Assembly (NCBI GenBank): GCA_002529455.1 | Contig: NYMS01000012.1 | Coordinates: 1-64,000 of the forward strand | Source: Glycomyces fuscus | GTDB taxonomy: Bacteria; Actinomycetota; Actinomycetes; Streptosporangiales; Streptosporangiaceae | DNA length: 64,000 bases | Direction: 5' to 3' | Shown: positions 1-64,000 of the stretch, one piece after another | How the letters are laid out: every line of letters starts with the position of its first letter | Numbering within the stretch: position 1 is the stretch's first letter | Program-made: the position numbers and the translations under genes | The notes under the pieces: model-generated | What the model saw: the letters and a program-made list of their open reading frames with translations, nothing else | Told to the model about the DNA's origin: nothing | Databases searched by the model: none

Positions 1-761
1 TTTCTTTCCGGGGTCGCCATTGATTGTCGGGCCATGCTTATGTCAGGCCAAAGGGTGTCCGAAAATGTGCGAACAAAACAACGTTCTGGCACTGGTGGTG
101 CCATCGCCTGCCCTGCACCACGGGGGCCAGGGGCGCGGCCCGGGGCGTGGGGGCCCGCCTGCCGTTGGTGCCGACGTCGCAGAGCCCGACCACCCTCACC
201 CCCCGGGCGTTAGCCGCCCTCCGGCAGTCGCTCCCGCCTTTGGTGCCGCTTTCCGTCGGCCACCCTCACCCCCGCCCAACGCACACCGTTTTCCGCAGCC
301 TATTCCACTTCGCGGCAGCTGGCGCGTTTTCGTTGCCGCCAGCAACCCCCGGCGGGAATGGCGTAGGGAGGTGGCCTGTGGACGGCTCCTCCCTACCCCT
401 TGATCTATTGCCCTTATCGAGTGCCGGGTGTTTGAGGGCATGCCGAAACATCCGTGGGTGGGATCCCCCCTATTTCCAGGAAACCACCCCCACCCCACCC
501 CAGGACACCCCCGAACGCTCCCTGTGGAAAACCCGCCCCCCCGGAAAGCCGACCCCTTGTGCCCCCGGCACGGCGAAGCCCACCGGTGGACTCCTCCCAG
601 TACCGCGCCCACCGGGAGGCCACACCCGCCGCCCCACCGAGAAACCGCACCCGCGAAGGAGCCCGCCGCACCCCGCCCAGGGGACCACACCCACCCGGGG
701 CGCCCCGGCCGCGCGGCACGTCCCCGCCCGTGCCCGCCGGGGACCCGGCCGCCGCCCTCCC
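1..761. other. Left-edge region without a convincing gene
   Basis: No reading frame here has recognisable protein content, a good ribosome binding site or normal actinobacterial codon-position bias. The plus strand is strikingly C-rich between about 470 and 760, which keeps several frames open by chance. It lies downstream of the Rieske gene on the minus strand and may hold its 3' end and part of an upstream intergenic region cut by the window. A single TGTGGAAAA near 520 resembles a DnaA box but stands alone. Confidence 0.5.
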
Positions 762-1772
762 TCAGCCGGGCCAGCGGCCGGTGCTCCTGAGCAGGTACCG
801 GCGCTCCGCGTACTCCAGGTCGTCCCTCCACAGGCGCCGGGCGGCCATCCGCATCACCGGGCGCACCACCGCCCCCGCCACCCTGCGGGCCAGCAGGAAG
901 CCGGGCCGCTCCGAGCTGGCGACGGTCGCCTCGACCACCGCCGTGCGCGGTACGCCCCTGCCGTCCACGCCCAGCGGGGTCGCGTGCGTCTCCACCACGC
1001 TGCCCAGGCCCTCGCCCTCGATGATGCGCATGACCACCGTGCGCGGCTCGGGGCAGTGGAACTCCGCGCGCACCGGCACCCCCCACCGGCCCGCCACCCG
1101 GAAGCCCACGTCCACCACCATGCGGTCCGGGTCGGGATCGGCTCCCTTGGGCACCTCGGTCACCTTCAGCCCCACGAACGAGTAGGGGTGGAACCACGAG
1201 CCGTGCCAGGGGTCGAGCCGGTTGGCCACCACGTCCTCGGGTTCGCACCGCCCCGCCAGGCTCTCCACCGCCACCAGGCTCCCGGACAGCGCGGGGCGCT
1301 CGGGGACCACCGGCGCGTCCAGGGGCTCCTCCCCGCCCTCCCGGTCCAGGCGCACCCACACCAGCACGCCGTCGTCGTGCACCGGGTAGGGGTCCCACCC
1401 GGGGAAGCCCTCCTCCCCCAGCGACAGCCCGTGCCACCGGCACACCAGGCGCCCGGAGTCCACCGCGCCCCGGCACAGCGGCGCGCCCAGGTGGGGGCAG
1501 GCGCCCGGCCCCGCGTGCGCGGTCCCGTCCGGGGTGCGCCAGGCCACCAGCTCGGTCCCGGCCACGACCCGTCCGAACGGCCGGTCCGCGCGGACCTCGG
1601 TGCTCGCGGCCAGCACGAACCAGTTCCCCGACGGCCGGGCGAGCGCGCGCTTGAGCGCCGACCCGATGACGGCGGGCGAGCCCTCCCGCCAGCTCGGCTC
1701 CTGGGTGGTCCACGTGGTGGCGGGCATACGGCGCAGGGGGAGCCGCCGCGGTCGCGGGTCGGGCAGTGTCAC
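762..1772 (-). CDS. Rieske [2Fe-2S] protein of the carotenoid operon (DUF5914-like)
   Basis: A 336-residue protein with a Rieske domain in its N-terminal third: C92-P-H94 and C111-R-W-H114 are the four cluster ligands, in the usual CxH and CxxH boxes. The rest (about 150-336) resembles the DUF5914 domain seen in Rieske proteins of actinobacterial carotenoid clusters. Such proteins are presumed to act as oxygenase-type or electron-transfer enzymes on the carotenoid, but the reaction is not settled. The GTG start is supported by GGAGG six bases upstream. It follows crtB by 50 bp on the same strand, so it is very probably the last gene of the crt operon. Family assignment to DUF5914 is from memory of the pattern; the Rieske call is firm. 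Confidence 0.8.
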   Translation of the reverse strand: MTLPDPRPRRLPLRRMPATTWTTQEPSWREGSPAVIGSALKRALARPSGNWFVLAASTEVRADRPFGRVVAGTELVAWRTPDGTAHAGPGACPHLGAPLCRGAVDSGRLVCRWHGLSLGEEGFPGWDPYPVHDDGVLVWVRLDREGGEEPLDAPVVPERPALSGSLVAVESLAGRCEPEDVVANRLDPWHGSWFHPYSFVGLKVTEVPKGADPDPDRMVVDVGFRVAGRWGVPVRAEFHCPEPRTVVMRIIEGEGLGSVVETHATPLGVDGRGVPRTAVVEATVASSERPGFLLARRVAGAVVRPVMRMAARRLWRDDLEYAERRYLLRSTGRWPG

Positions 1773-1822
1773 CGGGGTCCTCCAGGTACGTCGGTCGAGG
1801 GGCAGAGGCGGACCGCGCGTCC

Positions 1823-2800
1823 TCAGCCGGTCCGGGAGCGCGGCACCCGGCCGCGAAGGGAGCGCGCGATCAGCGAGCGCGCGAGGGCGGGTACGGCGGC
1901 GGCGGCCTTACGGGCGTCCGAGACGCGGTGCCGGACGCTCCACACGTCGTAGTCGGCCGCGCGCACCTCGTCCAGGATCGCGCGGTAGAGCCGGAAGGCG
2001 GTGGCGACACACGGGCGCGCCACGGGGGAGAGCATCGCGATGCCCGGTTCGGCCCGCCGGTAGAAACCCTGGTTGACCTCCACCAGGTCGGCGAGGGCCT
2101 CCCGCACCCGCGGGTGCGACTCCCCGGCCTCCGCGCACCGCTCCAGCAGCTCGCGGTCCACACCGTGCGCGGCCAGGGCCTCCTGGGGCAGGTAGACGCG
2201 GCCGCGCCGCAGGTCCTCGGCCACGTCCCGCAGGAAGTTGGTCAGCTGGAAGGCCTCGCCCAGCGCGGCGGCGTGCGGGGCCGCCTCCTCGCGCGGGGCC
2301 ACCGTCCCCAGGACCGGCAGCACCTGGAGGCCGATCACCGCGGCCGAGCCGTACATGTACTCGCGCAGGTGCTCCAGGTCGCGGTAGCCGGTCACGGTCA
2401 GGTCCATGCGCATGGAGGCCATGAACGCGGTGAAGTAGGCGTGCGGCAGCGCGTACCGGCCCACCGTGTGCGCCAGGGCGGACAGCACCGGCGCCGCCTC
2501 GGGGTCCCGCGCGCGCTCCCCGCCCAGGGCCCGGGCCAGGTCGGCGTCGACGACGTCCAGGCGGGCGGCCTGGTCCGCCACCGTGGTGCCCGGCGGCGGC
2601 TCGTCGACGATGTCGTCCACCCACCGCGCGAAGCCGTACAGCGCGTGCACCCCGGGCCGGTGCTCGGGCGGCAGCACCCGGGTGGCCGTGTAGTAGGTGC
2701 GCCCGTGGCGGGCGTGCAGGGCCCGGCACCTGAGGTAGGCCTCCCGCAGCGGTTCGCCGGTGATCCCGGCGGCGTCCAGTTCCGCGGACCCCGCGCTCAT
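1823..2800 (-). CDS. crtB: Phytoene synthase
   Basis: A 325-residue squalene/phytoene synthase-family protein that condenses two geranylgeranyl diphosphates head-to-head into phytoene. Seen in the sequence: the first aspartate-rich motif in YGFARWVDDIVDE (about residues 55-67) and the second in FQLTNFLRDVAEDLRRGRVYLP (roughly 186-207), both family signatures. The start was placed at the ATG that overlaps the crtI stop codon as ATGA, giving the usual family length; the open frame continues upstream inside crtI but that part is antisense-free shadow sequence. Translational coupling with crtI is likely. Second-last gene of the crtE-crtI-crtB-Rieske operon. Confidence 0.95.
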   Translation of the reverse strand: MSAGSAELDAAGITGEPLREAYLRCRALHARHGRTYYTATRVLPPEHRPGVHALYGFARWVDDIVDEPPPGTTVADQAARLDVVDADLARALGGERARDPEAAPVLSALAHTVGRYALPHAYFTAFMASMRMDLTVTGYRDLEHLREYMYGSAAVIGLQVLPVLGTVAPREEAAPHAAALGEAFQLTNFLRDVAEDLRRGRVYLPQEALAAHGVDRELLERCAEAGESHPRVREALADLVEVNQGFYRRAEPGIAMLSPVARPCVATAFRLYRAILDEVRAADYDVWSVRHRVSDARKAAAAVPALARSLIARSLRGRVPRSRTG

Positions 2801-4329
2801 CGGCCTCCCCCCGTCCTGCGGACCACCTCGGCCGCGGCGAGCTTGCCCGAGATCAGCACGGTCGGCAGGCCGACCCCCGGTGTGGTCCCGCACCCGGCCA
2901 GGACGGCGTTGGCGGTGCCGGGGACGGTGTTGCGCGGACGGAACGGCCCGGTCTGGGCGAAGGTGTGCGACAGGGAGAACGGCGTGCCGTGCGCGAGCCC
3001 CTGCCGCGCCCAGTCCGCCGGGGTGACCAGGCGCTCGGTCCGCACGGAGGAGTCCAGCCCGTGCAGCCCGCGTTCCTCCAGCACTCCGACCAGGTGGTCC
3101 CGGTAGCGCGGCCCCTCCCGGTCCCAGTCGATGCGGCCCGCGGCCAGGTTGGGCGCCGGGGCGAGCACGTACAGCAGGTGGCGCCCCTCGGGGGCCAGCG
3201 ACGGGTCGGTGAGGGTGGGCTGGGTGACCAGCAGGGAGGGGTCGCTCATGGTGCGGCCCTCGCGGATGATCTCGGTGAAGGTGCGCTTCCACGCGGCGCC
3301 GAAGGAGATGGTGTGGTGTCCCAGCCGCTCCCAGGTGCGGTCGGTGCCCAGGTGCAGCACGACCGCCGAGGGCGAGTAGCGCGCGGCGACGGGGCGCCGG
3401 GGCGTGTGGCCGAGCAGCCGGTGGGCGGCGGGCAGGTCCGCGGTGAGCACCACCTGGTCGCAGGCCAGGCGCTCCCCGTCCCCGGTCACGACGGCGGTGA
3501 CGCGGTCGCCCGCGCGCTCCAGCCGGACGACCTCCTGCCCGTAGCGGACGGTCCCCCCGGCCTTGGCGACCGCTCCGGCGAGCGCGTCGCCCAGGGCGCG
3601 CATCCCGCCCCGGGGGAAGTACACCCCGGCGACGGTGTCCATGTAGGCGATGACGGCGTAGGCGGCCAGGGCGCTCTCCGGCGCCACCCCCGCGTACAGC
3701 GACTGGAAGGAGAAGATCCGGCGCAGCCGCTCGTCGCGCACGTGGCGGCCGACCGCCGGGGCCAGCCTGCCGAAGCCCCCCATCGCGGCGAGCCGGAACA
3801 GGTCGGGGCGGACCAGGTCCAGCGGGGAGCGGAACCGGGCGTCGATGAACGAGCGCATCTCCACCCGGTACAGCCGGGTGAGCCAGTCGCGCAGTCGCAG
3901 GTAGCCGTCGGCCTCTTGCTGCCCGGCCACCCGGGCGACCTCGGCGGCCATCGCCTCGCGCTCGGTGTGCACGTCGATCACCGAGCCGTCGGCGAAGGAG
4001 GCGCGGTAGGCGGGGCTCAGCGGCACCAGGTCCAGCCGGTCGGCCGCGGTCTCGCCGACCGCGCCCAGGGCCTCGTCCAGGAGTTCGGGCATGGTGAGCA
4101 CGGTGGGGCCGGTGTCGATCTGGAAGCCGTCCAGGTCGAGGCGGCCCGCGCGCCCGCCCGGGTGCGGTTCGCGCTCGACCACGGTGACCTCGCGTCCCGC
4201 GCCCAGCAGGTGCAGGGCGCAGGCCAGGCCGGACAGTCCGGCGCCCACGACGACCACGGGCCCGCGTCCGCGCGGGCCGGGTCCGGTCCGGGGCGAGGCC
4301 GCCGACGGCTCAGGGGTGTCCTCGGGCAC
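2797..4329 (-). CDS. crtI: Phytoene desaturase
   Basis: A CrtI-type FAD-dependent desaturase converting phytoene to lycopene or a related polyene. The dinucleotide-binding motif VVVVGAGLSGLACALHLL lies near the N terminus and the C-terminal family signature GCGTTPGVGLPTVLISGK near the end. The chosen GTG start at 4329 has GAGAGGAG seven bases upstream; an in-frame GTG at 4380 overlaps the crtE stop by four bases and would add 17 residues. Length (510 or 527) is normal for CrtI. Overlaps crtB by four bases at its 3' end, so the crt genes are tightly coupled. Confidence 0.93.
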   Translation of the reverse strand: MPEDTPEPSAASPRTGPGPRGRGPVVVVGAGLSGLACALHLLGAGREVTVVEREPHPGGRAGRLDLDGFQIDTGPTVLTMPELLDEALGAVGETAADRLDLVPLSPAYRASFADGSVIDVHTEREAMAAEVARVAGQQEADGYLRLRDWLTRLYRVEMRSFIDARFRSPLDLVRPDLFRLAAMGGFGRLAPAVGRHVRDERLRRIFSFQSLYAGVAPESALAAYAVIAYMDTVAGVYFPRGGMRALGDALAGAVAKAGGTVRYGQEVVRLERAGDRVTAVVTGDGERLACDQVVLTADLPAAHRLLGHTPRRPVAARYSPSAVVLHLGTDRTWERLGHHTISFGAAWKRTFTEIIREGRTMSDPSLLVTQPTLTDPSLAPEGRHLLYVLAPAPNLAAGRIDWDREGPRYRDHLVGVLEERGLHGLDSSVRTERLVTPADWARQGLAHGTPFSLSHTFAQTGPFRPRNTVPGTANAVLAGCGTTPGVGLPTVLISGKLAAAEVVRRTGGGR

Positions 4330-4376
4330 GGTGGTGCTCCTCTCCGGTACGGCGGATCCCTTCCCCGCCAGACGGC

Positions 4377-5519
4377 TCACACACGGTCACGCGCGATCCG
4401 GGAGGCCAGGCCGCGCAGGCCCTCCAGCACGTGCGCGGGCGCGTCGAGCCCCTCCAGGCGCGCCTGCCCCTGTTCGGCGAGCTCACGGCACCGGGCTCCG
4501 ACCAGGTCGCGGGCGCCGAGGCGGTCCAGGGTCTCGGCGGCCTCGGCGGGGTCCACGTCCGCGCCGGGAAGGCCGATCCGGTCGAGCACCCGCAGCGCGG
4601 CCTCGTCCCCGCGCTCGCGCGCCAGGCGGGTGCCGGTCACGAGCAGCAGGGTGCACTTGCCCTCGCGGATGTCCTCACCCACGGGTTTGCCGGTCCGGGA
4701 GCTGTCGCCGTAGACGCCGAGCAGGTCGTCCCTGAGCTGGAAGGCGGTGCCCACGTCCCTGCCGTAGCCGCGCAGGGCCCGCACCGTCGCCGGGTCGGCC
4801 CCGGCCATCGCCGCGCCCAGGTGCAGGGGGCGCTCGACGCTGTAGGAGGCCGTCTTGAGCAGGTCCACGCGCAGGGCGGCCTCCTCCGAACGGTCCCGGC
4901 GCGCCTGGGCGCGTACGTCGAGGAACTGCCCGGCCATGATCTCGGTGCGCAGGTCCCGCCACACCGCCCGCGCCCGGACGGGCTCGGGCACGCCCGGCAG
5001 GGCCTCGTTGAGCATGTCGTCGGCCCAGACCAGGGCCAGGTCGCCCACGAGGACGGCCAGGGCCTCCCCGTACCGGCGGGACTCGCCGACGTGGCCGCCG
5101 CGCTCGTGTTCGAGGATGTGCGCGGCGTGCACCGAGGGCCGGCCCCGGCGGATCGGCGATCCGTCCATGACGTCGTCGTGGACGAGCGCGCAGGTCTGGA
5201 CGAGTTCGAGCGCGGCGCAGGCCTGGCGGGCGGCGCGGGCGGTCTCTCCCGAGGAGGTGCCTCCGCCCGCGACCCACCCCCACCAGGCGAGCAGGGGCCG
5301 CATCCGCTTGCCGCCGTCCAGGGTGAAGCGGACGGTCGTCCCGGCCAGGTCCCGGCCGAACTCTCCGTCGACGTCCTCCGAGTCGCTGAGCCTGCGCTCC
5401 AGGTAGTCCTTGAGTGACTCCTCCAGGGCCGCGCGCTCGTCGGCGGACCCGGCGCCCCGCGGGCGCGGATGCCTGTGGGTGTTCAGGATGGGATTGACGG
5501 TGTCCTCCCCGGGTAGCAT
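4377..5519 (-). CDS. crtE: Geranylgeranyl diphosphate synthase (polyprenyl synthetase)
   Basis: A 380-residue trans-isoprenyl diphosphate synthase. The first aspartate-rich motif is DDVMD (residues 115-119) followed by the substrate-binding RRGRPS, and the second is in QLRDDLLG (about 261-268). GGKRMRP near residue 70 is the diphosphate-binding lysine/arginine segment. Being first in an operon with crtI and crtB, it most likely supplies GGPP for carotenoids, although product chain length cannot be read from the sequence. The ATG start at 5519 has no strong ribosome binding site; translation may be leaderless or the start slightly different. Divergent from a MarR regulator with 179 bp between. 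Confidence 0.9.
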   Translation of the reverse strand: MLPGEDTVNPILNTHRHPRPRGAGSADERAALEESLKDYLERRLSDSEDVDGEFGRDLAGTTVRFTLDGGKRMRPLLAWWGWVAGGGTSSGETARAARQACAALELVQTCALVHDDVMDGSPIRRGRPSVHAAHILEHERGGHVGESRRYGEALAVLVGDLALVWADDMLNEALPGVPEPVRARAVWRDLRTEIMAGQFLDVRAQARRDRSEEAALRVDLLKTASYSVERPLHLGAAMAGADPATVRALRGYGRDVGTAFQLRDDLLGVYGDSSRTGKPVGEDIREGKCTLLLVTGTRLARERGDEAALRVLDRIGLPGADVDPAEAAETLDRLGARDLVGARCRELAEQGQARLEGLDAPAHVLEGLRGLASRIARDRV

Positions 5520-5534
5520 CCGGACAATGCGACT

Positions 5535-5559
5535 CGGTTTCCATGAATCTTGGTAACCG
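5535..5559. promoter_or_regulatory. Inverted repeat in the crtE/marR divergent promoter region
   Basis: CGGTTTCC and GGTAACCG form 8-base arms with one mismatch around a 9-base spacer. The site is 16 bp upstream of the crtE start and inside the divergent control region, a position suited to a MarR-family operator that would repress the crt operon. Binding is inferred. Confidence 0.45.
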
Positions 5560-5698
5560 AACTACTTCCCCATCTGTGAGGGTCGAACCCTCCGCCGGTG
5601 ACGGGGGTGCGCCTGCCGGAGAGGGTGCGCGCGTCCCGGTGGCGCTTAGACTTCCAGGAACGGCCGGAGCCACCGGCCACGAACGCGAGAGAGGAACC

Positions 5699-6220
5699 AT
5701 GGACACCGCGTCGGCCGCATCCTCTCCCCCCGACTTCGGAGGATCCGGGACGGCGGATCCCGAGGCCAGGTCGCGGGCCGAACTCTACGACGCGTTGCAG
5801 ACCGACGGACAGCGACTCGCCGTACGGCTCATCCGTCTGCTGCACCGGATGGCGGAACGGTCGGGGATGAACCCGACCGACTTCCAGTGCTACACCCTGC
5901 TGCGCGTGGGCGGCTCCATGACACCGGGCGAGATCGCCGACAGCCTGTGCCTGTCCACCGGTTCGGTGACCGGGGTGATCGACCGCCTGGAGGCGCACGG
6001 CCTGGCCGAGCGCACCCGCCACCCCGAGGACCGGCGCAAGGTCGCCGTCCGGCTGACCGACGACGCCGCGCACGCCGGCGCCTCCACGGCGCCCGGGATG
6101 CGCGAGGCCATGACGGCCGCGCACGCCGACTACTCGCTGGAGGAGCTGGCCACGATCACGGACTGGCTGGCCCGGATCGGCACCACCCTGGACCGGCTGT
6201 CCGCGAAGCCGGAGCAGTGA
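5699..6220 (+). CDS. MarR-family regulator, probable carotenoid repressor
   Basis: A 173-residue winged-helix regulator. The central stretch MTPGEIADSLCLSTGSVTGVIDRLEAHGLAER is the MarR helix-turn-helix, followed by the wing with the conserved DxRRK (PEDRRKVAVRLT). The ATG at 5699 follows GAGAGGAACC, a good ribosome binding site; the open frame further upstream is not needed. It is divergent from crtE. In Corynebacterium glutamicum the MarR protein CrtR sits in the same arrangement, represses the crt operon and is released by GGPP; the same role is inferred here. Confidence 0.85.
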   Translation: MDTASAASSPPDFGGSGTADPEARSRAELYDALQTDGQRLAVRLIRLLHRMAERSGMNPTDFQCYTLLRVGGSMTPGEIADSLCLSTGSVTGVIDRLEAHGLAERTRHPEDRRKVAVRLTDDAAHAGASTAPGMREAMTAAHADYSLEELATITDWLARIGTTLDRLSAKPEQ

Positions 6221-6368
6221 GGCCGCGGAGGGGCACGGCCGGAGCGGCGGCGGTGGGCTTCGCCCCGGTTCGCGGGGGCGCGTGCCCCCGTGTGTCCAGA
6301 TAGGGCCTATGGCACCTCAAAGGATATTTCGCCACTCTTAGGCCAACACTCCACAGTTGTGCGGTTGC

Positions 6369-6397
6369 TTCACGAAACGGCTCCCGGCACCTACCAT
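6369..6397 (+). promoter_or_regulatory. Possible promoter of the BCCT transporter
   Basis: TTCACG (6369-6374) and TACCAT (6392-6397) are separated by 17 bases, in a locally less GC-rich stretch upstream of the transporter. Only a moderate match to the vegetative consensus. Confidence 0.35.
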
Positions 6398-6403
6398 CCC
6401 ACG

Positions 6404-6437
6404 GGACATGTCCGTGGGCCGGTGCCCTTACCGGCCC
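6404..6437 (+). promoter_or_regulatory. Palindrome plus hairpin in the transporter leader
   Basis: A perfect 10-base palindrome GGACATGTCC (6404-6413) lies just after the proposed -10. It is followed at once by a perfect hairpin, GGGCCGGT (6416-6423) and ACCGGCCC (6430-6437) with a 6-base loop. Together they could be an operator and a leader structure controlling osmolyte uptake; function is inferred. Confidence 0.4.
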
Positions 6438-6490
6438 GTCATCCCCCCGACCTGGGGTATGAGACCCTCCGGGGCTGGGAAGGAGCCACC

Positions 6491-8149
6491 ATCTCATCCC
6501 TACGCGAGTACATCCGAGAACACACCAACCCCACGGTCTTCGGGGTTTCCGGGATCGTGATCCTCGCCTTCGTCGTCGTCGGCATCGTCGCCACCGAGCC
6601 GATGCTGAACGCGGCCACCGCCACGCGCGACTGGATCGGGGAGAAGCTGGGCTGGATCTACGTCCTGTCCACCACCTTCTTCCTCGGGCTGGCGGTCTTC
6701 CTCATGCTCAGCCGGTTCGGAAAGATCCGGCTGGGCCCCGCGGACTCCCGGCCCGAGTTCGGGACGCTGGCCTGGTTCGCCATGCTGTTCACCACCGGCA
6801 TGGGTATCGGCCTGGTGTTCTGGGGAGTGTCGGAGCCCATCCACCACCTGACCTCACCGCGCTCGGCCGAGTTCGTCACGCCGGAGGGCGAACCGCCCCT
6901 GCCCGAGGCGGCGGGTGAGGCCCTGGCCCTGAGCTACTTCCACTGGAGCTTCCACCCCTGGGCCATCTACATCGCGCTCGGCCTGTCGCTGGGCTACTTC
7001 GCCTTCCGCAAGGGACTCCCCCTGCGCCCCGCGTCGGCGCTCTACCCCCTCCTGGGCGACCGGGCCTTCGGCTGGCCGGGCAACATCGTGGACATCCTCG
7101 CCATCTTCGGCACGATCTTCGGCCTGGCCACCTCCCTGGGCCTGGGCACGCTCCAGATCAACGGCGGCCTCAACCACGTCTTCGGCATCCCGTCGAACGC
7201 CACCGTGCAGGCGGCCATCATCATCCTGATCACCGCGGTCGCCCTCGTCAGCGTGCTCTCGGGCATCGACAAGGGCATCCGCCGCCTGTCGATGATCAAC
7301 CTGTGGCTGGCCTTCCTGCTGCTGGTGGTCGTCTTCACCCTGGGCCCGAAGCTGTGGATCGCCAGCATCATGACCACGGGCGCGGGCGAGTACCTGGGCA
7401 ACATCGTCGAGTGGAGCCTGGCCTTCCCGAGCCCGCTCATCGACGAGACGGCCGCGTCCTGGACCACCGCGTGGCCCATCTTCTACTGGGGCTGGTGGAT
7501 CTCCTGGGCACCGTTCGTGGGCATCTTCCTGGCCCGGATCTCCTACGGCCGCACCATCCGCGAGTTCGTCATCGGGGCGCTGTTCGCCCCCGTCGCCGTG
7601 TCCATCCTGTGGTTCGGGGTGTTCGGCGGCTCCGGCCTGTACTACGAGCTGTTCGGCGACGCCGGCCTGAGCGCGCTGAGCGAGGAGGACCGGTCCTTCC
7701 GCCTGCTGGAGCTGCTGCCCGGGGGGCCGCTCGTCGGCGGCGTCATCTCCGTCCTGCTGATCATCGTGGTGGCGGTCTTCTTCATCACCTCCTCCGACTC
7801 CGGCTCCCTCGTGGTGGACACGCTCGCCAGCGGCGGGAGCCTCAAGCCGGTCAAGGCCCACCGCGCCTTCTGGGCCGTCAGCGAGGGCGCGGTCACCCTG
7901 ATCCTGCTCGTGCTGGGCGGGGAGAACGCGCTGTCGGCGCTCCAGGCCGCGTCCGTGGTCACCGGCCTGCCCTTCGCGATCATCCTGATCCTGATGGTGT
8001 GGGGCCTGCTCAAGGCCCTGTCGGAGGAACCCAGGCCCGGGGGTCCGAGGGAGCAGCGCGCCGAGGACCGCCGGCCCGACCCCGTCCCGGAGAAGCGGGC
8101 CGAGGACCGCCGGCCGGGCCGCGCCCCGGAGAAGCGGGCACACGACTAG
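6491..8149 (+). CDS. BCCT-family betaine/choline/carnitine transporter
   Basis: A 552-residue, about 12-segment membrane transporter importing compatible solutes such as glycine betaine. The family signature around the substrate-binding tryptophan prism is present as WGWWISWAPFVGIFLARIS, and GMGIGLVFWGVSEP matches the conserved TM3 glycine stretch. The first hydrophobic segment begins only about 15 residues after the codon at 6491. There AGGAG (6481-6485) sits five bases before ATC, while no ATG, GTG or TTG is well placed, so ATC is proposed as the start; the frame stays open back to an ATG at 6290 without a ribosome binding site. The tail is hydrophilic with a repeated RAEDRRP unit. The stop codon lies inside the inverted-repeat element that follows. 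Confidence 0.85.
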   Translation: MSSLREYIREHTNPTVFGVSGIVILAFVVVGIVATEPMLNAATATRDWIGEKLGWIYVLSTTFFLGLAVFLMLSRFGKIRLGPADSRPEFGTLAWFAMLFTTGMGIGLVFWGVSEPIHHLTSPRSAEFVTPEGEPPLPEAAGEALALSYFHWSFHPWAIYIALGLSLGYFAFRKGLPLRPASALYPLLGDRAFGWPGNIVDILAIFGTIFGLATSLGLGTLQINGGLNHVFGIPSNATVQAAIIILITAVALVSVLSGIDKGIRRLSMINLWLAFLLLVVVFTLGPKLWIASIMTTGAGEYLGNIVEWSLAFPSPLIDETAASWTTAWPIFYWGWWISWAPFVGIFLARISYGRTIREFVIGALFAPVAVSILWFGVFGGSGLYYELFGDAGLSALSEEDRSFRLLELLPGGPLVGGVISVLLIIVVAVFFITSSDSGSLVVDTLASGGSLKPVKAHRAFWAVSEGAVTLILLVLGGENALSALQAASVVTGLPFAIILILMVWGLLKALSEEPRPGGPREQRAEDRRPDPVPEKRAEDRRPGRAPEKRAHD

Positions 8150-8211
8150 GGGGTGTCCGGTGGACGCCGCCCACAGCGCGGCGGGGTAGGTGTCCACCGG
8201 ACAAGCCCTAG
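8146..8211. mobile_element. Tiny inverted-repeat element flanked by CTAG (MITE-like), may act as terminator
   Basis: Two 16-base ends, 8150-8165 and 8192-8207, are inverted repeats matching at 14 of 16 positions, with a perfect 12-base core (8154-8165 against 8192-8203). Both ends are bordered by CTAG (8146-8149 and 8208-8211), which looks like a 4-bp target duplication of the kind IS5-type elements make. The interior is only 26 bases. The left CTAG supplies the stop codon of the transporter gene. The same structure would fold into a strong hairpin and could end transcription between the transporter and hsp20. Confidence 0.55.
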
Positions 8212-8241
8212 TTCCCGTCAACACGACGAAAGGAGGCGGCC

Positions 8242-8715
8242 GTGGCGCCGAAGAGGTTCCAGAACCCCTTCCACGGTGTGGTGGACATGATCACCGAGAT
8301 GAACCGCATCTCCGACAGCATGTCCTCGATGGAGACCGGCAACGCCGGTGAGCGCGAGCGCGGGCACGCCGACGCGTGGAGCCCGCCCACCGACATCCTC
8401 GCCCGGGGCAACGACCTGGTCATCCGCTGCGAGGTCCCCGGCGTCCAGGAGCAGGACGTGGCCGTGAGCCTCAACAACGGGATCCTCACCATCAGCGGCG
8501 AGCGCCGCCGGGACGGGGACGACGTCGTCTACTACTCCTCCGAGCGGTTCATGGGCACGTTCCGCCGGGAGATCAGCCTCCCCGAGGCGGTGGACGAGGA
8601 GGACATCGAGGCCAGCTACGGCGAGGGGCTGTTGGAGGTGGTGGTGCACGGCGCCGCCAACGCCCGCGGTCCCCGGAACATCACCGTCCGCAAGCGGTCG
8701 CCGAAGAGGTCCTAG
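8242..8715 (+). CDS. Hsp20/alpha-crystallin small heat-shock protein
   Basis: A 157-residue small chaperone. The alpha-crystallin domain spans about residues 45-145: PPTDILARGNDLVIRCEVPG opens it and SYGEGLLEVVV is the conserved L-E-V closing strand; ITVRK resembles the C-terminal I-x-V extension motif. The GTG start follows AAAGGAGG four bases upstream, a very strong ribosome binding site. Acts in the cytoplasm as an ATP-independent holdase. It is a single-gene unit between a hairpin upstream and a terminator downstream; no HAIR/HspR site was recognised upstream. Confidence 0.92.
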   Translation: MAPKRFQNPFHGVVDMITEMNRISDSMSSMETGNAGERERGHADAWSPPTDILARGNDLVIRCEVPGVQEQDVAVSLNNGILTISGERRRDGDDVVYYSSERFMGTFRREISLPEAVDEEDIEASYGEGLLEVVVHGAANARGPRNITVRKRSPKRS

Positions 8716-8740
8716 ACGCCTTCGGCAGGGCAGGGCAGGG

Positions 8741-8773
8741 CGGGGCGGGTCCGGCACGGCCGGGCCCGCCCCG
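8741..8773 (+). terminator. Terminator after hsp20
   Basis: A 15-base stem (8741-8755 with 8759-8773, one G-U pair in RNA) closed by a 3-base loop lies 26 bases after the hsp20 stop. There is no clear U-tract, as is common in this GC range. Confidence 0.6.
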
Positions 8774-8892
8774 CCGGCGTTCGCGGGCCGGATGTGGCAC
8801 GGGGCATCCGGAAGCCGGGAACCGGACGGCCCCGCGACGCGACCCGTAGGGGGAACGGCCGCGAGAACGCGGCTCGTACCCCCGGAGGGAAC

Positions 8893-9480
8893 ATGGACCG
8901 CATCCGCACCACCCGAACCGCATGGACCACCTCCCTGCTGTGCCTCGGACTTCTCCTCACCGCCTGCGGCGGGTCCGCGGAGGAGGGCGCCGCCCCGGCC
9001 CGGGAGGCCGGCGAGACCGCGGCGACCGCCGCCGACGCCTTCTCCGTGTCCGACCCCTGGGTCAAGGCCGTCACCGCCGAGGAGGGGATGACCGGCGTCT
9101 TCGGAGTGATGGCCAACGACTCCGACGAGGAGATCACCGTCGTCTCGGCCGACAACGACGCGGCCGGGATGGTCGAGCTGCACGAGGTCGTCTCCGAGGG
9201 GACCGACGCCACCATGCGCGAGAAGGAGGGCGGGTTCCCCATCCCCGCCGGAGGCAGCTCCACGCTGGAGCCCGGCGGCGACCACATCATGCTCATGGAG
9301 CTGACCGAGGACCTCGAACCGGGCGCCGAGGCGACCGTCACCGTGGAGTTCTCCGACGGGTCCACCGCCGAGTTCACCGCCGCCGTCAAGGAGTACGCCG
9401 GGGCCAACGAGGAGTACGGGGGCGACGCCGAGGGCGGCCACGGCGAGGAGCACGGCGACGACGGGCACGGGGGCCACTGA
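8893..9480 (+). CDS. PCu(A)C-type periplasmic/extracellular copper chaperone lipoprotein
   Basis: A 195-residue lipoprotein: a signal peptide ends in the lipobox LTAC with C25 as the lipidated residue. The copper site is H97-x10-M108-x22-H131-x-M133, essentially the PCu(A)C consensus, with the typical IPAG and PGGDHIML segments. The last 20 residues are rich in His, Gly, Asp and Glu (EEHGDDGHGGH) and may bind more metal. The ATG follows GGAGGGA. The stop overlaps the start of the DyP peroxidase as TGATG. In Streptomyces lividans the corresponding pair is ECuC and DtpA, needed for copper delivery and maturation of the GlxA oxidase; a similar role is inferred here. Confidence 0.9.
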   Translation: MDRIRTTRTAWTTSLLCLGLLLTACGGSAEEGAAPAREAGETAATAADAFSVSDPWVKAVTAEEGMTGVFGVMANDSDEEITVVSADNDAAGMVELHEVVSEGTDATMREKEGGFPIPAGGSSTLEPGGDHIMLMELTEDLEPGAEATVTVEFSDGSTAEFTAAVKEYAGANEEYGGDAEGGHGEEHGDDGHGGH

Positions 9481-10685
9481 TGGGCGGCGAGACGCGGCTC
9501 AGCCGCAGAGGGCTGCTCCTGGGCGGCGCGGCCGCCGGTGTCGGCGCGGCCGGGGGCGCGCTCGCCCACCGGTGGGCGGCGGAACCGGCCGCGGCCCCCG
9601 GGGCGCCACCGCTCAACGGCACGCTGACCGTGCCGTTCCACGGTGTCCGGCAGGCGGGCGTGGAGACCCCGCCGCAGACGCACGGCACCTTCGTCGCGCT
9701 GGACCTGGAACCGGAGGCCGACGCGGACGCGATCGGCCGGCTCCTGCGGCTGCTCAGCGACGACGCGGCCCGCCTGTGCCGGGGCGAGCCCGCCCTGGCC
9801 GACACCGAGCCCGAGCTCGCACAGGTTCCGGCCCGGCTCACCACCACGTTCGGGTTCGGGCGGGGACTGGTGGAGCGGGTGGACCCCGACGCGGTTCCGG
9901 ACTGGCTGGGGCCCCTGCCGGACTTCGAGCACGACCGGCTCGACCCGGCCTGGGGCGAGGCGGACCTGCTGCTCCAGGTGTGCGCGGACGACCCCGTGAC
10001 CGTCTCCCACGCGGTACGGATGATGCTCAAGGACGCGCGGGCCTTCGCGCGGGTGCGGTGGACGCAGAGCGGCTTCCGCCGGGCCCACGGCTCCCAGCCC
10101 GAGGGCACCAGCATGCGCAACCTCATGGGCCAGGTGGACGGGACCCTCAACCCGGCGCCGGGAACCGAGGACTTCGACCAGCTCGTGTGGGGCGGGGACG
10201 CGCCGCAGTGGCTGAAGGGGGGCACGAGTCTGGTGCTGCGCCGCATCGCCACCCACCTGGACACCTGGGACGAGCTGGACCGGCCCGCCCGGGAGGCGGT
10301 CATCGGCCGCCGTCTGGACAACGGCGCGCCGCTGACCGGTACCGAGGAGCACGACGAGCCCGACCTGGGGGCCACGGACGGCTCCGGGCTGACCGTCATC
10401 GCGGACTTCGCCCACATCCGGCGGGCCCGCACCGGCGACCCTGGGCAGCGGATCTTCCGGCGCGCCTACAACTACGACCAGCGCGGCTCCGGCGGTGAGG
10501 AGGCGGGACTGCTGTTCGCCTCCTTCCAGGCCGACCCGCTGCGCCAGTTCGTGCCCATCCAGCGCCGCCTGGACGAGCTGGACCTGCTCAACGAGTGGGT
10601 GACCGCCGTGGGCTCGGCGGTCTTCGCCGTCCCGCCGGGCTGCGCGGAGGGGGGGTACGTGGGGCAGGCCCTCCTGGAGGGGTGA
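9480..10685 (+). CDS. Tat-exported DyP-type heme peroxidase
   Basis: A 401-residue dye-decolourising peroxidase. The N terminus has the twin-arginine signal SRRGLLLG followed by a hydrophobic Ala/Gly stretch. The DyP signature GxxDG is G217-Q-V-D220-G221, D220 being the distal catalytic aspartate, and a histidine in VIADFAHIRRA (about 313) is the likely proximal heme ligand. C-terminal FVPIQRRLDELDLLNEW is typical of the EfeB/DtpA class. It is translationally coupled (TGATG) to the copper lipoprotein, as with DtpA and ECuC of Streptomyces. No EfeU/EfeO genes are beside it, so an EfeUOB iron system is less likely. Confidence 0.92.
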   Translation: MGGETRLSRRGLLLGGAAAGVGAAGGALAHRWAAEPAAAPGAPPLNGTLTVPFHGVRQAGVETPPQTHGTFVALDLEPEADADAIGRLLRLLSDDAARLCRGEPALADTEPELAQVPARLTTTFGFGRGLVERVDPDAVPDWLGPLPDFEHDRLDPAWGEADLLLQVCADDPVTVSHAVRMMLKDARAFARVRWTQSGFRRAHGSQPEGTSMRNLMGQVDGTLNPAPGTEDFDQLVWGGDAPQWLKGGTSLVLRRIATHLDTWDELDRPAREAVIGRRLDNGAPLTGTEEHDEPDLGATDGSGLTVIADFAHIRRARTGDPGQRIFRRAYNYDQRGSGGEEAGLLFASFQADPLRQFVPIQRRLDELDLLNEWVTAVGSAVFAVPPGCAEGGYVGQALLEG

Positions 10686-10701
10686 TCCCGGCGCCCGCGT
10701 G

Positions 10702-10735
10702 CGGACCCGGTGCCCGGGGCCGGGCACCGGGTCCG
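10702..10735 (+). terminator. Terminator after the DyP gene
   Basis: A perfect 15-base stem (10702-10716 with 10721-10735) with a GGGC loop starts 16 bases after the stop codon. Confidence 0.7.
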
Positions 10736-10848
10736 CTCGCGGGAGGAGCCGCCTCCTCCCACGGGACGGTTCGGAGGGCCTCCCGCGCGCCCGCCCGCTC
10801 GGCCCACCCCCCTGGGCGGGGACCCCGGACGGGTGCGACGATGAACCC

Positions 10849-11409
10849 ATGACGGAGCGGCCACCCCTGCGCGCGGCCCGCGCCGGGGTGTTCGCCTCGG
10901 TGTGCTCCGCCGTGTCCGTGGGCGGCCACGCGCTGTCCTCCGAGCACGCCGTCCCCCTGGGCGGGCTGCTCGTCGGCGCCGCGCTGGTCTACGCCTTCGC
11001 CTGGGCCGCGACCGGCCGCGAACGCGGACTCGGCGCGATCGCCGGATGGATGGCGTGGGGCCAGCTCGCCCTGCACCTGGTGTTCTCCACGGCCCAGACG
11101 GCGGGTGCCCACGGCGGCCACGCGGCCGACCGCGCCGCCGTGGAGGCCGCCTCGGGCGGCAGCGGGATGCTCGTCGCCCACCTCGTGGCGGGCGCCGTGT
11201 GCGCCTGGTGGCTGCGCCAGGGCGAGGCGGCGCTCTTCGCCTACCTGCGCCTGGCCGCCGCCGCGCTGCTGCCCGTCCTGGTGCTCGCGGTCCCGCGCCC
11301 GGTACCCGAGCGGGTGCCCCCGGCCCCGCTCCCCGAGCGCGAGACGCCCGCCCCGGCCGCGCCCTACCTCCGGCACAGCCTGGTCCTGCGGGGTCCTCCC
11401 CCGGCGTAG
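10849..11409 (+). CDS. Multi-pass membrane protein of the copper/heme group
   Basis: A 186-residue protein with about five hydrophobic segments (roughly 12-30, 36-52, 60-78, 105-125, 135-150) and a Pro-rich C-terminal tail. HALSSEH and TAGAHGGHAADRA carry histidines in or near extracytoplasmic loops, which could touch metal, but no family motif is certain. Similar small integral membrane proteins occur beside PCu(A)C and DyP genes in streptomycetes. The start ATG has no strong ribosome binding site; an ATG eight bases earlier is out of frame. A terminator separates it from the DyP gene, so it probably has its own promoter. Confidence 0.6.
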   Translation: MTERPPLRAARAGVFASVCSAVSVGGHALSSEHAVPLGGLLVGAALVYAFAWAATGRERGLGAIAGWMAWGQLALHLVFSTAQTAGAHGGHAADRAAVEAASGGSGMLVAHLVAGAVCAWWLRQGEAALFAYLRLAAAALLPVLVLAVPRPVPERVPPAPLPERETPAPAAPYLRHSLVLRGPPPA

Positions 11410-11704
11410 CCGTGTCCTTCCGGACCGCCGCGCGGACAGCGGTCGGCCTCGCGCCGTACCGCGCGAGCGGCACGCCCGGGACCGAGCCGCACGCCGCACC
11501 CCGCCGGGGGCGGGCCCCGGCCGGCCCCCGGGCCGCCCGCCGCCCACACGCCCGCGCAGGCGTCCGGAGGCACGCCCGGTCCCCGCGTGCCCGGGCCCGG
11601 TTCCCCGACGGGAACCGGCCGCGCACGCTCCCGCCACCGCGCGCACCACCGCCCGAGGCCACCGGCCGCCGGGCCGCTCGTGCACGCCGGAACCCGGAGC
11701 ACCG

Positions 11705-12460
11705 ATGCCCACCGACACCGCCTTCCAGGAACAGCGCCCGGCACGGGCGCGCCGACCCCGGCCCGACCTCCCGGCGCGCCGTCCGCGGCACGAACACCGC
11801 GCCGACCCGCCGCGGCCCCCCGCACCGGCAGGAGCGGAGGAGCCCCCGCACACGGGGGGACCCGCCCGCCCGGCGGGGTCCGCCCGCGCGGAGGAGCCCC
11901 CGCACACGGGGGGACCCGCCCACTCCGGGGAGTGCGCCCGTGAGCGCGACGGCGAACTCGACCGGCTGGCGCTCGCCGCCCGCGAGGGCTCGGCCGCCGC
12001 GCTCGACGCCTTCGTCCGGCGCACCCGTCCCGACGTCACCCGCTACATCGCCAGCAGGGTCCACCCCGACCGGGTCGAGGAGCTCAGCCAGGAGACCTAC
12101 CTGCGGGCCCTGCGCGGCCTGCCGCGGTTCGCCGGGCGCGCCCCGGCCCGGGCCTGGCTGCTGGCCATCGCCCGCAACACCGTCGCCGACCGCTACCGCC
12201 GCGACGCGGCCCGGCCCGACTGCGTGCACCCCGCCGACTGGGACCTGCTGCCCGGACGGACGGTCCGGTTCGACGAGCACGTGGCCCTGCTCTGCCTGCT
12301 GGACGGGCTCGCGGCCGAGCGGCGGGAGGCGTTCGTCCTCACCCAGGTGGAGGGCCTGTCCTACGCCGAGGCCGCCCGGCTGGCGGACGTGCCCGTGGGC
12401 ACGATCCGCTCACGGGTCGCCCGTGCCCGCGGTGACCTGGTGCGCGGGCTCACCGCCTGA
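11705..12460 (+). CDS. ECF-type RNA polymerase sigma factor
   Basis: A 251-residue sigma-70 family factor. Residues about 80-250 hold region 2 (DVTRYIASRVHPDRVEELSQ, then ARAWLLAIARNTVADRYRR) and region 4 with its helix-turn-helix (GLSYAEAARLADVPVGTIRSRVARAR). The first 80 residues are Pro/Arg-rich and contain an exact tandem-type repeat (EEPPHTGGPA twice), unusual for an ECF factor. No anti-sigma gene is adjacent. It ends just before a bidirectional terminator. Its position next to copper/heme genes suggests a role in metal or envelope stress, but the promoter targets are unknown. The start could be elsewhere in the N-terminal extension, though no better codon was found. Confidence 0.82.
   Translation: MPTDTAFQEQRPARARRPRPDLPARRPRHEHRADPPRPPAPAGAEEPPHTGGPARPAGSARAEEPPHTGGPAHSGECARERDGELDRLALAAREGSAAALDAFVRRTRPDVTRYIASRVHPDRVEELSQETYLRALRGLPRFAGRAPARAWLLAIARNTVADRYRRDAARPDCVHPADWDLLPGRTVRFDEHVALLCLLDGLAAERREAFVLTQVEGLSYAEAARLADVPVGTIRSRVARARGDLVRGLTA
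11835..11921 (+). repeat. Two 33-bp direct repeats inside the sigma-factor gene
   Basis: Positions 11835-11867 and 11889-11921 are identical, start 54 bp apart (18 codons, in frame), and each contains an internal dyad CCCCCG/CGGGGG. They encode the repeated EEPPHTGGPA of the disordered N-terminal region. Confidence 0.85.
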
Positions 12461-12472
12461 GGCGGGAAAACA

Positions 12473-12520
12473 CCGAGGCCCCGGTCCGCTCCGTGTGCAC
12501 GGAGCGGACCGGGGCCTCGG
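12473..12520. terminator. Bidirectional terminator between convergent genes
   Basis: A perfect 22-base stem (12473-12494 with 12499-12520) with a 4-base loop lies between the sigma-factor stop and the M16 peptidase stop on the opposite strand. On the minus strand the sense of the flank gives TTTTCCC after the stem. Confidence 0.9.
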
Positions 12521-12584
12521 GACGGAGGGCGCCCGGAGCGCCGGGGCCGGGCCCCGGCGTCGCGGCGGTCCTCCGGGCGGTCCG

Positions 12585-13919
12585 CTAGAAGACCCGGTCG
12601 GCCGCGTAGGGGCCGATCACGGCCAGCGCGCGGGGCCGCGACAGCAGGTCGGCGGCCACCTCGGCCACCTCCGCTCCGGTCACCGCGTCGAACAGCGCCA
12701 GGCTCTGGTCGATCGAGTAGTGGCGGGGCCGGTTCAGCTCGTGCGAGAGCAGCCGTCCCATCCGCGCGTTGGTGCCCTCGCTGCCCAGCACCAGCGAGCC
12801 CTGGATCTGGCCCTTGGCGCGGACCAGCTCCTCCTCGGTGATACCCGAGGCGGCCACCTTCTCCAGCTCCTCACGGCACACCCCGATGACCTCGTCGGCC
12901 TTCTCCGGCAGGCAGCCCGCGTAGATCTGGAAGCTGCCGGTGTCGGCGTAGTCGGTGTTGTAGGCGTGCACGGCGTAGGCCAGGCCGCGCTTCTCGCGCA
13001 CCTCCTGGAACAGGCGGGAGGACATCCCGCCGCCCAGGGCGGCGCTGAGCAGCCGCAGCGCGTGCCACCGCGGGTCGGTGCGCCGCAGCCCCTCCGACCC
13101 CAGGATGATGTGCGCCTGCTCGGTCTCGCGCGACTGCACCACCGTGCCGCCGTGGGTGGCGACCGGGGGGCCGCCGATGCGGGGGCGCGCGGGGCGGGCG
13201 TCCCCCGCGGCGGCCGAGTGCTCGGCGAACAGCTCCCGGACCTGCTCCACCACCCGGTCGTGGTCCAGGTTGCCCGCGGCGGTCACGATCAGCTCGCCGG
13301 GCACGTAGGCGTCGCGGTACTGCTCGGCGATGCGGTCGCGGGAGAGCGCCTCGATGGTGTCGGTGGTGCCCAGGATCGGGCGGCCCAGCGGCGTGTCGCC
13401 GAAGAAGTGCGCCGCGAAGACGTCGTCCACCAGGTCGGCGGGCTCGTCCTCGTACATGGCGATCTCCTCCAGGATCACGCCCCGCTCGGTCTCCACCTCG
13501 CCCTCGTCGAGCACCGAGTTGGCCACCATGTCACCGACGACGTCGACGGCCAGCGGCAGGTCACGGTCGAGCACCTTCGCGTAGTAGCAGGTGTGCTCCT
13601 TGGTGGTGTAGGCGTTGTGGTCGGCGCCCACACCGTCCAGCAGCGCGGAGATCTCCAGCGCCGAGCGCTCCTTGGTCCCCTTGAAGAGCAGGTGCTCCAG
13701 GAAGTGGGCCGAGCCCGCGTGCGCGGAGTCCTCGTCGCGGGAGCCCGTGGTCGCCGAGATCCCGAACGCGGCGGACCGCACGCCCGGCACGGCCTCGGTG
13801 ACCACGCGCAGGCCGCCGGGCAGCACCGTGCGGCGCACCAGCCCGGTACCGCCGTCCGGCTCCAGCAGAGTCACGGTCGTGCCGGGGTCCTGCTCGGCTG
13901 CGATGGGGACAGAGCTCAT
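12585..13919 (-). CDS. M16-family zinc metallopeptidase (insulinase/processing-peptidase type)
   Basis: A 444-residue M16B-type peptidase. The inverted zinc motif is H72-F-L-E75-H76 and the distal glutamate lies in ETERGVILEEIAMYEDEP about 75 residues later; GGGMSSRLFQEVREKRGLAY is the conserved C-terminal-half signature. The ATG at 13919 follows GAAGGA; the 27 codons upstream are not needed. It lies 113 bp downstream of pnp on the same strand, the arrangement found in many actinobacteria and bacilli, and is probably co-transcribed. The physiological substrate is unknown. Confidence 0.93.
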   Translation of the reverse strand: MSSVPIAAEQDPGTTVTLLEPDGGTGLVRRTVLPGGLRVVTEAVPGVRSAAFGISATTGSRDEDSAHAGSAHFLEHLLFKGTKERSALEISALLDGVGADHNAYTTKEHTCYYAKVLDRDLPLAVDVVGDMVANSVLDEGEVETERGVILEEIAMYEDEPADLVDDVFAAHFFGDTPLGRPILGTTDTIEALSRDRIAEQYRDAYVPGELIVTAAGNLDHDRVVEQVRELFAEHSAAAGDARPARPRIGGPPVATHGGTVVQSRETEQAHIILGSEGLRRTDPRWHALRLLSAALGGGMSSRLFQEVREKRGLAYAVHAYNTDYADTGSFQIYAGCLPEKADEVIGVCREELEKVAASGITEEELVRAKGQIQGSLVLGSEGTNARMGRLLSHELNRPRHYSIDQSLALFDAVTGAEVAEVAADLLSRPRALAVIGPYAADRVF

Positions 13920-14032
13920 GGATCCTTCTTCTTGGTCGGGACGTCGGCGGCCGGTCCGCCCGGCGGCTCCGGCCGAGGATACGCGCCGGGGCGGCCGCAC
14001 CCAAGGTGCGACCGCCCCGGCATGGGTCAGGA

Positions 14033-16348
14033 TCAGGTGTTCTCCGAACGCCCGCCCGAGCTGCGGCGGCGACGGCGACGCGGGGCGTCCCCGCCGTTCC
14101 TGTCGCCGCCCTCGTCCTCGGCCGGGGCGTCCCCGTCCTCGGCGGCGGGTGCGGACGCGGGGGCGGCCTGGGCCGCCTCGGCCTCCACGACCTCGACCGG
14201 GGCCAGCGACAGCTTGCCGCGGTCGTCGATCTCGCGGATCTCGACCTGGATCTTCTCGCCGATGCTGATCACGTCGTCGAGGTTCTCGATCCGCTTGCCG
14301 CCGTGCAGCTTGCGGATCTGCGAGATGTGCAGCAGGCCGTCCTTGCCGGGCAGCAGCGACACGAACGCGCCGAACGTGGTCGTCTTGACGACCGTGCCCA
14401 GGTAGCGGTCGCCGACCTCGGGCATCGTCGGGTTGGCGATCTGGTTGATCGTGTCCCGCGCGGCCTCGGCGGAGGGGCCGTCTGTGGCACCGATGTAGAT
14501 CGTGCCGTCGTCCTCGATGGTGATCTCGGCGCCGGTGTCGTCCTGGATCGAGTTGATCATCTTGCCCTTGGGGCCGATGACCTCGCCGATCTTCTCCACC
14601 GGAACCTTGACGGTGAGGATGCGCGGAGCGTTCGGGCTCATCTCGGCCGGACGCTCGATGGCCTCCTGCATGACGTCGAGGATGGCCAGGCGGGCGCCGC
14701 GGGCCTGCTGGAGCGCGAGCGCCAGCTGCTCGGCGGGGATGCCGTCGAGCTTGGTGTCCAGCTGCAGGGCCGTGATGAGGTCGCGGGTGCCGGCGACCTT
14801 GAAGTCCATGTCGCCGAACGCGTCCTCGGCGCCCAGGATGTCGGTGAGGGTGACGAACTCGTCGCCCTCGCTGATCAGGCCCATGGCGATGCCCGACACC
14901 ATCTCCTTGAGGGGCACGCCGGCCGCCATCAGGGACATGGTGGAGGCGCAGACCGAGCCCATCGAGGTGGAGCCGTTGGAGCCCAGGGCCTCCGACACCT
15001 GACGGATGGCGTAGGGGAACTCCTCGCGGGCGGGCAGGACCGGGAGCAGGGCGCGCTCGGCGAGGGCGCCGTGCCCGATCTCGCGCCGCTTGGGCGAGCC
15101 CACCCGGCCGGTCTCACCGGTGGAGTAGGGCGGGAAGTTGTAGTTGTGCATGTAGCGCTTGGTCTTGTCCGGGTTGAGCGTGTCAACCGTCTGCTCCATG
15201 CGCAGCATGTTGAGCGTGGTGACACCCATGATCTGGGTCTCGCCGCGCTCGAAGAGGGCCGAGCCGTGCACCCGCGGCAGGACGCCGACCTCGGCGCTCA
15301 GCTGGCGGATGTCCTTGGGGCCGCGGCCGTCGATGCGGATCCCGTCGCGCAGCACGCGCTCGCGCATGAGCTGCTTGCTCAGGGAGCGGAAGGCGGCGCC
15401 GATCTCCTTCTCGCGGCCCTCGAAGTCCTCGGCGAGCTTCTCGGCCGCCGAGGCCTTGACGCGGTCCAGCTCGGCCTCGCGGTCCTGCTTGTCGGCGATG
15501 GTCAGCGCCTTGGACAGCTCCTCGCGGACGGCGCCCTCGACGGCGGCGTACACGTCGTCCTCGTAGTCGAGGAAGATCGGGAACTCGCCCTGCTCGCGGC
15601 TGGCCTGGTCGGCGACGGCCTGCTGGGCCTTGCACAGGACCTTGATGAAGGGCTTGGCGGCCTCCAGGCCCTCGGCGACGGTCTGCTCGTTGGGGCCGAC
15701 GGCCCCCTCGGCGACCAGCTTGAGGGTGCGGACCGTGGACTCGGCCTCCACCATCATGATGGCGACGTCGCCGTCCTCCAGGACGCGACCGGCGACCACC
15801 ATGTCGAAGGTGGCGTTCTCCAGCTCGGCGTGGGTCGGGAAGCCCACCCACTGGCCGTCGATGAGGGCGACGCGCACGCCGCCGATCGGGCCGGAGAAGG
15901 GCAGCCCGGCGATCTGGGTGGACATCGAGGCCGCGTTGATGGCGACGACGTCGTACAGGTGCTCGGGGTGCAGGGCCAGGATCGTCTCGACGATCTGGAT
16001 CTCGTTGCGCAGGCCCTTGCGGAACGACGGGCGCAGCGGCCGGTCGATGAGGCGGCAGGTGAGGATGGCGTCCTCGGAGGGACGGCCCTCACGCCGGAAG
16101 AAGGAGCCGGGGATGCGGCCCGCGGCGTACATGCGCTCCTCGACGTCCACCGTCAGGGGGAAGAAGTCGAGGTTCTCCTTGGGACGCTTCGAGGCGGTGG
16201 TGGCGGACAGGACGACGGTCTCGTCGTCCAGGTACACCGTGGCCGATCCGGCGGCCTGGCGGGCCAGGCGACCGGTCTCGAAGCGGATGGTGCGGGTGCC
16301 GAAGGATCCGTTGTCGATGACGGCTTCGGCCGAGTACACGCCCTCCAT
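14033..16348 (-). CDS. pnp: Polyribonucleotide nucleotidyltransferase (PNPase)
   Basis: A 771-residue exoribonuclease and polymerase of RNA turnover; in actinobacteria it also synthesises guanosine polyphosphates in some species. Two RNase PH domains (about 10-230 and 320-560) flank the alpha-helical linker; then come the KH domain with VIGPKGKMI and the S1 domain ([26 protein letters not shown]). The tail is Ala/Glu-rich and ends with a six-arginine run and SSGGRSENT, a probable RNA- or membrane-contact extension. The ATG follows AGGAGG six bases upstream. rpsO lies 426 bp upstream on the same strand behind a terminator-like hairpin. Confidence 0.97.
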
Positions 16349-16612
16349 GGGCGACCTCCTACTACACGTGTTCGCGTTCGTCACGCCGGGCACGGAAGGT
16401 GTGCCGGCGCTCGTGGTTCTTCTTCCCGCGTCCGTGCCCCGGAGTTGATGACGGCCGGTCATCGATCGAAGCCCACGGCATACCCTGGCGGGGATGTCCG
16501 GGGACCACTACCGAGGACCGGCCCCGACTCTGTACCGGGGTGGTGCGGGTGGTTCTCACTGTGGAATTAGGGGCGGACGGCGATCTGTGACCACCGTCGC
16601 GTCACACCTTAC

Positions 16613-16645
16613 TAACAAAGCGGGAGCGGCCGAAGCCACTCCCGC
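16613..16645 (-). terminator. Intrinsic terminator/attenuator after rpsO with UUCG loop
   Basis: On the minus strand an 11-base stem (16635-16645 with 16620-16630, one U-G pair) is capped by a TTCG tetraloop and followed by TTTGTTAGT. It would end most rpsO transcripts before pnp and leave some read-through. Confidence 0.85.
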
Positions 16646-16774
16646 CGGTTCGGGGCGCACCGGGTCGTGCGGGACGAGCCGAGCCGCCGGCCGGGAAGGG
16701 CCGGGCGGAGGCGAGAACGAGGGACCCGCGGCGCCCCGAACGGCGCGGAGCGGAAGCAAGCGCCGGGGGCGCTG

Positions 16775-17044
16775 CTAGCGGCGCAGGCCCAGGCGCTCGA
16801 TCAGCGAGCGGTAACGGGTGATGTCCTGCTTGGCGATGTACTTGAGCAGACGGCGGCGGCGGCCGACCATCAGCAGCAGACCACGACGGCTGTGGTGGTC
16901 GTGCTTGTGGCCCTTGAGGTGCTCGGTCAGCTCGGTGATGCGGTGCGTGAGCAGCGCGACCTGGACCTCGGGGGAACCGGTGTCGCCCTCGCCGGTGGCG
17001 TACTCGGCGATGATCTTCTCTTTGGTGGCGGTGTCGATCGACAC
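16775..17044 (-). CDS. rpsO: 30S ribosomal protein S15
   Basis: An 89-residue S15 with all conserved features: STxxTKE-like N terminus, [15 protein letters not shown], the 16S-contact [15 protein letters not shown] and the C-terminal RRRRLLKYI. The start is GTG preceded by GAAGGAG. S15 is a primary 16S rRNA binding protein of the platform; in many bacteria it represses its own translation. The rpsO-pnp order is conserved. Confidence 0.98.
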
Positions 17045-17313
17045 AACGCTCCTTCTCAGTGGAAAGTCGGTACGCGGTGTGGAACCCGGCGCGTGGCCGG
17101 GAACAGACGCGGTGACCGCGCGTACGAACAGTCACCGTCGCGTGTGGTGCGCGGCCCGCCGCCGACGGCGTGGGTGCGCCGCGCTCCCCCCGGAGACGGT
17201 ACGCGCGGAGGCGACCGGCCGTGGGGCACACGTGGACAACGCCCACCCTACCGCAAACCGCGAGGTGGCGGACCGTGGTCGCACGTGTGCCGGATCCCCC
17301 GCGCGCGCCCGCC

Positions 17314-18261
17314 CTACTCCGCGCGCAGGACCTCGCGGCAGCGGTCGACGTCGCGGCGCATGGCGACGATCAGTTCGTCGATGCTGTCGAAGCGCTCCTG
17401 GCCGCGGATGTGCACCGTGAAGTCCACCGTCATGCGCAGCCCGTACAGGTCCAGGTCGTCGCGGTCCAGGGCGTAGGCCTCCACGGTGCGCTCGGCGCCG
17501 TCGAAGGTGGGGTTGGTGCCCACGGAGATGGCGGCGGGCCAGCGCGGCTCCTGCCCGGCCGAGGGCTCGGAGCGGTTGAGCCAGCCCGCGTAGACGCCGT
17601 CGCCGGGGACGGCGGTGCCCGGGAGCAGGTCCATGTTCGCGGTGGGGAAGCCCAGCAGGTCGCGGCCGCGCGCGGCGCCGTGCACGACCTCGCCGCCCAC
17701 CCGGTGCGGGCGGCCCAGCAGCTCGGCGGCCCCGGCCACGTCGCCCCCGGCGAGCAGGCCGCGCACGCGCGTGGAGGTGATGGTGTCGCCGTCGGCGACC
17801 AGCGCGACCCCGTCGGCGGTGAAGCCGTACTCGGCGCCCAGGGCGGCCAGCGCGGCGACGTCGCCCGCGGCGCGGTGGCCGAAGCGGAAGTCCTCGCCCA
17901 CGACCACGGCGGAGGCGTGCAGGCGGTCGACCAGGACGCGCTGGACGAACTCCTCGGGGGTCAGCGAGGACAGGTCCTTGGTGAAGGGCAGGACGCACAC
18001 GGCGTCGGCGCCGTACTCGGCCAGCAGCTCCACCCGCCGCTCCAGGGGGGTGAGCACCGGCGGGGTCACGCCGCGCAGCACCGTCTCGGGGTGGGGGTCG
18101 AAGGTCACCACGGCCACCGGGAGGCCGAGCTCGCGCCCGTGCCCGACCGCGGTCTCCAGGATGGCCTGGTGGCCACGGTGCACCCCGTCGAACACGCCGA
18201 CCGCCACCACGGAGTGCCCCCACCCGGAGGGAACATCCTCCAGCCCGTCCCATCGCCGCAC
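17314..18261 (-). CDS. ribF: Bifunctional riboflavin kinase/FAD synthetase
   Basis: A 315-residue RibF that phosphorylates riboflavin to FMN and adenylates it to FAD. The N-terminal FAD-synthetase half has GVFDGVHRGHQ and the C-terminal kinase half has GFPTANM and GVYAGW. The GTG start at 18261 follows GGGGAG six bases upstream; the longer open frame is not needed. It sits between rpsO and truB, as in most actinobacteria, but here an inserted toxin-antitoxin pair and a hydrolase separate it from truB. Confidence 0.95.
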   Translation of the reverse strand: MRRWDGLEDVPSGWGHSVVAVGVFDGVHRGHQAILETAVGHGRELGLPVAVVTFDPHPETVLRGVTPPVLTPLERRVELLAEYGADAVCVLPFTKDLSSLTPEEFVQRVLVDRLHASAVVVGEDFRFGHRAAGDVAALAALGAEYGFTADGVALVADGDTITSTRVRGLLAGGDVAGAAELLGRPHRVGGEVVHGAARGRDLLGFPTANMDLLPGTAVPGDGVYAGWLNRSEPSAGQEPRWPAAISVGTNPTFDGAERTVEAYALDRDDLDLYGLRMTVDFTVHIRGQERFDSIDELIVAMRRDVDRCREVLRAE

Positions 18262-18428
18262 GTCCGGCTCCCCTGCTCGTCGCTGCTCGTGGTCCGCGCG
18301 GACCCCGCCACGCCCAGCGCGCCCGGGTTCCGCCCGAACCAAGGGTGCCACGTCCGCGGGTCCCCCACCGACACAAGGGGTGTGTGGCCCGGAACACGCC
18401 GGACCGCCACTCCACCGGCTCGTGACGG

Positions 18429-18710
18429 TCAGCGCCTGCCCGAGTGGTGGTAGGCGTCGGCTCGCCCTCGGATGTCATGGATGACGATGACGTTCTTGTC
18501 ATCGTCTATGCCGAACCGGATCCTGTAAGTGGCACGGCGGGCGGCCCAGTCCTGACCGTAGGGGGGATTGAGTCTTTTCCCCACTTTGCGAGGGTTCTCC
18601 CTGAGGCCTCCCCGAATCAGCTCCCATGCCGCCGCCACCTTGTCGGGCAGCGTCCCGGACAGGGCACGGCGCGCGGTGCGGGTCAGGACCATCTCGTACC
18701 GGTCGTTCAC
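18429..18710 (-). CDS. RelE/ParE-type toxin
   Basis: A 93-residue protein of the RelE superfamily: short alpha/beta fold, basic, with ARRATYRIRFGIDDDKNVIVIHDIRGRADAYH matching the C-terminal beta-sheet and the xxYRVxY(x)D pattern. RelE-type toxins cut mRNA at the ribosome; ParE-type ones act on gyrase, and the sequence alone does not settle which. The GTG start overlaps the antitoxin stop as GTGA, so the two are translated together. Confidence 0.85.
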   Translation of the reverse strand: MNDRYEMVLTRTARRALSGTLPDKVAAAWELIRGGLRENPRKVGKRLNPPYGQDWAARRATYRIRFGIDDDKNVIVIHDIRGRADAYHHSGRR

Positions 18711-18997
18711 GTTCCCGTCTCCCGGCGCGCCCGTTCTCGCATGAGCTCGGCCATCTCGTCACCGGTGACCACGTCTCCGCGTTCGTACTCCTCCTTCGCC
18801 TGGGCCAGACCCGCCTGCTCCTCCGGGCTGTCCAGGAGGGCGAAGGTCTCCATCCTCGACTCGTAGTCGTCCACGGAGATCACCACGGCACTGGGCCCGC
18901 CGTTGCGGGTGATCGTGACGGCGTCGTGCCTTCTCTCCACCTCGTCGACGATCTTGGACAGGTTGTTTCTGGCCTCGGCCAGCGGAAGCGTCGTCAT
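18707..18997 (-). CDS. Phd/YefM-family antitoxin
   Basis: A 96-residue antitoxin. The N-terminal DNA-binding half MTTLPLAEARNNLSKIVDEV...AVTITRNGGPSAVVIS is the classical Phd/YefM domain; the acidic C-terminal part (EEQAGLAQAKEEYERGD) should wrap the toxin. First gene of the pair, presumably autorepressing with the toxin as co-repressor. Inserted among core translation genes, which is unusual. Confidence 0.9.
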   Translation of the reverse strand: MTTLPLAEARNNLSKIVDEVERRHDAVTITRNGGPSAVVISVDDYESRMETFALLDSPEEQAGLAQAKEEYERGDVVTGDEMAELMRERARRETGT

Positions 18998-19204
18998 GGC
19001 TTGAATCCCAGCCAAGGGTGTCGTCCGTTGTACAGAATTCACGACAGTTCGCTCTCTTCGTGTGCTGGCTCCGGGAAGCCGCGTCGTCCGGGAGGAGCTG
19101 GAGGACGCGGGGCTCCGCCGCCGCTGGGGCCCGAGCGCGGGCCGCCGCTCTGCCCGGGGCAGAACCGGGTTGGCACACATGCGGAGGGCGGCTACCGTGC
19201 ACCG

Positions 19205-20053
19205 ATGGCGATGATCGACACGGGTGCGACCCGACTGGCGTACGACGAGGCCGGTTCCGGCCCCGCCATCGTTTTCGTGCACGCCGGTGTGGCGGACCGG
19301 CGCATGTGGGACCACCAGTTCGCCGAGTTCGCGAGGACCCACCGGGTGGTCCGCTACGACTGGCGCGGCCGCGGCGGCTCGGCCGACCACGAGGGCCCCG
19401 TGGACCACCACGAGGACCTGCTGGCCCTCATGGACGCCCTGGAAATCGAGCGGGCGACCCTGGTCGGCGCCTCCTTCGGCGGCGCCTACTGCGCGGACGC
19501 GGCGCTGGCCGCCCCGGACCGGGTGGAGGCCCTGGCCCTGGTGTGCCCGGGGATGTCGGGGTACCAGTGGCCGGAGGTCTTCGTGCGCGAGGCCAACAAG
19601 ATGGTGCTGGGCGCCGTCCCCCACGAGCGCCTGGAGGTGTACCGGGCGGGGCACGCCGACCCCGACCCCGGGGACGTCGCGGCGATGGCCGAGGCACAGG
19701 CACGGTTCATGGTGCTGGGTCCCGGACGGGTGCCCGAGGACATGGCGACGGAGGCCTGGGACCTGGTGCTGCTCATGCTGCGCGAGCTGTTCGCCCGCGA
19801 GTGGTCCGGCCCGGTCTGCACCACCCGCTGGCCGGAGCGGCCCGCCCACGGGCGCCTGGGCGAGATCGCCGTACCGACGCTGGTGGTCAAGGGGCTGTCG
19901 GAGATCGCGCAGGTGCGGGAGGTCGCGGACCTGTACGCCGAGGGCGTGCCCGGGGTGCGGCTGCTGGAGATGCCCGACACCGGCCACCTGCCGTCCGTGG
20001 AGCGCCCCGGGGAGCTGACCGCCGCCCTCGCCCGGTTCCTGGGGAGCGGCTGA
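19205..20053 (+). CDS. Alpha/beta-hydrolase fold protein
   Basis: A 282-residue hydrolase. The nucleophile elbow is G-A-S90-F-G-G, the oxyanion segment is FVHAGVADRRMWD, and the catalytic His is in MPDTGHLPSVERP near residue 268. No lid domain beyond a helical insert around 110-190 is evident. The substrate cannot be told; similar proteins act on esters or lactones. Transcribed against the neighbouring minus-strand genes, so it is not part of the ribosome-maturation operon. Confidence 0.85.
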   Translation: MAMIDTGATRLAYDEAGSGPAIVFVHAGVADRRMWDHQFAEFARTHRVVRYDWRGRGGSADHEGPVDHHEDLLALMDALEIERATLVGASFGGAYCADAALAAPDRVEALALVCPGMSGYQWPEVFVREANKMVLGAVPHERLEVYRAGHADPDPGDVAAMAEAQARFMVLGPGRVPEDMATEAWDLVLLMLRELFAREWSGPVCTTRWPERPAHGRLGEIAVPTLVVKGLSEIAQVREVADLYAEGVPGVRLLEMPDTGHLPSVERPGELTAALARFLGSG

Positions 20054-20073
20054 CCGGCCGGGGCCGCACGGGG

Positions 20074-20961
20074 TCAGGCGGGCTCGAAGACCACCACGGG
20101 CTTCATGTGGTCCCGGCGGTTCTCCCCCAGGGCGACCACCCGGCCGTCCGGGGCGAAGAGGCCGACCGGGCCGCTTCCGGACCCGTCCGGGCCGATCCGG
20201 TTGCCGTGCCGGATCCGGATCTCCTCGTCCTCGGTCAGGGCGCGCGCCGGGAAGGCCGCGGCGACGGCCTCGGCCAGCGGGACCTGCGTGAACTCCTCGG
20301 CCAGCTCGTCCAGGGTGCGCGCCCGGGACAGGTCGTAGGGGCCCACCCTGGTGCGCCGCAGCGCCGTCAGGTGCCCGCCCACGCCCAGGTCGGCGCCCAT
20401 GTCACGGGCCAGCGCGCGGATGTAGGTGCCGCTGGAGCAGGTGACGGCGGCGTCCACGTCCACGAACCCCCCGTCGGCCTCGAAGGTCCGGCGCACGTCG
20501 GTGACCGTGAACTCCGCGACGGTGACCGTGCGGGCCTTGAGGGCCACCTCCTTGCCCTCGCGCGCCGACTTGTAGGCGCGCTTGCCGTCCACCTTGATCG
20601 CGCTGACCTGGGGCGGAACCTGCTGGATCTGCCCCGTGAGCTTCTCCGCGGCGGCGCGCACGGCCTCCTCGGAGACCCCCGAGGCGTCCGTCCGCACGGC
20701 GGGCTCGCCCTCGGCGTCGTCGGTGTTGGTCGTCAGGCCGAGGCGGATCGTGGCCTCGTAGACCTTCTCGGTCAGGGTCAGGTGGCCCAGGAGCTTGGTG
20801 CCCTTCTCGATGCCCAGCACCAGGACCCCGGTGGCCATCGGGTCCAGGGTGCCCGCGTGGCCGACCCTGCGGGTACGCGCGAGTCCGCGCGTCCTGGCGA
20901 CCACGTCGTGCGAGGTCCAGTCGGCGGGCTTGTCGACGACCACGACGCCGCTCTCGGCCAT
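20074..20961 (-). CDS. truB: tRNA pseudouridine-55 synthase
   Basis: A 295-residue TruB that makes pseudouridine 55 in the T-loop of tRNAs. Motif II with the catalytic aspartate is RVGHAGTLDPMATGVL; KVYEATIRLG and SSGTYIRALARDMG are the other conserved blocks, and a small C-terminal PUA-like domain follows. Downstream of rbfA by 54 bp, same strand. Confidence 0.97.
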   Translation of the reverse strand: MAESGVVVVDKPADWTSHDVVARTRGLARTRRVGHAGTLDPMATGVLVLGIEKGTKLLGHLTLTEKVYEATIRLGLTTNTDDAEGEPAVRTDASGVSEEAVRAAAEKLTGQIQQVPPQVSAIKVDGKRAYKSAREGKEVALKARTVTVAEFTVTDVRRTFEADGGFVDVDAAVTCSSGTYIRALARDMGADLGVGGHLTALRRTRVGPYDLSRARTLDELAEEFTQVPLAEAVAAAFPARALTEDEEIRIRHGNRIGPDGSGSGPVGLFAPDGRVVALGENRRDHMKPVVVFEPA

Positions 20962-21015
20962 GGGGCTCCTCCGGGTGAAGGGGCGGCGGCGCGGTCCGCG
21001 CCGCCGCCGGGGGTG

Positions 21016-21459
21016 TTACTCGTCCTCGTCGCGCTCGTCCTCGCGGGGCGCCCGGTAGGGGTCGGCCTCACCCGCGGGCTGGGCGCCGCTGGCCTTCTCG
21101 GCCAGCTCCGCGTCCGACTGGCGCGCCTTGAGCAGCAGTTCCTCGATGTGCTGGGCGTTCTCCTGCACCTCGTCGACGACGAAGGTCAGGCTCGGCGTGT
21201 GCCGGATGCCGGTCTGGCGCCCCACCTCGGTACGGATCACGCCCTTGGCGCTCTCCAGGGCCGCGCCTGAGGCGGCCTTCTCCTCGGGGGTGCCGAACAC
21301 CGTGTAGTACACCGTGGCGTCCCGCAGGTCGGCGGTGATGCGCGCGTCGGTCACGGTGACGAATCCCAGGCGCGGGTCCTTGATGCGCCGGTCCAGCATC
21401 TCGGCGACGATGCGCTGGATGCGGTCGGCGATCTTGCGCGCGCGTGCGGCGTCAACCAT
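21016..21459 (-). CDS. rbfA: Ribosome-binding factor A
   Basis: A 147-residue KH-fold factor for 30S maturation, acting on the 16S 5' domain. ARKIADRIQRIVAEML, IKDPRLGFVTVTDARIT and RHTPSLTFVVDE are the conserved blocks; the C-terminal 30 residues are acidic and charged. It starts two bases from the upstream ylxP stop, so the genes form one operon. Confidence 0.96.
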   Translation of the reverse strand: MVDAARARKIADRIQRIVAEMLDRRIKDPRLGFVTVTDARITADLRDATVYYTVFGTPEEKAASGAALESAKGVIRTEVGRQTGIRHTPSLTFVVDEVQENAQHIEELLLKARQSDAELAEKASGAQPAGEADPYRAPREDERDEDE

Positions 21460-21461
21460 CG

Positions 21462-21758
21462 TCAGTCTTCCTCTTCGTTGAAGAGCCGCTGCCTGGCGGA
21501 GAGCAGCTCCAGTTCGGGACGGCCCGCGACGAAGCGCTCGCAGGAGTCCATCAGGTCCCGGGCGTGCGCGGCCGTCGGTGCGGCCACCGCGACGCCGATC
21601 TCGGCCCGGCGGTACAGGTCGTGCTCGCCCGTCTCGGAGACCGAGACCGAGAACCTGCGACGCAGCTCGGCGATGACGGGTCGGACCAGCGAACGCTTCT
21701 GTTTGAGCGAGTGGACGTCCCCGAGGAGGACGTCCAGGGTCAGCGCCCCAACGTACAA
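21462..21758 (-). CDS. YlxP/DUF503 family protein
   Basis: A 98-residue DUF503 protein. The N terminus LTLDVLLGDVHSLKQKRSLVRPVIAELRRRF is the family hallmark. In Bacillus the homologue YlxP has been linked to ribosome assembly; its mechanism is unknown. The start codon is TTG after AGGTGA. Located between infB and rbfA, the usual position. Confidence 0.93.
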   Translation of the reverse strand: MYVGALTLDVLLGDVHSLKQKRSLVRPVIAELRRRFSVSVSETGEHDLYRRAEIGVAVAAPTAAHARDLMDSCERFVAGRPELELLSARQRLFNEEED

Positions 21759-21861
21759 GTGATCACCTGTGGTGTGTGGAGTCGTGTGCCGCGGTCAGCG
21801 GCGTCAAACACGGGGCCCCGGCCGCACGGCCGGGGCCCCGTCTGGTCAGGCTCCGCGAGGA

Positions 21862-24800
21862 TCAGTCGCGGGGCTTCTCCTGCATCTCGTACGTCTCGAT
21901 GACGTCCTCGACACGCAGGTCGTTGTAGCCGACCCCGATACCGCACTCGAAGCCCTCGCGGACCTCGGTCGCGTCGTCCTTGAACCGGCGCAGGGACTCC
22001 ACGGTGAGGTTCTCGGAGATGACGACCCCTTCGCGGATGAGCCGCGCCTTGGAGTTGCGGCGGATGAGGCCGCTGCGGACGATCGAACCGGCGATGTTGC
22101 CGATCTTGGGCACCTTGAAGACCTCGCGGATCTCCGCGCTGCCGAGCTGGACCTCTTCGTAGACCGGCTTGAGCAGGCCCTTGACCGCGGCCTCGACCTC
22201 GTCGATGGCCTGGTAGATCACCGAGTAGTACCGGATGTCCACGCCCATGCGGTCGGCCAGCTCGCTGTTCTTGCCCTCGGGCCGAACGTTGAAGCCGACG
22301 ATGATCGCCTCGGCGGAGGCCGCCAGGTTGATGTCGTTCTGCGTGATCGCACCGACACCGCGCCCGATGACCCGGATGCTCACCTCGTCGCCACCGGCGT
22401 CGATCTTGAGCAGGGACTCCTCCAGCGCCTCGACGGAACCGGACATGTCGCCCTTGATGAGGAGGAGCAGCTCGGAGCGCTCGCCCTCCTTCAGGGCGTT
22501 CTGCCAGTTGTCGAGGGTGACCCGGCGGGCCGAACGCGCCTGCTGGGCGAAGCGCTCACGCGCCTCGCGCTGCTGGGCGATCTGCCGCGCCACCCGGTCG
22601 TCCTTGACGACCAGGAAGCTGTCACCGGCGCTGGGAACGTTGGTCAGACCCAGCACCTGCACCGGACGGGACGGCTCGGCGCTCTGCACGTTCTGGCCGT
22701 GCTCGTCGAGCATGGCGCGGACGCGGCCGAAGGCGTCACCACAGACGATCGAGTCACCGACGTTGAGCGTGCCGCGCTGGACCAGCACCGTGGCCATGGA
22801 ACCGCGACCGCGGTCCAGGTAGGCCTCGATGGCCAGACCCTGCGCGTCCATCTCCGGGTTGGCCTGGAGATCGAGCGCGGCGTCGGAGGTCAGCACGATC
22901 GACTCGAGCAGGGTGTCGATGTTGGTGCCGCGGAGCGCGGAGATGTCCACGAACTGGACGTCGCCGCCGTACTCCTCGGCCACCAGGCCGTACTCGGTGA
23001 GCTGCGCGCGGACCCGCTGCGGGTCGGCGCCCTCGACGTCGATCTTGTTGACCGCGACCACGATCGGGACCTCGGCCGCCTTGGCGTGGTCGATGGCCTC
23101 GGCCGTCTGCGGCTTGACGCCGTCGTCGGCGGCCACGACCAGCACCGCGATGTCGGTGACCTTCGCACCGCGGGCACGCATGGCGGTGAACGCCTCGTGA
23201 CCCGGGGTGTCGATGAAGGTGAGCTTGCGCTCCTCGCCGTCCACCTCGGTGGCGACCTGGTAGGCGCCGATGTGCTGGGTGATACCGCCGGCCTCGCCGC
23301 TGACGACGTTGGTCTTGCGGATGGTGTCCAGCAGTCGGGTCTTACCGTGGTCGACGTGACCCATGACGGTGACCACCGGCGGACGCGGACGCAGGTCCTC
23401 GTCGGTGCCCTCGTCCTCGCCGAACTCGATGGAGAAGGACTCCAGCAGCTCGCGGTCCTCGTCCTCCGGACTGACGACCTCGATCCTGTACTTGAGCTCC
23501 TCGCCCAGCAGCATCAGCGTCTCGTCCGGAAGGGACTGGGTCGCGGTGACCATCTCACCCAGGTGCATCATCACCTGGACGAGCGACGCCGGGTTGACGT
23601 CGATCTTGTCGCCGAAGTCCGACAGCGAGGCGCCGCGGGACAGGCGGATGGTCTGGTCGTTGCCGCTCGGGATCTTGACGCCGCCGAACGACGGGGCCTG
23701 GAAGTCGTGGAACTCCTGGCGCCGCTGCTTCTTGGACTTGCGGGCACGCCCGGGACGGCCGCCGGGGCGTCCGAACGCACCGGCCGTACCGCCGCCGCGA
23801 CCGCGGCCACCGCCGCCGGGACGGCCACCGAAGCCGCCCGGACGACCGCCGCCGCCGACACCGGGACGCGGACCGCCGCCACCCGCGGGGGCTCCCCCGC
23901 GACCGCGGCCACCGCCGCCGGGACGACCGCCGCCACCGCCGCGGCCGCCGCCCGCGGGCGGGGCGGGACGGGACGAGGGCATGTTCATCGGGCTGGGGCG
24001 CGGACCGCCGGGCCGGGGACCGGGGCGCGGGGCACCCGCGGCACCGCCCGGACGCGGAGCGCCCGCGGCGCCACCGGGACGCGGGGCGCGCTGGTCGCCG
24101 CCGCCCTGCGGGCCGGGACGCGGACCCGGACGCGGGCCGCCCGGACGCGGAGCGCCCGCGGCGCCACCCGGACGGGGAGCGCGCTGGTCGCCGCCGCCCT
24201 GCGGGCCGGGACGCGGACCCGGACGCGGGCCGCCGGGCCGCGGAGCGGCCGGCTTGGAGCCCATGCCGGAGGCGTTGGACGCGAACGGGTTGTTGCCCGG
24301 ACGGGGACCGGACGGACGCGGGCCGGGACGGGCCCCGCCGCGCTCGGGGCGGTCGCCGCCGCGCTGGGGACGGTCGCCGCGCTGCGGACGGTCGGGACGA
24401 CCGCCCTCGGGACGGCCACCCTCGGAACGGGCGCCCTCAGGACGGCCGCCCTCGGGGCGCGCGCCTTCGGGGCGTCCGCCCTCGGGACGGCCACCGGGGC
24501 CGGCCGGAGCACCGGGCTTGGGGGCGCCGCCGGGGCGGGGACCAGCCTCGCCGCGGGGAGCCTTGGGGCCGGGCTTGGGCGCGTTCGCGCGCGGAGCGCT
24601 CTCTGCCTGCGCGGCGGCCTCGCCCTGCGGGGCGGCCTTGGGCGCGGGAGCCGGCCGGGGGCCGGGCTTGGGCGCCGGACCCGGCTTCGGGGCGGCGCTC
24701 TTCTCCGCGGCGGGACGCGGGCCGGGCTTGGGAGCCGAACCCTTGCGACCGCCTTCGGAACCGTTGTTGAAGGCTTCTTGGAGGCGTCGTACGACGGGGG

Positions 24801-24918
24801 CCTCTATGGTCGAGGACGCCGAACGGACGAATTCACCCATCTCGTTGAGCTTGGCCAGGACGGCCTTGCTCTCTACACCGAACTCCTTGGCGAGTTCATA
24901 TACCCGGACCTTCGCCAC
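21862..24918 (-). CDS. infB: Translation initiation factor IF-2
   Basis: A 1018-residue IF-2 that brings formyl-Met-tRNA to the 30S subunit. Residues 1-50 hold the IF2_N domain ([28 protein letters not shown], described here in part). About 55-390 is a disordered Gly/Pro/Arg extension typical of high-GC actinobacteria. The GTPase domain follows with GHVDHGKT, then domains II, III and IV. Within the extension two 31-residue units are repeated in tandem. The start is GTG after GAAGGAG. Downstream come ylxP, rbfA and truB; upstream are ylxR, nusA and rimP. Confidence 0.97.
24047..24232 (-). repeat. Tandem 93-bp duplication inside infB
   Basis: Two near-identical 93-bp units, about 24047-24139 and 24140-24232, encode two copies of a 31-residue Gly/Pro/Arg unit containing [12 protein letters not shown]. 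They differ at only a few third positions, which points to recent duplication or slippage in the disordered part of IF-2. Confidence 0.8.
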
Positions 24919-25129
24919 TACTCTCCTTCAGCTTCGGTCCGGGACATGGGCTTGTGCCGGACCGTCGTTAGCTCGAGTTACTCATCGCTGCGTACTCATC
25001 AGGCGCTCATCGCAATCTCGACCTGCTTCCTCATCGCTACACAACAATGGGCCGGTTCTCCGTGCCGACACAGCACTGGACGCCGACCTCGGTCAGTACA
25101 ACCCAGAAGTCGGCCCAGACATTCCAACC

Positions 25130-25453
25130 CTATCGGGAACGCTGACCCGATCCGCCACGCGGGGCGGCGTCGATCAGGGCCGCCACGGGTGAGACGTCCC
25201 ACCCGTTGGCGTCCGCTCCCCTCCGGTAGGCGCGTGACCAGGCCCTGCGGCGTTCGGCGAGCTCGAAGCACCGCCGATCGCGGTGCAGGTAGGCGCCGCG
25301 CCCCGGAAGACGACCCCGGGTGTCGGGCGTGATGACCGTGCCCTCGGCCACCAGCCGCACGAGGTCGGACTGGACTGCCCGCGACCGACACCCCACGCAC
25401 GTACGCACGGGGCGGTCGGGACCGTCATGGGCCACCCTATCGCGTCGAGGCAT
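25130..25453 (-). CDS. YlxR family RNA-binding protein (DUF448)
   Basis: A 107-residue YlxR protein with the family core RPVRTCVGCRSRAVQSDLVRLVA followed by PGRGAYLHRDRRCFELAERRRAWSRAYRR, described here in parts. YlxR binds nucleic acid and in some bacteria modulates transcription or the RNase P RNA. The ATG at 25453 leaves 13 bp after the nusA stop but has a weak ribosome binding site; an in-frame start at 25504 would overlap nusA, so coupling is possible either way. Confidence 0.92.
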   Translation of the reverse strand: MPRRDRVAHDGPDRPVRTCVGCRSRAVQSDLVRLVAEGTVITPDTRGRLPGRGAYLHRDRRCFELAERRRAWSRAYRRGADANGWDVSPVAALIDAAPRGGSGQRSR

Positions 25454-25466
25454 GCGCGCGACCCGA

Positions 25467-26492
25467 TCAACCGGTCGCGGCGGTGTCGTCGCCCTCGACG
25501 GCATCCTCCCGACCCGGGTCCCCGGCGGGCTCGGCGTCGGAGCGGATGTCGATGCGCCAGCCGGTCAGACGCGCGGCCAGACGGGCGTTCTGGCCCTCCT
25601 TGCCGATCGCGAGGGACTGCTGGTAGTCGGGCACGACCACGCGGGCGACGCGGGACGCCATGTCAAGGATTTCCACGGAGTTGACCCGCGCGGGGGACAG
25701 GGCGTTGGCGACGAACACGGCGGGGTCCTCGGAGTAGTCGACGATGTCGATCTTCTCCCCGTGGAGTTCGGCCATGACGTTGCGGACGCGGCTGCCGAGC
25801 GGGCCGATGCAGGCGCCCTTGGCGTTGACCCCGCCGCGGTTGGAGCGGACGGCCATCTTGGTGCGGTGGCCCGCCTCGCGGGCGATCGCCGCGATGTCGA
25901 CGGTGCCGTCGGCGATCTCGGGGACCTCCAGCTCGAAGAGCTTGCGCACCAGGTTGGGGTGCGTGCGCGAGAGGGTGACCGAGGGGCCGCGGTGGCCCTT
26001 GCGGACCTGCACGACATAGGCGCGCAGGCGCTCGCCGTGGGTGTAGGTCTCGGTGGGCACCTGCTCCTGCGGCGGCAGGACCGCCTCGATCTTGCCGAGG
26101 TCCACCAGCACGTTGCGGGGGTCCTTGCCCTGCTGGATGATGCCGGAGACGATGTCGTGCTCGCGTCCGGCGAACTCGCCCAGGGTCAGCTCGTCCTCGG
26201 CGTCGCGCAGGCGCTGGAGGATGACCTGCTTGGCGGTGGAGGTCGCGATGCGGCCGAACCCGGTGGGGGTCCCGTCGAACTCGCCGACGGCCTCGCCGTC
26301 CTCGCCGGTCTCGGCCACCCACACGGTCACGTGGCCGGTGGAGCGGTTGAGCTCGACGCGGGCCCGCTTCTCGGGGCCCTCCTCACGGTGGTAGGCGATC
26401 AGCAGCGCGTCCTCGATGGCCTTGGCCACGAGTTCGACGGAGATGTCCTTCTCGCGTTCCAGGCTGCGCAGAACGCTCATGTCAATATCCAT
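25467..26492 (-). CDS. nusA: Transcription termination/antitermination protein NusA
   Basis: A 341-residue NusA: N-terminal RNA polymerase-binding domain, S1 domain ([20 protein letters not shown] precedes the KH1 region) and two KH domains with [23 protein letters not shown] and [22 protein letters not shown]. It lacks the C-terminal acidic repeats of Escherichia coli NusA, as usual in actinobacteria. The ATG follows GAGGGGGAG. The rimP stop is 12 bp upstream. Confidence 0.96.
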
Positions 26493-26504
26493 GGGGCTCC
26501 CCCT

Positions 26505-26987
26505 CTAGTCCGCCGCGTCGGTGTCGGCATCGTGGCGGAATTCCACCTGGACCCTGCCCTTGCCGAGTTCGGCGTGGGTGAAGGTGCGGGGCTGGCCCTC
26601 GACGTCCAGGGTGACCCCGTCGTCGTCGGCGCCGGTGACGCGCCCGGTGACCTTGCCGCCCTCGGCGAGGGAGGCGATCACCAGGCGGCCGCGGGAGCGG
26701 CGCCAGTGCCTCGGCTGGGTCAGCGGACGGTCCACACCCGGCGAGGTGACCTCCAGGACGTAGGGCTGCGCGCCCATGACGTCGGAGGAGTCCAGCAGGG
26801 TGTTCACCTCCTGGCTGACCTCGCCGACCGTGTCCAGGTCGACCCCGTTGTCGGAGTCCACGACCACGCGCAGCACCCGTCGCTTGCCGGCCGGTGTGAG
26901 TTCGACGGCTTCCAGGTCCAGTCCGGCCTCGGCCAGTACCGGCTCCAGCAGCTCGGCGATGCGCTCCTCGCGCGCCTGCGCTCCCAT
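26505..26987 (-). CDS. rimP: Ribosome maturation factor RimP
   Basis: A 160-residue RimP needed for 30S maturation. Conserved AGLDLEAVELTPAGKRRVLRVVVDSD and YVLEVTSPGVDRPL are present, with a C-terminal Sm-like domain. The ATG at 26987 was chosen because GGAGGGGCAGGA precedes it; a TTG six codons upstream is also in frame. First gene of the rimP-nusA-ylxR-infB operon. Confidence 0.93.
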   Translation of the reverse strand: MGAQAREERIAELLEPVLAEAGLDLEAVELTPAGKRRVLRVVVDSDNGVDLDTVGEVSQEVNTLLDSSDVMGAQPYVLEVTSPGVDRPLTQPRHWRRSRGRLVIASLAEGGKVTGRVTGADDDGVTLDVEGQPRTFTHAELGKGRVQVEFRHDADTDAAD

Positions 26988-27318
26988 GTGGTCCTGCCCC
27001 TCCAACGGCGAAATCCCGCCCGCGCGGCCGTCGGGCCGGTGTACGGGGCGGTCCAGCTCTGTACGTAGTCTTCGACTTCAGCGGCCCGCCCCCGGTGCGG
27101 GGACGCGGACCGCCCGCGCGTCGCGTGCGACGGCGGTTGTGCTGCAAGGGTATCCACACCCGGAACCCCTCCAGGTCGCCGTCGGTGCCCGGGGCGCGTC
27201 GGCGCGTGCCTTCCGGGGCGCGGCCCCGAGGCGGCGTCCCCCGCCCCACAGGGGACGTGGAAGGATGGGGGCCGGGGGGCCGCCGCGGGCGGCCCGCACC
27301 ACATGGAGGGGAGGGCGC

Positions 27319-27819
27319 GTGGGGATCGGCTGTGTCAGCCGTCGCACGGTGCTGGGCGCGACGGCCGCGGCGGGCGTCGTGGGTCTGGCCGGGTGCGGCG
27401 GTGCTGAGTGGTACCCCTCGGACGTGACCCCGGACGTGTACGTGCTGCGCGCGGTGGTCCGGGAGAAGGAGCGGATGATCGCGCGCTACGAGGCCGCGGT
27501 CGCCGGGGGGACCGGGCCGGAGGAACTGCTGGAGCGGTTCCTGGAGCACCACCTGTCCCACCTGGACGCGCTGGTGGAGTCCCTGCCCGAGGACGCGCCG
27601 CCCGCCTCCCCCGAGCCCTCCGGCGCCCCCTCCTCCCCGGAGGCGCCCCCCGTTCCGGAGGCGGCGCCGGGGACCGCGGCGCTGCGCGTGCTGGAGGCCG
27701 CGGCGACCAGCGCCCGGCTGGACCAGGCGGGCGCCGTCACCGACCCCGCGCTGGCGCAGCTGATCAGCGCGATCGGCGCGTGCGAGGCGGGGCACGCCCA
27801 CCTGCTGGCCCAGGAGTAG
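27319..27819 (+). CDS. Tat-type lipoprotein of unknown function
   Basis: A 166-residue exported protein. The N terminus SRRTVLGATAAAGVVGLAGC combines a twin-arginine signal with a lipobox, so it is probably a Tat-exported lipoprotein with Cys26 lipidated. The mature part is mostly helical with a Pro/Ser/Glu linker around residues 93-120. The GTG start follows GGAGGGGAGG. It lies 39 bp upstream of a ferritin-like gene; the C-terminal helices may be a related DUF4439-like four-helix domain. This pair divergent from rimP is common in actinobacteria. Confidence 0.75.
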   Translation: MGIGCVSRRTVLGATAAAGVVGLAGCGGAEWYPSDVTPDVYVLRAVVREKERMIARYEAAVAGGTGPEELLERFLEHHLSHLDALVESLPEDAPPASPEPSGAPSSPEAPPVPEAAPGTAALRVLEAAATSARLDQAGAVTDPALAQLISAIGACEAGHAHLLAQE

Positions 27820-27858
27820 CGGCGCACACCCCCAGACGGAGAGAAGGCAGGTAGCAAG

Positions 27859-28311
27859 GTGAGCGAGAGCCCCGCGTCCACCGGTGAGGAGCTGGACGCC
27901 GGCCCCCAGGCGCTGGCCGAGGCGCTGCGCGCCGAACACGCGGCCGTGTACGGGTACGAGTTCATCGGCGGGGCCGCCGAGGACGAGGGCCGCCGCGACC
28001 GCGCGGGAAGCACCGCCCACGAGCACAAGGCGCTGCGCGACGCGCTGCACGCGGCGGCGGTGGAACGGGGCCTGGACCCGCCGCCCGCGCTGGCCTCCTA
28101 CCCGGTCGCGGAGGAGTACGGCGACGAGGCCGTCGACGCCTACGCCGCGGGGCTGGAGCAGGCGGCCGCGCGCGCCCACCTGTGGCTGACCGCCTCGCGC
28201 GACACCGACCTGCGGGTGACGGGGGCCCGGGCGCTGCAGGAGACGACCGTGCGCCTGCTGGAGTGGGGCGGGGCGCTGGACGCCCTGCCCGGCTTCGACG
28301 AGGCCGGCTGA
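27859..28311 (+). CDS. Ferritin-like domain protein (DUF4439-like)
   Basis: A 150-residue four-helix protein. RAEHAAVYGYEFIGG and AHEHKALRDALHAAA carry the Glu/His residues expected of a ferritin-like bundle, followed by EEYGDEAVDAYAAGLEQAAARA. Whether it binds iron is not known. No signal peptide. GTG start. Probably co-transcribed with the preceding lipoprotein. Confidence 0.8.
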   Translation: MSESPASTGEELDAGPQALAEALRAEHAAVYGYEFIGGAAEDEGRRDRAGSTAHEHKALRDALHAAAVERGLDPPPALASYPVAEEYGDEAVDAYAAGLEQAAARAHLWLTASRDTDLRVTGARALQETTVRLLEWGGALDALPGFDEAG

Positions 28312-28327
28312 CCGCCGCCCCACGGAC

Positions 28328-28364
28328 GGGGGGAGGGCCCGGAGACCTCCCGGACCCTCCCCCC
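28328..28364. terminator. Bidirectional terminator between convergent genes
   Basis: A 15-base stem (28328-28342 with 28350-28364, one mismatch that becomes G-U on the minus strand) with a 7-base loop lies between the ferritin-like gene and the proS stop. Confidence 0.75.
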
Positions 28365-28376
28365 TCGCGTCACCCG

Positions 28377-30125
28377 CTACGCGCGGCAGGCCTCGACGGC
28401 ACGGTCCACGACCTCGGCCAGGGCGACCTCCTCGCGGTCACCGGTGGCGCGGTCGCGCAGCTCCACCAGGCCGTCCTTGAGGCCGCGGCCGACGATGACG
28501 CCGGTCGGGATGCCCAGCAGCTCGGCGTCGGTGAACTTCACGCCGGGCGAGACCCCCTTGCGGTCGTCCACGAGGACGCGCAGGCCCCTGGCCTCCAGCT
28601 CCCGCGCGATCCGCAGCGCCTCCTCGACCTGCTCGCCCTTGCCGGTGCCGACGACGTGCACGTCGGCGGGCGCGACCTCGCGCGGCCAGACGATGCCCTT
28701 GTCGTCGTGGGCCTGCTCGACGACCGCGGCGACGGCGCGCGAGACGCCGATGCCGTAGGAGCCCATCGTGACCCGGCGGGGCTTGCCGTCGGGGCCCAGG
28801 GCGTCGACCTGGAAGGCGTCGGTGTACTTGCGGCCCAGCTGGAAGATGTGGCCGATCTCGATGCCGCGCGCGGTGTACAGCGTGCCCCTGCCGTCGGGCG
28901 AGGGGTCGCCGTCGCGCACCTCGGCGACGTCGATGGTGCCGTCCGGGACGAAGTCGCGGCCCGCGACCAGGCCGACGACGTGGTGGTCGGGCTCGTCCGC
29001 GCCGGTCACCCAGGAGGTGCCGGTGACCACCCGGGGGTCGACCAGGTAGCGGACCTTGTTGTCCAGCAGCGCGCGGGGGCCGATGTAGCCCTTGACCAGG
29101 AAGGGGTTGGCCGCGAAGTCGGCCTCCTCCAGGAGGGCGACCTCGGAGGGCTCCAGCGCCGCCTCCAGTCGCTTGAAGTCCACCTCGCGGTCGCCGGGCA
29201 GGCCGATGGCCAGCAGCTCCCACTCCCCGGCGCCGGGCGCGCGGGTCTTGACCAGGACGTTCTTGAGGGTGTCGGCCTCGCTGAAGTCGCGGCCCAGGCC
29301 GGCTCCGTTGAGGAAGTCCACCAGGGTCTGGATGGTGGCGGTGTCCGGGGTGTGGTGGACCGCGGCCTCGGGCAGTCCCTCGACGGGCAGCGCCTCGGGG
29401 GCCGGGACGGCCACCGCCTCGACGTTGGCGGCGTAGTCGGACTCCGTGCTGCGCACGAAGGTGTCCTCGCCGGTCGGGGCGACGGCCAGGAACTCCTCGG
29501 AGGCCGATCCGCCCATCGCGCCCGAGGTGGCCGACACGACCACGTACTCCAGACCCAGCCGGTCGAAGACGCGGATGTAGGCGGCGCGGTGCGCGGCGTA
29601 GGAGGCGCGCAGGCCCTCGTCGTCGATGTCGAAGGAGTAGGAGTCCTTCATGTGGAACTCGCGTCCGCGCAGCACGCCCGCGCGGGGGCGCGCCTCGTCG
29701 CGGAACTTCTCCTGGATCTGGTACAGGGTGACCGGGAAGTCCTTGTAGGAGGAGTACTCGCCCTTGACCAGGAGCGTGAACAGCTCCTCGTGGGTGGGGC
29801 CGAGCAGGTAGTCGGCGCCCTTGCGGTCCTTGAGGCGGAACAGGGTGTCGCCGTACTCGTCCCAGCGCCCGGTGGCCTCGTAGTACTCGCGGGGCAGCAG
29901 CGCGGGCAGGAGCACCTCCTGGGCGCCGATGGCGTCCATCTCCTCGCGCACGATCCGGGAGACGTTCTCCAGGACGATCCTGCCCAGGGGCAGCCAGGTG
30001 TAGACGCCGGGGGCGGCCCGGCGCACGAACCCGCCGCGGACGAGCAGCTTGTGGCTCGGCACCTCGGCGTCCGCCGGGTCCTCACGCAGGGTGCGCAGGA
30101 ACAGGGTCGACATCCGCAGTAGCAC
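28377..30125 (-). CDS. proS: Prolyl-tRNA synthetase (bacterial type)
   Basis: A 582-residue class II synthetase charging tRNA-Pro. Motif 1 around [18 protein letters not shown], motif 2 in [25 protein letters not shown] (in part) and motif 3 with [10 protein letters not shown] are visible; the editing (INS) domain lies between about 225 and 400 and the anticodon-binding domain is C-terminal. The GTG at 30125 is preceded by GAGGAG; the ATG four codons later (30113) is an alternative. Monocistronic appearance here. Confidence 0.96.
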
Positions 30126-30275
30126 GGCCACTCCTCGAGGGATACGCAAAGAAACCTGTCATGCCGGGGAGGACCCCGGCGACCAAAGAAGACTTGGGAT
30201 CCCCAGGCTAGCGCCACCGAAGGCGCGCTCGCGCGGACCTGTGCGTAGTCTTGGGGCCGACGAACGGAGGCGGAA

Positions 30276-31124
30276 GTGGGCAGACGCGGCGCGCGGGAGC
30301 GACCCGGTCCGGAACCCGGCGGGGACTCGGGCACGGAGCTGCTCGCCGACGCCGACCGGCCCGACTCGTGGTTCCTGGTCGTGGACGGCACGCCCCAGTC
30401 CCACGTGGACCTGGCCGACCCGTCCTACCTGGACTTCTCCTACATGCGCCGCATCGCGCACGCGGCCGACCTCGTGGCGCCGCCGGAGGAGCCGGTGGAC
30501 GCCCTGCACCTGGGCGCGGGCGCGCTGACCCTGGCCCGCTACGTGGCGCACACCCGCCCCGGGTCGCGGCAGCGCGCGGTGGACGTGGACGCGCCCCTGG
30601 TCGAGATGGTGCGCAGGCGCCTGCCCTGGGACCGCAGGGCACAGCTGCGCGTGGGCATCGGCGACGCCCGGGAGTGGATCCGCGCCCGGCACGCCGACAG
30701 CGCGGACCTGGTGGTCAGCGACGTGTTCGCGGGCGCGCGCACCCCGGCCCGGCTGACGTCGGCGGAGTTCTACGCCGAGTTGGCGCGCGTCCTGCGGCCG
30801 ACCGGGATGCTGGTGGTCAACATCGGCGACGGCGGGGGGCTGGCCCACACCCGGAGCCAGGTGGCGACCGCCCGGACGGCCCTGCCGCACACGGCGCTGT
30901 CCGCCGCGCCGGGCGTGCTGCGCGGACGCAGGTTCGGCAACCTCGTCCTGACCGCCTCGCACCGCCCCCTGCCCGTCGAGGAGCTGGGCCGCCGCGCGCA
31001 CCGCGACCCGGAGATGGCCCGCCTGCTGGAGGGCGAGGAGCTGGACCGCTTCGTCTCGGGCCGCTCCCCCGTCCGCGACGCCGACGCCGTCGACTCCCCG
31101 GCCCCGCCGGACGGCGTCTTCTGA
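30276..31124 (+). CDS. Spermidine-synthase-like SAM-dependent methyltransferase fold protein
   Basis: A 282-residue protein with a Rossmann methyltransferase core: ALHLGAGALTLARYVAH is motif I, RAVDVDAPLVEMVRRRLP motif II, and DLVVSDVFAG the motif IV aspartate. The fold is that of spermidine synthases, but the polyamine-site residues are not evident, and many actinobacterial members have unknown substrates. The GTG start follows GGAGG. Divergent from proS. Confidence 0.8.
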   Translation: MGRRGARERPGPEPGGDSGTELLADADRPDSWFLVVDGTPQSHVDLADPSYLDFSYMRRIAHAADLVAPPEEPVDALHLGAGALTLARYVAHTRPGSRQRAVDVDAPLVEMVRRRLPWDRRAQLRVGIGDAREWIRARHADSADLVVSDVFAGARTPARLTSAEFYAELARVLRPTGMLVVNIGDGGGLAHTRSQVATARTALPHTALSAAPGVLRGRRFGNLVLTASHRPLPVEELGRRAHRDPEMARLLEGEELDRFVSGRSPVRDADAVDSPAPPDGVF

Positions 31125-31300
31125 CCGGAGCGGGGTGCCCGGGAAACCCCGGCCGTGCGCCCGTAGGACTGTCAGCGGCGGTGCCCAGCAGAGGGTCGGC
31201 CCCTCCTCCGCCAAGACCACGGCCCTCGGGGCGAACCACCACGGAACCCTCCACCCCGCCCCTTCGAGGGCGCCGGTACAGGGAACGCAGGAAAAGTCCC

Positions 31301-31319
31301 ACCAAAGCCCTATTTTGGT
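31301..31319 (+). promoter_or_regulatory. Palindrome at the pentapeptide-protein start
   Basis: ACCAAA and TTTGGT form perfect 6-base arms around 7 bases, ending three bases before the ATG at 31323. TATTTT inside it could be a -10 element of a leaderless transcript; no good -35 was seen. Confidence 0.4.
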
Positions 31320-31322
31320 CCC

Positions 31323-32558
31323 ATGCGCGTCTCCCCCAGGACCTCCACACCCGGCACACGCACGGAGCTCCACCGCTCCGCTCCTCCCCGGCTTTGGCCG
31401 CACATCCTGGGCGCGTGGGCCGCCACGGCAGCCGGGGTGTCGCTGCTGGGCGTCGGCGTCCTGTGGTTCCTGGACTTTCCGACGATCGACCGCCCCGAAC
31501 GCATCGCGGTGTCCGCGCTGGACGCCATCGCCACCCGGGCGTTCGCCGTCGTGGCGGGGCTGAGCGGTATCGCCCTGCTGGTGATCGCCTACCACCGCCA
31601 GCGCAACAACAACCTGGAGAACCTGCGCGCGCAGAAGGCGGCCGAGCGCGAGGACATCAAGCTCTTCAACGACCGCTTCACCGCGGCCTACACCGAACTC
31701 GGCGACGAGCACGCCGCGGTTCGGTTGGGCGCCGTCCACGCACTGGCACACCTGGCCGACGACGCGCCGAACCGGGCGCTCCGCCAGACCTGCATCGACG
31801 TCCTGTGCGCCTACGTCCGCATGCCCTACGCCCCCGAGCCGGCACACTACGAGGAGACCGGCCCGCAGACGGAGGAGCACCATGCGCGGCTGCTGGAGTA
31901 CGCCTCCTTCCGGGAGGTGCGGCACAGCATCCTGCGCGTGGTCAGCAACCGCCTGAGCGACCCGGACAGCCCGTGGCAGGGCCACAGGTTCGACTTCACC
32001 GGCGCCGTCTTCGACGGCGGGCACTTCCGCAGGATGAACTTCACCTCGGGCCACCTGAACTTCAACGAGGCGCGCTTCAACAGCGGTGAGGTGGACTTCC
32101 GGTACTCACGCCTGGGCCGCGCCACCGTCTCCTTCCGCCGCGCCGGTTTCAACGGCGGAACCGTCAACTTCCGGCACGTGGAGTTCTCCGGGGAACGCAA
32201 CGAGGAGTCCTGGGACTGGACGGACGACCCGGACGCCGTACGCCTTCGTGGCACGCACGCGGACTTCGCCAGGGCGCGGTTCGACGGGGCCGAGGTGTTG
32301 TTCCACGACGCCCGCTTCGCTGAGACCGGCGCGAGCTTCTACCGGGCGGTGTTCGCCTCGGGGCGGGTGGACTTCTCCGGGAGCGGTGACGAGGAGGCGT
32401 CCGGGACTCCCCCGTTCGGGCTCCTGGAAGCCGCGGCCGAGGGCACTCCCGGAACCGTGGCCCTGCCGCGCGCGTGGACCCCGGCGGAGGGCGGCGACCA
32501 CGGCTCCGCCTACTCCCCCGGGAGTAGACCGCCGCCGCAAAACCCTCCCCAGGGGTGA
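31323..32558 (+). CDS. Membrane-anchored pentapeptide-repeat-like protein
   Basis: A 411-residue protein. Two hydrophobic segments near residues 27-50 and 70-90 anchor it in the membrane; a charged helical stretch (HRQRNNNLENLRAQKAAERED) follows. Residues about 220-350 are degenerate pentapeptide repeats with Phe in the central position every fifth residue (FDFTGAVFDGGHFRRMNFTSG and similar), which should form a right-handed beta-helix. The C-terminal 50 residues are Gly/Pro-rich. Such proteins occur widely in actinobacteria with unknown role, possibly as scaffolds. No ribosome binding site is obvious, so it may be leaderless. Confidence 0.75.
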   Translation: MRVSPRTSTPGTRTELHRSAPPRLWPHILGAWAATAAGVSLLGVGVLWFLDFPTIDRPERIAVSALDAIATRAFAVVAGLSGIALLVIAYHRQRNNNLENLRAQKAAEREDIKLFNDRFTAAYTELGDEHAAVRLGAVHALAHLADDAPNRALRQTCIDVLCAYVRMPYAPEPAHYEETGPQTEEHHARLLEYASFREVRHSILRVVSNRLSDPDSPWQGHRFDFTGAVFDGGHFRRMNFTSGHLNFNEARFNSGEVDFRYSRLGRATVSFRRAGFNGGTVNFRHVEFSGERNEESWDWTDDPDAVRLRGTHADFARARFDGAEVLFHDARFAETGASFYRAVFASGRVDFSGSGDEEASGTPPFGLLEAAAEGTPGTVALPRAWTPAEGGDHGSAYSPGSRPPPQNPPQG

Positions 32559-32595
32559 CGCGCGCCCCCGAGGGGCTCCCCGTACTGTCGGGGCT

Positions 32596-33825
32596 GTGGC
32601 AGCACTACCTCCGCGTCCCACACGCGCCGACGCCTGGATCACCCTGGTCCTGCTGTTCCTGTCCCTGGGCAGCACCCTCGTGGTCGGGCTGGTCGACCCG
32701 GCGCCGGTGTACAACGACCCCTGGCCGTGGGGGTACGCGCTCATCGTGGCCGCCTGCCTGCCGGTCCTGTGGCGGACCGCGTGGCCGTGCGCCACCGGGC
32801 TGCTCTCGGTCGCCGCCTCGACCTCGTACTACCCCCTGGGCTTCCCCGACGGCCTGGTCATGCTGTGCACCGCCGTCATGCTCTACACCCTGGTCCGGCG
32901 GGGCTACCGGAAGTTCGGGTGGGCGCTGGGCATCAGCCAGTTCCTCGTCGTCAACGCCTACGAGATCGCCCTGGTCGGGTCCTTCCGCCCCGAGGCGGTC
33001 GGCCTCGTCGCCTGGGTCGTGGTCCTGCTGTGCGCGGGCGAGGTCGTGCGCTGGCGGCACGAGTACCTGCGGGCCGACCGCGAGCGCGAGGCCGAGAGCA
33101 CCCGCACGCGGGAGGAGGAGCTGCTGCGCCGGGCCTCCGAGGAACGCGTCCGGCTGGCCCGGGACGTGCACGACACGGTCGCGCACAACATCTCCCTCAT
33201 CAACGTGCAGGCGGGCACCGCCCTGTACCTGATGGAGACCGAGCCGCAGCGGGCCGCGGAGGCGCTGGCCACCATCAAGCAGACCAGCAAGGACACCCTG
33301 ACCGAGCTGCGCGGCATGCTCGGCGTGCTGCGCGCCGTGGACGAGGCCGCGCCGAGGTCCCCGGTCCCCGGGCTGGACCGCGTGGAGGAGCTGGCCGAGG
33401 GCACCCGCGGCGCGGGGGTCGACGTGGCCGTGGAGGTCGGCGGCGTGCCCGGGCACCTGCCCGTGAGCACCGACTCCGCCGCCTACCGCACGGTCCAGGA
33501 GGCGCTGACGAACGTGGTCCGCCACTCCGGGGCCTCCTCGGCGCGGGTGGGGATCGAGCACGGCGCGTCCTTCCTGGTCGTGGAGGTGACCGACGACGGC
33601 GCCGGGACCCTCGGACCTCCGGTGCCGGGCAACGGCATCACGGGGATGCGCGAACGCGCCGCCCTGGTGGGCGGCACGGTGGACGCGGGCCCCCTCCGGG
33701 GTGGAGGATTCCGGGTGCGCGCCCGGTTCCCGCTCGACGGCGCCGGGGCCGCTCCCCGGCACGGGACGGGCTCCGGTGCCCCGGCCGCCGCGTCCCCCGA
33801 CACCGACGAAACGAGGCCCCGTTGA
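32596..33825 (+). CDS. Two-component sensor histidine kinase (HisKA_3 type)
   Basis: A 409-residue kinase. Four to five membrane segments span about residues 13-150 with little periplasmic domain. The dimerisation/phosphoacceptor helix has H192 in ARDVHDTVAHN; the ATPase domain shows the N box (QEALTNVVRHS), G1 (DDGAG) and G2 (GNGITGMRERA). This is the NarX/DesK-like class usually paired with LuxR-type regulators. GTG start. Its stop overlaps the TTG start of the response regulator. A short intramembrane sensor like this usually responds to envelope or membrane conditions. Confidence 0.92.
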   Translation: MAALPPRPTRADAWITLVLLFLSLGSTLVVGLVDPAPVYNDPWPWGYALIVAACLPVLWRTAWPCATGLLSVAASTSYYPLGFPDGLVMLCTAVMLYTLVRRGYRKFGWALGISQFLVVNAYEIALVGSFRPEAVGLVAWVVVLLCAGEVVRWRHEYLRADREREAESTRTREEELLRRASEERVRLARDVHDTVAHNISLINVQAGTALYLMETEPQRAAEALATIKQTSKDTLTELRGMLGVLRAVDEAAPRSPVPGLDRVEELAEGTRGAGVDVAVEVGGVPGHLPVSTDSAAYRTVQEALTNVVRHSGASSARVGIEHGASFLVVEVTDDGAGTLGPPVPGNGITGMRERAALVGGTVDAGPLRGGGFRVRARFPLDGAGAAPRHGTGSGAPAAASPDTDETRPR

Positions 33826-34490
33826 TCCGGGTACTGCTCGCGGACGACCAGGCCCTGGTACGCGCGGGGTTCCGCGCGCTGCTGGACAGCGCTCCCGACA
33901 TCGAGGTGGTCGCCGAGGCCGCCGACGGCGAGGAGGCCGTCCGCCTGGCCCGCGCCGAACTCCCGGACGTGGTCCTCATGGACATCCGCATGCCCGGCGT
34001 GGACGGCCTGGCCGCCGCCGAGCGCATCCTGGCCGACCCCGGCCTGGGGGCGACGCGGGTCGTCATCCTCACCACGTTCGACCTGGACGAGTACATCTTC
34101 GAGGCGCTGCGCGCGGGGGCCAGCGGCTTCCTGGTCAAGGACACCGAGCCCCAGGACCTGCTGCGGGCGGTGCGGGTGGTGCACGGCGGCGAGGCGCTGC
34201 TGTCGCCGGGGATCACCCGGCGGCTGATCGCCGACTACGCGCGCCGCCCGCCGGGCGTTCCCGACCCCTCGGCCCGGCTGAACGGGCTCACCGAGCGCGA
34301 GCGCGAGGTGGTCGCCCTGGTCGGCGGCGGCCTGTCCAACGAGGAGATCGCCGCCCACCTGGTGCTCAGTCCGGCCACCGCCAAGACCCACGTGAGCCGG
34401 GCCATGGTCAAGCTGGGGGTGCGCGACCGCGCCCAACTGGTCGTCATCGCCTACGAGACAGCCCTGGTCACCCCGAAGTGGAGCCGGTGA
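33822..34490 (+). CDS. NarL/LuxR-family response regulator
   Basis: A 222-residue regulator. The receiver has the acidic pair in LLADDQ, phosphoacceptor D54 in VVLMDIRMPG and the conserved Lys in FLVKDTEP. The C-terminal LuxR helix-turn-helix is LTEREREVVALVGGGLSNEEIAAHL with ATAKTHVSRAMVKLGVRDR. The start is TTG overlapping the kinase stop (TTGA), with GAGG upstream. Because the cyd-like genes begin 226 bp downstream on the same strand, it may control them; that is inference. Confidence 0.93.
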   Translation: MIRVLLADDQALVRAGFRALLDSAPDIEVVAEAADGEEAVRLARAELPDVVLMDIRMPGVDGLAAAERILADPGLGATRVVILTTFDLDEYIFEALRAGASGFLVKDTEPQDLLRAVRVVHGGEALLSPGITRRLIADYARRPPGVPDPSARLNGLTEREREVVALVGGGLSNEEIAAHLVLSPATAKTHVSRAMVKLGVRDRAQLVVIAYETALVTPKWSR

Positions 34491-34716
34491 GGCCGGACCG
34501 CGGGCGCGCGCCGGGGCCGGGCCGCACGCGTGCCGGGCGGCTCCCGGGGCCGTCTCGGGGACGCCTCGGGGGCGTCCCGTACGCCCGCCGGAGTACCTCC
34601 CCCGCCTCCCCTACGCCCGGGGAGGGCCGCGAGGAGTCCCCGCCGGGACGATGTGCCCGCCCCCTCCGCAGTCGGATGCTTGAGCGCGTTCCCACCGCCG
34701 AACGCGAGGCCCGACG

Positions 34717-35985
34717 ATGTTCGAAGACCCCCTGCTCCTGGCGCGGCTCCAGTTCGCGCTGACCGCCGCCACCCACTACATGTTCGTGGCCCTGACCCTC
34801 GGCCTGGCCCCCTACGTCCTCACCACCCAGCTGGTCGCCACCCTGCGCGGCGACCGCTCCCGGATGACGGCCGTGCGGTTCTGGGGCGGCCTGTACCTGG
34901 TCAACTACGGGATGGGGATCCTGTCCGGCCTGGTGATGGAACTCCAGCTCGCGCTGAACTGGAGCGGTCTGCACGCGATGTTCGGCTACACCTTCGCCGC
35001 GCCCCTGGCGCTGGAGACGATGACGGCGTTCTTCGTCGAGTCCACGTTCCTGGGACTGTGGATCTTCGGCTGGGACCGCATGGGCCGGTGGGCGCACCTG
35101 GCCTGCTTCGCCGTGGTCACCGCGACGGCGTACGCCTCGGCGTGGTGGGTGCTGGTCTCCAACGGGTTCCTGCGCAACCCCGTGGGCTTCGAGGTGGTCG
35201 ACGGGGTGGCACACCTGACCGACCCCGTCGCGCTGATGACCAACCCGGCGGCCGTGACGGCCTTCGGGCACATCGTCACCGGCTCCCTGCTGGTCGGCGC
35301 CCTGGTCGTCGCCGCGACCAGCGCCTACCACATCGTCCGGCGCGACGACGCGCACGGCGTCTTCCGGCGGGGCATCCGCTACGCGACGCTGGTCCTGTGC
35401 GTCGTACCGGTACCCGTGGCGGCCTTCGGCGGTGTGCAGTTCGGGCTGTTCGGCCAGGACCCGCCCACGAGCGGCCTGACCCACACCGCGGAGGAGATCG
35501 CGGCGATCGCGGCGGCGAACCCGGGCGGGCCCCTCCTGGACGCGGCCAACACGGCCGGCGACCTGGTGATGGTGACGGCGTGGTCGCTGATGTTCCTCCT
35601 GGGCCCGGTCCTGCTGCTGGCCTGGCCCCTCGGCGGACTCGACCGCTGGAGGTGGTTCCTCGCGCCGCTCGTGGTGACGCCGTTCCTGCCCTACCTGGCC
35701 AGTGTCGGCGGCTGGGTATTCCGGGAGACCAACCGCCAGCCCTGGACGGTCGTGCACCACCTGACCACCGCCGACGCGGTGACCCCCATGTCCCCGGCCG
35801 CGGCCGCGGCCTCCTTCGGCTTCTTCACCGCCGCCTTCGCGGCCCTGGCCTCCGTCACCTACTGGCTCCTGGTGCGCTACGCGCGGCGCGGCCCCGGGGG
35901 CGGTCCGCTGGCCGAGCAGCGCACGCCGCGCCCCGACGGTCCCGCGGAGCCCCGCGAACCCGCCGCCCCCGTCCACACGTACTGA
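34717..35985 (+). CDS. Cytochrome bd-type oxidase subunit I, short divergent form
   Basis: A 422-residue CydA-family protein, about 80-100 residues shorter than classical CydA because the quinol (Q) loop is reduced. Retained: H20 in the first helix (LQFALTAATHYMFV), the two glutamates in LETMTAFFVESTFLGLWIFGW, the histidine in AFGHIVTGS, and RQPW, although the usual GRQPW reads TNRQPW. These suggest that heme ligands and proton path are largely kept. It should be a membrane terminal oxidase or a related quinol-dependent reductase. The ATG has no strong ribosome binding site. Followed 18 bp later by the cydB-like gene. Confidence 0.85.
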   Translation: MFEDPLLLARLQFALTAATHYMFVALTLGLAPYVLTTQLVATLRGDRSRMTAVRFWGGLYLVNYGMGILSGLVMELQLALNWSGLHAMFGYTFAAPLALETMTAFFVESTFLGLWIFGWDRMGRWAHLACFAVVTATAYASAWWVLVSNGFLRNPVGFEVVDGVAHLTDPVALMTNPAAVTAFGHIVTGSLLVGALVVAATSAYHIVRRDDAHGVFRRGIRYATLVLCVVPVPVAAFGGVQFGLFGQDPPTSGLTHTAEEIAAIAAANPGGPLLDAANTAGDLVMVTAWSLMFLLGPVLLLAWPLGGLDRWRWFLAPLVVTPFLPYLASVGGWVFRETNRQPWTVVHHLTTADAVTPMSPAAAAASFGFFTAAFAALASVTYWLLVRYARRGPGGGPLAEQRTPRPDGPAEPREPAAPVHTY

Positions 35986-36003
35986 GCCCGGAAGGCCGCA
36001 GCC

Positions 36004-36924
36004 ATGGACCTCCTCTCCTCCGCACTCCTCGCCCTGCTCGTCGTGGGCTACCTCGTCCTGGCGGGCTCCGACATCGGCCTGGGCATGCTGATGCCGCACC
36101 TGGCGCGCGGGCCCGAACAGCGCCGCCGCGTGGTCGCCGCCGTCGCCCCCTACTTCCTGGCCTCGGAGGTGTGGCTGGTCGCGGCGGTCGGGGTCCTGGC
36201 GGGCCTGTTCCCCGCCTTGGAGCACCACGCGGTCGCCGAACTGCGGCCCGTGCCCGCCGTCCTGCTGGCCGGGTGGCTGGCCCGGGACGCGGGGCTGTGG
36301 CTGCGCGCCCGCGTGGACGGCGACCGCTGGCGGCTGGCCTGCGACTGCGCACTCGTCGCGGGCAGCTGGACCCTGGCCGCCGCGTGGGGCCTGGTGGTGG
36401 CGGGCCTGCTCGCGGGCGGGCTCGCCGCGAGCGCGTTCACGCCTGTCTGCGCGGTCGCCGTCACGGCCCTGTTCGCGCTGCGCGGCGCCGCCTTCGGGGC
36501 CGAGCGGCTGGTCGGCCCGGCGGAGTCCGAGAGCGCGGACGTCGCCGCCCGGGACACGCGCCTGCTGGCGCGCGTCGCCCTGGGGGCGGTGGCGCTGGCG
36601 GCCGTGTCGGCGGCGCTGCCCGGCGGTCCGGACCTGTCCCCCGGGCCCGCGGCCGTCCTGACCGCGGTGCTGCTGGCGGCCCTGGCGGCGACGAGCGGCC
36701 TGGCGGGTCCGATGCTGTCGCGGCACACGTCGGCGGTGGCGATCGCGGTCCCCGGCGCCCTGGTCGCGCTGGCGGCGCAGCTGCCCTCGGCGCCCATCCC
36801 CTCCACGACCGCGGTGTTCGTGTGGACGACGCTGGTCCCCGTCATTCCGGTCATGCTCGTCGGCCAGGTTTGGCTCTACCGAATGACACGCCGTCCGGCG
36901 GTCGCGCCGACCTTCTTCGCCTGA
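36004..36924 (+). CDS. Cytochrome bd-type oxidase subunit II-like membrane protein
   Basis: A 306-residue protein with eight to nine hydrophobic segments. The N terminus LLVVGYLVLAGSDIGLGMLMPHL matches the first helix of CydB (Y-x-x-L-x-G-x-D-x-G-x-G). The rest is diverged and Ala/Leu-rich, and it is shorter than usual CydB (330-380). Placement 18 bp behind the subunit I gene supports the assignment. Together they form an alternative, possibly oxygen-scavenging or stress-related oxidase; the main cyd operon may lie elsewhere. Confidence 0.8.
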   Translation: MDLLSSALLALLVVGYLVLAGSDIGLGMLMPHLARGPEQRRRVVAAVAPYFLASEVWLVAAVGVLAGLFPALEHHAVAELRPVPAVLLAGWLARDAGLWLRARVDGDRWRLACDCALVAGSWTLAAAWGLVVAGLLAGGLAASAFTPVCAVAVTALFALRGAAFGAERLVGPAESESADVAARDTRLLARVALGAVALAAVSAALPGGPDLSPGPAAVLTAVLLAALAATSGLAGPMLSRHTSAVAIAVPGALVALAAQLPSAPIPSTTAVFVWTTLVPVIPVMLVGQVWLYRMTRRPAVAPTFFA

Positions 36925-37141
36925 TTCCGGCCGGGAACTCCGCGCAGGTCAGCACGGAGCCGGCGCTCGGCGAAGGCCGCCGAGCGCACCGGGCGCCGGC
37001 GGCTCCGGAAGCCCTCCCCCGGTTGGGGGTCCCGGCGAACGGGCACGGTCCCCTGCGGGAAACGCGCCCGTGACGCCCCCTCCCACCGGGGGAGGCCCGG
37101 CGTGATCGCGCACGGGCGCTGACGAACCCCCTGGAGGGCCT

Positions 37142-37255
37142 GTGACTCACCAGATGACCACAACCCCCGACCTGCGCGGATGCAGCTGCGGTTCGGGCTG
37201 CGGCTGCGGCTGCCAGAGCGGCGGCTCCTGCAGCTGCGGCGGAAGCTGCGGCTAG
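37142..37255 (+). CDS. Cysteine-rich 37-residue peptide, metallothionein-like
   Basis: A small gene below usual length cut-offs. The GTG start is preceded by GGAGG four bases upstream. The product starts MTHQMTTTPDLRG and then has eight cysteines (14, 16, 20, 22, 24, 30, 32, 36) in the last 24 residues, all other residues there being Gly, Ser and one Gln. The CxC and CxxxC spacings are like metallothioneins, so Zn or Cu(I) binding is the simplest idea; a modified-peptide precursor is the alternative. It lies 217 bp downstream of the cydB-like gene on the same strand. No family was recognised. Confidence 0.7.
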   Translation: MTHQMTTTPDLRGCSCGSGCGCGCQSGGSCSCGGSCG

Positions 37256-37432
37256 CGGGTCCCCGAGTACGGAGGAAGACCCCGTCTCCCCCTTTTCGCG
37301 GGCCGCTCCTCCCCGGGCGGCCCGCCCCCTTCTTCCCCGCCCCGCCCCCGCGTGTCACGACAAAGGGCGACGCCGGGTATACGCTGTGTTACCACGTGAG
37401 GCTGCGTATCCACGCGGTGGGGGAGATCAGCG

Positions 37433-37780
37433 ATGTCGCCGTTCACCAGACCAGCGTCGGGGAGGGGCCACCTCTCCGAGCACGCGAGACTGCTCCAGTG
37501 CGTTCTGGGGATCAGGGAGCGCTCGGCGCGCGCGGTCCCCTGGGAACCGGACACGGTCGGCATCCCGCCCTCGGGCCCGTCCAACGCCCTGGCCCGGATC
37601 AACGACGTCGCCTTCTACGCGAACGCGCGCGACGAGGTGTCCGCCCTGGCCGGGATCTGCGTGGATCTGCTGCACCTGCACGCCCCCGAGGAGGAGGGCG
37701 GGGGCGGTGGCCGCTGCCGGGGGTGCCGCCTGGCCTGGCCGTGCCCCACCTTCACCGAGCTCTGCCGCCTTCTCGCCTAG
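37433..37780 (+). CDS. Small actinobacterial protein with C-terminal CxxC/WPCPT motif
   Basis: A 115-residue protein. The ATG follows GGGGGAGA. The C-terminal CRGCRLAWPCPTFTELC carries four cysteines in the CxxC...WPCPT arrangement found at the end of many small actinobacterial proteins, probably a zinc or redox site. The N-terminal part (HARLLQCVLGIRERSARAVPWEP) is helical and has no known domain. It lies 177 bp after the cysteine-rich peptide, same strand, and could share its control. Function unknown. Confidence 0.7.
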   Translation: MSPFTRPASGRGHLSEHARLLQCVLGIRERSARAVPWEPDTVGIPPSGPSNALARINDVAFYANARDEVSALAGICVDLLHLHAPEEEGGGGGRCRGCRLAWPCPTFTELCRLLA

Positions 37781-38646
37781 GACGTGCGCCCGCCGGACGC
37801 CCTCCCCCGCGGCGGAACGCACGGGCACCCCGGCGGCGCGGCGGCGGCCGGACGGGCGGACGCCGTCCGCCGGAGTCGGGGCGCGATCCGACTTCGACGG
37901 ACGACCGTCCTCACCTGCCGTCCGCTGACACCCCGCGGTCGAGCCGCCGGGCGCCCTCACCGGGTCAGGCACATCCAGAGACTAATACTGAAACTCGTTC
38001 TACCGCAAGACCCCGACCCTCGAAGCCCGCCATGAAAACCGGGAAGAGAAGGGCACGGTTCTCGGTGGAACGTGATCTATCCGGCGCCGACCGGAGAGCC
38101 CCCGGGAACGTCGGGGCGCGCACCGGGGCCGGACGGGGACCGCGCAGGGGCGCCTGCGGAGGAGGCGCCGAAGCGCGCGCGGCGGCGCGCTGGGCCGCGA
38201 AGGCCGCCAGGCCCCGCCGACGGGGGGCGGCCAGGCCCAGGGGCGGGGGACAGCCCCTGGGACCGGCCTTGGGGGCGGCGGGGCGCGGCGGCCCGCGGAC
38301 TCTCCGAGAGCGGGGGGACCCTCCCTTTGGCCGCTGCGGGGCGCGCCTCGCCCCACAGACGTTAACGAGGAACCGGTAACACGAACACCCTCCATCAGAT
38401 AACCGGAACGTCTCGATTCGCGTCGACGGGCGGGCCGCGCTCATCCGTGACCTGCGCCGATACGCGGTCTTTCCGGCACTTCACCTCTGGGATCCCAGCA
38501 CCCCCAGAGGCCACACCGGAACCAAAAACCCCGCCGGGCGGCGCCCGAAAAGAACGGCTCCGACAAAACCGGGGCCCGGACAATCCGCCGCCGCCGGGGA
38601 AAGGGTTGCACGGGGTTGCGGCCCCGGACCGGGGAGCAAAACAAAG
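37781..38646. other. Gene-poor stretch with composition change
   Basis: About 860 bp with only chance open frames. 37985-38005 and 38365-38440 are less GC-rich than the surroundings and could hold promoters (for example AACGAGGAACCGGTAACACG near 38366). An ATG at 38031 opens an Arg/Gly-rich frame of about 116 codons that lacks recognisable protein character. No RNA gene was identified. Confidence 0.4.
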
Positions 38647-38666
38647 CCCCGGGCCTCCGCCCGGGG
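38647..38666 (-). terminator. Terminator after the DUF6406-type gene
   Basis: On the minus strand CCCCGGGC and GCCCGGGG form a perfect 8-base stem with a GGAG loop, followed by CTTTGTTTTG, a good U-rich tail. Confidence 0.85.
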
Positions 38667-38673
38667 TTCTGGG

Positions 38674-38991
38674 TCAGCTTATTCGCGTGGCCAGCAGATA
38701 TGCGGAGGGGGCGTCCGCGTCCACAATGTCGGTCACCCTCCAGGCCTGTCCTCCGACACTGAACACGTCGCCCACCCGGACGTCGATCATGGGCGTGGGC
38801 CGCCACTCCCTCGGTCCTCCGATCTTGGCGACCGGGTGGCCGTCCTCATCCACCCAGAAACTGCCCCCGCCCACCGGTCCGCCCGCGAATCGGTCGTTCC
38901 GTCCATAGCTGATCTTCTCCTGCGCACCGACCTCGTGGACCACAGTGAATTTCGTCCCAACCTTCTCGGGTTCCGTTGAAAACGCAGCCAT
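38674..38991 (-). CDS. Small hypothetical protein (DUF6406-like)
   Basis: A 105-residue soluble protein. Features such as GSFWVDEDGHPVAKIGG, VRVGDVFSVGGQAWRVTDI recall the small beta-rich actinobacterial DUF6406 family, an assignment made from memory. The ATG at 38991 lacks a clear ribosome binding site; an in-frame start 24 codons upstream is less plausible. It has its own terminator, and the surrounding DNA is less GC-rich than average, suggesting an accessory gene. Function unknown. Confidence 0.65.
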   Translation of the reverse strand: MAAFSTEPEKVGTKFTVVHEVGAQEKISYGRNDRFAGGPVGGGSFWVDEDGHPVAKIGGPREWRPTPMIDVRVGDVFSVGGQAWRVTDIVDADAPSAYLLATRIS

Positions 38992-39068
38992 GTTAACCCG
39001 CTCAGGGCAATTGGGGATGCCGTTTTCGGGCCTGTGGGGCGTTTCGAGCAGAGTAGCTGACAAAGGTA

Positions 39069-39104
39069 ATGCGCGGGCCGGGACTTTAGTCCCGACCCGC
39101 GCAT
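39069..39104 (-). terminator. Terminator after secA2
   Basis: Arms 39069-39085 and 39088-39104 pair over 17 bases with one position that is G-U on the minus strand; the minus-strand flank continues ACCTTTGTC. It lies 19 bp after the secA2 stop. Confidence 0.8.
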
Positions 39105-39122
39105 CCGCCTACGGGGGAATTG

Positions 39123-41441
39123 TTAGTTCCCGCTCCCCCGGCCGCCCTTGAGCCTGCCCACCAGGGTCTCGAACGCCGAGCTGAACGGGTGGTCGTGCAC
39201 CATGTACGTCCACGTCATCGACGGGCGCTTGACGCCCACCGAGCTCACGTCCAGCTCGCCGTCCACGACCTCCAGCTCCTCGAAGCTCTCCGCGGACCGG
39301 GCGCGCGCGTCGTCCAGGAAGCCCTTGAAGACCGGCACCGCGTCGCGGTTGAACTCGTCCAGCGGGTCGCGGCGGCCCAGGAAGCGCAGGTGGATGCCCT
39401 CCCTCAGCTCCGACAGGAAGGCGTTGTGGTCGGTCCAGCCCCGGTCCAGGTGGTAGAGGGTGATGAGGCGGGCCGCCCGGGCGATCCTCTCCTCGGCCTC
39501 GTCGCCCTCCCCGCCCAACTCCTCCAGCAGCTCCTCGTACCGCCTCTTGCGGTCGGACCTGATCTGCCGCTCTCCCTGGTCCCCGGTCAGGACCATCTCC
39601 CGGTGCTCCAGCACCACGTCGCGCTGCACGTCGATCAGCTGGTTGTACCGCCAGGTGTTGCGGTGCACCTCCAGCAGCTGCCCCTCGGCGACCCGCTGCG
39701 CGTGGTCCACCATGGCCAGCCAGCCCTGGTCGGTGATCTCCCCGTCGGAGGTGGTCTGGTAGCCCGTGGTCTCGGGGGCGTGGTTGACCACCAGGTCGTC
39801 GTCCATGCTGACGAAGAAGATGGAGTCGCCCGGGTCGCCCTGGCGTCCCGCGCGGCCGCGCAGCTGCCCGTCCAGACGGCTGCTGGGGTAGCGGCCGAAG
39901 CCCATCACGTACAGGCCGCCGGCCTCCACCACCCGCTCGCGGTCGGCCATGTCGCTTCCGCCCAGGCGGATGTCGGTACCGCGCCCGGCCATCTGGGTGG
40001 AGACGGTGACGGCGCCGTAGGTGCCCGCCTCCGCGATGATGGAGGCCTCGTCGGCGTCGTTCTTGGCGTTGAGGACCACGCACTCCAGCCCGGCCTCGCG
40101 CAGGCGCCCGGCCAGGAGCTCGGACTCGGCCACGTCCTGGGTGCCGATGAGGATCGGCCGCCCGGACTTGTGGACCTCCTCCGCCCTGGCGACGAGGGCG
40201 TCCTCCTTCTCCTCGCGCGTGGCGTACAGGCGCGTGCCGTGGTCCTCGCGGATGTTGGGCTTGTTGGAGGGGATGACCGCGACCTCCAGCTCGTAGAACT
40301 CGCGGAGCTGTTCGGCGACGGCCATCGCGGTACCGGTCATACCGGCGCGCGTGGGGTAGCGCAGGACGAGCGACTGCACGGTGATGGAGTCCAGCACCTC
40401 GCCGGTCTCGCTGAGCGCCACCTTCTCCTTGGCCTCGACCGCGGCCTGGAGGCCGTCCGGCCAGCGCTGGAGCAGAGCGATGCGCCCGCGCGACTCGTTG
40501 ATGAGGCGGACCTCGCCGTCGCGCACCACGTAGTGGACGTCGCGCTGGAGCAGCACGTGCGCGTGCAGGGCCAGGTTGACCTGCGGCAGGACGGAGGTGT
40601 CGTCCTCGGAGTACAGGTCGACCCCGTCCAGCGCCTTCTCCACCGCGTCGATCCCGGCGTCGGTGAGCTGGACGTTGCGCCCCTCGCCGTCGACCTCGTA
40701 GTGCAGGCGCGGCTTGAGCGTGCGCACGACGTCGGCCATCTCCACGTCGGCGTCCACGCTCTCGGCGGCGCCGGCCAGGACCAGCGGGACGCGGGCCTCG
40801 TCGACGAGCACCGAGTCGGCCTCGTCGATGATCGCCACCTGGGGCGGCGGCACGACCCGGTCGCCGATGTCGGTGACCATGCGGTCGCGCAGGACGTCGA
40901 AGCCCAGCTCGCTGACGGCCGCGTAGGTCACCTCGCAGGAGTAGGCGGCGCGGCGCTCCTCGGGGGTGGAGTCCTCGGTGATCCAGCCCACGGTGACGCC
41001 GAGCATGTCGTAGAGGGGGCGCATCCACTCGGCGTCGCGCCTGGCCAGGTAGTCGTTGACGCTCAGCAGGTGCACGCGCCGGCCGCGCAGGGCGAACCCG
41101 GCGGCGGCGAGGGCGCCCGCCAGCGTCTTGCCCTCGCCCGTGGCCATCTCGGCGACGTGGCCGTCGAGCAGGGCCATGACGCCGAGGAGCTGCACGTCGA
41201 AGGGACGCTCGTCGAGTGAGCGCCGGGCGGCCTCGCGGCCGACCGCGCACAGCGACACGAGGTCGTCGCGCTCGTAGGGGAGTTCGGCGTTGCCGAGTTC
41301 GATGGCCTTCTCCGTCAGCTCGGTGTCGCCGAGCTCACGCAGACCATCCTCCTCGGCCTCGATCGCCGACAGGAGCTTGGTATAGGGCCGCAGGTCCACC
41401 GCACCGGGCTTGCCCAGGAAGCGGCGAACGCCTTCCGCCAT
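39123..41441 (-). CDS. secA2: Accessory protein-export ATPase SecA2
   Basis: A 772-residue SecA-family DEAD-motor. Walker A is MATGEGKT, Walker B IIDEADSVL, and the motor-2 block MAGRGTDIRLGG and QLRGRAGRQGDPGDS are intact. Unlike housekeeping SecA it is shorter and ends without the C-terminal zinc-binding linker (no CxCxxxxxxCH/C), which is the hallmark of actinobacterial SecA2. It drives export of a small set of proteins through SecYEG; in mycobacteria these include SodA and solute-binding proteins. The ATG start at 41441 has a weak site; GTG codons four to seven residues upstream are alternatives. No partner export gene is adjacent. Confidence 0.93.
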   Translation of the reverse strand: MAEGVRRFLGKPGAVDLRPYTKLLSAIEAEEDGLRELGDTELTEKAIELGNAELPYERDDLVSLCAVGREAARRSLDERPFDVQLLGVMALLDGHVAEMATGEGKTLAGALAAAGFALRGRRVHLLSVNDYLARRDAEWMRPLYDMLGVTVGWITEDSTPEERRAAYSCEVTYAAVSELGFDVLRDRMVTDIGDRVVPPPQVAIIDEADSVLVDEARVPLVLAGAAESVDADVEMADVVRTLKPRLHYEVDGEGRNVQLTDAGIDAVEKALDGVDLYSEDDTSVLPQVNLALHAHVLLQRDVHYVVRDGEVRLINESRGRIALLQRWPDGLQAAVEAKEKVALSETGEVLDSITVQSLVLRYPTRAGMTGTAMAVAEQLREFYELEVAVIPSNKPNIREDHGTRLYATREEKEDALVARAEEVHKSGRPILIGTQDVAESELLAGRLREAGLECVVLNAKNDADEASIIAEAGTYGAVTVSTQMAGRGTDIRLGGSDMADRERVVEAGGLYVMGFGRYPSSRLDGQLRGRAGRQGDPGDSIFFVSMDDDLVVNHAPETTGYQTTSDGEITDQGWLAMVDHAQRVAEGQLLEVHRNTWRYNQLIDVQRDVVLEHREMVLTGDQGERQIRSDRKRRYEELLEELGGEGDEAEERIARAARLITLYHLDRGWTDHNAFLSELREGIHLRFLGRRDPLDEFNRDAVPVFKGFLDDARARSAESFEELEVVDGELDVSSVGVKRPSMTWTYMVHDHPFSSAFETLVGRLKGGRGSGN

Positions 41442-41560
41442 TCGTCCGAACACCACCACAGGGTAACGCCGGACACAACCGTTGAGAGAATCCCGGGCGC
41501 CCACATGTGCGGACGGTTGCGCCGAAACCGCCCCCGACCGGTCACGGGGCGCCCGGCGCC

Positions 41561-42175
41561 TCAGACGAACTGGCGCTGTCGGCGCTGGCGGGCCTCCACC
41601 GCCATGGCGTGCTTGACCAGGGTCACCAGGACCCGGACGACGGAGTTGCGGTCGCGGGCGTCGCAGTACACGACGGGGACGTCGGCGGTCAGGTCCAGGG
41701 CGTCGCGCAGTTCCTCGGGGCTGTAGAGGGCCTCGGGGTCGAACTCGTTGACCGCGACGACGAAGGGCAGGCGGTACTGGCGCTCGAAGTAGTCCAGCGC
41801 CTGGAAGGTGTCCTCCAGGCGGCGGGTGTCGGCCAGGATCACGGCGCCCAGCGCACCCCGCACCAGGTCGTCCCACATGAACCAGAAGCGCTGCTGGCCC
41901 GGGGTCCCGAACAGGAAGAGGGTCAGGTCGGTGTCCAGCGAGATGCGGCCGAAGTCCATCGCGACCGTGGTGCTCGTCTTGTCCGGGGTGTGGGAGAGGT
42001 CGTCCACGCCCGCGCTGGCGGCGGTGACCGCGGCCTCGGTGCGCACGGGAGGGATCTCCGAGACGGTGCCGACGAACGTGGTCTTCCCGACCCCGAACCC
42101 CCCGGCGACGATGATCTTGGTGGACAACTCGGTGGAGGCGTGGACGTTGTTCGTGCTGTTGACTGGATCGATCAC
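41561..42175 (-). CDS. CvnD-type small GTPase (conservon protein)
   Basis: A 204-residue Ras-like GTPase of the conservon (Cvn) type. P-loop GGFGVGKTTF (residues 25-34), switch region with DKTSTTVAMDFG, G3-like LFGTPGQQRFWFMWDDL, and NEFD as the base-recognition NKxD variant. In Streptomyces CvnD acts with the kinase-like CvnA, roadblock CvnB and CvnC, encoded in the order A-B-C-D. Here none of these is adjacent, so this is a lone copy. The GTG start follows AGGA six bases upstream. Confidence 0.92.
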   Translation of the reverse strand: MIDPVNSTNNVHASTELSTKIIVAGGFGVGKTTFVGTVSEIPPVRTEAAVTAASAGVDDLSHTPDKTSTTVAMDFGRISLDTDLTLFLFGTPGQQRFWFMWDDLVRGALGAVILADTRRLEDTFQALDYFERQYRLPFVVAVNEFDPEALYSPEELRDALDLTADVPVVYCDARDRNSVVRVLVTLVKHAMAVEARQRRQRQFV

Positions 42176-42951
42176 AGTTAGTCCTAGCGGGAGTGCCGGG
42201 CCAGTGGGACGGACGGGGCGCACGGTCCGGTCCTCGGGGCACGCGACCCCCCGGGTCCGTACCGCCGCGAGAGGCACCGTTCCTGGAACCTAACACCGGA
42301 TGGTCGGCGGGGAAGGCGTTTTGACCCAGTGGTGCGACACGCCACACCGGCCGGCTCGTGGGGTTCGCGGCTCCCGGGCAGGGGGAGGAGTCGCAGGCGT
42401 CGGGTGGCCGTCCCGTGGCGGTGTGTCCCCCGCCCGAAACCGACCGTGAACAGATAAGCACACACCTGTACCCCGGAAGGTCGACTTTACGACATTGTGA
42501 GCGGTCATTTTCGGCCGCTTTCGGCCGCGCTGGTCCCTGTCCGGCGGGGCCCGCGGAGTCTACGGTGGAGGCAGGGCCCCGCACCGGCAAGTGCGGTCGC
42601 GGAGAAGACTCCTGGCACGAGGACGCGACCGTCCGCGGGAGCCCCGGCGGCGCCCCGGGCGGAAGGCCGCCCACCGACGTCTCGCTCTTCGGCGTCGGTC
42701 CGGCCGACACTCCGGTCCGGCGCGCCAGCGCCCCACCGGCCCACAACCGTCCACGTGGGCCGGTGGTGGCCGAACCGGCGGGGGCGTTCCCGGCGGTGAC
42801 GGCCCGGTGTCCGCCACCCCCGCGCCCGCGTTCCCCGTAGACTGGACCGGCCCTCCCCCCGCCCGACGAGCGAACCCGCGCGTGCGCACGCGCGCCGCGG
42901 TGCGGCCGGGGGCCAGCAAGCCGAGACGAAACTGTGAGCCGAGAACCCCAC
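42176..42951. other. Long divergent intergenic region
   Basis: About 775 bp between the CvnD-type gene and hisS, which are transcribed away from each other. No frame shows a good start plus protein character. The stretch near 42450-42510 (CATTGTGAGCGG and neighbours) is the least GC-rich and may hold promoters. Confidence 0.45.
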
Positions 42952-44286
42952 ATGTCCGATCAGCGCGTCGTCCGCCCCACTCCCATCAGCGGTTTCCCCG
43001 AGTGGTCCCCCCAGGTCAGGGCCGTGGAGCAGCGCTGGCTGGACCATATCCGCGCCGGATTCGAGTCCTTCGGCTTCGCGTCCGTGGAGACGCCGTCCGT
43101 GGAGAACCTGGACGTGCTGATGGCCAAGGGCGAGACCTCCCAGGAGGTCTACACCCTGCACCGCCTCCAGGCCGACACCAAGGACGACTCCGACGCCAGG
43201 CTCGGGCTGCACTTCGACCTGACCGTGCCCTTCGCCCGGTACGTCGCCCAGCACTTCAACGAGCTGGCCTTCCCCTTCAAGCGCTACCAGATGCAGCGCG
43301 TGTGGCGGGGCGAGCGCCCCCAGGAGGGGCGCTTCCGCGAGTTCACCCAGTGCGACATCGACGTCATCAACGTCGACTCCGTCCCGCTGCACTTCGACGC
43401 CGAGCTGCCGCGCATCGTGCACCGGGTGCTCAACGGGCTGGACCTGCCCGCCTGGACGCTCAACGTCAACAACCGCAAGGTCCTCCAGGGCTTCTACGAG
43501 GGCCTGGGCATCAAGGACCCGATCGCGGTCATCCGCGCCGTGGACAAGCTGCACAAGATCGGCGACGACGGCGTGCGCCGGATCCTGCTGGCCGACGGTC
43601 TGACCGGGGAGCAGGCCGACGCCTGCCTCGCGCTGGCCCGCGTCCGGGGCGCCGGCTCCGGCGTCGCCGAACAAGTCCGGGGCCTGGGGGTCTCCTCCGA
43701 GCTGCTCGACGAGGGGCTGGAGGAGCTCTCCTTCGTCCTGGAGGACCTGGCCGACCTGCCCGAGGGCAGCGTCGTGGCCGACCTGTCCATCGCCCGCGGC
43801 CTGGACTACTACACGGGCACGGTCTACGAGGCCTCCTTCGACGACGACCCCGGCTACGGGAGCATCTGCGCGGGCGGCCGCTACGACGACCTGGCCGGGC
43901 AGTTCATCCGCAGGCGGCTGCCGGGCGTGGGCATCTCCATCGGCCTCACGCGCATCTTCGCCAAGCTCGTCGCCGAGGGGCGGATCGAGGAGGGGCGCGT
44001 GTGCCCCACCGACGTGCTGGTCGTGGTGCCCGGCGCCGAGCGCCGCAGGGAGGCCCTGCGCACCGGTGAGCTGCTGCGCGGGCGCGGGTTCAACACCGAG
44101 GTGTTCCACTCCACCGCCAAGGTCGGCAAGCAGATCCAGTACGCCGCCAAGAAGGGCATCCCCTTCGTGTGGTTCCCGCCGTTCGGCGAGGACGGCGGCC
44201 ACGAGGTCAAGGACATGGGCTCGGGCGAGCAGGGCCCGGCCGATCCCGCCACCTGGGCTCCGGGGAGCCCGGAAAACGCGGAGTAA
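42952..44286 (+). CDS. hisS: Histidyl-tRNA synthetase, non-standard type
   Basis: A 444-residue class II synthetase. Motif 2 is RVWRGERPQEGRFREFTQCD, the HisA signature is IARGLDYYTGTVYE, and GGRYDDLAGQF with GVGISIGLTRIF forms motif 3; the C-terminal anticodon-binding domain starts near VCPTDVLVVVPG. The N terminus (ISGFPEWSPQVRAVEQRWLD) is unlike the PRGTxD(I/L)LP start of ordinary bacterial HisRS and resembles a second, eukaryote/archaeal-like group. It may be a duplicate beside a standard hisS elsewhere; that cannot be seen here. A GTG at 42934 is an alternative start. Confidence 0.88.
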   Translation: MSDQRVVRPTPISGFPEWSPQVRAVEQRWLDHIRAGFESFGFASVETPSVENLDVLMAKGETSQEVYTLHRLQADTKDDSDARLGLHFDLTVPFARYVAQHFNELAFPFKRYQMQRVWRGERPQEGRFREFTQCDIDVINVDSVPLHFDAELPRIVHRVLNGLDLPAWTLNVNNRKVLQGFYEGLGIKDPIAVIRAVDKLHKIGDDGVRRILLADGLTGEQADACLALARVRGAGSGVAEQVRGLGVSSELLDEGLEELSFVLEDLADLPEGSVVADLSIARGLDYYTGTVYEASFDDDPGYGSICAGGRYDDLAGQFIRRRLPGVGISIGLTRIFAKLVAEGRIEEGRVCPTDVLVVVPGAERRREALRTGELLRGRGFNTEVFHSTAKVGKQIQYAAKKGIPFVWFPPFGEDGGHEVKDMGSGEQGPADPATWAPGSPENAE

Positions 44287-44752
44287 CCGCTCCATAGCAC
44301 CTTCCCGACCGGCGTGGGCGGTTTCGGTCCGCTCATGCCGGAACCGGCCATTCGGAGGACAACCGGGGGCGGCGGGTGCGACACTGGGAACGGCGTTCCC
44401 CGCGCCGCCGCCCCTCGGCGGCGCGGCCTCCCAGGACGCGTGCCGGGTGCCCGCCCGGCCCCCGGGGCCGGCGTTCAGGCGACGGCGGGGTCCTGGACGT
44501 GCCGGAGTGGGACTGCGAGCAGGGTTGCGCCGTAGGCGCCCGTTGGGGGTGGTGGGTGGTGGTGAGCGAGGCTGTGGGCACGGGCCGTCCCACCGCGTGC
44601 GCCGCCGTGCCCTCTGCGACCCGGTTCCCGTCCTCGGGGCGCCTGAACACGAGCACGCTTCGGCCGCAGGCCGTCCGTTGAGGATGGTGGAGGGTGACGG
44701 GCGGGAGAAGCGGAGCGGAGCCCCACAGAAGCACTGCCGAGTGATCGAGGCC
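44287..44752. other. Intergenic region before the first ATPase regulator
   Basis: No gene recognised. The hairpin-capable GAAGCGGAGCGGAGCCCC (44707-44724), 29 bp before the next start, is an exact match to an 18-base core found twice at 57832-57849 and 57972-57989. Confidence 0.5.
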
Positions 44753-47209
44753 ATGTCTCCTCCCCGCCACAACCTGCCCCTGTCCGCCGGCGAGTTCATC
44801 AGCTTCGTCGGGCGCGAGCGCGACATCGTCGACCTGGGCCGCCTCCTGGGCACCGCCCGGATGGTCACGCTGACCGGTACCGGCGGTATCGGCAAGACGC
44901 GCCTGGCCCTGCACCTGGCCGAGCGCGTCATGCGCCGCTTCCCCGACGGCGTGCGCTTCGTCGACCTGAGCGAGGCCTCCACCCACGACCAGGCGCTGCG
45001 CGCGGTCGCTGGGAGCCTCCAGGCGGTACAGGACGACTCGCGCACGATGACGGACGCCGTCATCACCTCGCTGCGCACCCGCAACCTGCTGCTGCTCCTG
45101 GACACCTGCGAGCACGCCGTGGGGCCGATGGCGCAGCTGTGCCAGGCCGTGCTGCGCGACTGCCCCCGGGTGCGCATCCTGGTGACCAGCCGCCAGCCCC
45201 TGCACGTGCCCGAGGAGAACATCTGGCGGGTGCCGCCGCTGTCCCTGCCCGCGCGGCCCACCCCCACCGACCCCTACGCCGCCGATCCCGCCCCCATCCC
45301 CCGGCGCGACACCCAGCGCTACGAGTCGGTGCGCCTGTTCGTCACCCGCGCGCACGCCGCTCGCGCCGGGTTCGAGATGACCAGGGAGAACTCCGGCTAC
45401 ATCGCGGAGATCTGCCGGATGCTGGACGGCATGCCGCTGGCGATCGAACTGGCCGCCGCCCGGGTGCGGGTGCTGTCCGTGCAGCAGATCCTGCGCCGCC
45501 TGGACGACCGCTTCCAGCTGTTGACCAGCGACGGCTCGGAGGACCTCCCGCCCCGCCAGCGGACGCTGCGCGCGGTCCTGGAGTGGAGCCACGACCTGCT
45601 CACCGAGCCGGAGCGGCTCCTGCTGCACCGGCTGTCGGTGTTCTCCACCTGGTACCTGGAGGCCGCGGAGGACGTCTGCTCGGGCGAGGGGGTCGACCCC
45701 GCCGACATCCTGCCGCTGCACTTCTCCCTGCTGGACAAGTCCCTGGTGGTGATGGACGCCGAGGTCGACGGCACCACCCACTACCGGCTGACCGAGACGG
45801 TGCGCGCCTACGCCGCCGAGCACCTGGCCGACAGCGGCGGCGAGGACGACCGCTGGGAGCGCTACCTGCGCTTTTGCGTCGCCCGGCTGGAGGAGTGGGC
45901 CAAGAGCTGCTGCGCGCCGCTGTCGTGGGGCGAGCGGCTGGGGCACCTGCGCCTGCTCGACCACCACCGGGAGAACCACGCCCGCGTGGTGGACTGGGCC
46001 CTGTCACGGGGCCGCGTGGACGAGGCCCTGCGGGTGTGCGTGGCGCTGCGCCCCTACTGGATCGTGCGCGACCTGGCCGCCGAGGGCAGCCGCCTCCTGG
46101 AGCGGGCGCTGTCCACCGACCCCGACGCGCAGTCCCCGCACCTGCGGGCGCGCGCCCTGGCCCTGCACGCCGAACTGCGGCTGGACCTGGACGCGGCGCC
46201 GCGCGTGTCCACCCTGGCCATGTGCGCCCTGGAGGCGGCGCGGGCCTGCCGCGAGGCGGGGGCCGCCGCCTCGGCGCTGGCCACCATGGCGGCGCTCTCC
46301 CTGCGCACCGGAACGCTGGACGAGGGGCAGCAGCACGCCGAGCGGGCCGGGGAGTGGGCCTCCCAGGTCAGCGACCCCATCACCGAGTCGGCCACGCTGG
46401 ACGTGATGGCCCGGCTGGCCCGCCGCCACGGCGAGGCCGAACGGGCCACGGCCCTCCTGGAGCACGGTGTCGCGGTGGCCGAGAACCTGGGCGACCGGTG
46501 GAGCGCGGCCCACTCCCTGCACGGGCTGGGCTCGATCGCCGCCGAACGGGGGGACTTCGAGCGGGCACGGGAGCTGTTCTCCGACGCCCTGTCGGTCTTC
46601 GGCGAACTGGAGGCCGCCCCGGCCACCGCGCACTGCGCCCGGGAGCTGGGCCGCCTCTACCTGGCCGAGGGCGAGTCACTGCTCGCCAGGGAGCCCCTGG
46701 CGACGTGCCTGCGGGTGAGTTTCACCTCCGGCCGCAGGCTCGCGGTGGCCCGGGCCCTGGAGGCGCTGGCGGAGCTGGCCCTGGCCGAGGAGGAGGCCGA
46801 GCGGGCCGCCGCCCTGGTGGGCGTGGCCGCCGACCTCAGGACGTCGCTGGACCGCCCCTCGGCCGAGACGCTGCGGCTGCGGTCGGCGGCGGAGCGGCGC
46901 GTGGGCGGGACGCGCACCGCCGAGGCGTGGAACGCGTGGCGCTCCCTGCCCCTGGAACAGGTCCTCGACCGCGCGCTGGCCTTCCCCCGGCCGCGGTCTG
47001 CGGGCCCCTCGGGCCCGGAATCGCTGACTCCGAGGGAGAGGGAGGTGGCCGAGCTGGCCGAACAGGGCCTGTCCAACCGTGAGATCGCCGAACGGCTGAC
47101 CATCAGCCAGGCGACGGCGGCCCGCCACATCGCGAACATCTTCAGAAAACTCTCGATCTCCTCGAGGACGCAGTTGACCGGCTGGGCCGTCTCGGGCGAC
47201 GGTGGCTGA
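44753..47209 (+). CDS. Large ATPase regulator with LuxR DNA-binding domain (1)
   Basis: An 818-residue STAND-type regulator. Residues 1-350: NTPase domain with Walker A GTGGIGKT (42-49), Walker B LLLLLDTCEH and LVTSRQPL, then a winged-helix segment (RQRTLRAVLEWSHDLL). About 400-730: alpha-helical TPR-like repeats. C terminus: LuxR helix-turn-helix LTPREREVAELAEQGLSNREIAERL. It probably integrates a ligand or protein signal through ATP-driven assembly to activate transcription. ATG at 44753 after GAGG; GTG at 44741 is an alternative. A paralogue follows 159 bp later. Confidence 0.9.
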   Translation: MSPPRHNLPLSAGEFISFVGRERDIVDLGRLLGTARMVTLTGTGGIGKTRLALHLAERVMRRFPDGVRFVDLSEASTHDQALRAVAGSLQAVQDDSRTMTDAVITSLRTRNLLLLLDTCEHAVGPMAQLCQAVLRDCPRVRILVTSRQPLHVPEENIWRVPPLSLPARPTPTDPYAADPAPIPRRDTQRYESVRLFVTRAHAARAGFEMTRENSGYIAEICRMLDGMPLAIELAAARVRVLSVQQILRRLDDRFQLLTSDGSEDLPPRQRTLRAVLEWSHDLLTEPERLLLHRLSVFSTWYLEAAEDVCSGEGVDPADILPLHFSLLDKSLVVMDAEVDGTTHYRLTETVRAYAAEHLADSGGEDDRWERYLRFCVARLEEWAKSCCAPLSWGERLGHLRLLDHHRENHARVVDWALSRGRVDEALRVCVALRPYWIVRDLAAEGSRLLERALSTDPDAQSPHLRARALALHAELRLDLDAAPRVSTLAMCALEAARACREAGAAASALATMAALSLRTGTLDEGQQHAERAGEWASQVSDPITESATLDVMARLARRHGEAERATALLEHGVAVAENLGDRWSAAHSLHGLGSIAAERGDFERARELFSDALSVFGELEAAPATAHCARELGRLYLAEGESLLAREPLATCLRVSFTSGRRLAVARALEALAELALAEEEAERAAALVGVAADLRTSLDRPSAETLRLRSAAERRVGGTRTAEAWNAWRSLPLEQVLDRALAFPRPRSAGPSGPESLTPREREVAELAEQGLSNREIAERLTISQATAARHIANIFRKLSISSRTQLTGWAVSGDGG

Positions 47210-47368
47210 CACGGCCCCGTTCGGCGGGACGCACTTGCACAGTGCGCGTGCACCCGCTAAGACAGGAACTCCGGGTACCCGAGCCCACACCGACGATGTC
47301 CGCCCCTGCCGACCTTCCCCTCCGACCCTGGTGAGAACCTCCCCCGACAGCCCCTACATGTGAAGGCC

Positions 47369-49891
47369 ATGGCACCTTTGACCGCGCCCGCGCGGCACAA
47401 CCTCCCCCGTCCGGGCACCGGATTCGTGGGCCGTGAGCGGGACCTGAGCGACCTGCTCCGTCTGCTCGGCTCCAGCCGTTCCGTCACGCTGTGCGGAACC
47501 GACGGACTGGGAAAGACGCGCCTGGCGATACGCGTGGCCGAGCAGTCCACCGCGTGGTTCCCCGACGGCGTGTGGATGGCCGGCATGGCGGACGCGCGCA
47601 CGACCCTGGAGGTGTACGCGCGGGTGGCCGCCGCGGTGGGCGTGGTGGAGGAGCCGGGACAGCCGTTGTCGGTCACGGTGACCGAGGCACTGCGCGACCG
47701 CCACCTGCTGCTGGTGCTGGACGCGTGCGAACACGTCGCCGAGGAGGTGACGGAGGTCGGCGACGCCCTGCTGGCGGCCTGCCCGGCCGTGTCGGTCCTG
47801 CTCACCAGCAAGGACCCCGTGCGCCTGTCGGGCGGCACCGTGTGGCGGGTGACGCCGATGGCGCTCCCGCTGCCCACGCGCAAGGGGCCGCAGCCCGACC
47901 CCGCCGGGGCGGAGGCGGTGCGGCTGTTCATGGACCGCGCCCGCGCGCGCGACCCCCGCTTCTCGCTCTCGCGCCAGGAGCTGGAGACCGTGACGGAGCT
48001 GTGCGACCTGGCGGGCGGCATCCCGCTGGGGATCGAGGCCCTGGGCGCGAGCGCGCCCGGAGTGGGCCCCGTCGCGCTGGCCGAGGGGCTGCGCGCGCAC
48101 CTGGCCTCCCCCGCGGTCCAGCCGGGTCCCGGGCAGGCGGTCTCGCGCAGCGAGATGCTGCCGGTGGTGCTGGACTTCGTGTACGGCGGGTTGTCCGAGG
48201 CCGAGAGGGTGCTGCTGCGCCGCCTGTCGGTGTTCCGGGGCTGGGACCTGGAGCTGGCCGAGCAGGTGTGCGCCGACGAGGCGCTGCCCGAACCGGCCAT
48301 CCTCGACCTGCTGACGTCCCTGCTGAACCGGTCCCTGATCACGGTGACCGGTGAGTTCGAGGGCCGGGTGCGCTACCGGCTGCCGGAGGCCGTGCAGCGG
48401 TTCGCGCACTCCCGGCTGGTCGAGGCGGGCGAGGCGGAGCTGTTCCAGGAGAGGCTCCTGGACCGGATGCTGCGCCTGGCCGAGGACCTGGGGCAGAAGC
48501 TGGAGTCGAGCCGGGTCATGCCCTGGAGCGAGCGCGACTCGGGGCGCCAGCGCGTGATCGCCGAGTACGACACGCTGCGCTCCCTGCTGCGCTGGGCGCT
48601 GGAGCACGGCGCCGCCGAGCCCGGCCTGCGGCTGTGCGTCAGCCTGACCGCGCACTGGGTGAGCCACCAGAGCTACTCCGAGGGCGCGCACCTGATGGAC
48701 CTCCTGCTGGAGCTGGAGGACGCGGCGAAGGCGCCCTCGCGCGCCCGGGCACTGGTGGGCCGGGCCCAGCTGGCGCGGGTGCGGCGCGACCACGGGCTGG
48801 CGCTCTCGCTGGGCGAGGAGGGCCTGCGGTTGTGCCGCGAGGCCGGGGACGACGTGTTCGTCCGCATCGCGCTCAACCTGCTCGCCCTGGTCGAGGTGCG
48901 CGAGCGCGTGCCGGACCAGGCCGCGGTACGGGTGGAGGAGGCGCTGCGCCTGTGCCGCGAGTCGGGCGACCTGTGGGGCGAGGCGATCGCCCTGGGCACC
49001 CGGGCGGCCCTGGTCGCCCAGCAGGGCGACCACCCCACGGCGGACCATCACTACAACGCGGCGCTGACGCTGCTGCGCGGTATCGACCACCGGTGGGGTG
49101 TGGGGGTCACCCTCATGGGACAGGCGTGCGCGGCGGAGGCCAGCGGCGACCTGCTGACGGCCGACCGCTGCTACCGGGAGGCGCTGGACACCCAGCGGCT
49201 GATCGGGTCGGTGGCCGAGGAGGCGCGCTGCCTGGCGGGGATCGGCCGGGTGGCCCACGCCCAGGGGTCCACCGGCCAGGCCTACGACTACCTGAGCGAG
49301 GGGCTGCTGCTGAGCCACTCGACGGGTCAGCGCGCGGACGCGGCGCGCGCCCTGACCGCGATCGCCCGGGTGGCGTTCGGGGCGGGGACGCGCGAGTCCG
49401 CCTGCCGTCTGGCGGGCGCGGCGATGAGCGTGCGCGAGCGGCTGGGTCTGCCCACGCACGCGGCGCCGTGGCCGTTCACCGACGTGGAGAAGGTCCGCCG
49501 GCGCCGCCGCCAGCTGGTGGCCTGGTGGGAACAGGGCCGCGCCCTGGCCCTGACGAGCGCGGTCGGCGAGGGCGAGCGGCTGGCCGAGGAGGCGCGGCGC
49601 CCGCCGTCGCGGCGCAGCGCCCCGCCCAGCCGTCCCGCCCGCGGGCGCCGGGAGCGGACGGAGCCCGTCCCGGCCCCGGAGTCGGTGACCCCCGAGGAGC
49701 GGCTGACCCGGCGTGAACTGGAGGTCGCGCTCCTGGTGAGCCAGGGCAGGAGCAACCCGGACATCGCGCGGGAACTGTTCATCACCTCGTCGACGGCGGC
49801 CCGGCACGTGGCCAACATCAACCGCAAGATGGGCTTCCACTCGCGTACGCAGATCACGTCGTGGGTACGTCACCACCGGGCCTCGGACTAA
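47369..49891 (+). CDS. Large ATPase regulator with LuxR DNA-binding domain (2)
   Basis: An 840-residue paralogue of the preceding gene with the same order: NTPase with GTDGLGKT (P-loop), LLLVLDACEHV, LLTSKDPV, TPR-like helices (about 400-700), a basic Pro/Arg linker, and a LuxR helix-turn-helix (RRELEVALLVSQGRSNPDIARELF). Both proteins share the N-terminal ARHNLP / PRHNLP segment, so they arose by duplication. The middle regions differ, suggesting different signals. The start may be ATG 47369 or GTG 47360; both genes show the same pattern of GTG then AGGCCATG. Confidence 0.9.
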   Translation: MAPLTAPARHNLPRPGTGFVGRERDLSDLLRLLGSSRSVTLCGTDGLGKTRLAIRVAEQSTAWFPDGVWMAGMADARTTLEVYARVAAAVGVVEEPGQPLSVTVTEALRDRHLLLVLDACEHVAEEVTEVGDALLAACPAVSVLLTSKDPVRLSGGTVWRVTPMALPLPTRKGPQPDPAGAEAVRLFMDRARARDPRFSLSRQELETVTELCDLAGGIPLGIEALGASAPGVGPVALAEGLRAHLASPAVQPGPGQAVSRSEMLPVVLDFVYGGLSEAERVLLRRLSVFRGWDLELAEQVCADEALPEPAILDLLTSLLNRSLITVTGEFEGRVRYRLPEAVQRFAHSRLVEAGEAELFQERLLDRMLRLAEDLGQKLESSRVMPWSERDSGRQRVIAEYDTLRSLLRWALEHGAAEPGLRLCVSLTAHWVSHQSYSEGAHLMDLLLELEDAAKAPSRARALVGRAQLARVRRDHGLALSLGEEGLRLCREAGDDVFVRIALNLLALVEVRERVPDQAAVRVEEALRLCRESGDLWGEAIALGTRAALVAQQGDHPTADHHYNAALTLLRGIDHRWGVGVTLMGQACAAEASGDLLTADRCYREALDTQRLIGSVAEEARCLAGIGRVAHAQGSTGQAYDYLSEGLLLSHSTGQRADAARALTAIARVAFGAGTRESACRLAGAAMSVRERLGLPTHAAPWPFTDVEKVRRRRRQLVAWWEQGRALALTSAVGEGERLAEEARRPPSRRSAPPSRPARGRRERTEPVPAPESVTPEERLTRRELEVALLVSQGRSNPDIARELFITSSTAARHVANINRKMGFHSRTQITSWVRHHRASD

Positions 49892-50285
49892 CCCGCCCGG
49901 TCTGCCCTGTTACGCCCGGCTCGCCACCGGGAGAGCCAGCTTCCGCGCCGAATCTACATATGCAGGTGCATAGCAATATGCATGTGCATCTGGCTGTGAA
50001 CGCGCTAGGCTTCACAGCGTGGGACACCAGGTTCGTGGCACTGCCGGTGGCACGGCCGCGGGGTCCCGGAAACGGCCGCCGGACACCGGTGTGACACCGG
50101 ATCCGGCGGACGTCAGCCCCGGGGAGGTCCCCGGGGCCGGTGGGAGGCCGCGTCGGCACGGGGTGCGTCCTGGGGAGGGACACCGCATCCGCCGACCGGT
50201 ACGTCGCCGCCGGGTTCGCCACGTGGAGGGGGCGTGACGAGCCCGGACGGCGGTACCACCGCCAGATGGCGAACTGGGGGTACGT
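49892..50285. other. Intergenic region with a low-GC regulatory patch
   Basis: About 390 bp without a supported gene. It contains the tandem palindromes at 49960-49989 and a well-formed ribosome binding site followed by GTG at 50234 whose frame lacks protein character. Confidence 0.5.
49960..49989. promoter_or_regulatory. Two tandem 12-bp palindromes
   Basis: ATGCAGGTGCAT (49960-49971) and ATGCATGTGCAT (49978-49989) start 18 bp apart in an AT-rich patch. The arms ATGCA/TGCAT are identical in both. This looks like a double operator for a dimeric regulator, perhaps one of the two large regulators just upstream or a LuxR protein. Confidence 0.6.
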
Positions 50286-51134
50286 ATGGGGGTAGGGCTG
50301 TCTTCAGGAACCGGACGACCGGGGCGCCACCTGCCGCGCCGGGACGACCCGATCGGATCACTGACCGGAGGCCTGTGCGAGCGGCTCCGGCTGCGGCCCG
50401 CGCGCGGGGGATCGATCCGCGGGGCCGGGTACCGCGTGGACGCCCTGTCCTTCGCCGCCAAGGTGGAGCAGGCCGCGGCGGGGCTCAGCCGCCGGGGCAT
50501 GTGCTTCGGTGACGTGGTGGGGGTGCTCGCGCCGGTCTCGCCGGACCGGTTCCTGGCCACCTACACGGTGATGGCCGTGGGCGGGCGCGCGCTGCCCCTG
50601 TCGACCGCGTCCGACCTGGACACCCAGTGCGCCGTGCTCACCGAGACCGACACACGCCTGCTGCTGGTCAGCGCGGACATGGCGCAGACGGCGCTGGAGT
50701 TGGCGGAGCGCTCGCGGGTGCGCCAGGTGATCGCGTTCGGGCAGGCGCTGGGGACGACGCCCTTCGAGGAGCTGTTGCAGCCCAGCCCCGACGGCAACGG
50801 GTACAGCCCGGCGCGCGGCCTGTTCGACAACGGCATCCTGGGCTACGAGGACACCAGCGGGGGGCTCCTGACCACCCTGCACCCGCACAACGACCTCATG
50901 GGGCGCTTCTCGGAGCTGCGGGACCTGCTGGAGCTGACCGCCGACGACGTGGTGGCGGTGGACGAGCGCGGCGACGAGGCCACGCGGGTGACCCTGGTGG
51001 CGCTGGCGCTGTGGACGGGGGCCTGCGTGCTGACGGGGGCGGACTGCCCGCCACCGGAGGGACGCCAGGTGACGGTGCGCTGCGCGCCCGAGCCGGAGCG
51101 GATCGCCTACCCGCCCGTCGGCGGAGCGTACTGA
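50286..51134 (+). CDS. AMP-binding (acyl-CoA synthetase-like) pseudoenzyme, truncated
   Basis: A 282-residue protein matching only the N-terminal part of 4-coumarate/acyl-CoA ligases: FAAKVEQAAAGLSRRGMCFGDVVGVLAPVSPDRFLATYTVMAVGGRALPLS (residues 56-106, described in part) is typical. Where the phosphate-binding loop SGTTGxPKG should be, the sequence reads YEDTSGGLLTTLHPHND (about 187-203), so the loop is lost, and the whole C-terminal half is absent. Codon use and frame are clean, with no stop, suggesting a maintained gene rather than fresh decay. It cannot adenylate substrates and may be a regulatory or binding relic. Confidence 0.65.
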   Translation: MGVGLSSGTGRPGRHLPRRDDPIGSLTGGLCERLRLRPARGGSIRGAGYRVDALSFAAKVEQAAAGLSRRGMCFGDVVGVLAPVSPDRFLATYTVMAVGGRALPLSTASDLDTQCAVLTETDTRLLLVSADMAQTALELAERSRVRQVIAFGQALGTTPFEELLQPSPDGNGYSPARGLFDNGILGYEDTSGGLLTTLHPHNDLMGRFSELRDLLELTADDVVAVDERGDEATRVTLVALALWTGACVLTGADCPPPEGRQVTVRCAPEPERIAYPPVGGAY

Positions 51135-51311
51135 CCCGGGGGCGCGTCCGGGGATCCGGGCCCGTCGGGGCGGCGGGGGCCACCGGGGATCCCGGCGTCA
51201 GCTGAGGCTGGTGGTGTCGGTGCACAGGGGCCGCGGCCTCCGGTCGGGGCGGCACCGGGCGACGGGCGGGCACGGCGTCCGGAGCGGGGCGAGGGCCCCG
51301 GGGGCACCGCG

Positions 51312-51869
51312 TCAGTCGTCGACCGCCAACTCCGCCTCCGGCGGCTCCCCCGCGCACCCGTCGGCCCCTCCCACCCGGTCGTCGATCTCGAACCAGGCCA
51401 CGTGCGTGGCGTCGCTCCAGTACTCGCCGCTGCGGGTGGCGCAGCTGTCCACGATGAGCTTGCCGCGGCCGAAGTCGTCGCCGTCCTCGCGCGTGTGCTC
51501 GCTCTCGCCGTCGCGCGCGCCCTGGTCGGCGATCGCGACGCGCAGGCGCCCCTCGTCGGAGCGGATGAACAGCGTCATGACGCCGCCGCTCTGTCCGGAG
51601 CGCGAGTGGAGCAGGGCGTTGGTGGCCAGCTCGCTGACGGCCAGCTCCGCGTCGTCCAGGGAGCCCTCGGAGTGGTTCATACGGGTGAGGAACTCGCGCA
51701 CGCGCGCGCGGATGGACCGCACCGCGGTCAGGTTCCCGGCACAGCTCCACACCGTGTGGTCGGTGACCCCGCCGGTGAGGTCCCCCGGCTCGATGGTCGG
51801 TGCGGTCGCAGCCGTGCTCTCCGACACCTCCGCGGGCACGTATTCCCGGAGTTGCCTCGCCTCAGCCAT
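51312..51869 (-). CDS. RsbW-like HATPase_c anti-sigma/serine kinase-type protein
   Basis: A 185-residue single GHKL domain. The N box is ELAVSELATNALLHS and the G boxes are IADQGARDG and GRGKLIVDSCATR. These short proteins usually act as anti-sigma kinases, but in actinomycetes many stand alone with unknown partners. The ATG at 51869 follows GGAG seven bases upstream. A perfect 13-base inverted repeat lies 60 bp upstream of the start. No sigma or anti-sigma antagonist gene is adjacent. Confidence 0.85.
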   Translation of the reverse strand: MAEARQLREYVPAEVSESTAATAPTIEPGDLTGGVTDHTVWSCAGNLTAVRSIRARVREFLTRMNHSEGSLDDAELAVSELATNALLHSRSGQSGGVMTLFIRSDEGRLRVAIADQGARDGESEHTREDGDDFGRGKLIVDSCATRSGEYWSDATHVAWFEIDDRVGGADGCAGEPPEAELAVDD

Positions 51870-51928
51870 CCGGTCACTCCAATCACCCGCGACGGACGCG
51901 CGGGTTGCGCCGCCTGCACTCACCTTAG

Positions 51929-51965
51929 ACAAGGGTGTGCTGGCTCCAGAACAGCACACCCTTGT
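51929..51965. promoter_or_regulatory. Perfect 13-bp inverted repeat
   Basis: ACAAGGGTGTGCT (51929-51941) and AGCACACCCTTGT (51953-51965) are exact complements across 11 bases. Neither flank has a U-tract, and it lies upstream of both divergent genes, which favours an operator over a terminator. Confidence 0.65.
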
Positions 51966-52101
51966 TCTCCCTGCCCGGGATCGGCCACAAAACCCCGTCA
52001 CGTGTCATCCCCGATGTGAACAAAGGAAACAGTCCCGACCCCAGGGAGACCCATGTGAGGTGTAACACGTTGGCAATACGCGCCGTGGCCGGGCCGTTCG
52101 A

Positions 52102-52134
52102 CTGACAGGACGAGTTCCAGGAACGATAATCGTT
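52102..52134 (+). promoter_or_regulatory. Strong promoter with a palindrome over the -10
   Basis: CTGACA (52102-52107) and GATAAT (52125-52130) are 17 bp apart, close to consensus. AACGATAATCGTT (52122-52134) is a perfect 13-base palindrome that includes the -10 box and resembles the core of Fur/Zur-family sites. Transcription would start near 52137, about 80 bp before the CooC-like gene. Confidence 0.7.
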
Positions 52135-52219
52135 GCCATGTCCGGGTCCGGCGGCCCGCCCCACCACGGGCGGGCCGCCTCCGCGTACCCGGCGCACACT
52201 CCCGTTCCGAAGGGCTCAC

Positions 52220-53179
52220 ATGAAGATCGCGTTCGCGGGCAAGGGCGGCAGCGGCAAGACCACCCTCTCCGCGCTGTTCACCCGCTACCTGGCCGCCCAG
52301 CACGTGCCCGTGGTGGCCATCGACGCCGACATCAACCAGAACCTGGGCGCCGCCCTGGGGATGTCCGAGGAGGACCTGGCCGCCCTTCCGGCGCTGGGCG
52401 CGCACCTGGACGAGATCAAGGAGCTGCTGCGCGGGGACAACCCGCGGATCCCCTCGGCGCGGGCGATGGTCAAGACCACGCCGCCGGGCCGGGGGTCGCG
52501 CCTGCTGACGGTGACCGGGGACAACCCGCTGCACGCGCGCTTCGGCGCCTCCGTCCGGGGCGCCACGCTCATGGTCACCGGCCCGTTCGCCGAGTCGGAC
52601 CTGGGCGTGTCCTGCTACCACTCCAAGGTGGGCGCGGCCGAGATGTACCTCAACCACCTGGTGGACGGCCCCGGCGAGTACGTGGTCGTGGACATGACGG
52701 CGGGCGCCGACTCCTTCGCCTCGGGGATGTTCACCCGCTTCGACGTGACCTTCCTGGTCGCCGAGCCCACCGTGCGCGGCGTGGGCGTGTACCGGCAGTA
52801 CGCCGAGTACGCCCGCGACCACGAGGTCGCCATCCGGGTGATCGGCAACAAGGTGCAGGACGAGGCGGACGTGGAGTTCCTGCGCGAGCACGTGGGCGAC
52901 GCGCTGGCGGGGTGGATGACGCACTCGGGGTTCGTGCGCTCCATGGAGAAGGGCCGCCACCCGGAGCTGGCGGACCTGGAGGAGGACAACGTCAAGACCC
53001 TGGCCCTGATGCGGGACACGGCGGACTCCGCCCCCAAGGACTGGGAGCGCTTCACCCGGCAGTCGGCGGAGTTCCACCTGCGCAACGCGCGGGCGTGGGC
53101 CAACGAGGCCAAGGGCGCCGACCTGGCCGCCCAGCTGGACCCCGACTTCCTCATGGGCCCGGCGGCGCTCACCGGCTGA
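52220..53179 (+). CDS. CooC-like P-loop ATPase (nickel-insertion/MinD type)
   Basis: A 319-residue ATPase of the SIMIBI class. The deviant Walker A is KGGSGKTT (residues 8-15), Walker A' is AIDADINQNLG and Walker B VVVDMTAGAD. CooC proteins load nickel into carbon monoxide dehydrogenase; here no CODH gene is near, so the client is unknown. The CxC nickel motif of CooC is not evident. The ATG follows GAAGGG. The upstream palindrome suggests control by a metal regulator, which would fit a metal-chaperone role; inference. Confidence 0.82.
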   Translation: MKIAFAGKGGSGKTTLSALFTRYLAAQHVPVVAIDADINQNLGAALGMSEEDLAALPALGAHLDEIKELLRGDNPRIPSARAMVKTTPPGRGSRLLTVTGDNPLHARFGASVRGATLMVTGPFAESDLGVSCYHSKVGAAEMYLNHLVDGPGEYVVVDMTAGADSFASGMFTRFDVTFLVAEPTVRGVGVYRQYAEYARDHEVAIRVIGNKVQDEADVEFLREHVGDALAGWMTHSGFVRSMEKGRHPELADLEEDNVKTLALMRDTADSAPKDWERFTRQSAEFHLRNARAWANEAKGADLAAQLDPDFLMGPAALTG

Positions 53180-53197
53180 ACGCCGGGCGGAACGGGG

Positions 53198-54421
53198 TCA
53201 CGGGGCCTGGTCGGCCACCCGCCCGCGCACGCGCGGCGAGGTCAGGGCCAGCAGGACGCCCAGCCCCAGGAGGGAGGTGGTGAACAGGACGGCGCCCATC
53301 GGCACGGCGGTGCTCTCGTCCAGCCCCACCAGCGGCGCCACCGCCGCGCCGAGCAGCGGGGGCAGCGCGCCCAGCACGGCGCTGGCGCTGCCCGCCCGCC
53401 GCTCCTGGCCGCGCATGGCCAGGGCGAAGGAGCTGGTGAGGATCATCCCCATGCACGTCATGTAGACGAAGATCGGCACCACGAGGGCCGCCAGCGGGCC
53501 GTCGGCCAGCGTCGCCGCGAGCAGCGCCCCGGTCGCCACCACCGCGGCGGACACGGCGCACACCAGGAGGGCGCGCTCGCCGAACCGCGCGCTGAAGCGG
53601 CCCACCGTCCAGCTCCCGGCGATGATGGCCGCGCCGTTGACCCCGAACAGCACGCCGAAGACCTGCGGGGACACCCCGTACAGGTCCTGGTAGACGAACG
53701 GCGTCCCGGCGACGTAGGCGAAGCTGCCACCGTGCACGAGGCCGACCACCAGGGCGTAGCCGAGGAAGGAGCGGTCCCGCAGCAGCGCCCCCACCGTCCG
53801 CAGGGTGCCGCCCACCGTGCCGGGGATGCGCCGTTCCACCGGCAGGGTCTCCTCCAGCCGCAGCGCCACGACCGCGACGATCACCGCGCCCAGCAGCGCC
53901 AGGGCCAGGAAGACGGCCTCCCACCCGGCGAAGGACGGCCACAGGATGGCGCCGCCCGCCATCGGCGCCGCCAGGGGCGCGACCGCGTTGATCACCATCA
54001 GCAGGGCGAAGAACCTGGTCAGCTCGGTGCCGTCGAACACGTCGCGCACGACCGCGCGTGAGAGCACGACCCCGGCCGAGGCGGTGAGCCCCTGGAGGAA
54101 GCGGGCCAGCACCAGCACGGCGATGTTGGGGGCCAAGGCGCACAGCAGCGACGCCAGGACGAACAGGACCAGGGAGGTGATGAGCGGTCCGCGGCGCCCC
54201 CGGGCGTCGCTGACCGGGCCGACCACCACCTGGCCCACGGCGAGGCCGACCAGGCAGGTGGTCAGGCTCAGCTGCACGTGGGACGCGCCGGCGTCCAGGT
54301 CCGCGGCGATGTCGGGGAAGGCCGGCAGGTACATGTCGATGTTGAGCGGGCCCAGGACGGCGAGCAGGCCGAGGAGGAGGGCCAGGCCCAGGCGTGCCCG
54401 GCCGGTCGGGTTCTGCTGCAT
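53198..54421 (-). CDS. Bcr/CflA-family drug efflux MFS transporter
   Basis: A 407-residue twelve-helix major facilitator. LGPLNIDMYLPAFPDIAADL in the first helix is the Bcr/CflA signature, and GPVSDARGRRGPL is the conserved loop 2-3 motif; ARFLQGLTASAGVVLSRAVVRD matches motif B. Proton-driven export of drugs such as bicyclomycin or sulfonamides is the family role; the substrate is unknown. ATG start. Ends 18 bp from the convergent CooC-like gene, with no clear terminator between them. Confidence 0.9.
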   Translation of the reverse strand: MQQNPTGRARLGLALLLGLLAVLGPLNIDMYLPAFPDIAADLDAGASHVQLSLTTCLVGLAVGQVVVGPVSDARGRRGPLITSLVLFVLASLLCALAPNIAVLVLARFLQGLTASAGVVLSRAVVRDVFDGTELTRFFALLMVINAVAPLAAPMAGGAILWPSFAGWEAVFLALALLGAVIVAVVALRLEETLPVERRIPGTVGGTLRTVGALLRDRSFLGYALVVGLVHGGSFAYVAGTPFVYQDLYGVSPQVFGVLFGVNGAAIIAGSWTVGRFSARFGERALLVCAVSAAVVATGALLAATLADGPLAALVVPIFVYMTCMGMILTSSFALAMRGQERRAGSASAVLGALPPLLGAAVAPLVGLDESTAVPMGAVLFTTSLLGLGVLLALTSPRVRGRVADQAP

Positions 54422-54519
54422 CGGCGCTCTCTCGTGAGGGGACAGAGGGCGCGAGGCGCCACGGACCTGGCACCAGGCTAACCGGCCGCGGCTCCCCCGG
54501 CGGCGCCGCGGGGACGGAT

Positions 54520-54537
54520 CTGACGGGAGTCCGTCAG
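54520..54537 (-). terminator. Hairpin after the GNAT gene
   Basis: CTGACGG and CCGTCAG form a perfect 7-base stem with a 4-base loop, 28 bp after the GNAT stop on the minus strand. No U-tract. Confidence 0.5.
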
Positions 54538-54565
54538 AACGCCGCCGGCGCCGGACGCGGGGCGC

Positions 54566-55408
54566 TCAGAACAGCACCGACATGACCTCGCCGACCTGGC
54601 GGAAGCCGACCCGCTGGTAGGCGGCGCGGGCCGGGGTGTTGAAGTCGTTGACGTAGAGGGTGACGCGGGGCGCGATCTCGGCGAGGGCGTACTCGACCAC
54701 GGCGGCCATGCCCGCCGTGGAGTGGCCCTGTCCGCGCAGCTCCGGGTGGACCCACACGCCCTGGACCTGGCAGGCGTGCCGGGTGACCGCGCCGATCTCG
54801 GCCTTGAACACCACGCGCCCGTCCTCGATCCGGGCGAAGGCCCGGCCGGTGCGCACCAGTTCCGCCACCCGGGCCCGGTAGAGCGCCCCGCCGTCGCCGG
54901 AGTCCGGCGGGACGCCGACCTCCTCGGTGAACATGGCCACGCAGGCGGGCACGATGGTGTTGAGCTCGGACAGCCGGACCCGGCGCACCAGCGGGTCGGC
55001 GGGCACGGAGGGCGGGCCGCTGATCTCCAGGACCGGCTGGCTGGCGCGGATGACGCGGGCGGGCCCCCACGCCGGGGTGACCTGCTGCCAGAAGTCGCTG
55101 ACCGCGTCGACGGGACCGACGATCGAGGAGCAGCGGCGGCCCCTCCAGCGAGCGTGGTCGGCGAAGCTGCGGATCGCGGCCGGCCCGGCGTTGACGGGGA
55201 CGAGGTTGGCCCCCGAGTAGCACAGGGCGGTCAGGCGCCCCCGCTCCATGTGCCCCCACACCTCGGCTCCGCCGGCACCGGCGGAGAGGCCGGTGGCCAT
55301 CAGGCGGGAGGTGACGAACACGTTGCCCACGGGGTCGGTGTCCAGGAGCGCGCGGACGGCCTCCCTGTCGCGTTCTCCCAGAATCCGTACCGGCGAGGTT
55401 CGCAGCAT
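54566..55408 (-). CDS. GNAT acetyltransferase with N-terminal DUF4081-like domain
   Basis: A 280-residue protein. The C-terminal half is a GNAT domain with the acetyl-CoA motif VWVHPELRGQGHSTAGMAAVVEYAL; the N-terminal half (VRALLDTDPVGNVFVTSRL) corresponds to the DUF4081 region of actinobacterial GNAT proteins. In many actinobacteria this gene sits beside ispG and proS; here it is separate from both, about 9 kb from ispG. Substrate unknown. Confidence 0.88.
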   Translation of the reverse strand: MLRTSPVRILGERDREAVRALLDTDPVGNVFVTSRLMATGLSAGAGGAEVWGHMERGRLTALCYSGANLVPVNAGPAAIRSFADHARWRGRRCSSIVGPVDAVSDFWQQVTPAWGPARVIRASQPVLEISGPPSVPADPLVRRVRLSELNTIVPACVAMFTEEVGVPPDSGDGGALYRARVAELVRTGRAFARIEDGRVVFKAEIGAVTRHACQVQGVWVHPELRGQGHSTAGMAAVVEYALAEIAPRVTLYVNDFNTPARAAYQRVGFRQVGEVMSVLF

Positions 55409-55499
55409 CGCATCTCCCCCATCTTCCCAGTGCCCTCGTGCGGGCGCCGGGGGCCGACAAACCGAGCCTTTTCGCGCCGGTTCCAGCCTATTCGACCGG

Positions 55500-57140
55500 T
55501 TACTCCGGTGTCCCGGACTTCACGACCGCGCCCACGTGGTGCCCGGGTACCGGAGCGGGGCGCTCCCCCATGGTCCCAGGTGCGTTCTGGGCGGTACGCG
55601 GCTGGGGTTCGGGGCGTCCCTCACAGGTGGCGTCGGGCCCCTCGCCCTCGGCGCGCGCGGGCAGCTTCCCGTCCCGCAGGTAGGCGGTGACGATCTCGTC
55701 CACGCAGTCGTTGCCGGTGAAGGAGACGCCGTGGGTGTGGCCGCCCTCCTCGGTCACCAGGGAGGATCCGGGCAGGCGCTCGCGCAGGGCGAAGGCGCCC
55801 TCGACGGGGGTGGCCCCGTCCTCGGTGGCGTGCACGAGGAGCGCGTCGCCCCCGTAGGCGGGGTGCTCGCCGGGACCGTCGCCGACCTGGAACCAGTCGT
55901 CGGAGTCGGCGCTCCAGGTCGCGCACGGAGCGTTGTACCAGGTGTTGTGCCATCCCATGAAGGGCGCCTCGCGGTGGGACTGCTCGGTGTCGGCGCTCCA
56001 GGTGGACCAGTCCCGGGGCCAGTGGGCGTCGGTGCACTGGACGGCGAGGTAGCCGCCGTAACCGCGGTCGGAGCCGGCGTCCTCGCCGTAGGCCTCGTAC
56101 AGCGAGAGCAGCGGGGCGTCGTCGGACCCGGTGATCCTGGCCGAGAGCGCGGCGGCGACCGAGGGCCAGTAGGTGCTGCTGTAGGCGACCACGATGGCGG
56201 TGCTCTCCAGCTCGGTGGGGCCCACGGTGCCCTCCGCGGGCTTCTCCGCCAGCTCCGAGCGCAGGGTGTAGTAGGCCTCGGCGACCTGCTCTCCGGTGGT
56301 GCCCAGCCCGTAGACGTCGTCGTGGCGGGCGGCCCAGGCGAAGAAGTTGTTCGCCGCGCGGTCCAGGGCGCCGTTCTGGGCGAGGTTGCTCTCGTACCAG
56401 GGCTTGTCGGGGTTGACGACGCTGTCCAGGACCAGGGAGCGGACGCGGTCGGGGTAGAGCGCGGAGTAGACGGTGCCCAGGTAACTGCCGTAGGAGTAGC
56501 CGAGGTAGTCGATCCGCTCCCGGCCCAGGGCCGCCCGGATGGCGTCCATGTCGTGTGCGGTGTCCACGGTGCGGGTGTGGTCGAGCAGGGGGCCGGTGTT
56601 GTCCGCGCAGGCCCGGGCGTAGGCCCGGGCGTCGGCGCGCAGCGCCTCCTCCGCGGCCGCGTCGGCGGGCACGGTGTCGGGGCGCACGGGAGTGAAGTGG
56701 TCGGGGTCGCAGGTGATGGACGGGGTGGAGGCGCCCACGCCGCGCGGGTCGAAGGAGACGACGTCGTAGGTCTCGCGGAGTTCCGCGGGCATGCGCCAGT
56801 GGGTGTAGGAGGCCCACTGGCGTCCGGCGCTGCCGGGGCCTCCCGGGTTGACCAGCAGGGTGCGGCGGGCCTCACCGTCGGCGGGGACCCGGGAGAGCGC
56901 GAGTTCGACGGCGTCGTCCCGGCCGCTGAGCCGCTCGCCGTCGGCGGTGCGGGCGAGGGGGACGGTGAGGGTGGCGCACTCCAGCCTCTCGTCCGCGACG
57001 GGCTGGATGTCCTCGCAGGGAGCCCAGTCGAGGCCCCCCTGGTCGATGCGGGTGATCTGACCGGCCTGCGCGGGAACCGCCGCGACCAGGGAGGCCAGGA
57101 CCGCCACAGCCGAGACGCCGGCCCGGGTTCGTGCTCGCAC
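55500..57140 (-). CDS. Secreted tripeptidyl aminopeptidase-type alpha/beta hydrolase
   Basis: A 546-residue exported peptidase of the SlpD/SlpE or TAP family (S33). The Sec signal peptide ends near VPAQAGQ. The nucleophile is in LGYSYGSYLG, the oxyanion segment is NPGGPGSAG, the acid is in LLVHATEDGATP and the His in EGGHTHGVS; CDECV-type conserved cysteines are also present. It cleaves tripeptides from peptide N termini outside the cell. The GTG start follows GGGAG. It is divergent from an Lrp-type regulator, with an AT-rich promoter patch (57160-57190) between. Confidence 0.9.
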   Translation of the reverse strand: MRARTRAGVSAVAVLASLVAAVPAQAGQITRIDQGGLDWAPCEDIQPVADERLECATLTVPLARTADGERLSGRDDAVELALSRVPADGEARRTLLVNPGGPGSAGRQWASYTHWRMPAELRETYDVVSFDPRGVGASTPSITCDPDHFTPVRPDTVPADAAAEEALRADARAYARACADNTGPLLDHTRTVDTAHDMDAIRAALGRERIDYLGYSYGSYLGTVYSALYPDRVRSLVLDSVVNPDKPWYESNLAQNGALDRAANNFFAWAARHDDVYGLGTTGEQVAEAYYTLRSELAEKPAEGTVGPTELESTAIVVAYSSTYWPSVAAALSARITGSDDAPLLSLYEAYGEDAGSDRGYGGYLAVQCTDAHWPRDWSTWSADTEQSHREAPFMGWHNTWYNAPCATWSADSDDWFQVGDGPGEHPAYGGDALLVHATEDGATPVEGAFALRERLPGSSLVTEEGGHTHGVSFTGNDCVDEIVTAYLRDGKLPARAEGEGPDATCEGRPEPQPRTAQNAPGTMGERPAPVPGHHVGAVVKSGTPE

Positions 57141-57288
57141 TCGTCCACTCCCTCACACATTTAGTTACTCTATGAATTGTTATCACTTCGGAGGGTGAGG
57201 ACCGGATGCGACACGAACCCCGGGGAAACACACCCCGGTAACATGTGCCCTGCCTCAATCAGACGTGGACAGACGGGGACGAAGCGTA

Positions 57289-57753
57289 ATGCGGCTGGAT
57301 CGTGTCGATGAGCGGATCATCGCGATACTCGGCGCGGACGCGCGGATGAGCTTCGCCGAGATCGGCCAGCGGGTCGGGCTGAGCCCCTCCGCGGTCAAGC
57401 GCCGCGTGGACCGGCTGGTGGAGTCCGGCGCGGTGCGCGGGTTCACCGTGGTGGTCGAGCCCCAGGCCGTCGGGTGGACCACCGAGGCCTTCATCGAGCT
57501 GTACTGCCGGGCCCGCACGTCGCCGGGCGAGATCCGGACGGGGCTCGCGGGCTACGCCGAGATCACCTCCGCGTGCACGGTCACCGGCGAGGCGGACGCC
57601 ATCGTGCAGGTCCGCGCCCGCGACACCCACCATCTGGAGGAGGTCATCGAGCGGCTGGGCGCCGAGCCGTTCGTGGTGCGGACCAAGAGCACGCTCGTGC
57701 TGTCGCGCCTGGTGGACCAGCCCATCCTCGCCGGGACGGCCGACCTGCCCTGA
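57289..57753 (+). CDS. Lrp/AsnC-family transcriptional regulator
   Basis: A 154-residue regulator. N-terminal helix-turn-helix (FAEIGQRVGLSPSAVKRRVDRLVESG), then a RAM amino-acid-binding domain (ITSACTVTGEADAIVQV). Lrp proteins of this size respond to amino acids and control their uptake and breakdown. It lies beside genes for lysine oxidation and amino acid import and a secreted peptidase, so it probably senses lysine or a related amino acid. The start ATG at 57289 has a weak site. Confidence 0.9.
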   Translation: MRLDRVDERIIAILGADARMSFAEIGQRVGLSPSAVKRRVDRLVESGAVRGFTVVVEPQAVGWTTEAFIELYCRARTSPGEIRTGLAGYAEITSACTVTGEADAIVQVRARDTHHLEEVIERLGAEPFVVRTKSTLVLSRLVDQPILAGTADLP

Positions 57754-57826
57754 GGCGCCTCCCCGGAGCCTGGCTGCGGGGAGGCGGTCGGACACGGGGC
57801 GAGGAGCAGGGGAGACTCCCGAACAG

Positions 57827-58000
57827 GGGGCGAAGCGGAGCGGAGCCCCGAAGCAGGCACCGTTCGGGCGGCGGCGGGGTCCTGCAGGCGTCGGACGTGC
57901 CGCAAGCGACGAAGGAGCCAGGCACGAAAGACGCCGAAGGACCCCGCTCCCACGACGCCCGGACACGGGGCGAAGCGGAGCGGAGCCCCGAAGCAGGCAC
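57827..58000. repeat. 34-bp exact direct repeat between convergent genes
   Basis: Positions 57827-57860 and 57967-58000 are identical over 34 bases, 140 bp apart. Each contains GGGGC and GCCCC around a GAAGCGGAGCGGA spacer, able to fold into a hairpin. They lie between the Lrp gene and the convergent davB gene. The 18-base core also occurs at 44707-44724. Confidence 0.8.
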
Positions 58001-58004
58001 TGCC

Positions 58005-59714
58005 TCAGTCCTCCGGGAGGGCGACCGGCGCGAGATCGTCGAACAGGTCGCCGGGGCCCGGGTTGGACGGGTCGGTCCCGCCGCCGAAGTGGTGGATCAC
58101 GCCCCACACGGCGTTGAGCGCGGTCTGCACGGCGCCCTCGGCCCAGCCCGCCGTCCAGGACACGTCGTCCCCGGCCAGGAACAGGCCGCGGTGGCGCTCC
58201 TCCAGGGCGTCCTGGCGGAAGTGCGTGAACAGGCGGCGCTGGTAGCGGTAGTGGCCCGGCAGGTTGGCCTTGAAGGCGCCCATGAAGTAGGGCTCGTCCT
58301 CCCACGACACCGTCACCGGGTCACCGGTGATGTGCGAGCGGATGTCCACGTCCGGGTAGATCTTGGACAGCGACGAGAGCATGACCTCCAGGCGCTCGTT
58401 GGCCGACAGCGGCAGCCACTTGAGCGAGTCGTCGCACCAGGTGTAGGACATGCAGATCGCCGCCGGACCGTCCGGGTCGGAGCCCTCCAGCAGGTAGGTG
58501 CCCCGGGTCATGCGGTCGGTGAGCGTCATGCTCATGGCGTCGCGGCCGGTCTCGGGGTCCTTGTCCCGCCAGAACGCGCGGTCCACCGGCACGAACAGCT
58601 TCGAGGACTCCATGTAGTGGGTGCGCTCGATCGCCGTCCAGTGGTCGATGGGCAGCAGGTCCTCGTCGCAGTCGATCTTGGACAGCATCATCCAGCTCTG
58701 CGCGGTGAACACGGCCGCCGCGTAGGTCCGGGTGGAGCCCGAGGCGTCGGTGACCGTGATGTTCCCGGCCGGGGAGCCCTTGGCCGCGGTGCGGCGCAGG
58801 GCGGTGACGGCCGGACGCGGACCGCCCTCGTGCAGCGAGGCCAGGGTGGTGCCCTGCGCCCAGTGCACGAGCTTGTCCGGGGCGTCCTCCCACAGGCGCA
58901 GCGGCAGCTGCTCCACACCGCCCACGATGCCCATGTGGTCGTCGTCGGCGCCGGTGTAGGTGACCCGCAGGATCTCCAGGATGGAGTTGGGGAAGTCGGT
59001 GTCCCACCCGCCGGTCCCGAAGCCCACCTGGCCGAAGATCTCACGGTGGCGGAAGGAGGCGAAGGCCGGGGAGTCGCACAGGAAGCCGTAGAAGGTCTGG
59101 TTGTCGAGCCGGGCGACCAGCTCGTTCCAGATCTCCTTCTGGGTGGCCACGTCGCGCTCGCGGATGGCCTTCTGCATGCGGGTGTGCTGGACGCTGTCCA
59201 GGGCGGCGTCCCAGGCGCGGGCCACCTCGCGGTAGACCTCGGGCAGGTCGTCCAGGGAGGTGGCGTAGTGGGACCGGCCCTTGAGGTCGACCACGGTGCT
59301 GGGGGTGGCCGGGGAGAGGGGGTTGGGGAACGGCGCCGTCTCCAGGCCGACCCGGTCCACGTAGTGCCAGAAGGCGGTGGAGGAGGGCGGGAAGCGCATG
59401 GCGCCCATCTCGGCGACCACGTCGTCGGGGCAGCCCGCGAGCTTCTCGGTGCGCAGCCGCCCGCCGATGCGGTCGGCCTCGTACACCACCGGCTTGAGGC
59501 CCATCTTCATGAGCTCGTAGGCGGTGACGATCCCCGACAGCCCGCCGCCGATGACGGCGACCTCGGTGCCGTGGCGCTCCGCCGGGACCTGCCCGAGTCC
59601 GGCGGGGTGCTCCAGGTAGGCGTCGTAGGCGAACGGGAAGTCCGGCCCGCACATGTTCAGCGGCGTGCTCTGCTCGGGTGCGGCACCGGCGGCCGTGGGC
59701 ACGGCAGACGTCAT
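58005..59714 (-). CDS. L-lysine 2-monooxygenase-like FAD enzyme (DavB type)
   Basis: A 569-residue flavin amine oxidase. The N-terminal GPDFPFAYDAYLEHPAGLG and PAERHGTEVAVIGGGLSGIVTAYEL, the latter with the FAD motif G56-x-G58-x-x-G61, closely match Pseudomonas DavB, as do GQVGFGTGGWDTDFPNS and the C-terminal HFGGGTDPSNPGPGDLFDD. DavB turns L-lysine plus oxygen into 5-aminovaleramide and CO2. The following enzyme of the pathway (DavA-like amidase) is encoded upstream on the same strand, supporting the assignment. Arginine or another amino acid as substrate cannot be excluded. Confidence 0.87.
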   Translation of the reverse strand: MTSAVPTAAGAAPEQSTPLNMCGPDFPFAYDAYLEHPAGLGQVPAERHGTEVAVIGGGLSGIVTAYELMKMGLKPVVYEADRIGGRLRTEKLAGCPDDVVAEMGAMRFPPSSTAFWHYVDRVGLETAPFPNPLSPATPSTVVDLKGRSHYATSLDDLPEVYREVARAWDAALDSVQHTRMQKAIRERDVATQKEIWNELVARLDNQTFYGFLCDSPAFASFRHREIFGQVGFGTGGWDTDFPNSILEILRVTYTGADDDHMGIVGGVEQLPLRLWEDAPDKLVHWAQGTTLASLHEGGPRPAVTALRRTAAKGSPAGNITVTDASGSTRTYAAAVFTAQSWMMLSKIDCDEDLLPIDHWTAIERTHYMESSKLFVPVDRAFWRDKDPETGRDAMSMTLTDRMTRGTYLLEGSDPDGPAAICMSYTWCDDSLKWLPLSANERLEVMLSSLSKIYPDVDIRSHITGDPVTVSWEDEPYFMGAFKANLPGHYRYQRRLFTHFRQDALEERHRGLFLAGDDVSWTAGWAEGAVQTALNAVWGVIHHFGGGTDPSNPGPGDLFDDLAPVALPED

Positions 59715-59872
59715 TCTCTACCCCTCCTTCGTGGGTGTGGTCCGGCGGGGACGCCGGTCGGTGTTCGTGCGCGGTGGCACGGGTCGCGGCGGGGGAAGGG
59801 CTCGGGCGGGCCGGTGGCGCGCGCGGGCTCGCCTCCGCCCGGCGTGCGGGCGCCGGGCGGTCCGGGCGGCGG

Positions 59873-60679
59873 TCAGGCGGTGAGCGTCCGATACAGGGCC
59901 GGGCGGCGGTCGTCCAGGTAGGACTGCTCGCGGCGGGCGCGGGCGAGGGCGTCCGGGTCGACGTCGCCGACCAGGAGCTCCTCGCCGGGGCCGGCCCGCA
60001 GCGTCTCGGAGCCGTCGGGGGCGACCAGGGTGCTCAGTCCGGCGTAGCTCAGGTCGCCCTCGGTGTCGCAGCGGTTCACGTACGCCAGGTGGAGCTGGTT
60101 CTCCAGGGCGCGCACCGGCACGATCCGCTCGGCCACCTCGGTGAAGGGAAGCATGAGCGCGGTGGGGACGACGAGGAGTTCGGTACCGGCGAGGGCGTGG
60201 GCGCGCACGGTCTCGGGGAACTCGACGTCGTAGCAGACCAGCAGGCCGACGCGGACCCCGTCGAGGTCGGCCTGGACCACCGGTTCCGCGCCCGGGGAGA
60301 ACGCCCCGCGGTCCAGGTCGCCGAACAGGTGGGTCTTGCGGTAGGTCCGGCGGGCGCCGGTGGCGTCCACGAGCTGGACGGCGTTGTACACGGCGCCGTC
60401 GGCGCGCTCGGGAAAGCCGTGGACGACGGCGACGCCGGTGTCGGCGGCGATGGCGGCGACCGCCCGGCTGAGGGGGCCGTCCGCGGGTTCGGCGAGCCGG
60501 GCCAGGAGGCCGGGGTCGAGGTTGTAGCCGGTCAGGGACATCTCGGGTCCCACGAGCAGGCGGGCTCCGGCGTCGGCGGCGGCCCTGGCGCGGGCGGCCA
60601 GCCGGTCGAGGGCGGCGGCGGGGTCCGCGCTGGGTCCGGTGCCCTGGTCAAGGGCCACGCGCAGGGGTCCGCGTGTCAC
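59873..60679 (-). CDS. 5-Aminovaleramidase-like nitrilase-family amidase (DavA type)
   Basis: A 268-residue carbon-nitrogen hydrolase. The catalytic Glu-Lys-Cys triad is E46 (VGPEMSLTGYN), K115 (YRKTHLFGDLDR) and C149 (LLVCYDVEFPE). The pattern THLFGDLDRGAFSPG is close to DavA of Pseudomonas, which hydrolyses 5-aminovaleramide to 5-aminovalerate. The GTG start at 60679 follows GAGGTGAGG; the open frame continues upstream without a better start. Located 158 bp from davB, same strand. Confidence 0.88.
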   Translation of the reverse strand: MTRGPLRVALDQGTGPSADPAAALDRLAARARAAADAGARLLVGPEMSLTGYNLDPGLLARLAEPADGPLSRAVAAIAADTGVAVVHGFPERADGAVYNAVQLVDATGARRTYRKTHLFGDLDRGAFSPGAEPVVQADLDGVRVGLLVCYDVEFPETVRAHALAGTELLVVPTALMLPFTEVAERIVPVRALENQLHLAYVNRCDTEGDLSYAGLSTLVAPDGSETLRAGPGEELLVGDVDPDALARARREQSYLDDRRPALYRTLTA

Positions 60680-60861
60680 TGCCTCACCTCGCTTTTCTCC
60701 GTCGTCTCGGGGCCGCGTCCACTCTAGGTGGGAGAAGGCGCCGAAACAGTGCACCGAACCCGAGGATTCCTGCGTATTTCGAGCCGGACACCGCTGTTTC
60801 TTGCGCACGGGGAGGGATTCGCGCGGCATGACGTGCGCCGAACCCCTCCGGAGAACACGCG

Positions 60862-60890
60862 AGGGGGCCGGGGGATTCCCCCGGCCCCCT
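60862..60890 (-). terminator. Hairpin after the permease gene
   Basis: A 13-base perfect stem (60862-60874 with 60878-60890) with an ATT loop lies 24 bp after the permease stop on the minus strand. No U-tract, but stability alone should suffice. Confidence 0.7.
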
Positions 60891-60914
60891 ATGCGCGGTT
60901 CCCGTGCGGGGAGG

Positions 60915-62399
60915 CTAGGAGCGGACCTCGCCGGCCTCGGGTTCGGTCTCCAGGGCGGAGCGGCGCATGCTGTAGGCGAAGTAGATCGCCACGCCGACGG
61001 CGAGCCAGACCAGGAAGGCCGTCCACACGCCCATCGACATGCTGAACATGAGGTAGGCGCAGGCCAGCACGCCCAGGATCGGCGTGACCGGCGCCCCCGG
61101 CACGCGGAAGGCGCGCGGCAGGTCGGGCCTGCTGCGGCGCAGCACCAGGACGGCCACGTTGACCAGGGCGAAGGCGAAGAGGGTGCCGATGGCGGTGGCG
61201 TCGGCGAGCGGCCCGAGCGGGACCAGCGCGGCGAGCACCGCGATGAGCACGGAGGTGATGAGGGTGTTCGTGCGCGGGGTGCCCTTGGCGTCGAGGGTGG
61301 AGAAGGCCTTGGGGATGAGGCCGTCGCGCGACATCGCGTAGAGGATGCGGGTCTGGCTGTAGAGCACGACCAGGACCACGCTGGCCAGGGCCAGGACCGC
61401 GCCGGCGGCGAAGATGACCGCCCACACGGGGGTGCCGGTGACCTTGGTCAGGATGCCCGCGAGGGAGGTCTCGCCGTCGACGAAGCCGGTCCAGTCGAGC
61501 GCGCCGACCGCCGCGAAGGCGACCAGGCAGTACAGCGCCGTCACCAGGATCATCGCGAACATGATCGCCCGGGGCAGGTCGCGCTGCGGGTTCTTGGCCT
61601 CCTCGCTCGCGGTGGAGACCGAGTCGAAGCCGATGTAGGAGAAGAACAGGGTGGCGCCCGCGGCGCTGACACCGGCCATGCCCATCGGCATGAACGGGGC
61701 GAAGTTGCCGTCCTGGACGGCGGTGATCGCGATGGCCACGAACATCACCAGGATGGCGACCTTGACGGCGACCATGACGGCGTTGACGCGGCTGCTCTCG
61801 CGGACCCCGGCGAGCAGGGCGAACATGGACAGCAGGACCACGACGGCGGCGGGCAGGTTGATCACGCCGCCCTCCATGGGACCGGCGAGCACCGCGGCGG
61901 GCAGGGACAGGCCGGTGGTGAGGTGGAGGAGCTCGTTGATGTACTCGCCCCAGCCGACGCCGACCGCGGCGACCGACACCCCGTAGGTGAGCATGAGGCA
62001 CCAGCCGCACACCCAGGCCATGAACTCGCCGATGGTGGCGTAGCTGTAGGAGTAGGCGGAGCCGGAGGTGGGGATCATCCCGGCCATCTCGGCGTAGGCG
62101 AGCGCGGAGAACAGCGCGGTGATCCCGGCGAGCACGAAGGAGAGGACGACGGCGGGCCCCGCGACGGGGACGGCCTCGCCCAGCACGACGAAGATGCCGG
62201 TGCCCAGGGTGGCGCCGATGCCGATCATGGACAGCTGCCAGAAGCCCATGTGCCGCTGGAGGCCGCTGCCCTCGGAGTCCTGGGTCTCGGCGACGAGCTT
62301 CTCGATCGGCTTGCGCCTGGTGAGGCGCTGCCTCAGCGCGGGCGCACCGCCCGGGCCTGCGGCCCCGCGGGTGCCCGCCGAGCTCTTCTGGTCCACCAC
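60915..62399 (-). CDS. Cationic amino acid permease (APC superfamily)
   Basis: A 494-residue APC transporter with twelve hydrophobic segments. MIGIGATLGTGIFVVLG is the first-helix signature, and the CAT-type pattern FFSYIGFDSVSTASEEAKNPQRDLP strongly suggests a cationic amino acid transporter (lysine, arginine or ornithine). The GTG start follows GAGGAG seven bases upstream. Directly upstream of the davA and davB genes on the same strand, with a terminator between, it is the likely lysine importer of this group. Confidence 0.9.
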   Translation of the reverse strand: MVDQKSSAGTRGAAGPGGAPALRQRLTRRKPIEKLVAETQDSEGSGLQRHMGFWQLSMIGIGATLGTGIFVVLGEAVPVAGPAVVLSFVLAGITALFSALAYAEMAGMIPTSGSAYSYSYATIGEFMAWVCGWCLMLTYGVSVAAVGVGWGEYINELLHLTTGLSLPAAVLAGPMEGGVINLPAAVVVLLSMFALLAGVRESSRVNAVMVAVKVAILVMFVAIAITAVQDGNFAPFMPMGMAGVSAAGATLFFSYIGFDSVSTASEEAKNPQRDLPRAIMFAMILVTALYCLVAFAAVGALDWTGFVDGETSLAGILTKVTGTPVWAVIFAAGAVLALASVVLVVLYSQTRILYAMSRDGLIPKAFSTLDAKGTPRTNTLITSVLIAVLAALVPLGPLADATAIGTLFAFALVNVAVLVLRRSRPDLPRAFRVPGAPVTPILGVLACAYLMFSMSMGVWTAFLVWLAVGVAIYFAYSMRRSALETEPEAGEVRS

Positions 62400-63084
62400 G
62401 TGTTTACTCCTCGTTCATGTACGTGGGCACACCGCTCCCCGGAGGGAAGTGCGGCGAGGGGGGGTGGGGTTCGGCCGCCGCACACCCGGGCGGCCCGAAG
62501 CCCTCAGCAACGGTAGCCGCGTTATCTACGTAACATGACCCACATTCGTTGCGTCTGTCTGGATTAAGTGGCGCGATCATGCGTCCCAGCGCAACGAAAC
62601 GCAGCTTCCTGTGAGTGATGCCACATAAAATCACCCTGGGTGACCGCCACCACTTCGGACAGCGAACAGGCTGGTCAGAGCCGTACGGCAGGACCCGGGG
62701 CACGACGGAGGGCCGGGACCCGGGCGGGCCGCCCTCGCAACCGCGGACCTCGATGACCTCCCCGCCCGGTCCTCCATGCCCGCGACTCCTCCCCTGGCGC
62801 GGACCAGGTTCCCCGCACCCGCATGCACCAGCAGGCCCTCCCGCTCCTCACGTGCTCGTCTTCGCGTCACCGTGGACCGGCGGAGCGGAGTGCTCCCCTC
62901 CCTCCTCCACCTGCGCGGACAACGGCCCTCACCCGGGGTGCGGGACACGGGTGGCAGTGGGTGGCGTTCCCGCGGCGAAGGCCCTCTGCCAGGACACGTC
63001 ACCGTCCCGGGCCCGGGGCTCACGGGAGGGGTGGGGCGGACCGGTCGGCCCCGTGACCATGCCTCTGCCCGGGCACCGCACACG
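62400..63084. other. Intergenic region before the permease
   Basis: No gene is supported. The part at 62520-62630 is AT-rich for this genome and is the permease promoter region; it contains GTTATCTACGTAAC (62521-62534) and the inverted repeat at 62545-62598. From 62650 to 63080 nothing was recognised. Confidence 0.5.
62545..62598. promoter_or_regulatory. 9-bp inverted repeat upstream of the permease
   Basis: TTCGTTGCG (62545-62553) and CGCAACGAA (62590-62598) are exact inverted copies 36 bases apart, about 150-200 bp before the permease start. Widely spaced repeats suit Lrp-type octamers; a role in lysine control is inferred. Confidence 0.4.
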
Positions 63085-63128
63085 CGAACGGCCGCGCCGG
63101 CCCTCGGAGGGCGGCGCGGCCGTTCGCG
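63085..63128 (-). terminator. Terminator after ispG
   Basis: Outer arms 63085-63099 and 63114-63128 pair perfectly over 15 bases; an inner GCCCT/AGGGC stem extends the hairpin across one bulge. It lies 12 bp after the ispG stop. Confidence 0.85.
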
Positions 63129-63140
63129 GCGGTGAGCGGG

Positions 63141-64000
63141 TCAGCCGGCCACGGAGACCGTGGGCGCGCCCGACTCGGTGCCGGACTCGCCCATCTCCTC
63201 GGCGATGCGCATGGCCTCCTCGATGAGGGTCTCCACGATCTGGGACTCGGGCACGGTCTTGATGACCTCGCCCTTGACGAAGATCTGGCCCTTGCCGTTG
63301 CCGGAGGCCACGCCCAGGTCGGCGTCACGGGCCTCGCCGGGGCCGTTCACGACGCAGCCCATGACGGCCACGCGCAGCGGCACCTCCATGCCCTCCAGGC
63401 CGGCGGTGACCTCCTCGGCGAGCGTGTACACGTCCACCTGGGCCCGGCCGCAGCTGGGGCAGGAGACGATCTCCAGGCCGCGCTCGCGCAGGCCCAGCGA
63501 CTCCAGGATCTGGTTGCCGACCTTGACCTCCTCCGCGGGAGGCGCGGACAGGGACACGCGGATGGTGTCGCCGATGCCCTCCGAGAGCAGCGCGCCGAAG
63601 GCCACCGCGGACTTGATGGTGCCCTGGAAGGCGGGACCGGCCTCGGTCACGCCCAGGTGCAGCGGGTAGTCGCAGGCCGAGGCGAGCTGGCGGTAGGCGT
63701 TGACCATGACCACGGGGTCGTTGTGCTTGACCGAGATCTTGATGTCGCGGAAGCCGTGCTCCTCGAACAGCGAGCACTCCCACAGCGCCGACTCGACCAG
63801 GGCCTCCGGGGTGGCCCTGCCGTACTTCTGGAGCAGGCGCTTGTCCAGCGAACCGGCGTTGACGCCGATGCGGATCGGCGTCCCGGCCTCACCGGCCGCC
63901 CTGGCGATCTCGGCGACCTTGTCGTCGAACTTCTTGATGTTGCCCGGGTTGACGCGCACGGCCGCGCATCCGGCGTCGATGGCCGCGAACACGTACTTGG
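63141..64000 (-). CDS. ispG: 4-Hydroxy-3-methylbut-2-enyl diphosphate synthase, 3' part
   Basis: The C-terminal 286 or more residues of IspG (GcpE), cut by the window edge; the start lies beyond 64000. Seen: the TIM-barrel stretch [41 protein letters not shown], and the [4Fe-4S] ligands in [10 protein letters not shown] and [12 protein letters not shown]. It makes HMBPP from MEcPP in the MEP isoprenoid pathway, the precursor supply for the crt genes at the other end of the window. Confidence 0.95.

Follow-up and report, generated by a model that had tools for sequence, protein, structure and literature searches.

Our analysis of a 64,000-nucleotide stretch of DNA (the window) suggests, with a probability that we put at roughly 0.8, that a short reading frame downstream of cydAB genuinely encodes a metallothionein-like peptide of the MtpA kind, small and probably cytosolic. 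The frame is a real protein-coding gene under purifying selection. The metallothionein-like reading fits best because the cysteines and the start signals are conserved and because the peptide is homologous to peptides encoded next to phoU in Streptomyces. The first-pass annotation had already spoken of a real metallothionein-like peptide, and this is supported by the conservation of cysteines and start signals and by the homologues in the place of mtpA, with metal binding itself predicted from the sequence. The features of the locus are collected in Table 1.

Table 1. Features of the peptide locus, in window coordinates
Feature	Position	Strand	Remarks
cydA, cytochrome bd oxidase subunit I, upstream neighbour	34717..35985	+	PF01654 E=1.7e-90
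cydB, cytochrome bd oxidase subunit II, immediate upstream neighbour	36004..36924	+	PF02322 E=2.7e-31
Promoter- or operator-like element GRTTGG-N13-CGGGMA-N10-CGGgaA	37021..37061	+	Conserved upstream of the peptide gene
Leader hairpin, 14-pair stem, conserved 7-nt 3' bulge GATCGCG	37062..37120	+	Between promoter-like element and SD; covariation
Ribosome binding site GGAGGG	37133..37138	+	AGGAGG(G) in most relatives; 3 nt before GTG
MtpA-type metallothionein-like peptide CDS, 37 residues, eight Cys	37142..37255	+	GTG start, TAG stop; start and SD conserved, eight invariant Cys, purifying selection
GC hairpin, probable terminator, no T run	37298..37325	+	Fold z -2.88
115-residue protein of unknown function, downstream neighbour	37433..37780	+	Conserved; own conserved upstream block

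Translation of the frame gives VTHQMTTTPDLRGCSCGSGCGCGCQSGGSCSCGGSCG, which bears out the 37-residue, eight-cysteine product read from the sequence at first pass. Cysteine accounts for eight of the 37 residues and forms four CxC steps, Phe, Trp and Tyr are absent, and there is no His in the core. The tail with CxC spacings that was said to contain only Cys, Gly, Ser and Gln does so from residue 13 to the end. Small size, richness in cysteine, CxC motifs and the lack of aromatic residues are features of the metallothionein class. Eight thiolates in CxC and CxxxC steps, spaced by Gly and Ser, would lend themselves to the flexible metal-thiolate cluster known from that class. The first dozen residues differ among relatives and, judged by eye, hold no hydrophobic stretch, so that the peptide is probably cytosolic. 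The strong ribosome binding site and GTG start were also read correctly, since both the SD and the start codon (GTG or ATG) are conserved in relatives; L010 and L022, for example, have ATG in place of GTG. An in-frame ATG four codons 3' of the GTG is present, among 30 loci, in L001-L003 only, and in the others a good SD precedes the GTG/ATG position (in L027 two codons further down). We therefore prefer the GTG as start codon.

Richness in cysteine alone is weak evidence for a gene. Five frames of the window, the peptide's own included, have at least eight Cys in their last 45 residues; with four other equally Cys-rich frame ends in 64 kb, the count does not decide the matter and conservation does. 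We aligned 58 cores of 23 residues, taken from the 30 loci of the single-peptide search and from 28 of 31 longer fetched regions; L100 (Streptomyces-type), L103 (cut by N) and L107 were left out. In L107 the core is intact, the start has been lost upstream and cydB is broken too. None of the 58 cores departs from the eight cysteines or from Gly10, Gln12 and Gly14 (core numbering), and the Cys codons change between TGC and TGT only. The pN/pS ratio over these cores is 0.26, and entropy is 0.76 at the third codon position as against 0.37 and 0.28 at the other two. Invariant Cys, Gly and Gln residues, varying synonymous sites and a conserved SD and start together indicate a genuine gene. The outcome named beforehand as fatal to it, cysteines that are not conserved in related strains, did not occur.

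The gene is widespread in its own genus and family. A search of 60 genomes with the single peptide gave a match at E <= 10 in 50; within the genus 33 of 37 genomes, the window's own included, matched at E < 1e-6, and outside it matches were weak except in G057 (E=3.9e-5). A profile search of 249 genomes of the order, with a limit of E <= 0.01, matched 63, each of them once. The genus itself accounts for 32 (own included) and other genera of the family for 31, the last eight of which are weak matches (E 2e-4 to 8e-3). These 32 stand against 36 same-genus genomes listed; the genomes without a match include the four remaining listed ones and 166 further, unlisted genomes. All four missing assemblies are fragmented, in 270 to 970 contigs. 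In G036 the gene is interrupted by a run of N behind cydB, in G026 only residues 1-116 of this cydB are present, and in G034 and G016 only a distant cydB is seen. A wider profile run over 394 genomes of the class matched 60 at E <= 0.001, in 11 of 137 genera. Of these, 21 belong to the window's family and two are borderline singles elsewhere (G298, E=7.9e-4; G569, E=8.0e-4); the other 37 are in genus g20 (Streptomyces), a number that counts matching genomes and is no fraction of the genus, most matchless genomes being unlisted. Among 198 genomes spread over the phylum nine matched, namely the window's own, seven of g20 and one borderline. By name, loci adjoining cydAB are found in Nocardiopsis, Streptomonospora alba and Thermobifida fusca, with Nocardiopsis sinuspersici among the carriers of the gene, and there are also relatives in Streptomyces and Kitasatospora. 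Neither Pfam-A nor NCBIfam has a model that matches the window peptide, the PDB gave no match to the peptide and one meaningless match to the wider profile, and BLAST with the low-complexity filter on found no match to it in plasmid and phage collections.

A single profile recovers both the Nocardiopsis-group and the Streptomyces-type members. In 24 hand-chosen rows C14, C16, C20, C22, G23, C24, Q25, G27, C30 and C32 are invariant. Many Streptomyces members stop after the seventh Cys and so miss the last one, and in L076 and L180 inner Cys are lost or moved. For the neighbourhood in Streptomyces we examined 37 regions, drawn from 36 genomes of g20 (every matching one but G057, with L100); phoU lies just upstream on the same strand in 36 of these regions, the exception being L180, a second copy in G579. 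Of these 36, 35 also have phoR and phoP beyond, and L147 has phoU only. Among 22 named loci (L055-L076), which are partly the same DNA as the unnamed ones (for example L057 = L079 and L068 = L151) and are not independent counts, three follow cydAB (L057, L059, L064) and nine follow phoU. L069, L070 and L076 adjoin ABC-3 (Znu-type) permeases and a FUR-family regulator, with a CobW protein adjacent as well in L069 and L076; we count this setting among metal-handling genes in favour of a metallothionein. A contig end truncates L056, and the remaining six have other neighbours, one of them phage-like: this copy (L075:121-222) lies near a contig end, beside matches to phage tail terminator and minor capsid families. 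No Zur box was found near Streptomyces-type peptide genes, the Znu-linked loci included, with simple patterns (8 loci) or in a palindrome scan (7 upstream regions). By eye, L069, L070, L072, L073, L075 and L076 share a block, CGGGTGTTCGCT, about 40 nt before the start, which is unlike the Nocardiopsis element. The records L070, L072 and L076 are labelled Streptosporangium nondiastaticum, and their layout is close to that of Streptomyces mashuensis and S. roseoverticillatus; the genus label may be doubtful.

The Streptomyces gene in this place is known as mtpA; phoU and mtpA are the subject of a 2006 paper by Ghorbel et al. It carries the locus tag SCO4227 and is entered as 'Metallothionein protein (mtpA)' in a table row of PMC2267785, and its place after phoU is named in PMC7866108. 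In PMC4991794 SCO4226 and SCO4227 are down-regulated with phoU-phoR-phoP under oxidative stress and are labelled nickel-binding and hypothetical, respectively. The passages of PMC7866108 and PMC2267785 that concern MtpA make it a metallothionein by name, without biochemistry, and PMC7767326 mentions metallothioneins in general terms only. We equate the phoU-adjacent Streptomyces peptides with mtpA by place and kind, and not by the SCO4227 sequence itself, so that the identity is a probable one.

At the window locus the place of phoU is taken by cydAB, 5' of which lie a HisKA_3 kinase and a LuxR-type response regulator. The arrangement is common in the Nocardiopsis group: cydB was detected in 25 of 30 loci, with a reach of 1.5 kb upstream or less, and cydA or cydB in 26 of the 31 longer regions. 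The other five regions are the Streptomyces-type L100 and four loci of the family (L088, L093, L097, L099) in which the peptide gene is present and a reach of about 4 kb showed no cydAB. This indicates that the peptide gene is independent of cydAB. In L105 cydB and the peptide gene lie about 2.5 kb apart, and the stretch between them matches a WYL regulator and an epoxide hydrolase; in L110 cydAB and the 115-residue neighbour are there and no peptide gene was found. This neighbour starts 177 nt past the peptide gene, has no family match, and was found in 23 of the 31 fetched regions and not detected in eight, L100 among them. It has a Cys-rich end, CRGCRLAWPC, and the block before its gene, CGCGACA...TAC.CT, is conserved over 30 loci. 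A DUF6406 protein (PF19944) is encoded at 38674-39063 on the minus strand and is near the peptide locus in many relatives too. In the literature collection searched, no paper was found that joins cytochrome bd to this peptide family; the lone match to metallothionein, cytochrome bd and actinobacteria was PMC7924339, which by its title deals with SigC and copper in Mycobacterium tuberculosis.

The peptide gene looks like its own transcription unit, made up of a promoter-like element, a structured leader, the SD, the ORF and a hairpin. The element GRTTGG-N13-CGGGMA is present in its strict form in 43 of 58 upstream regions and in a looser form in 49; the strict form occurs once in the window on either strand, and of the 32 Nocardiopsis loci that have the element, 29 show another CGG exactly 10 nt beyond it. 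It was not found before cydA, so that co-regulation of the peptide gene with cydAB is unproven. The sigma-B consensus contains GGGTAY. We considered a sigma-B-like reading of the element and rejected it, since GGGMAN stands here in that position, and we leave the element unnamed. A sigma-70-type promoter scan of 36900-37500 found nothing. Downstream, the GC hairpin can be made out by eye at most of the 30 loci (uncounted), and a scan for T-run terminators found none.

The leader structure, which has no Rfam family (no match up to E=1 on 36800-37600), is the most unusual feature of the locus. In 20 sequences (19 distinct), picked from 35 Nocardiopsis loci for having the hairpin, 98.1% of cells pair and 8 of the 14 pairs are changed on both sides. 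The covariation score was reached by 0 of 500 shuffles, pairing drops strongly when the stem is slid along the alignment, and some pairs are G-U; the count of further pair types stands out less, being reached by 42 of 500 shuffles. An earlier count, on 10 sequences, took in the upper stem: 9 of 20 pairs were changed on both sides, and the upper stem paired in only 68% of cells. Folded as a single sequence, the window leader is weakly better than its shuffles, 14 of 200 of which do as well (z -1.58). When the hairpin was modelled and searched for in 41 genomes, 20 matched at E <= 0.1. Of 25 same-genus genomes, the window's among them, 18 have their best match beside the peptide gene (E <= 2.2e-4); 14 of these supplied the model and four (G005, G007, G012, G013) are independent. 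Thirteen of the 18 have no other match at E <= 0.1, and G001, G006, G007, G010 and G014 have weaker additional matches away from the gene, at most two per genome (E 3.6e-4 to 0.08). In G023 the match beside the gene is weak (E=0.066), and a genome from another family, G050, gave a match at E=0.008. By eye the hairpin is absent in L013 and L014, and a different one is found in L022, L023, L025 and L028. In several single-sequence folds UCGG pairs with CCGA by the SD and so closes the leader, and the SD pairs with an upstream CCUCC; these pairings differ between sequences and we make no claim for them. An own promoter and a regulatory role of the leader RNA may be supposed from the organization of the locus.

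If the peptide binds metal, as its composition suggests, the eight cysteines of CxCGxxCxCGCQxGxxCxCGxxC would enclose soft metal ions, Cu(I) or Zn(II), in a thiolate cluster, and the peptide would thereby buffer excess or released metal. We lean to Cu(I) because of the bd neighbour and the CxC-rich array; the Znu, FUR and CobW neighbours of three relatives hint at zinc. A link to bd respiration may be supposed, in which the peptide would bind metal, copper as the first guess, when the cell turns to the copper-free bd oxidase under low oxygen or redox or nitrosative stress. In Streptomyces the phosphate link could reflect metal freed during polyphosphate use. A fuller version, in which a cuprous metallothionein is tied to a switch of terminal oxidase and takes up the released copper, with the leader RNA sensing metal or redox state and gating translation by the SD, seems to us unlikely as a whole; if true, it would mean that copper freed on the change from copper-containing oxidases to cytochrome bd is captured by the peptide.

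Other roles for the peptide are less easily reconciled with these data. It might carry zinc or another metal to a partner instead of buffering it, as the Znu-type permeases, FUR-family regulator and CobW protein beside some relatives would allow; since this setting is seen in just 3 of 22 named loci and no partner is constant across loci, we think such a carrier very unlikely. The first-pass annotation also offered a modified peptide, that is, a precursor of the thiazole or lanthionine type made on the ribosome, with the Cys/Gly/Ser tail as core and the N-terminal part as leader. The Gly/Ser/Cys tail behind a short head containing Thr and Pro has the look of one, but the immediate neighbours (cydAB and the 115-residue protein) include no modification gene and the YcaO matches of the genome are on contigs C22, C43 and C49, with none on the peptide's contig, C4. 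The tail moreover hardly changes across many genera, and the profile search of the order matched each genome once, unlike the varying core of a natural product; we disfavour this proposal as highly improbable.

The many Cys codons and the conserved gene 177 nt downstream would also suit a Cys-sensing leader peptide, on which stalled ribosomes control the next gene. Against such a role, Gly10, Gln12 and Gly14 are as invariant as the cysteines; a strong hairpin and a separate conserved block precede the next gene, which is itself undetected in 8 of 31 fetched regions, and this leaves the idea scarcely a chance. Least probable of all is a small accessory subunit of cytochrome bd like CydX. CydX is of similar length, and in most loci of the group the peptide gene comes directly after cydB, but the peptide has no hydrophobic segment (by eye), its gene is kept in four loci with no cydAB detected nearby, so that the link is not strict, and the relatives in Streptomyces-type genomes follow phoU. 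We therefore retain the metallothionein-like reading.

From a one-off observation a family of small proteins has thus been defined that has no Pfam or NCBIfam model of its own. It spans the Nocardiopsis group and Streptomyces-type genomes in three neighbourhoods, those of bd oxidase, phosphate control and zinc-type uptake, and it makes the metallothionein function of MtpA testable by comparison. A candidate cis-acting leader RNA is added.

Several known systems invite comparison. MymT, the mycobacterial Cu(I) metallothionein, is a small, Cys-rich actinobacterial buffer of soft metal, and the window peptide is likewise small, Cys-rich and actinobacterial; its sequence and Cys spacing probably differ from those of MymT. 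Metallothioneins of the SmtA/BmtA type are cytosolic Cys-rich metal buffers, whose Pfam family is Metallothio_Pro; the window peptide differs in having no Pfam match to such a family and no His in its core. The sole echo of a metallothionein in Pfam is that of Metallothio_5 (PF02067), seen in 2 of 24 members (best E=0.0056) and not in the window peptide itself, and it most likely comes from common Cys spacing and not from descent. The closest likeness is to MtpA (SCO4227), compared here through its relatives: the Streptomyces-type peptides have the same array, CxCGxxCxCGCQxGxxCxCG, as the window peptide. The window gene is a member of the MtpA kind by sequence and not mtpA by position, as it adjoins cydAB instead of phoU, which is another neighbourhood. 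GTTCA is the start of the PHO-box repeat, and no such unit was seen by eye between cydB and the peptide start. The window gene further differs from its Streptomyces counterparts in having another leader, with a conserved hairpin, and in keeping the eighth Cys that many of them have lost.
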